Source of the DNA: an uncultured Rhodospirillales bacterium
GTDB lineage: Bacteria > Pseudomonadota > Alphaproteobacteria > Acetobacterales > Acetobacteraceae
DNA: 7,807 nucleotides
NCBI GenBank assembly: GCA_903928045.1
Contig: CAIYPH010000857.1
Coordinates: 1-7,807 of the forward strand
Reading direction: 5' to 3'
Shown here: positions 1 through 7,807 of the stretch, piece after piece
Position numbering within the stretch: position 1 is the stretch's first letter
How the letters are laid out: every line of letters starts with the position of its first letter
Notes under the pieces: model-generated
What the model was told of the DNA's origin: nothing
The model's database searches: none
What the model saw: only the letters and a program-made list of their open reading frames with translations
Made by a program: the position numbers and the translations under genes

Positions 1-1
1 C

Positions 2-322
2 GAATTCGGCATCATACGTGTCGTGGCCCGCCCCGAACCATTGGCCGAGATCCACGGGCATGACGACGGCGAGATGGTGCGCATCGCCTGGCACCTCGGC
101 AACCGCCATCTGCCGGTGCAACTCGTCGGCGAACGCATCCGCATCCGCCGCGACCACGTCATCGAGGACATGGTCGAGCAGCTCGGCGGCCATATCGACC
201 ACATCGAGGCCCCCTTCGACCCCGAGGCCGGCGCCTACGCCGGCGGCCACACCCACCTGCACGACGATGACAACCACGGGCACCACCACGGCGATGGCAA
301 GCATCACCACCATGACCACTGA
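2..322 (+). CDS. ureE: Urease accessory protein UreE, C-terminal part (5' end outside window)
   Basis: This is the nickel metallochaperone of urease maturation, a cytoplasmic protein that hands Ni(II) to the UreD/F/G complex. The reading frame is open from the window edge, so the 106 visible residues are only the C-terminal part, and the GTG at 23 is an internal valine rather than a start. The family motif [10 protein letters not shown] is present; its GNRH histidine corresponds to the dimer-interface nickel ligand (His96 in Klebsiella UreE). It is followed by the usual [17 protein letters not shown] stretch. The last 24 residues hold 12 histidines plus Asp and Gly, the metal-storing tail found in many but not all UreE proteins. 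The stop codon lies inside ureF (11-nt overlap), which points to one operon with translational coupling. The identification is firm from motif and neighbours; the N-terminal domain cannot be assessed. Confidence 0.95.
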
Positions 323-1001
323 TCCCCCCCTCACCTCCATCGCAGCCACCCTGCGGCTGCTGGCCTGGCTCTCCCCCGCCTTCCCCACCGGCGGCTTCGC
401 CTGGTCGCACGGCGTCGAATGGGCGGTCGACAGCGGTGACATCACCGATGGCCCCACCCTACAGGCATGGCTAACGCCGGTGCTGCGCCAGGGCGCGGCG
501 CGGGCGGATGCCATCGTCCTCCGCCACGCCCACCGCGCCGCCGGCGATATCGATGCGCTGGCCGCCATCACCGAGCTTGCGCTTGCCGCTCAATCCTCTC
601 GCGAGCGCCACGCCGAGACCACCGGCCAGGGCAACGCCTTCCGCCTCGCCACCGGCCCCTGGCGGCCTGCGGTGCTGACCGCGCTGGCCGCCCGCGAGCC
701 CAACATCCCCTACCCCGTCGCGGTCGGTGCCATGGCCGGCGCCAATGCCATCGCCGAGGACCTCGCCTGCGCCGCCTACGTGCAGACGCTGGCCGCCAAC
801 CTGATTTCTGCCGCCGTGCGGCTGGTACCCCTGGGCCAATCCACCGGCCTCGCCGTGCTGGCGGCGCTGGAGCCCGCGATCACCGTGGTGGCCGCCGAAA
901 CCCGCGCCGCCACGCTCGACGATCTCGGCGGCGCCTGCTTCCGTTCCGATCTCGCCGCCATGCGGCATGAAACACAGTACACGAGGTTATTCCGCTCATG
1001 A
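312..1001 (+). CDS. ureF: Urease accessory protein UreF
   Basis: UreF is a helical cytoplasmic protein that bridges UreD-bound urease apoprotein and the GTPase UreG during nickel insertion. At 229 residues it has normal family length. The hallmark motif [20 protein letters not shown] is at residues 19-38, [11 protein letters not shown] and [10 protein letters not shown] follow in mid-protein, and the C-terminus ends in [13 protein letters not shown], the conserved tail involved in contact with UreG. I chose the ATG at 312 because the protein then begins a few residues before the conserved [12 protein letters not shown] helix, as in relatives. An ATG at 294 and others further upstream in the same frame would add residues that are only a shifted reading of the ureE His tail. 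No good Shine-Dalgarno sequence precedes 312, so initiation probably depends on ribosomes finishing ureE at 322. The stop codon is shared with the start of ureG in an ATGA overlap. Confidence 0.96.
983..986 (+). promoter_or_regulatory. Ribosome binding site of ureG
   Basis: A GAGG core lies 11 nt before the ureG ATG, inside the last codons of ureF. The spacing is slightly long but usable, and together with the ATGA stop/start overlap it supports the start at 998. Confidence 0.5.
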
Positions 1002-1615
1002 GCTCACCCAACGGCCCTCTCCGCGTCGGCATCGGCGGCCCCGTCGGCACGGGAAAGACCGCGCTGATGGACGCGCTGTGCAAGCGTCTGCGCATGTCCT
1101 ACAATATCGCCGCCATCACCAATGACATTTACACCAAGGAGGACGCGCAGTTCCTCACCCGCGCCGGCTCCCTGGAGCCGGAGCGCATCCTCGGCATCGA
1201 AACCGGCGGCTGCCCGCACACTGCCATCCGCGAGGACGCATCGATCAACCTGGCGGGGGTGGCCGAACTGAATGCACGCTTCCCTGGCCTGGACGTCATC
1301 CTGATCGAGTCGGGCGGCGATAATCTCGCGGCCAATTTCAGCCCGGAACTCGCAGACCTCACCATCTTCGTCATCGACGTCTCGGCCGGCGACAAGATCC
1401 CGCGCAAGGGCGGCCCGGGGATCACCCGGTCAGACCTGCTGGTGATCAACAAGATCGACCTCGCCCCCTTCGTCGGCGCCAGCCTCGAGGTGATGGACCG
1501 CGATTCGAAGCGGATGCGCGGCGAACGCCCCTACGTGTTCGCCAATGTGCGGGCGGGCGTCGGGGTGGAGGACGTCGCCCGCTACATCGAGCGCCAGGGC
1601 GGTCTCACCGCCTGA
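998..1615 (+). CDS. ureG: Urease accessory protein UreG (SIMIBI-class GTPase)
   Basis: UreG is the nickel-binding GTPase that drives transfer of Ni(II) into the urease active site. Its 205 residues match the family length. Visible landmarks in order: P-loop GPVGTGKT (residues 14-21); the [12 protein letters not shown] switch region (42-53); the invariant nickel-binding Cys-Pro-His at 72-74, within [28 protein letters not shown] (104-114); [11 protein letters not shown] (131-141); and the guanine-specificity motif NKID (151-154). All key residues are intact, so the protein should be functional. It starts at the ATG overlapping the ureF stop and is the last gene of the visible urease operon. 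Its stop codon is only 12 bp from the stop of the convergent gene at 1628-1855, and there is no obvious terminator hairpin between them. Confidence 0.98.
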
Positions 1616-1630
1616 CGCATCGATGGGTCA
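1613..1630. other. Near-perfect 18-bp palindrome across two convergent stop codons
   Basis: TGACGCATCGATGGGTCA pairs with its own reverse complement at 8 of 9 positions. Its outer trinucleotides are the TGA stop of ureG and the TGA stop (TCA on the + strand) of the convergent small gene, so part of the symmetry is forced by the two stop codons. The CATCGATG core could form only a short, weak RNA hairpin, and no T-run follows on either strand. It is listed as a structural observation, not as a proven terminator or binding site. Confidence 0.35.
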
Positions 1631-1855
1631 GCGCGCCTTCGGGGCCGGCGGGAGATCTTCTTCCAGGATCATCATCTGGAACGCGAAAGACACCTCGCCA
1701 TCCTCGTCATCGCGATGCAGCGTGCCGATGAACTCGTCTCCGACGCGGACTTCCACGGTCGCGCCAGTCTTCTTGGGGGTATCGATGTGGATGCGCTCAT
1801 TGGCGAACAGCTTGCGCAGATAGGTTTGCACGCGGGCGATATCGGTCGGTTTCAC
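1628..1855 (-). CDS. DUF3126-type small protein of unknown function
   Basis: A 75-residue acidic protein that I recognise as the DUF3126 family of Alphaproteobacteria; its function is unknown. It begins MKPTDIARVQTYLRKLF (an amphipathic helix), followed by a predicted beta-rich section with DTPKKTGATVEVRVGDEFIG, LHRDDEDGEVSFAFQMMILE and a Pro/Ala tail. I placed the start at a GTG (1855) because AGGAAG lies 5 nt upstream and because the family normally begins at MKP-x-(D/E)-IARVQ. An ATG at 1933 would add 26 residues with no family resemblance and would run into the end of the upstream gene. No signal peptide or membrane segment is seen, so it is probably cytoplasmic. It lies 64 bp downstream of the CHAT lipoprotein gene on the same strand and could be read through from it or have its own promoter; no convincing -35/-10 pair is visible. 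It ends 12 bp from ureG, tail to tail. Confidence 0.85.
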   Translation of the reverse strand: MKPTDIARVQTYLRKLFANERIHIDTPKKTGATVEVRVGDEFIGTLHRDDEDGEVSFAFQMMILEEDLPPAPKAR

Positions 1856-1860
1856 GCTGG

Positions 1861-1866
1861 CTTCCT
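1861..1866 (-). promoter_or_regulatory. Ribosome binding site deciding a GTG start
   Basis: AGGAAG on the minus strand, 5 nt before the GTG at 1855. It is the clearest Shine-Dalgarno sequence I noticed in the window and is the main reason for preferring the 75-residue form of the DUF3126-type protein. Confidence 0.7.
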
Positions 1867-1919
1867 GTCGGTGGAGTGGGCGTACCCTTAGCAGGCTTGC
1901 CGCAAAAGTCACCCCATGC

Positions 1920-4900
1920 TCAATGCGGCCCAAGCCCGGTCAGCCGCCCCCCACCCTCGCCGATCACCGCGAAAGGTGCCCAGTAGAACGGATGCGCCAC
2001 ATCCGGATTGAGATCGACCCCCGCCCCATCTAGCATCCCAAGTTCGGCCGCGCGCAACGCCTCCGCGATTCCGTAGCTTGGATTGTCCCTGAGTTGGCGG
2101 AGCATGACCGCCACGAGATAGGCCGCCGTCTGGTCGTTCACCGCCCAATGCGTCACCATCAGCGCCCGCGCCCCGGCGTAGAAGAAACTGCGTGCCAGTC
2201 CCGACAGACTCTCCCCGGCCACCACTCCGCCAGGCCCACCCGAATTGCAGGCGGAAAGGATGACGAGATCGGCGTCGAGATTGAGGTTGGCGATCTTGGA
2301 CGCCGACAGCAACGCTCCGATCGCATCGCTCGCGCCGCCGGGAACCGAGGTCACGATCGCTGGCTCGGTCTGGCAGGCGATTTCCGATGGCAGCAGGGCG
2401 TGGGTCGAGAATTGCAGCACCCGGTAATCCCGCAAATCCCGACCCAGCACGCTGGACGCGGTGAAGGCCGCCCCCAGCAACTCCTCGCTGGTCTGCGCGC
2501 CCAGCAGCAACCGCGCCGCCTCCAACTCCCGCTTGGCGAACGGAAGCGTCGACAACTCCGCCAGCGCCTTCGCGCTCGTCCCGCATTCGGCCGCTGGGAA
2601 TGTCCGCTGCGCCTGGTCTAGTGTGATAGGGGTGAACTCGCCAAACCCGAACCAGGGCCGCGCCGCCCGCGACCCGCCAGCGATCCGGCGCAATGAGACG
2701 AAGTTGCCGGGCGAAGGCACATGACTGAGGCTGAACCGCCGCAACAGCCAGGGCGCGGTGCCGAGCCTGTCAGACACTGTCGATGCCGTCAGCAGCAAAT
2801 CGAACGGCAAGGCCAGCAGTGGGCCGACCGGCGCGATTGCTAGCGACGTGATCCCGTCAAGATCGCTCCCGATAGGCCCCAGCGTCGCCGAGTAGATCGC
2901 ATGAGCCGACCCGGTATCGAACGGCCGCAACACCCCGTCCTCCGCCTCGATCGAGGCCCGCACCCGCCCGACCAGCTCGCTCATCCGCACCAGCCCGCCG
3001 TCGGTCCGCGCAACCGTGAGCCGCTCCTTGCGGAGCAGGAAGACCCAGCCTGTGTTGGCGTTCAACGTCATCGCGACGAACGCCTCGCCCGCACGCAACG
3101 CCGACTTCAAGGTCGCCGCCGACACCACCTGCTGTACCAGCTGTCCGTAATTCGGCGCCGCCGCCTGCAACGCCGAATCCGCCTCGGCGAGCGCGGCTTG
3201 TGCATCGCTGATGCGCTGGTCGAGCTCAGTCGCCTCGGCCGACTTGCCGCCGCCGCGCTGCACCAGGTCATCCCGCCGCCGGTAAAGCTCGGCCAGCGCC
3301 GAACCGGCGTCCTGCCGGGCACGCACTGCGTCGGCCACTTGCGGGTTCTTCGCGTTTTCGCCAAGTCGCGCCGTCGCCTGCGCGATCTGCTGGCTGGTGA
3401 TGCCGCCCTGCGCCACCTGGGCGATCATGAACATCTCGGCGTAGAGGCTCTGCCGCTCATCGGCCCGGCGCTCCGCCCGCCCGGCCAGCACATCGAGGCA
3501 GCCCGCGATAAAATCCGGGTCGGTCCCGGTTTTCAGCATGGTCAACGTCTTCATCCCAGCGCGGCATTCCTGCAGCGCCAGATCGACGTCGCCCGCCAGG
3601 GCAAGCTGCCACGCCCGCACCATGCGGGTGTTGGCGACAGGCTTGCTGTCGGGCAGGACGCGGCCGAAGGCGCTGATCGCGCGATCAAGCTCATCGCTGG
3701 CCGCCTCGTGCCGCCCCGCGGCCGCCTCGGTCATCGCGCCGGTCCGGTGCAGTCGCGCCAGCAGCAGCGGTTGAGTCAGGCCGTTGCCGCGGGCGAGATC
3801 ACTGGCGGACTTCAGGCTCTCGGCGCTTTCCTCGATCCGCCCGAGATCGCGCAGGACGAGCCCGCGATAGCGCCGCACCTCGACCAGGCCGAACAACGCG
3901 GACCGCGCGACCGGCTCGGTGACCAGTTCGTGTGACGGCAACAGGTCGGTGACATTCGCCGCCCCCGCCCGCACGAAGCGGGACGTCGGCGGTTGTGGCC
4001 GGGCGGTGAGCACGCTTTGGGGCAGGGAGCGCCGATACTCGGCCTCCGCCCGCGCCAGCAGCCGCAGCGTCTCGTCGAGGTTGCCCCGGTTGCGCGCGCT
4101 GAGAGCACGGTAGTGCGCGAGCCGCGCGACCGCCAAGGGATCCGCGGCGTGGCCAACCAGCTCGCCGGCGCGGGCGAACAGCTGCTCCGCCTCCTGATCG
4201 CGGCCCTGGTTCGATAATTGCAGTGCGAGATAGGTCAGCGGTGTCACCGTGTTCGGATCATCCCGGCCGAGCACCCGCTGCTGCAGGGCGAGCGCGGCGC
4301 GAAAGGCGATCTCGGCCTGGCCGGGATCATCCGAGAGGTTCGCCCGCGTTCCGGCCTCGATCAACTGATCGTACTGCCCGATATCTCCGGCGCCGAAGGC
4401 CGCCAGGGCGAGACGTTCGGCGAACAGCCCTGATGCCGTCGATCGCGGCTGGCCGGAGGAGGGCGGCGATCGGCCGACCCCGATGGCGATCGCCCGCTCG
4501 ATCACCGGCAGGGCGGGCAGCACCCCATCCGCGTACCAGGTCATCCCGCCGATCTCGGCCACCAGCGCAACCTGCGGCCAACCACCGAGGCGGCGGGTGC
4601 ATGCCATCACGAGGGCCGGTACGTCCCCCAGGATCCGGCGCTCATTCGGCTCGCCGCACGCGAAATGGGTATCGAGCGCCGCCCGCCAAGGGCCGCTCTG
4701 CGCCGCCTGGCGCAGCGCGACGCCGGCCGGCCCGGTGCGCAGACGGGCACTTGGCTGCAGCCACGTGCCGCAGACGACATCGATCCCGCTCGCGGGGGTG
4801 CCCGACATGGTGCAGGCCTCGCCGACGCTGTTGTCCCCGATGCTGCTCTGGCCGACCGCCGGGCGGGCGGCGCCGACATAGGACTCCGGCGGAGGTTTGG

Positions 4901-4964
4901 TACAGCCGGCCAGCGCGAGAAGCGCCGCCAGCAGACCCCCGCGCCACGACATGCTAAAGGTCAT
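1920..4964 (-). CDS. TPR-CHAT lipoprotein, putative caspase-like cysteine protease
   Basis: A 1014-residue predicted envelope lipoprotein with a C-terminal CHAT (caspase HetF-associated with TPRs) domain. Layout: signal peptide with lipobox LAGC (Cys21); a 22-200 region with four cysteines (51, 65, 103, 122); TPR-like helical pairs at about 212-312 and 355-500; a coiled coil near 545-600; the CHAT linker APNYGQLVQQ...LRAGEAFVAMTL (603-633); and the peptidase fold to about 1002. His855 (in VLQFSTHALLPSE) and Cys906 (in LVILSACNSGG) form the expected dyad, followed by the family signatures LARSFFYAGARALMVTHW and HPFYWAPFAVIG. The preferred ATG at 4964 overlaps the upstream repeat-protein gene by 11 nt; an ATG at 4952 is an alternative. 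The frame stays open to 5255, but that extension would bury the signal peptide and is a shadow of the upstream gene. With Thr at +2 after the lipid Cys, outer-membrane sorting is plausible. The substrate is unknown; the paired repeat protein is the obvious candidate by inference only. Confidence 0.9.
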   Translation of the reverse strand: MTFSMSWRGGLLAALLALAGCTKPPPESYVGAARPAVGQSSIGDNSVGEACTMSGTPASGIDVVCGTWLQPSARLRTGPAGVALRQAAQSGPWRAALDTHFACGEPNERRILGDVPALVMACTRRLGGWPQVALVAEIGGMTWYADGVLPALPVIERAIAIGVGRSPPSSGQPRSTASGLFAERLALAAFGAGDIGQYDQLIEAGTRANLSDDPGQAEIAFRAALALQQRVLGRDDPNTVTPLTYLALQLSNQGRDQEAEQLFARAGELVGHAADPLAVARLAHYRALSARNRGNLDETLRLLARAEAEYRRSLPQSVLTARPQPPTSRFVRAGAANVTDLLPSHELVTEPVARSALFGLVEVRRYRGLVLRDLGRIEESAESLKSASDLARGNGLTQPLLLARLHRTGAMTEAAAGRHEAASDELDRAISAFGRVLPDSKPVANTRMVRAWQLALAGDVDLALQECRAGMKTLTMLKTGTDPDFIAGCLDVLAGRAERRADERQSLYAEMFMIAQVAQGGITSQQIAQATARLGENAKNPQVADAVRARQDAGSALAELYRRRDDLVQRGGGKSAEATELDQRISDAQAALAEADSALQAAAPNYGQLVQQVVSAATLKSALRAGEAFVAMTLNANTGWVFLLRKERLTVARTDGGLVRMSELVGRVRASIEAEDGVLRPFDTGSAHAIYSATLGPIGSDLDGITSLAIAPVGPLLALPFDLLLTASTVSDRLGTAPWLLRRFSLSHVPSPGNFVSLRRIAGGSRAARPWFGFGEFTPITLDQAQRTFPAAECGTSAKALAELSTLPFAKRELEAARLLLGAQTSEELLGAAFTASSVLGRDLRDYRVLQFSTHALLPSEIACQTEPAIVTSVPGGASDAIGALLSASKIANLNLDADLVILSACNSGGPGGVVAGESLSGLARSFFYAGARALMVTHWAVNDQTAAYLVAVMLRQLRDNPSYGIAEALRAAELGMLDGAGVDLNPDVAHPFYWAPFAVIGEGGGRLTGLGPH
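4902..4964 (-). other. Lipoprotein signal peptide of the CHAT protein
   Basis: Residues 1-21: a short N-region with Arg8, a hydrophobic core GGLLAALLALA and the lipobox Leu-Ala-Gly-Cys, with the Cys codon at 4902-4904. The following TKPPPES is a typical flexible tether. This places a CHAT domain outside the cytoplasm, whereas the best-studied CHAT proteases are cytoplasmic. Confidence 0.85.
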
Positions 4965-7807
4965 CACGCGAAACGTTTGGCAACAGCACCTGGGCGTCGT
5001 CGATCGTGTCTCGCGCCGGGTGGATGTCGAGGTCACGGATCGGGATCGTCTGGGGCAGACGCTCGGTGGACACCACGAAGCATGCGACTGAGGCGATCGG
5101 GCAAGCATTGATCTGGTAAAGCGCGCTCGGCCCGGGTGCGATGGCGGAAATCTGGGCCGCGGCCTGGCCGCCAACGCCGCGAACCGTGCCCGACAAATTG
5201 ACGTTGCCGGTGGCTCCACGGGGATAGGCGATCGAGAGGCCGCCAAGCGCGACATTGCCGGACAAATGGGCCCGACTGCCGAGATTGACGAGCAATGTCG
5301 TCGTGCCGGCGACCAGCCCGCCGACGGTGTCGATCACGCCGCTGCCGCTGAGATCGACGCGCAGGGTCTGGGTCGCGGCCCCGCTGACACCACCGATCGT
5401 GGTGTTCCAGCCGATGACCAGGTTTTGCGCCGCAATGAAGGCTCCCGCGGACGACCCGGCCGCGGTGGGCCAGGAGGCCGATGATGCGTTGCCCAGGGGC
5501 GCGCCCGCACTGCCGGTCAACAGCGTGACGCCAGTCGCGAGGTCGACCAGCGCGGCCTGACCGCCGTTGGGGCCGCCGAGGAAGAGGCGCCCGCTCGATA
5601 CCAGGCCGCCGAGTGAGATCGCCCCGGGCGTCGCGAGCGTCAGATCGGTGGCAGTGATCGAACTGCCGGTGGGGGCCGAGAGATTCCCGGCGGATTGCAA
5701 CACGGTCGCGCCAGAACCGGATGTCACCGATACATTTGCGGCCAGCGCGAGATTTCCCTGCGAGAGCAGCCGAAGCCCGCCGGCCGCCTGCACCGGGCCA
5801 TTGATCAGCAAGGACGCCGTATCGACCAGGCCGATAGTACCATTGGACGAAATCAGCGAATCAACGACCGACACCACGTTTGCCGCGCCGACCGGATCGA
5901 GCGCGGTGCTTTGCCGTGCATTCGTGGTCAGATGGGTCGCGACGATCTGACCGGGCCCAAACACGGGCGCGCCGGGCTGTGCCAGACGATCCAGCTCCAG
6001 AATCCCTCCGAGCGGGGCGCTCAAGGCGACCGTTCCGCTGGTGCCCGGAGCAGACAGGGTGCCGCCGATCTCCAGCGTCGCCCCGGCCGCCGCCGCGGAT
6101 ATCGCGACGGTACCGTTATTGTCGGTGGCGCCGATGAAAGACCCGTGATCTTGGGTGAAGGTGCCGAAGCGGGACGCGATGACGACCCCGCTGCCCCCCG
6201 CGACTAGGCTGCCCGAAACCTGCTCGATCGCCGGCCCGGCGGCGATGTTCGCGTCGGCGCCGACGGTGATGGTGCCGGTGATGCTGAGCTGGCTTGTGGT
6301 CACCAGGACGAGGCGGCCACCGATCGCGCCGCCGGTGAGCGCGCCGATGCGGTTGGAGCTCGAATCGAGGATGACACTCCCGGCGGCGCTCGCGCTCACA
6401 CCCTGAACGAACACCGTCCCTTTGTTGCCGCCGATGCCGTTCTCCGCGACGCCGCCCGACAGGCTGTTCAGGGTCAGCACCCCGTGCGGCGCGATGACGC
6501 TGGCGCCGATCCCGATCGGTCCCTCGGACGTGATGTTAACCGAGCCGGCGGAGGTCATCGATGCGCCGGCGAGCTGGATGAAGCTGCCTTGGGCCGACAT
6601 GATGTTGAGCAGGCTGCCAGTGGCGCTCGCGGTGATGCCGCCGGATACCTGCTGGATGCCGAGATCCGCGCTGAGCTGGACACCGCCCGGGCCGCCCGAG
6701 ACGTTACCGGGGACGGTCATCGCGCCGGTGGTCTGCACCACCAAGCGGTTGCTGGCGCTGATCTGGCCGATCACGGTCAGAGCGCCGGTTGACGACAAGG
6801 TCAGGTCACCGGCGAGGGTGGTGATGGTGCCGAGCGTCGTAATCGCATTGGCGGGCGATTGCAGGGAGACCGAGGCGGACTGCGGAACGCCGGCCAGGCC
6901 CGTCTGCTCGTTGAGCAGGGTCGCGCTGATGCGCCCGTTGGGCTCGGTGATACCATTGGCGGCGGAGACGGCAATGGTGCCAGCGCTCAATACCCCGGCC
7001 CCGATGGCGGTCCCGATCGCGAGGGTGCCCAAGCTGAGGCCGATCGTCAGGTGTCCGAGGTTGGGGGTGCCGGTCGTCGCCCCGCCGGCGGCGATGGTGC
7101 CTGCCACCGACATCGAAACCCCGTTCAACAACAGGAAATCGCCCGATGTCGTGAACGACGAAAGGCTCGCGATGGCGTTCGCGCCGGCCAAATTGACCGA
7201 GCCCAATGCAGCTGGCGCAGCACCGGAATTTGGCCCGATCAGGAGATTGGTCACGATGCTGCTCGCCGATGTCTCGGAGATCGCCGAGGCGGTGAGCAAG
7301 GCAACGGTGGCACCGGAGACCACCGCCTGCTGGTTGCCGCTGCCGATCGCGATAGGACCCGCCGAGGCCAGCCGGAGCGTCGCGCTGTTGGCGCCAGCGG
7401 CCACGGCGCCGGTCACTGTCAGGGGGACGGCATCGACGAGCGAGAAATTGCCCGTCGTGGTGAACGCACCCAGCTCGATGACGCTGTTCGCCGCCTCGAG
7501 CGTCACCGCCGCGGCGGAAGACTGCGCCAGCCCCGCGGCAGGGCCGGTGAGGCGGTTGGCGGTGATGATGCCGCCGGTCTGGCTAATTGTTCCCGCCGCC
7601 AGCAAAGAAATGGTGCCCGCCGCCAGGGGCGCGCCGATCGTGAGGTCACCGGCCGAGGCCAAGGTCAAGGTGTTGGCGTTGGCCGCGTTGGGGAGGGACG
7701 GCAGGCCGAGGGTGATCGGGCCGGACACCGTCATCGCGACACGGCTGTTGATGGAGACATCGCCCGTCGCGTTGATGCCGCCAAGCGCGGCAATGGCGTT
7801 GTTGCCG
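4954..7807 (-). CDS. Filamentous-haemagglutinin-like beta-strand repeat exoprotein, C-terminal part (5' end outside window)
   Basis: About 950 C-terminal residues of a large protein whose frame stays open to the right window edge, so the ATG at 7734 is internal. Composition is dominated by Ala, Gly, Ser, Thr, Val, Leu and Ile with few charged residues, in short alternating strands such as TLRLASAGPIAIGSG and GALTVIGQISAS. This is the pattern of right-handed beta-helix exoproteins of the TpsA/filamentous haemagglutinin type. A degenerate motif (Asn-x-Ile-x-x-Leu ... Gly-Asp/Asn-hydrophobic ... Leu-x-Val-x-Gly-x-Ile) recurs at least six times. The last ~55 residues differ: they hold the only two cysteines seen (NACPIASVACF) and a charged tail ending LLPNVSRDDL. 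No beta-barrel translocator is present at the C-terminus, which argues against a classical autotransporter. By family knowledge, secretion would need an N-terminal TPS domain and a TpsB pore, both expected upstream and not visible. The stop codon lies inside the start region of the CHAT lipoprotein gene, so the two are probably co-translated. Confidence 0.8.
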   Translation of the reverse strand, partial: GNNAIAALGGINATGDVSINSRVAMTVSGPITLGLPSLPNAANANTLTLASAGDLTIGAPLAAGTISLLAAGTISQTGGIITANRLTGPAAGLAQSSAAAVTLEAANSVIELGAFTTTGNFSLVDAVPLTVTGAVAAGANSATLRLASAGPIAIGSGNQQAVVSGATVALLTASAISETSASSIVTNLLIGPNSGAAPAALGSVNLAGANAIASLSSFTTSGDFLLLNGVSMSVAGTIAAGGATTGTPNLGHLTIGLSLGTLAIGTAIGAGVLSAGTIAVSAANGITEPNGRISATLLNEQTGLAGVPQSASVSLQSPANAITTLGTITTLAGDLTLSSTGALTVIGQISASNRLVVQTTGAMTVPGNVSGGPGGVQLSADLGIQQVSGGITASATGSLLNIMSAQGSFIQLAGASMTSAGSVNITSEGPIGIGASVIAPHGVLTLNSLSGGVAENGIGGNKGTVFVQGVSASAAGSVILDSSSNRIGALTGGAIGGRLVLVTTSQLSITGTITVGADANIAAGPAIEQVSGSLVAGGSGVVIASRFGTFTQDHGSFIGATDNNGTVAISAAAAGATLEIGGTLSAPGTSGTVALSAPLGGILELDRLAQPGAPVFGPGQIVATHLTTNARQSTALDPVGAANVVSVVDSLISSNGTIGLVDTASLLINGPVQAAGGLRLLSQGNLALAANVSVTSGSGATVLQSAGNLSAPTGSSITATDLTLATPGAISLGGLVSSGRLFLGGPNGGQAALVDLATGVTLLTGSAGAPLGNASSASWPTAAGSSAGAFIAAQNLVIGWNTTIGGVSGAATQTLRVDLSGSGVIDTVGGLVAGTTTLLVNLGSRAHLSGNVALGGLSIAYPRGATGNVNLSGTVRGVGGQAAAQISAIAPGPSALYQINACPIASVACFVVSTERLPQTIPIRDLDIHPARDTIDDAQVLLPNVSRDDL
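4957..5124 (-). other. Conserved-looking C-terminal tail of the exoprotein with a Cys pair
   Basis: The last 56 residues break from the low-complexity beta repeats. They open with ALYQINACPIASVACFVV (two cysteines six residues apart, able to form a small disulfide loop), then an Arg/Asp-rich stretch with PIRDLDIHPARDTIDDAQ, and end with VLLPNVSRDDL. From memory, similar Cys-loop plus RDL...LLPNVS...D endings occur on haemagglutinin-like proteins of Rhodospirillales. This looks like a family-specific end signal rather than filler, but its role is unknown. Confidence 0.55.
5779..5889 (-). repeat. Diverged sixth copy of the exoprotein repeat core
   Basis: AANVVSVVDSLISSNGTIGL followed by SLLINGPVQAAG keeps the general core pattern with the Leu replaced by Val. 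It is about 158 residues after the fifth copy and is the last recognisable one before the C-terminal region. Confidence 0.5.
6259..6357 (-). repeat. Diverged fifth copy of the exoprotein repeat core
   Basis: SNRIGALTGGAIGGRLVL followed by QLSITGTITVG preserves the Asn-x-Ile-x-x-Leu start and the Leu-x-Ile-x-Gly-x-Ile end of the core, but lies about 165 residues after the previous copy rather than ~105. Confidence 0.55.
6754..7806 (-). repeat. Four copies of a ~104-110-residue protein repeat
   Basis: In the translated exoprotein the motif (A/N)N-x-I-x-x-L ... (T/A)xGD-x-x-(L/I) ... (L/M)(T/S)V-x-G-x-I-x-(A/L) recurs at 7705-7806 (NNAIAALGG..ATGDVSI), 7393-7494 (ANSVIELGAFTTTGNFSL), 7084-7185 (GANAIASLSSFTTSGDFL) and 6754-6858 (PANAITTLGTITTLAGDL). 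The motif asparagines are 104, 103 and 110 residues apart. Between cores, a second element, hydrophobic-SGA(G/T)-I-x-x-(T/P)xG-x-I-x(4)L, also recurs. The repeats are clear in protein but degenerate in DNA, so they are old. Confidence 0.75.

Follow-up and report, generated by a model that had tools for sequence, protein, structure and literature searches.

A conserved C-terminal tail suggests a handle for a predicted CHAT protease encoded beside two-partner-secretion exoproteins of Acetobacteraceae

The locus described here is a three-component two-partner-secretion operon with the gene order tpsB-tpsA-chat, in which the exoproteins (TpsA) encoded beside a CHAT protein end in a short conserved tag that is associated with the presence of CHAT. 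The C-terminal tail bearing this tag looks like a handle for the CHAT protein, a predicted protease with a lipoprotein signal, and because an exported protease adjoins an exoprotein with such a common handle-like tail, the operon probably encodes a system dedicated to the processing or release of surface proteins. The initial annotation of the window, i.e., of the whole stretch of 7,807 nucleotides that was analysed, had proposed among other roles that the protease processes its partner, a reading that the conserved tail refines by pointing to the end of the exoprotein. The parts are of known kinds and automatic annotation already names such proteins CHAT domain-containing, but the combination, an operon-encoded CHAT protease with a C-terminal tag, was not found described in the literature searched, where no paper linked CHAT domains to two-partner secretion or to filamentous hemagglutinin (most subscription journals lay outside this search).

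The tpsB-tpsA-chat operon and its conservation

An exoprotein gene next to a CHAT gene with a lipoprotein signal and an intact His/Cys dyad had been reported for the window, and this layout is confirmed by the open reading frames, the Pfam family PF12770, the lipobox LLALAGC and the residues His855 and Cys906 (Table 1). The reported overlap of 11 nt between both genes stands if chat starts at the ATG at 4964, but not if the in-frame ATG at 4952 is used, which leaves a gap of 1 nt and likewise yields a usable lipoprotein signal peptide. The distance between tpsA and chat is -4 to +14 nt in 53 of 62 linked pairs (starts chosen by the analyst), so the close coupling is real with either start. On the other side of chat lie ordinary neighbours, namely a DUF3126 gene (1628-1933) and, on the opposite strand, the end of ureE with ureF and ureG (2-1615); ureG and ureF are also found beyond chat in two related loci (L001 and L007). 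A Cas7-11 gene is absent among the immediate neighbours in the window (tpsA, DUF3126 and the urease genes).

Table 1. Features of the window, with positions counted from its first nucleotide.
Feature	Position	Strand	Basis or remark
TPR-CHAT lipoprotein gene, 1014 aa	1920..4964	-	AF2 model, mean pLDDT 86; other start ATG 4952
CHAT protease domain (predicted), residues 686-1003	1956..2909	-	PF12770
Codon of predicted catalytic Cys906 (SACN)	2247..2249	-	kept in 188/188 rows
Codon of predicted catalytic His855 (STHA)	2400..2402	-	kept in 188/188 rows
TPR superhelix, residues 176-500	3465..4439	-	profile matches and AF2 model
N-terminal alpha/beta domain, residues 36-165	4470..4859	-	near-invariant cysteines 51, 65, 103 and 122
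Signal peptide and lipobox LAGC (...LLALAGC)	4902..4964	-	predicted acylated Cys21 at 4902-4904; Cys in 184/188 rows
tpsA exoprotein gene, 3' part, 950 aa, with its 5' end beyond the window	4954..7806	-	open frame
Conserved terminal tag of TpsA, DDAQVLLPNVSRDDL	4957..5001	-	strict end pattern in linked TpsA
C-terminal tail of TpsA, predicted disordered	4957..5070	-	pLDDT <50, model residues 363-400
Cysteine hook of TpsA, C-PIASVA-C, where the beta-rich part ends	5080..5103	-	C..C pattern in the tails of relatives

The 950-residue exoprotein fragment alone gave no match to Pfam or NCBIfam in a profile search. Among 11 related loci from named genomes, five (L001, L002, L003, L007, and L008) show the order tpsB-tpsA-chat, with relatives of the window exoprotein that are complete at both ends and 2259-2892 aa long, and with a tpsB product of 569-573 aa (incomplete in L008, where the stretch ends within it). 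Pfam assigns ShlB and POTRA_2 to tpsB of L001 and L003, and tpsA of L001, the only one of the five that was scanned, has a TPS secretion domain at its start (PF05860, E 1.5e-23); the other tpsB and tpsA genes of the five loci were read from the sequence. The TPS domains and TpsB proteins of its relatives thereby bear out the initial assignment of the exoprotein to the two-partner-secretion type.

The pair was followed in 200 genomes of the Acetobacteraceae, the family of Limobrevibacterium gyesilva. CHAT is found in 86 of these genomes (strong matches in 78) and TPS in 106, with 74 genomes carrying both, 12 only CHAT, 32 only TPS and 82 neither (Fisher 6e-17, kinship ignored). A TPS domain lies upstream on the same strand and within 20 kb for 50 of the 114 CHAT matches, any other arrangement within that distance being absent, and at least 43 of these 50 pairs have ShlB no more than 3 kb upstream. 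With the whole protein as query, 84 full-length CHAT relatives were obtained, 50 of which are paired with an upstream TPS domain on the same strand, so that the conservation of the pair across relatives, on which the initial annotation had made its reading depend, is indeed observed. The 34 unpaired relatives comprise 24 on contigs with less than 12 kb upstream, eight with an undetermined length upstream and two orphan genes (L097 and L098, from genomes G158 and G178) with at least 20 kb upstream and no TPS. Among 101 CHAT matches in 289 genomes sampled across the class, which may include Acetobacteraceae, 16 show the same pairing (one of them in the seed genome G004) and three more lie near TPS in a different arrangement. 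Two Sphingobium plasmids show the order chat-x-y-tpsB-exoprotein, where tpsB was recognized as ShlB by Pfam and the exoprotein of L144 gave no Pfam match.

That tpsA and chat are chance neighbours without a functional tie is very improbable. The two orphan chat genes would agree with such an explanation, whereas all 50 CHAT matches with TPS within 20 kb keep one order and strand, and the genes are linked again in other orders, together with a common tag, in Sphingobium and in genome G349. Chance pairing was therefore rejected on the conserved order in the family (50/50) and in the class-wide sample.

Several side observations were made in the same surveys. Between chat and tpsB of the Sphingobium plasmids lie two genes annotated as hypothetical (L144:16055-18800 and L190:15055-17800), and on contig C25 of genome G473 (59778-60393) short matches to TPS and to CHAT overlap on the same strand, a pattern suggestive of a decayed pair. 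A plasmid search for wider context returned mostly other CHAT proteins; the CHAT stretches on plasmids of Pseudosulfitobacter, Bradyrhizobium, Novosphingobium, and Calothrix contain no TPS protein by name, their annotation being incomplete, and the Calothrix plasmid (L187:8263-15806) has CHAT, DUF928, CHASE2 and TIR-domain genes together.

The CHAT lipoprotein as a predicted envelope protease

The chat product combines an N-terminal domain without a Pfam family at E 5, a TPR superhelix with a Pfam TPR_12 match at residues 212-266, and a CHAT domain that matches PF12770 with E 4.4e-43 (148 bits versus a cut-off of 24). Among solved structures, the nearest TPR sequences are those of kinesin light chain, and the superhelix also resembles LGN. 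The CHAT domain has a separase/caspase-like fold, and by sequence it is a predicted protease with an intact clan CD active site. The alignment used here has 188 rows, made up of the best 120 of 277 database matches and 68 locus proteins that are not all independent; in these rows the residues flanking Cys906 are nearly invariant, and free variation of the dyad, which according to the initial annotation would speak against its reading, is not seen, as both His855 and Cys906 are invariant. Membership in a known defence set was rejected, since PADLOC returned 0 families at E 0.01.

The sorting rule for outer-membrane lipoproteins derives from E. coli; the residue that follows the lipobox cysteine is threonine in the window protein and aspartate in 15 of the 184 rows that have this cysteine. 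Six other cysteines of the protein are present in 186 to 188 of the 188 rows, which fits the expectation for an oxidising compartment. The export signal of an envelope-anchored CHAT protein, as claimed initially, is thereby upheld, and the lipoprotein probably resides on the periplasmic face of the outer membrane, a location judged from signals alone. Among the class-wide pairs, a lipobox is found in 10 of 15 CHAT proteins and not in the other five (analyst's scan).

The C-terminal hook and tag of the exoprotein and their tie to CHAT

The AF2 model of the last 400 residues of the window TpsA (11 sequences, pLDDT 85) is beta-rich, with strands to about residue 350, followed by cysteines at 352 and 359 and by disorder at 363-400. 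Exoproteins linked to chat end alike despite open frames of up to ~5450 residues, with the end-anchored consensus D-x-D-[VL]-x-L-P-N-[VI]-[SA]-x-x-D-[YF]. A strict pattern, P.[VIA][SARG]..[DE]. at the very end, is present in 49 of 62 linked TpsA, 1 of 30 unlinked TpsA from Acetobacteraceae, none of 16 class-wide controls and 0.12% of shuffled tails, while a looser pattern is present in 56/62, 4/30 and 0/16, respectively, and in 16% of shuffled tails. Several of the 13 linked proteins that miss the strict pattern have the core of the tag plus extra residues, such as ...IPNVSDEDDDE or ...SPNVSEEWTAPGDDEEDDKR; residues beyond the tag occur in L046 and L048, and in L005, L081, and L091 the tag is not seen at the end. 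Upstream of the tag, often about 40 residues before the end, stands YRxNxCPIxSVNC. A C..C pattern is found within the last 95 residues of 57 linked TpsA (the hook being absent from 5 of the 62), in 2 of the 30 unlinked members of the family and in 4 of the 16 class-wide controls.

A second form of the tag, G-N-E-x-L-W, occurs class-wide, rearranged operons included. The 15 class-wide pairs have ends like ...SNTGKDTLW, ...GNEALW or ...GNEDLF, and 13 of them fit a pattern that was written after viewing them (L147 and L155 were missed). The Sphingobium exoprotein ends in ...NGCFIFGSC...VTGAGNEDLWEAPCGGPGEPACDAQ, and that of the second plasmid, annotated in two pieces, ends alike; in G349, where CHAT precedes TPS, the end of the exoprotein reads ...NGCLLIDPASC...VTGAGNEDFWFG..., so hook and tag are present even when the exoprotein gene does not adjoin chat. 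Other common ends were noticed elsewhere. Eight TpsA proteins of ~3800-4250 aa that are not beside CHAT (L125, L126, and L128-L133) share an end near SVIxVEVxxxGG, which is followed by basic residues in four of the eight and may have a partner of its own, and a third common tail like PVYxPKQxRN is found in TpsA of class-wide genomes that lack CHAT (L171, L172, and L174).

Counting both forms, the tag is present in 53 linked exoproteins and lacking in 11, and it is present in one unlinked exoprotein and lacking in 29. The one unlinked protein (L137) has hook and tag but no adjoining CHAT, and a CHAT operon lies elsewhere in its genome. The 30 unlinked controls are not close matches of the linked proteins, as 10 belong to a deep separate TPS clade and eight to another, and only a small number are nested within the linked proteins. 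CHAT-less members lie inside CHAT-bearing groups (L117/L134/L139; L121) in a tree of 104 TPS domains. Of five contrasts that are phylogenetically independent, the tag goes with CHAT in about 3.2 on average and the opposite way in none (p 0.125-0.5, the contrasts being too few for significance).

Distances were compared in 40 pairs. Tail distance covaries with CHAT distance at a partial r of 0.30 (p 0.0015) after correction for TPS distance, and correction for CHAT leaves no link between the tail and the TPS domain (partial r -0.05, p 0.68). By part of the CHAT protein, the value is 0.38 for the CHAT domain, 0.31 for the N-domain and 0.21 for the TPR. In the 34 pairs with a six-spaced hook, the hook itself follows CHAT with 0.56 and the tail with 0.25, and the value for tail and CHAT given the hook falls to 0.01 (p 0.44). 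Genetic linkage of the tpsA 3' end with chat is thus a sufficient explanation, and the covariation was rejected as proof of contact. A strict clamp on a free carboxylate at the end of the tag was rejected on account of the extra residues after some tags.

The same data bear on the explanation that the tail serves as an export stop or plug for the TpsB pore while CHAT merely removes misfolded or stalled TpsA in a quality-control role. In its favour, tail and hook are inherited with the tpsA 3' end, TpsB is encoded in the operon, and the C..C pattern also occurs in the four class-wide controls without adjoining CHAT. Against it, 29 of the 30 unlinked TpsA manage without the tag, L121 has the hook but neither a tag nor a CHAT match in its genome, and correction for CHAT leaves the tail without a link to the TPS domain; we regard this explanation as quite unlikely.

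Proposed mechanism and comparison with known systems

We lean, by a modest degree, towards cutting of the TpsA tail or hook region by CHAT, with release or maturation of the exoprotein. The ShlB/FhaC-type pore TpsB would export the repeat-rich beta exoprotein until export stalls at the C-terminal cysteine hook, which would leave a flexible tail of ~40 residues in the periplasm. There the TPR superhelix and the N-terminal domain of the lipoprotein may bind the conserved tag (LPNVSxxDY in Acetobacteraceae and GNExLW in other Alphaproteobacteria) and thus hold the tail, after which the separase-like CHAT domain (His855/Cys906) would cut either the tail itself or the hook region, releasing or finally maturing the surface protein. 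Speaking against this reading are the tags that do not stand at the very end, the linked TpsA without a hook, the class-wide controls that have one, the two orphan chat genes, the class-wide CHAT proteins that lack a lipobox, the distance of the unlinked controls and the covariation with the tail, which is weaker for the TPR than for the CHAT domain. The more general proposal, that this periplasmic separase-like family is a dedicated type Vb maturation or release enzyme across the Alphaproteobacteria and that its short C-terminal tag is portable between divergent exoproteins, is put forward tentatively, with the balance just against it; it would amount to a previously undescribed system of sorting and processing. 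If the proposed cutting is true, the operon would encode a processing protease in the 78 of the 200 sampled Acetobacteraceae genomes with strong matches, a separase/caspase-like protease would be at work in the periplasm, its candidate substrate being obvious, and a short sequence tag would be at hand by which substrates of the protease can be found.

PorU and other outer-membrane proteases of clan CD are gingipain-like and strip a conserved C-terminal signal from secreted proteins. The present system would resemble them in having an outer-membrane protease and a conserved C-terminal signal on secreted substrates. A TPR-CHAT protein, Csx29, is known from Craspase, where it is a CRISPR partner switched by RNA, and the complex, activated by target RNA, cuts Csx30. 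Csx29 is cytoplasmic and without a signal peptide, and it shares 11% identity with the CHAT lipoprotein over an alignment that starts at model residue 236. A comparable switch is conceivable here: CHAT would be switched on or off when the tail binds, or when a pull on the exoprotein or its release ends this binding, and would act on some other protein of the envelope. No common third gene beside chat was noticed, however, among the open frames listed for L001-L011, and we think such a sensor protease unlikely. HetF and, judging from its title, the CHAT-like DdvA are membrane proteins, which does not overturn the statement of the initial annotation that known CHAT proteases act in the cytoplasm.

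How a TPR domain may grip a short tag is illustrated by kinesin light chain, whose W-acidic and Y-acidic peptides have an aromatic residue flanked by acidic ones, with the JIP1 peptide at the very C-terminus (PMC6214655). The tags ...EEDY and ...NEDLW resemble these ligands, a resemblance only and hence a lead; the JIP1 peptide requires a free carboxylate, whereas some of the bacterial tags are followed by extra residues. A lipoprotein that grips the TpsA tail might also anchor the adhesin on the outer membrane without cleavage, the protease being self-acting or rarely used. The conserved tag and hook, the lipid anchor signal and a TPR superhelix like the peptide-binding ones of kinesin light chain and LGN would all suit such a tether. 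A pure anchor, however, has no need of a dyad that is invariant in 188 of 188 rows with nearly invariant surroundings of Cys906, and in HMW1 (and by expectation HxuA) of Haemophilus influenzae, anchoring is already credited to a C-terminal disulfide loop that keeps the TpsA end in the pore and periplasm (PMC5422565). We therefore consider a tether without cleavage improbable. Two cysteines near the TpsA end are likewise known here from the sequence; in contrast, the passages on HMW1 and HxuA mention neither a CHAT protease nor an LPNVSxxDY or GNExLW tag (PMC5422565).

The proposed cutting by CHAT has its closest counterpart in CdrA, which is freed when the periplasmic LapG of Pseudomonas aeruginosa, a transglutaminase-like protease under c-di-GMP control, cuts its C-terminal tail; according to a review, the genes of such proteases seem to lie outside tps operons (PMC5422565; PMC4694147). 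The protease in the window is not transglutaminase-like but an unrelated TPR-CHAT lipoprotein, and it is encoded in the operon itself. The tag and hook are consistent, at the level of sequence, with cleavage of a periplasmic tail of the LapG type. With the hook as a stopper, a periplasmic tail, a superhelix of the peptide-binding type and an intact clan CD site, the proposed mechanism would fit the logic of HMW1 and CdrA.
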